Assembly (NCBI GenBank): GCA_017649745.1
Contig: JAGCGE010000007.1
Span: forward strand, 1-11,129
Reading direction: 5' to 3'
Source of the DNA: Clostridiales bacterium
GTDB lineage: Bacteria; Bacillota_A; Clostridia; Saccharofermentanales; Saccharofermentanaceae
Length of the DNA: 11,129 nt
A program made the translations under genes and the position numbers. How positions within the stretch are numbered: position 1 is the stretch's first letter; each line of letters opens with the position of its first letter. Positions 1 to 11,129 of this stretch are shown here, one piece after another. The notes beneath the pieces were generated by a model. That model had not been told where the DNA came from. It searched no databases and was given only the letters and a program-made list of their open reading frames with translations.

Positions 1-494
1 GGAGATATCAGTGTAACTTTTACATCTGTTTTCCTGACCTCTTCGAAAAGGCTTCTGGCAAAGCTACGAAGGCCTGCTTTACACGCACCATAGCATGCGC
101 CATGAGGATTAACTGAATCAGCAGTGACTGACGAGATATAGATAAGATGTCCGCTCTTCCTCTGCTTCATCTTCTGAAGATAGAAGTTGGTTATCTCTAT
201 AGGACTTTGAAGATCGACTGCAACCATCTCATTTATCGCTTCCTGGCTTATATTCTCATGAAGTCCATAGTAAGCGCTTCCTTGCGAAAAGATTATGATA
301 TCCGGACACTCTATCGTCTTAAGAAGCTTAGTAACTGATGATCTATCTTGAAGGTCACATTGAATGAACTTGATATCAGGATAGCTGACCTTACTTATAT
401 CTCTGCCGATACCGATAACTTCGTGTTTTCCAGAAAGTGCCCTGGCACATGCCAGGCCGATACCTGAAGTAGCACCGAATACCAATACTTTCAT
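1..494 (-). CDS. Short-chain dehydrogenase/reductase (SDR), 3' end cut off by window edge
   Basis: About 164 N-terminal residues are visible and the frame stays open to the left edge, so the C-terminus is missing. The protein begins MKVLVFGATSGIG, a Rossmann dinucleotide-binding loop (residues 7-13, TGxxxGIG type). Arg31 just after the second beta strand would favour NADP(H), and Cys-Asp47-Leu matches the adenine-contacting position. The catalytic Ser is in ISS (Ser122) and the YxxxK pair is Tyr135 and Lys139, the classical spacing of 13 between Ser and Tyr. Two family positions deviate: the usual NNAG after strand 4 reads FSQG (69-72), and the active-site Asn of helix 4 appears as Asp94. The substrate cannot be told. 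The start is fixed by a strong GGGAGG seven bases upstream (502-507). Its ATG overlaps the TAA stop of the upstream radical SAM fusion by one base (TAATG), suggesting coupled translation. Family assignment is firm; the specific role is unknown. Confidence 0.9.
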   Translation of the reverse strand, partial: MKVLVFGATSGIGLACARALSGKHEVIGIGRDISKVSYPDIKFIQCDLQDRSSVTKLLKTIECPDIIIFSQGSAYYGLHENISQEAINEMVAVDLQSPIEITNFYLQKMKQRKSGHLIYISSVTADSVNPHGACYGACKAGLRSFARSLFEEVRKTDVKVTLIS

Positions 495-2296
495 TATTGA
501 TCCTCCCAGATAAAGATCTTGTCCTCAGGTACGTATGATGATACCTTCGCTCTAATAATTTCTATCATTTTTTTCGAGATGTCGCCATAATGAGACACAC
601 CATTCTCAGAGATGAACGGGAAAGCGACAGCAGGAGTTAACGGTCTTCTCTTACGCATGAGTTTCAGGTAATCTGTCGAGATCCTGAAGACGCCGATACT
701 TACATCATAGACACTGTCAGAAGGTATTACCGAGAACACCTTATCGACCAGATTCAGATAGTCCTTCTCCCAGTTTCTGTAATATATCATAGGATCAAGG
801 CATACCCTGATCTTAAAGCCCTTATCAGAACAACTCTTCATCGCAGCAAGTCGCTGGTCTAGCGGAGCCGTTTTCCTCTCTATCTTCGTTATAGTCTCAG
901 GAGATAAAGTCCACGCGAAAATGACTCTGTCAGAAGGTTCGAATCGATCGAAAATACGCGGATTACCGCTCTTAGTCCTGATCTCGATCGTAAGATCCTT
1001 ACGAGTCTTTACTGCCTCTATGAACTTACCGACAAAACCGAACATGTGCTCAGCAGCCAGAAGATCAGTGTCATATGAGACACAAAGATACATCGGATGC
1101 TTTAGAAGTATCTCATCTATCTCTTTAAGGATATCTTCGAAAGATGTAAACGCAACGACATTACCTGTTGGATACATACCGCAAAGATAGCAATAATCGC
1201 AATCGAACATACAGTTCATCATACATGAACAATAGTAGAAATGCTCGTTTCCGAAGCTTTGACAGACTCTTGCTCCTTCATAGATATACTGACCTCTCTG
1301 ACGCGAGAGTATAAGTGCCGGTGATCTCTTTTGAATATCAAAATCCTGATGAGTACGATTGAATATATCCTTATAAGAGTCGATCCTGATAACGTTCTTA
1401 TTATCAAAAGGAACTTCTACATCTTTCTCTGCATAAACATTAGTAAAAGGAGGATTTAATCCCTCTACTTTGCTCCAGTTATCAGTATCAAGATCCGAAT
1501 TCAAGGTCAGTTCCGTAATGATCTTATCAAACAGTTCTTTCTTAAATGCTTTCGTATTATTTTCGAAAAGGATATCTGATACGAACGAAAGATCTGTATC
1601 AAGACCATTAAGTTTCCTATAAAAGATGACTCTCTTAAGCTTATTGCACATGGTCTCGGTCAGGCAGAATTTCTCTTTTACCAACTCGACATCGATATCA
1701 TCCATGCTCATATCACTTTTAGTTATATCAAGACTAACTGCAAAGTCGATTATAGCTTTTGCATGCTGCTTGATAAGCTTATAAGGCTCTATCTTCTTGT
1801 CAGCAACCTTAGTCCCATCGAAAACATCAGATACAACTTTAAAGAAGAACATCCTATCCAAAGTAAAATACGGAACAAAGGATTCATAGAGCATGGAAGA
1901 TTCCATGTCATAAAGCCCTGTTCCATCATCTGCAGGACGCAATACGGTAGTTATTGAAGACTGTGCAAACGAATTCTTATAGATAAGATCTGGATAGTAT
2001 GTCCTACCTGAAACATGATCGGTTATCTTGTTTATGAGATAAAGATCTCCGATATTCCCAAATGACGAACCGCAAATACCGACATTAATAACTATCGAAT
2101 CGGAATCAGGTTCATGAAGCGCAAAATGGCGAGAACTGTTTCTTAAACAAGAAACAAGTCCTTCGCCAACGATTACGACTTCGAAGCCATCTGAAACGAA
2201 ATGCTGATAGATATGTTCATCAGCTCTCTTCTTAAGACCAAGTATCTCTATAAAAGGCCTGGCCTCTTCGTAGATGGCAGTTACAAAAGTTATCAT
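494..2296 (-). CDS. Fusion protein: nucleoside phosphorylase/nucleosidase-like domain plus SPL-like radical SAM domain
   Basis: 600 residues in one uninterrupted frame. Residues 1 to about 190 resemble the purine nucleoside phosphorylase/MTA-SAH nucleosidase fold: a VVIVGEG strand (40-45), NVGICGS (71-77), GDLYLIN (83-89), then DME (130-132) and SD (156-157), which correspond to the Met-Glu ribose-binding and Ser-Asp base-binding signatures. Residues 190-300 are a mostly helical linker of unknown type. Residues 300-600 are a radical SAM domain of the spore photoproduct lyase type: cluster motif CMFDCDYC (Cys362, Cys366, Cys369), followed by Tyr370, and a later block with PLDQR (478-482) and DP-x6-NWEKDY (501-513) that parallels PLDKR...EGWEEGY of SPL. 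By my alignment the SPL catalytic Cys position is Tyr408 (SYDTDLLAAEH), with Cys405 nearby. Such an enzyme would bind a 4Fe-4S cluster and SAM in the cytosol; the substrate is unknown, perhaps a modified or damaged nucleoside. The start follows the UPF0210 stop by one base, with only a weak GAGAA ribosome site. Confidence 0.85.
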   Translation of the reverse strand: MITFVTAIYEEARPFIEILGLKKRADEHIYQHFVSDGFEVVIVGEGLVSCLRNSSRHFALHEPDSDSIVINVGICGSSFGNIGDLYLINKITDHVSGRTYYPDLIYKNSFAQSSITTVLRPADDGTGLYDMESSMLYESFVPYFTLDRMFFFKVVSDVFDGTKVADKKIEPYKLIKQHAKAIIDFAVSLDITKSDMSMDDIDVELVKEKFCLTETMCNKLKRVIFYRKLNGLDTDLSFVSDILFENNTKAFKKELFDKIITELTLNSDLDTDNWSKVEGLNPPFTNVYAEKDVEVPFDNKNVIRIDSYKDIFNRTHQDFDIQKRSPALILSRQRGQYIYEGARVCQSFGNEHFYYCSCMMNCMFDCDYCYLCGMYPTGNVVAFTSFEDILKEIDEILLKHPMYLCVSYDTDLLAAEHMFGFVGKFIEAVKTRKDLTIEIRTKSGNPRIFDRFEPSDRVIFAWTLSPETITKIERKTAPLDQRLAAMKSCSDKGFKIRVCLDPMIYYRNWEKDYLNLVDKVFSVIPSDSVYDVSIGVFRISTDYLKLMRKRRPLTPAVAFPFISENGVSHYGDISKKMIEIIRAKVSSYVPEDKIFIWEDQ

Positions 2297-2297
2297 A

Positions 2298-3656
2298 TTA
2301 GTTTCTCATGCTATGAATTGGAGCCGGGATCCTTCCACCACGATTGATGAAATCAGCGCATGAAGCTGTATTAACAGGCATGATCGGAGCAGTTCCGAGA
2401 AGACCACCAAATTCAACCTCATCACCTACACCCTTACCAGGTACAGGAATGATACGAACAGCAGTAGTCTTATTGTTAAATGTTCCGAGAGCCATCTCAT
2501 CAGCGATGATACCGGATATCGTAGTAGCATCAGTATCACCAGGGATAGCGATCATATCAAGACCTACTGAGCATACACATGTCATAGCTTCAAGCTTCTC
2601 AAGCTTAAGGCAGCCTGACTTAGCAGCAGCGATCATACCCTCATCCTCAGATACAGGAATGAAAGCACCTGAAAGACCACCTACGAATGAAGAAGCCATC
2701 GTTCCGCCCTTCTTAACTGCATCATTAAGCATTGCAAGAGCAGCTGTTGTACCCCAAGTACCGCACTCTTCAAGACCGAACTCTTCAAGAAGTCTTGCAA
2801 CTGAGTCACCTACTGCAGGTGTCGGAGCAAGTGAAAGGTCAATGATACCAAATGGTACACCAAGTCTCTGTGAAGCTTCTCTAGCAACAAGCTCACCTAC
2901 ACGTGTGATCTTAAATGCAGCTTTCTTGATAGTCTCGGCTACAACACCAAGATCCTGACCCTTAACAGACTCAAGAGCGTGCTTAACAACACCAGGACCT
3001 GAAATACCAACATTAATAACACACTCAGGCTCACCAGGTCCCAGGAAGGCACCAGCCATGAACGGGTTATCTTCAGGAGCATTCGCGAAAACAACGAGCT
3101 TAGCACAACCTAATGCACCTCTGTCTGCTGTTCTCTCTGCAGCTCTTTTTATGATGACACCCATATCTCTTACAGCATCCATATTGATACCTGTTCTTGT
3201 GGATGCAAGATTAACTGAAGAACAAACGAAATCAGTTACAGCCAAAGCCTCTGGGATAGAATCGAGCAAGATCTTATCAGAAGTTGTATAACCCTTCTGA
3301 ACAAGAGCTGAAAAACCACCGATAAAGTTTACTCCACAAGCTTTAGCAGCCTTATCAAGTGCAACAGCGAAAGGAGTATAATCCTTAGCTCCGCATGCAG
3401 CTGCAACAATAGAGATAGGAGTTACCGATATTCTCTTATGGATGATCGGCACATGATATTTACGTGAGATCTCCTCACCTACTTCAACAAGACGACCTGC
3501 ATATTTGCAGATCTTGTCATAGATCTTCTGACAGGATTCTTCAACAGTAGATGCTGAGCAATCCATCAGGTTGATACCCATTGTAATTGTACGAATATCA
3601 AGATGTTGCTCAGAGAACATCCTGGTAGTTTCTAATATTTCAAAATCAGTAATCAT
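2298..3656 (-). CDS. UPF0210 (DUF711, PFL-like) family protein
   Basis: 452 residues, the usual length for UPF0210/DUF711. The sequence matches the family throughout: start [14 protein letters not shown], an early [13 protein letters not shown] block (21-33), [11 protein letters not shown] (75-85), the glycine loop FIGGFSALV (111-119), [16 protein letters not shown] (145-160), [10 protein letters not shown] (215-224), and late glycine-rich blocks including [13 protein letters not shown]. No signal peptide or membrane segment is seen, so it should be cytosolic. The family has been linked by fold to pyruvate formate-lyase-like proteins, but I see no activating glycyl radical system here and no reaction is established. 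Its gene follows the ACT-domain gene by 8 bases, with a GAGGTG ribosome site that overlaps the ACT stop codon. This ACT-UPF0210 pairing recurs widely in Bacillota and suggests the small protein senses a ligand for, or binds to, this one. Confidence 0.95.
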
Positions 3657-3664
3657 AAGCCACC

Positions 3665-3943
3665 TCAGATCCTGTGCATAGCATTAAACAGATCAGTATG
3701 CTGGATAGTGATCTGAACACCAAGCTCATCACCAAGTTTATTAAGCTTCTCAACAATGTCAGACTTCTCGATAACAACATCCTTAAGATCAACCATCATG
3801 ATCATTGTAAAGAGGTTATCGAGGATTGTTTGTGAAATATCTTTTATATTGATCCCCTCGTCAGCAAGAAGATTAGAGACACCGGCAATGATGCCTACAC
3901 GATCAACTCCGACAACGGTAATTACAGCAGTATTTTTGGACAT
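3665..3943 (-). CDS. ACT domain-containing protein, UPF0237 family
   Basis: 92 residues from the chosen start ([18 protein letters not shown]...). It is a single ACT domain (beta-alpha-beta-beta-alpha-beta): the first strand [25 protein letters not shown] is the classic ACT opening, and the internal strand [10 protein letters not shown] follows the family pattern. ACT domains usually bind amino acids or act as dimerising regulatory modules; no catalytic domain is attached. The ATG at 3943 is preferred because UPF0237 proteins begin just before the first strand. An AAAGGAG lies at 3954-3960, ten bases upstream. An in-frame ATG two codons earlier (3949) would have a spacing of only four bases and cannot be excluded. 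A longer start at 3985 would lack a ribosome site and add an unconserved hydrophobic stretch. It is first in the block ACT, UPF0210, radical SAM fusion, SDR, and is preceded by the only sizeable gap in the window. Confidence 0.92.
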
Positions 3944-3952
3944 AATCATCAG

Positions 3953-3990
3953 ACTCCTTTTAATAAAGATTGTTATGATCAACAAGGAGT
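3953..3990 (-). promoter_or_regulatory. Inverted repeat covering the ACT gene ribosome binding site
   Basis: In the minus-strand transcript ACTCCTT (3990-3984) is the exact complement of AAGGAGT (3959-3953), which contains the ribosome binding site of the ACT gene. Between them, TTGTT (3985-3981) can pair with AACAA (3974-3970) around a six-base loop, sharing two bases with the outer arm. Read-through RNA from the upstream genes could therefore hide the ribosome site. RNA started at the candidate promoter (near 3984) would lack the ACTCC arm. There is no T-run after the structure, so it does not look like a terminator. The effect on expression is inference. Confidence 0.4.
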
Positions 3991-4019
3991 ATTATATACC
4001 AATTCAGATGTATTTTGAA
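3991..4019 (-). promoter_or_regulatory. Candidate sigma-A type promoter for the ACT-UPF0210-fusion-SDR block
   Basis: On the minus strand a perfect TATAAT lies at 3996-3991. At 17 bases spacing upstream is TTCAAA (4019-4014), four of six matches to TTGACA, overlapping the end of the FAD-dehydrogenase gene. Transcription would begin near 3984 and leave a leader of roughly 40 bases before the ACT start. This is the only sizeable intergenic gap in the window, which supports it; the -35 is weak and AT-rich chance matches are common. Confidence 0.45.
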
Positions 4020-5617
4020 ACGAGCGCATTCGCACATTTGATGCCATCAATGGCAGATGAAGTTATACCTCCTGCATAACCGCATCCCTCACCGCATGGG
4101 TAAAGACCAACAACATTTGTACTCATAAAAGATTCCTTATCACGAAGGATCCTGACTGGAGAAGAACTTCTCGCTTCAACAGCTGTCAGAACAGCATCAT
4201 CAGCGTCAAAACCATTGATCCTTCGTCCCATCTTAACTATTCCATCCTTAAGAGAATCACAGATGATCTTAGGGAATAATTCATTAAGATCAGATGGAGT
4301 AACAGAAGGCTTATAGCTTGGCTTTATTCTTCCGAATCCTTCAGGTTTCTTATTCTCAACAAAAGCTTTAAAAGTCGTAGCAGGTGCACTGTCATTTGAA
4401 CCCGCGATCTCATATGCCTTACCTTCCAGCATCTCCTGAAATTCGATTCCTGCCAATACACCTTCACCATAGATCTCGCTGTCTACCGGAACAAGCAAAG
4501 CGGAATTGGAGTTTTCCATATCACGAGCATAATAGCTCATTCCGTTAGTGCAGATCGATCTCCAAGAAGAAGCACCTGCAACTACTTCGCCACCCGGACA
4601 CATACAGAATGTATAGAGTTTTCGACCAGTAACAGTATCTACTGCGAGCTTATATGATGCTGAAGAGATATCGTGATAGTTAGCTGTATCAAAACCGTAC
4701 TGTGCCATGTCGATATCCTTACGAAGATGTTCGATACGTACGCCAACGGAAAAAGGCTTGTTCTCCATATCAACTTCTGCTTTATTGAGCATTCTAAATG
4801 TATCCCTGCTGCTATGACCTATAGCAAGGATAATATCATCAGCTTCTTCATCATACGGATCCTGACCCCAGTCATAATCGAACCCTTTGATCTTACCGTT
4901 TTCGATATTAAGATCATAAAGAGTCGCACCGAAAAGAATATCACCGCCAAGCGATTGGATCTCTTTACGGATATTGACTACCACATTTCGAAGATTATCA
5001 GTTCCGATATGAGGATGAGAATCATATTTGATATCTGAAGGTGCACCGAATTCGACAAAAGTATCAAAGATAAACTGCTTATAAGAATCCGATATACCTG
5101 TGTGAAGCTTACCATCAGAGAAGGTGCCTGCACCTCCCTCACCGAATTGAACATTATTGTCAGGATCAAGTGTCGCCTTACCAGCTTTATATGCCTCAAC
5201 ACGTCTGACTCTATCTTCCATACTCATCCCGCGATCAAGGATAAGTGGCTTTAATCCGTATCTAGCAAGGATCAGTCCAGCGAACATACCTGCAGGACCA
5301 AAGCCAATAATAACAGGCCTTTTAGGCATATTGATCTTGGCATCCTTATACTTAAAAACCGAATCCTTAAGTTCATTATCCCTCTTAGCGAACTCGCTTC
5401 CAGAAAGGATCTCAACTTTATAATTTATAACTGTCTTCGGCTTACGTCTGGCATCAATAGATTTCTTAATGATGCGAAGTTCTTTATTGCCGTTCTCGAC
5501 AGACTTGATACCGTCACGCATGGCACCGTTACCTGTCTTAAGCTTATAAGTGATAGCAGCGTATTCATTCTGAAAATGATTCAACTCATCAGGAAAGAGC
5601 TTTAAGTCAAACGTCAT
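4004..5617 (-). CDS. COG2509-type FAD-dependent dehydrogenase (uncharacterised NAD(P)/FAD-dependent oxidoreductase)
   Basis: 537 residues from the chosen ATG. An N-terminal region of about 95 residues precedes the FAD fold, as usual in this family. The dinucleotide loop GFGPAG is at 105-110, followed by ILARYGLKPLILDRG, whose Asp would hold the FAD ribose. Family hallmarks follow: QFGEGGAGTFSDGKL (157-171), DIILAIGHSSRDT (261-273), MCPGGEVV (339-346) and the C-terminal FAD-contacting block GLYPCGEGCGYAGGITSSA (504-522). No membrane segment is seen; it should be a soluble flavoprotein. The substrate is unknown for the family. The ATG at 5617 is chosen because AAAGGAG (5624-5630) lies six bases upstream, whereas the longer ATG at 5638 has no ribosome site. 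The start overlaps the end of the upstream flavoprotein gene by 11 bases, so the two are probably translationally coupled and of related use. Confidence 0.93.
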   Translation of the reverse strand: MTFDLKLFPDELNHFQNEYAAITYKLKTGNGAMRDGIKSVENGNKELRIIKKSIDARRKPKTVINYKVEILSGSEFAKRDNELKDSVFKYKDAKINMPKRPVIIGFGPAGMFAGLILARYGLKPLILDRGMSMEDRVRRVEAYKAGKATLDPDNNVQFGEGGAGTFSDGKLHTGISDSYKQFIFDTFVEFGAPSDIKYDSHPHIGTDNLRNVVVNIRKEIQSLGGDILFGATLYDLNIENGKIKGFDYDWGQDPYDEEADDIILAIGHSSRDTFRMLNKAEVDMENKPFSVGVRIEHLRKDIDMAQYGFDTANYHDISSASYKLAVDTVTGRKLYTFCMCPGGEVVAGASSWRSICTNGMSYYARDMENSNSALLVPVDSEIYGEGVLAGIEFQEMLEGKAYEIAGSNDSAPATTFKAFVENKKPEGFGRIKPSYKPSVTPSDLNELFPKIICDSLKDGIVKMGRRINGFDADDAVLTAVEARSSSPVRILRDKESFMSTNVVGLYPCGEGCGYAGGITSSAIDGIKCANALVSKYI

Positions 5618-6797
5618 ATAAAGCTCCTTTGATCGCATCAGCTACGGCAAAAGCAGAACTCCATGCCCATTGCAGGTTGTAGCCACCGCAAGGACCGTCA
5701 ACATTAACTGCTTCGCCGATAACATAAAGTCCTTTAACTCTGGTCTCCAGAGAAGAACTTAAACATGTGAGCATAACGCCGCCTCTGGTTACCTGCGCAT
5801 TATCAAAATTCTGAGTTCCGGAGATCTTTATCCTAAAGTTATGAAGCTCATTTATAAATCTCTTTATCTCTGATTCAGTTGTGATCTTTTTACAGTTGAG
5901 TCTCTTAAGAATCACTTCAGTAAGGACATCAGGAAGAATGCCAATAAGAGCATCTTTGGTCTCTCTTTTCGGAAACTTCAGGATACGCTCCCTTATGTCG
6001 TCTTCATTATCAATGAGATCAACGATAACGGTATTCTTACCCTCTTTGATGTACCTCGAAAGCTGCATGATACAGATACCTGAGATACCATAATCAGTAA
6101 AAAGCAATTCACCCTTCTCGGAAGCAGTTATCTTGCCATCGTTTTCGAGCATTACCTTAGAAGCAAACCTGTAACCGCTAAGTCTCTTAAGATCTCTGTC
6201 AGAAGAACAAAGCTGCACTAACACAGGCCTTACAGGAGCGAAATCCTCTTTAGGGATCATGCAGTTCAAGAGCTTAAAGCCGGAACCGTCACTGCCGGTA
6301 TTCGGATATGAACATCCACCGGTAGCAATTACAAGATACTTACTGTTATATGAATCGTCAGCTGTCTTAATCTCGAAAAGATCATCAGACTTGACGATAT
6401 ATTTAACCTTGGAATTAAGCTTGATATCGATGTCATCCAGATAAAAACGCAGAACATCGATGACTGAAGAACTCTTGAGAGTAATAGGATATACAAGACC
6501 TTCTTTATTGATAGTCTTTAACCCCATCTCTTTTTCGAAAAAACTAAGAGTATCAGTTACAGGATATTTACCGAAGATCTCGTCAATTATAAGACTGCTA
6601 TCTGAATAATAATTCTTAGGATCGATCTCGGTATTAGTGAGATTACACCTGCCGTTACCAGTGATAGCAAGTTTTTTACCAACCTTGGAATTGGAATCAA
6701 GAAGAAGTATGTTCTTGATTCCCAAGAACTTCAGCCTCGCGGCACACATCAATCCTGAACTACCCGCACCGATAATTATCGCATCGTATAAAGACAC
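5607..6797 (-). CDS. HI0933/BaiN-like family NAD(P)/FAD-dependent oxidoreductase, GTG start
   Basis: 396 residues, the normal length for HI0933-family flavoproteins. The N-terminus DAIIIGAGSSGLMCA gives the GxGxxG FAD loop (10-15), then the family signature GKKLAITGNGRCNLTN (40-55). Further matches are ATGGCSYPNTGSDGSGF (158-174), GELLFTDYGISG (229-240), AQVTRGGV (334-341) and the C-terminal GEAVNVDGPCGGYNLQWAW (361-379). It is a soluble FAD enzyme; members have been named BaiN/RdsA, but no bile-acid genes are present here, so that role should not be transferred. The start is a GTG placed directly after the TAA of the CYTH gene, with GAGGAG six bases upstream (6804-6809) overlapping that gene's end. 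No ATG gives the complete FAD strand. The next flavoprotein gene starts inside its last codons. Confidence 0.94.
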   Translation of the reverse strand: MSLYDAIIIGAGSSGLMCAARLKFLGIKNILLLDSNSKVGKKLAITGNGRCNLTNTEIDPKNYYSDSSLIIDEIFGKYPVTDTLSFFEKEMGLKTINKEGLVYPITLKSSSVIDVLRFYLDDIDIKLNSKVKYIVKSDDLFEIKTADDSYNSKYLVIATGGCSYPNTGSDGSGFKLLNCMIPKEDFAPVRPVLVQLCSSDRDLKRLSGYRFASKVMLENDGKITASEKGELLFTDYGISGICIMQLSRYIKEGKNTVIVDLIDNEDDIRERILKFPKRETKDALIGILPDVLTEVILKRLNCKKITTESEIKRFINELHNFRIKISGTQNFDNAQVTRGGVMLTCLSSSLETRVKGLYVIGEAVNVDGPCGGYNLQWAWSSAFAVADAIKGALYDV

Positions 6798-7460
6798 TTA
6801 AGACTCCTCTTCAAGAAGCAATAAACAACGCTTAAACTTACTGTCATTGGAGAACTTGGCATTAGTCTTACTAACGATATAGTTAGCCATATCCATAAGG
6901 TCAACTACATCACCTGAGATAAGTTCAAGTTCAAGCTCACAGATAGGTTCTGACTTATCTCCTGCTGAGAGCTTACCTACATCAAAACAAGCTTCCATAA
7001 TGGAGTCGCCATAACCGAAAGTATATACAGTACGATTGAATTTAGTCTTACACAAAGGAATGAGTTCATCTTCATCGATACCATCGAGAGCACTCGTAAG
7101 GATATCAGAAGGATCCTCACTTCTGGAGATACCTTCAAGGAATTCTTCCTTATCAAAATTCTTGGAAAAAGTCTTTACATTCCACTCGTAACGCTGATGA
7201 AGACCGTTCTCAACCTTACCGCCGAGCTTGATGGTATGCTCATATGTCTCTTCCTCTTCATCTGAATCGGAAATATTACGAACTCGGATGGAACCGCCTC
7301 TCTTGATCATCTTGTGATCAGGCGTATCGTAATAAGTGCTAGACAGTTTAACTGCCTCCTGATCCTCATGTTCCATACAGATATTATAGAACCAATCGGC
7401 ATCAAGTATCCCAAATAATTCTTCTTCGTCCTTAAATGTTAATTTGTATTCTGTCTCCAT
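6798..7460 (-). CDS. CYTH domain protein (triphosphate tunnel metalloenzyme family)
   Basis: 220 residues. The N-terminus METEYK supplies the defining ExExK motif (Glu2, Glu4, Lys6). Next come TYYDTPDHKMIKRGGSIRVR (42-61), the family YYDT...L/I..R...R.R block; HTIKLGG (75-81); a KFNRTVY strand (140-146); ACFDVG (157-162); and ELELE (175-179), which supplies further acidic metal-binding residues. CYTH enzymes form a beta-barrel tunnel lined with Lys/Arg and Glu that binds triphosphates with Mg or Mn; known activities include tripolyphosphatase, thiamine triphosphatase and class IV adenylate cyclase. The charged tunnel residues look intact, so it should be active on a triphosphate, most likely inorganic or organic triphosphate hydrolysis, but the substrate cannot be read from sequence. 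There is no CHAD domain. A ribosome site AAGGA sits five bases before the ATG, within the 8-base gap after the upstream gene. Confidence 0.92.
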   Translation of the reverse strand: METEYKLTFKDEEELFGILDADWFYNICMEHEDQEAVKLSSTYYDTPDHKMIKRGGSIRVRNISDSDEEEETYEHTIKLGGKVENGLHQRYEWNVKTFSKNFDKEEFLEGISRSEDPSDILTSALDGIDEDELIPLCKTKFNRTVYTFGYGDSIMEACFDVGKLSAGDKSEPICELELELISGDVVDLMDMANYIVSKTNAKFSNDSKFKRCLLLLEEES

Positions 7461-7468
7461 ATTATTCC

Positions 7469-8605
7469 TTAATAAGTATAGGTGTGAACTCCACCCGTTG
7501 ATACGACTATTACCTTATCGTTACCGATAAAGCCAACTTTTAAAACATCCTCATCAACAGAAATATCTGAAATGACATTACCATCACTGTCTATGACAAA
7601 TATTCTTCTGTCAACGCTTATAACGCATTTGTCCTTATATGTATTGAATGCGTTAACTACACTTCCTAAAACTGAATCGTAAACGATATTATTCCCACTG
7701 TCAATAACAGCGATCTTATTGACCTGTCCTACTCCGTCAGAGTAGATAAGGAAAAGATTATCCTCTACATTATAACAATAATTTATCGATCCGTACTGAA
7801 CATTTAAAGCAGAGATCGCTTCACCAGTTACTACATAAGCACTGTCACTGCCGAACACAAGGAATCTGTCTCCGCAATAAAGGATCGTGGACAACATATC
7901 ATCCTTTTCAGACGAAAAGATCGCATAATCAGCCGCAACCATCTTGCCCTGATCTTCTTTAATGTTTAACAGTTTGATATAAGGCTTAAGAATTGCACCA
8001 TTAGTGTTTACCGTAGTTATAGCAAGAACAGTAGTATCACTATTGAAACACAATGATACAGGATAGCCTGAATCCTGTGAGAGCCATTTATTCGAGAATA
8101 ATGTTCCGTCAGGTTCACATAGTATTACCTGACCATAAGCATCTTCACTGTCCAGTATTACAGCTGCATAGCAGTCGTTCGATAAAGCAGCACCCTTAAC
8201 CTTATCAGATGTAGACTTGCTATAGATCTGACCGTCAGCATCATATACAGAGAAGGCATAACCGTCAAGATCACCTACCAAAGCATAATCACCGCCGAAA
8301 ATACAGAACGGATTAGCATAATTCACATTTACACTATATGCCTCATTACCGGATGATGTAAGATAAGCAACTCTGTCAGTAGTTACCTTCAAAACACCAT
8401 CTCTGAACGGATAAAGTTTCTGTGCTTCCGCAAATTCGCATGAGAAACCGGATTGTGCAGAAAGTCTTACAGAACTATCTGCACCTTCAAGGGATGACTG
8501 CTTCTTGGAAACAAAAAACAAGAGAATCAGACTTCCAATAACGATTACAATGAAGACACTCATTGCGATGAGAAGTTTTTTCTTGATCGTCTTACCATCA
8601 TCCAT
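7469..8605 (-). CDS. Membrane-anchored beta-propeller-like protein, probably DUF5711 family
   Basis: 378 residues from the chosen ATG. A short basic N-terminus (KTIKKK) precedes one hydrophobic segment (about 11-32), giving a signal-anchor with the rest outside the membrane. The outer domain consists of repeated short strands with Asp/Gly turns (for example LVGDLDGYAFSVYDADGQ, VIDSDGNVISDI and YLTSSGNEAYSV), as in WD40/PQQ-like beta-propellers; there are no catalytic motifs or lipobox. This matches my memory of the clostridial DUF5711 family; the family name is less sure than the architecture. The ATG at 8605 follows AGAGGAA by seven bases (8613-8619) and overlaps the end of the DUF4340 gene by 8 bases. 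The longer in-frame start at 8689 would lie deep within that gene and add a non-signal sequence. It probably works with the GldG/DUF4340 pair at the cell surface. Confidence 0.75.
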   Translation of the reverse strand: MDDGKTIKKKLLIAMSVFIVIVIGSLILLFFVSKKQSSLEGADSSVRLSAQSGFSCEFAEAQKLYPFRDGVLKVTTDRVAYLTSSGNEAYSVNVNYANPFCIFGGDYALVGDLDGYAFSVYDADGQIYSKSTSDKVKGAALSNDCYAAVILDSEDAYGQVILCEPDGTLFSNKWLSQDSGYPVSLCFNSDTTVLAITTVNTNGAILKPYIKLLNIKEDQGKMVAADYAIFSSEKDDMLSTILYCGDRFLVFGSDSAYVVTGEAISALNVQYGSINYCYNVEDNLFLIYSDGVGQVNKIAVIDSGNNIVYDSVLGSVVNAFNTYKDKCVISVDRRIFVIDSDGNVISDISVDEDVLKVGFIGNDKVIVVSTGGVHTYTY

Positions 8606-10070
8606 TGCTTGATTCCTCTGTAGGTATGTCATAGATGTTATTGGAATTCTTTTCACTGATCGCTGTAGTAAGCAGATCATAAGCACCAATTATACCGTAA
8701 CTGTACAACTGATCACCGGCATCTTTTGTAAGAGACTTCTCATATACATAGAATCCCGTATATTCACCGTCTTTCATTACATAATATGATGCTGAATCTC
8801 TCTGAATAAATGAGAGCTCTACGTGCGTTAAATCCTTATTGTAAATCGTGATCTTCATGAACGGATCACCGCTTGGAACATCACCCAAAGCAATACCGCC
8901 GATCTTTATACAAGCGATCTTCTCAAAGAATACAGACGCATAACATTTTCCGTAGGAATTCATGATCTTAGCATCTCTGCCATCAAGGAAGACTTCTGCC
9001 TCTTCTGAATCAAGAGCTCCTGTAGTATCGATAGTAAGATCAAAAGACCTGTTATCAAACTCACCTGTTATTTCCTTAACATCATAAGCATGGAAATAGT
9101 AAACATAATCATAAACAAGATTAAGTTCAGGCATATCAATATCAGGAAGCTGCTGAACACTTACCATGAAGTACTCGTCACTCATTGTTCCCTTACCATA
9201 GAAGAAACCGTCCTGAGCCTTAGAAAGATAGAATTCTTCCTTACTTCCGTCATTCTTTGTAAAGCAGAAATGATATGACGGATCATCAAGACCATATTCT
9301 TTAACCTTATCATCGGTAAGATTTACAAAAGAAGCAATCTCAAACTCGCTCATCGACGCAAGAAGATTAGTAAACTCAGATCCTGTCTGAATCTGATATG
9401 GTTCTTCAATAATGAAGATAACACCGTTTTCAGTATTTTCAGGCTTAATCGAAAGCTTGATATTATCAGCCTTTCTCTCGAAAACAACATTAGATACTTC
9501 GTTATAATCGATTCCAAGCTTGATAGTTGCATAGAAATCAATTGCTGTATAAGAACACATCTGCTTTTTAAGAGTAGTGATCGTATAAACATTTGGATCA
9601 CCGTCAAGAGCAATGTAGCTTCCGGAACCGTCAACAACATCATTACCGATCATTAATGTCTTGGTCTCACCTGAAGCAAGGCTGATCTTGATAGTACATT
9701 CAGGCGCATCAAGACCATAGTCAGCAAGATTAGGAGATTCGACATTAAGCTTTGAAGATGCAACATAATCAAGCATGATCTTCAGGTAACTTGTAAACTT
9801 ATCCTGTGAAAGCAAGGACTGATCATCGTAATTAAGTGTAAAAACAGGATCTTTTCCGTTCTCAACAACACGTGTGATAATGAGAGGCTCCTTATCCTTA
9901 CGTTCGATCGTAAGATTAGTAATATCCTCTGGAGCACATTTAACCAATTGAAAACTTGTAGGTTCCTCTTCAGGCTTGTTCTTATCTTTTACGACAAAGA
10001 CAATTACTATTGCCACGATAAGTGCCAACAAGATCAAAAATGGTATTAAAAGATTCTTTAATGATTTCAT
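8598..10070 (-). CDS. DUF4340 domain-containing membrane-anchored protein
   Basis: 490 residues. A basic start (MKSLKN) and one hydrophobic segment (about 7-27) followed by KDKNKPEEE make an N-terminal anchor with no lipobox cysteine; the bulk is extracytoplasmic. Two copies of the DUF4340 unit are visible: each has ITNLTIER/VSNVVFER-type strands, then YGLDAP (118-123) or YGLDDP (259-264), followed by a strand pair of the form I-x-L-x-SGE-x-K-x-L-x-IG or F-x-K-x-DGS-x-EEFYLS. This tandem form is common in Clostridia. DUF4340 genes habitually follow GldG genes of ABC-2 type transporters and may form the outer part of that complex; the function is not established. The start lies 17 bases after the GldG-like stop, with GGAG about 11 bases upstream, somewhat distant. 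Confidence 0.88.
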   Translation of the reverse strand: MKSLKNLLIPFLILLALIVAIVIVFVVKDKNKPEEEPTSFQLVKCAPEDITNLTIERKDKEPLIITRVVENGKDPVFTLNYDDQSLLSQDKFTSYLKIMLDYVASSKLNVESPNLADYGLDAPECTIKISLASGETKTLMIGNDVVDGSGSYIALDGDPNVYTITTLKKQMCSYTAIDFYATIKLGIDYNEVSNVVFERKADNIKLSIKPENTENGVIFIIEEPYQIQTGSEFTNLLASMSEFEIASFVNLTDDKVKEYGLDDPSYHFCFTKNDGSKEEFYLSKAQDGFFYGKGTMSDEYFMVSVQQLPDIDMPELNLVYDYVYYFHAYDVKEITGEFDNRSFDLTIDTTGALDSEEAEVFLDGRDAKIMNSYGKCYASVFFEKIACIKIGGIALGDVPSGDPFMKITIYNKDLTHVELSFIQRDSASYYVMKDGEYTGFYVYEKSLTKDAGDQLYSYGIIGAYDLLTTAISEKNSNNIYDIPTEESSNG

Positions 10071-10087
10071 CTAAATTCCAACTCCGA

Positions 10088-11129
10088 TCAAAGATGTGAT
10101 CTTCTGTAATATACAAACCAAGCCATGAATACGAATGCAAGTGGGATAAATGCAAGGAAGATAATACTTACTGTAGAAATAGTATTCTGATTTACCTTGC
10201 TGGCATCAATATCAAAGTTCTCCATCTGCTTATCAGGGATACTTGCACTGTTAGAAGTTGGGAAGAACTTGGAAAGCATGGATCTTATAAGCTGATTATT
10301 CTCATCATTGGATGATTTTGAATAAAAATACTCATCAGATGTGAAATAATCAGAACCAAATACCAAAACGCTTACATTATGGGAAAGTCCTTCAGTATAA
10401 GCATACATAGCTGCATTAGCCTGAACGTCTGACTGAGCTACTTCATTCTCCTTAGTTGAGTTAACAAAGTCGTACAAAACAGCCTTATCAGATGAAACTA
10501 CAACAGGCTCACAGTTAATATCAGATCTGCTGCCGGAAAGAACAACATTACGTGAAAGACGATAGAAAGCAAATCCGGTTGTATTAAGATCTTTATAGTT
10601 ATCTGTAAGAACACCCTTATACTTACCTGATTCATAATCGATAATGTTAGAAGGTTCCTGATCCATAATACAATTATTCTCAACTTTGAGGTTCATCTCG
10701 TTAAGAACGTTATTGATATTAGTAAAGTCCTGATTTGTATTATTTGTATCAAGTCCGAGAGAAACAATAAGTTTGCTTACTTCTCCAGGTTTAGCATTCC
10801 AGAGATAATCCTTGATTGCCTCCTGAACATTCTCAGGAATATCAACATCAGGATTAAGGATCATAAGAAGATCACAATCATCAGGAACAACAAAGTTAGC
10901 ATTATTAACTGAGAGTTCTTCCATATCAATATTCATAGAAGCGAATACTGAATCAAGGAACATATGTGAAGTTCCCTGAATGTCAGAAAGATAATATACC
11001 TTGTACTGGCTCTCGGAAGTAACATTGATGATCGAGTTGATAAATGCACTTTCAACCTTATTTACTGAAGGATACCAGTAATTGTATGTAGCAAGAATCT
11101 GCTCATCTGCACCGAAACAATCATACTGA
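10088..11129 (-). CDS. GldG-like ABC transporter accessory protein, 5' end cut off by window edge
   Basis: The frame is open to the right edge, giving 346 visible residues; a Met codon at 10963 is internal, since upstream codons (ending ...KVYYLSDIQGTS) read smoothly in the same frame. The fragment shows the GldG/DUF4350-type middle: an ESAFINSIINVTSESQYKVYYLS segment like the EQxLTxAIxYVT...KVYxLTGH block of the family, then VPDDCDLLMILNPDVDIPENVQEAI, a Rossmann-like strand-helix pair typical of these proteins, and finally a C-terminal membrane helix (FLAFIPLAFVFMAWFVYY) ending YRRSHL on the cytosolic side. GldG-like proteins accompany an ATPase and ABC-2 permease in putative export complexes. 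The missing N-terminus should carry another membrane helix and the transporter genes should lie further right. Confidence 0.85.
   Translation of the reverse strand, partial: QYDCFGADEQILATYNYWYPSVNKVESAFINSIINVTSESQYKVYYLSDIQGTSHMFLDSVFASMNIDMEELSVNNANFVVPDDCDLLMILNPDVDIPENVQEAIKDYLWNAKPGEVSKLIVSLGLDTNNTNQDFTNINNVLNEMNLKVENNCIMDQEPSNIIDYESGKYKGVLTDNYKDLNTTGFAFYRLSRNVVLSGSRSDINCEPVVVSSDKAVLYDFVNSTKENEVAQSDVQANAAMYAYTEGLSHNVSVLVFGSDYFTSDEYFYSKSSNDENNQLIRSMLSKFFPTSNSASIPDKQMENFDIDASKVNQNTISTVSIIFLAFIPLAFVFMAWFVYYRRSHL

Follow-up and report, generated by a model that had tools for sequence, protein, structure and literature searches.

A nucleosidase paired with, and at times fused to, a radical SAM enzyme of the spore-photoproduct-lyase fold

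What would a bacterium do with a protein that begins as a nucleosidase and ends as a radical SAM enzyme? A gene for such a protein is found in a stretch of 11,129 nucleotides from a Clostridiales bacterium, below called the window. The gene is of the gut-type Clostridia. Both domain families are already known. In the open-licence papers that we found, the paired or fused arrangement with an SDR gene is not named, which is no proof that it is unpublished. The initial annotation had offered two explanations: a two-step reaction on a damaged or modified nucleoside, or a nucleosidase that removes 5'-deoxyadenosine (5'-dAdo), the by-product of the radical half.

The two-domain fusion in one frame is confirmed. 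A single frame joins the PNP/MTAN-like and the SPL-like radical SAM domains, and its DME, SD and CX3CX2C motifs stand where they had first been placed (Table 1). In the structure model of the protein (mean pLDDT 89.4, pTM 0.85) residues 1-190 have the fold of an MTA/SAH-nucleosidase (MTAN) and residues 285-600 that of spore photoproduct lyase (SPL), as had been expected. The helical segment in between belongs to the nucleosidase protein in split relatives, where this protein has an ORF of 262-360 aa (57 ORFs, median 286).

Table 1. Features of the locus, with residue numbers of the fusion protein.
Feature	Position	Strand	Basis
SDR oxidoreductase gene, truncated by the window end	3..494	(-)	PF00106, 89.8 bits
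Gene of the 600-aa fusion protein (nucleosidase, then helical segment, then SPL-like radical SAM)	494..2296	(-)	open frame
MTAN/PNP-type nucleosidase domain, residues 1-190	1727..2296	(-)	
Glu11, aligned to MTAN Glu12	2264..2266	(-)	alignment to solved MTANs; E in 77/79 rows
Asp130-Met131-Glu132, aligned to MTAN Met173-Glu174 region	1901..1909	(-)	alignment; E132 in 78/79 rows
Ser156-Asp157, aligned to MTAN Ser196-Asp197	1826..1831	(-)	alignment; D157 in 76/79 rows
Helical segment, residues 191-284	1445..1726	(-)	DSSP helices
SPL-fold radical SAM domain, residues 285-600	497..1444	(-)	
CX3CX2C cluster motif, residues 362-369	1190..1213	(-)	three Cys in 81/81 rows
C-V-S-Y, residues 405-408; Tyr408 at the place of Geobacillus SPL Cys140	1073..1084	(-)	alignment

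Both domains are spanned by 33 other aligned homologues. Further, a homolog search returned 648 proteins at E <=1e-5 among 7997 candidates scored, and 119 of the best 120 have both domains. The fusion is therefore kept beyond one assembly, and a chance fusion or an assembly artefact was set aside. The one exception (P0009) is the C-terminal 336 aa of the window's own protein, for which the source gene caller set the start at a TTG at 1504-1502. This search was restricted to proteins of similar length and does not measure the frequency of the fusion; a count of split radical SAM proteins with a nucleosidase (0 of 120) was discarded, as the length limit excludes fused proteins. PADLOC gave no defence match, and PHROGs gave a single unnamed family, covering the radical half.

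A scan of species genomes with a single sequence as query returned no loci. The scan with an alignment gave 361 confirmed stretches, and all counts of fused, split and SDR-bearing loci refer to a top-ranked sample, the best 80 of these. Here 21 loci hold the fusion and 57 a pair of neighbouring ORFs, while one (L027) is broken and one (L058) begins inside the gene. The fusion is thus real and recurrent, but among the 80 loci kept it is the minority form of a conserved two-gene pair, mostly accompanied by an SDR gene. In the tree the 22 fused rows (the 21 and the window) are scattered, with at least 5 label changes by parsimony, 2 of them forced by well supported branches. Since fused rows fall in several places of the tree, fusion or fission has probably happened more than once. 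The clade of the window, with L001-L005 and L008, is all fused. L009, which stands alone among split kin, could however be a MAG frame error.

The two genes also follow each other in presence and absence. The radical SAM family (membership at 344 bits or more, other SPL-like matches being below 80) was found in 47 of 194 Clostridiales genomes, and the nucleosidase in the same 47, with none discordant. A separate search with a nucleosidase-only profile (E 1e-20) gave the identical 47 of 194 when the sets were compared by script. In Lachnospirales the radical SAM family is present in 27 of 246 genomes, 21 of which have a nucleosidase part or a fusion (E 1e-30). Among the rest, three genomes (G215, G234, G435) have an adjacent, divergent nucleosidase match, one (G339) has a match on another contig, and two of the 27 (G224, G419) have only weak matches, on other contigs. 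Of 288 Verrucomicrobiota genomes, 5 carry the radical SAM gene, and each of these 5 also has the nucleosidase, in one case about 3 kb off; a sixth genome listed (G568) holds a weaker SPL-like match. The two genes of G500 lie about 3 kb apart, separated by another gene, and those of G444 are on different contigs. That both genes persist even where they are no longer linked speaks for a shared function. Judged by gene content, the MTAN-type nucleosidase and the SPL-fold radical SAM enzyme are almost certainly constant partners.

Most loci have a third gene. In the window the ATG of the SDR overlaps the stop of the fusion by one base. In 64 of the 78 loci with room (among the best 80 of 361) the pair is followed, in the same orientation, by an SDR of one family, and 56 of these 64 overlap or are at most 50 bases away by longest-ORF starts. 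An adjacent SDR was not found in 14 of the 78, two of which (L002, L027) hold SDR pieces under the 150-aa filter. Among Verrucomicrobiota, G573 has the three genes in a row, and L024 and L053 are without SDR. The classical SDR features, TGxxxGxG and Ser/Tyr/Lys, are complete (G8, G12, G14, S128, Y141 and K145 in 61 of 61). The nearest solved relatives are generic SDRs, clavaldehyde dehydrogenase and farnesol dehydrogenase among them, and would suit carbonyl-alcohol chemistry. After the SDR, the family most often found near the pair (18 loci) is that of ABC transporters, judged from three members scanned. Ten non-SDR neighbours scanned are nucleotidyltransferases, PNPOx, an SSF transporter, MiaB-like, guanylate kinase, Sir2, PALP and one protein without a match; seven further ones are ABC transporters, MatE, an RNA methyltransferase, solute-binding/permease and MFS proteins. 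Among these 10 and 7 scanned proteins, the non-SDR neighbours look local.

The assignment of the first half to the nucleosidases was borne out by a separate domain search, although in the split relatives only: 5 of 5 split homologues pass the PF01048 (PNP_UDP_1) gathering score of 25.1 (25.6-51.1 bits), while the fusion protein of the window has no PF01048 match. With hhalign, 16 split homologues against four clostridial Pfs sequences give 96.9%, and the full fusion profile against the same four only 68.0%. In alignments to PDB structures the DMEA stretch falls on EMEA of MTAN, and VSD on its VSD or ISD. In MTAN numbers the aligned catalytic sites are Glu12, Met173-Glu174 and Ser196-Asp197; Glu12, aligned with Glu11 here, activates the water, and Ser196-Asp197, aligned with Ser156-Asp157, protonates N7 of the purine. 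At least one catalytic acid is missing in 3 of the 79 nucleosidase rows (L035, L045, L065). As far as residues tell, both active sites, nucleosidase and radical SAM, look intact. Because the aligned Asp of MTAN protonates purine N7, the leaving group pointed to is adenine or hypoxanthine.

In general the domain shares the fold and three catalytic acids with Pfs/MTAN. However, the part ahead of the catalytic Glu is in most cases some 30-40 residues shorter, and there is an added helical C-terminal segment. From the glycine strand to this Glu the median is 70 residues, and 60 in the window, against 101-102 in Pfs; the stretch is as long as in Pfs or longer in 5 of 79 rows. As it is shorter in most rows, the pocket may differ from that of Pfs. 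Further, five split homologues are far under the curated Pfs cut-offs (best 42.5 against 169 bits for PRK05584, 26.9 against 73.8 for TIGR01704). They also miss the cut-off of 124.7 for the futalosine hydrolase TIGR03664, with at most 40.4 bits (12.8 for the window), and their scores to futalosine hydrolase models are about equal to those to Pfs models. By Foldseek, run on the whole model, the highest target-normalised TM of the nucleosidases to the N-terminal domain among the matches listed (0.70-0.76) is that of the compact chlamydial CT263, a futalosine hydrolase. A housekeeping Pfs over the cut-off is present elsewhere in 17 of 20 locus-bearing genomes; G005 has one below the cut-off only, and G017 and G019 have none.

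The second half had been described as SPL-like. It shares with SPL (TIGR04070; PDB 4fhc-4fhg, 4k9r, 4rh0) the fold, the CX3CX2C motif, the Tyr pair of CxYCY (Tyr368 in 81 of 81 rows, Tyr370 in 76 and Phe in 5), Lys442, Glu473 and Arg482. Unlike SPL, the family has no Cys in the known donor columns, 6-7 additional residues ahead of the cluster, an invariant R497/C499/D501 set (Cys499 in 79 of 81 rows), and a linked nucleosidase and SDR. At the donor position, Cys140 (Gt) or Cys141 (Bs), Tyr is found in 79 and Phe in 2 of 81 rows, and Cys is absent; nearby C405 is present in 75. We compared nine SPL-like rows, six above the SPL cut-off (true clostridial SPLs) and three below, and these have Ser or Ala at the same position. 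As true clostridial SPLs are also without Cys140, its loss alone carries little weight. The second donor column is Gly in 80 of 81 family rows and Cys in 6 of 6 true clostridial SPLs, which fits the other donor Cys, C74, reported for a clostridial SPL (PMC5368176). Four columns from that Cys, next to an alignment gap, Cys345 is kept in 78 of 81 rows, and it is possible that it is a shifted hydrogen donor. Further, E438, R440, R497 and D501 are invariant in the family (81 of 81 rows), and the nine comparison rows all differ there.

If the family repaired DNA photoproducts as SPL does, the fold, the cluster and the Tyr pair would be kept, as they are, and Cys345 could replace the donor. However, the window scores 53.2 bits to the SPL equivalog TIGR04070 and the locus copies 48-100 bits in 20 of 20 genomes, against a cut-off of 400, and 6 of the 20 genomes have a separate true SPL besides. 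The pocket residues are unlike those of all nine comparison rows. A beta-hairpin of SPL helps to flip the lesion in, according to PMC6268316, and the segment that we infer as this hairpin is 17-18 residues long in all 81 rows; the six true SPLs have 25 residues there and the three SPL-like rows 21. Finally, 8 of 23 genomes lack SpoIVA, including three close fused MAGs and three Verrucomicrobiota, although MAG incompleteness is a caveat to this number. Photoproduct repair is thus largely refuted. With SpoIVA in 15 of the 23 genomes, and under the same caveat, a link to sporulation was set aside. From its conserved residues the radical pocket is not SPL's, and the radical half is best described as a separate family with an SPL fold, not a classical SPL. 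Many members are named 'SPL family radical SAM protein', 'radical SAM protein' or 'spore photoproduct lyase' at the source, and some proteins with the last name are probably misnamed.

We consider it likely, at roughly three chances in four, that the radical half yields an adenosine-containing product and that this is what the nucleosidase acts upon. That this product is free 5'-dAdo is the favoured but tentative reading, at somewhat less than even odds. The radical half would act on a small molecule, not on DNA, and would spend one SAM per turnover, leaving 5'-dAdo. The nucleosidase, fused in the window, would split it at once into adenine and 5-deoxyribose, which would lift product inhibition and draw the reaction forward. 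The SDR would then reduce a carbonyl compound (aldehyde or ketone), which may be the product of the radical step or the sugar that is set free. In PMC10986504 and PMC6079011, MTANs are described as cleaving 5'-dAdo, and accumulated 5'-dAdo as inhibiting SAM enzymes. The donor Cys and Tyr99 of SPL are held to permit regeneration of SAM, and SPL without Cys141 or without Tyr99 ends this regeneration and forms 5'-dA one-to-one with the product (PMC3742179). As neither donor column has a Cys, the family may release 5'-dAdo at every turnover; as Cys345 and Tyr368/Tyr370 are kept, regeneration of SAM by the radical half is possible too.

The presence of Pfs over the cut-off in 17 of 20 genomes makes a dedicated 5'-dAdo nucleosidase look redundant, and removal would therefore need to be dedicated and local. 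With this proviso, the two ideas of the initial annotation that concern the nucleosidase, a step in the same pathway and removal of 5'-dAdo, both stand as leading explanations. The DHAP shunt and 5-deoxyribose salvage also have a nucleosidase that handles 5'-dAdo. They require a kinase, an isomerase and an aldolase, however, while the only constant neighbour seen here is the SDR.

If the nucleosidase had its own dedicated substrate, for instance an adenosyl adduct, both the strict pairing and a pocket that is compact in most rows would fit. We rank the adduct as the main rival to free 5'-dAdo, and as a weaker possibility. In such a futalosine-like route the 5'-deoxyadenosyl radical would be added to an unsaturated substrate, the nucleosidase would remove the adenine, and the SDR would act on the freed sugar carbon; the nucleosidase would therefore be an obligate step. 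This would account for all three genes and for a dedicated nucleosidase that persists alongside Pfs. MqnE and MqnB set the precedent. MqnB and CT263 share the compact size with the domain studied here, and futalosine hydrolase likewise has a radical SAM enzyme, MqnE, in its pathway. The comparable scores to futalosine hydrolase and Pfs models in five split homologues, and the rank of CT263 among the Foldseek matches listed, are consistent with this. On the other hand, the nucleosidase falls well short of the cut-off for futalosine hydrolase (best score 40.4 against 124.7), 5 of 79 rows are not compact, the partner has the SPL fold and is not MqnE, and we know of no SPL-fold enzyme that performs a radical addition. 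In its full form, a new futalosine-type pathway would attach the 5'-deoxyadenosyl of SAM to a metabolite by the SPL-fold enzyme, strip the adenine by the nucleosidase and finish the ribose-derived chain by the SDR, so that the sugar of SAM is a building block; this we hold to be unlikely.

Another explanation is a damaged or modified nucleoside or nucleotide that the radical half alters and the nucleosidase cleaves, or the reverse order. A glycosidic-bond enzyme and a relative of nucleobase repair in one chain would fit it, and the invariant charged E438, R440, R497 and D501 (81 of 81 rows) suit a polar substrate. But no annotated neighbour names such a substrate, and in most loci only the SDR adjoins the pair. 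We consider this explanation rather improbable.

A nucleosidase with a radical SAM lyase in Clostridia is also the logic of queuosine salvage by QueK and QueL, as presented in PMC11477304 and PMC11570991, and the pair could in principle be a QueK-like nucleosidase with a queuine lyase (QueL). All 20 genomes have a TGT, but since the 14 control genomes are all matched as well, this says little. Protonation of N7 is unsuited to a 7-deazapurine. IPR023186 is the family of inosine/uridine hydrolases. QueK is placed in IPR023186 in PMC11130926, against the PNP/MTAN fold here. In Clostridioides difficile the operon is queK-qrtT-queL under a preQ1 riboswitch, according to PMC11477304, so that QueK-QrtT-QueL has a transporter gene and a riboswitch where an SDR gene is found here, and probably another nucleosidase family. 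Rfam at gathering, with the preQ1 riboswitch included, gave 0 matches in the window and 20 loci, some of which are short upstream. Queuosine salvage is therefore very improbable.

The pairing of nucleosidase and radical SAM enzyme, in most loci next to a reductase gene, suggests a metabolic pathway that has yet to be described. If the nucleosidase clears 5'-dAdo, the protein would have a built-in drain for an inhibitory radical SAM by-product, and an old idea could be put to the test within a single protein, for which nature offers both fused and split forms to compare. If it processes an adduct, the pathway would be new. In either case, about a quarter of the sampled Clostridiales genomes (47 of 194) look like carriers of an apparently undescribed enzyme system.

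In the source database the gene of the window is called from a TTG codon (see the table), and the resulting protein, P0009, has 336 residues and covers the radical half only. Upstream of this codon the reading frame is open as far as residue 1.

Features of the window
Feature	Position	Strand	Basis
TTG start assigned to the window's gene by the source database's gene caller	1502-1504	-	P0009
Run of upstream genes on one strand with the fusion	2298-10963	-	Domain matches

The genes of the upstream run match ABC_transp_aux (below the cut-off), DUF4340, DUF5711, CYTH, an HI0933-like family, an FAD-dependent protein, an ACT domain and DUF711. The last of these, family f13, precedes the fusion in the window and in the related loci L001-L005. 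At four loci from MAGs (L029, L033, L036 and L038) two genes of the same family lie immediately upstream, and none of these four has a reductase gene (SDR) downstream; at L036 the pair consists of nucleotidyltransferases (PF00483), which we take to be GlgC/GlgD-like.

The genomes that hold L017, L018 and L056 (Anaerocolumna, Galacturonibacter) contain an additional SPL-like family (L095, L096 and L097; 232-242 bits, below the SPL cut-off). This family has its own motif, CSAMCLYCYLVC, present in both rows printed (n=2).

Two Scybalocola MAGs, L009 and L048, differ in arrangement: one is fused, while the other is split with a 4-base overlap between the genes. Either the genes fused recently or there is an error in the frame.

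The nucleosidase part is interrupted by stops in L027 and in genome G052 (locus L102), and the radical SAM frame is long in both; the SDR of L027 is also fragmented. Highly divergent nucleosidase-like matches (27-38 bits) adjoin a family-level radical SAM gene in the Lachnospirales genomes G215, G234 and G435. Such a gene is also adjoined at L035, L045 and L065 by a nucleosidase that lacks at least one catalytic acid; these three nucleosidases are perhaps merely structural partners, or in decay.
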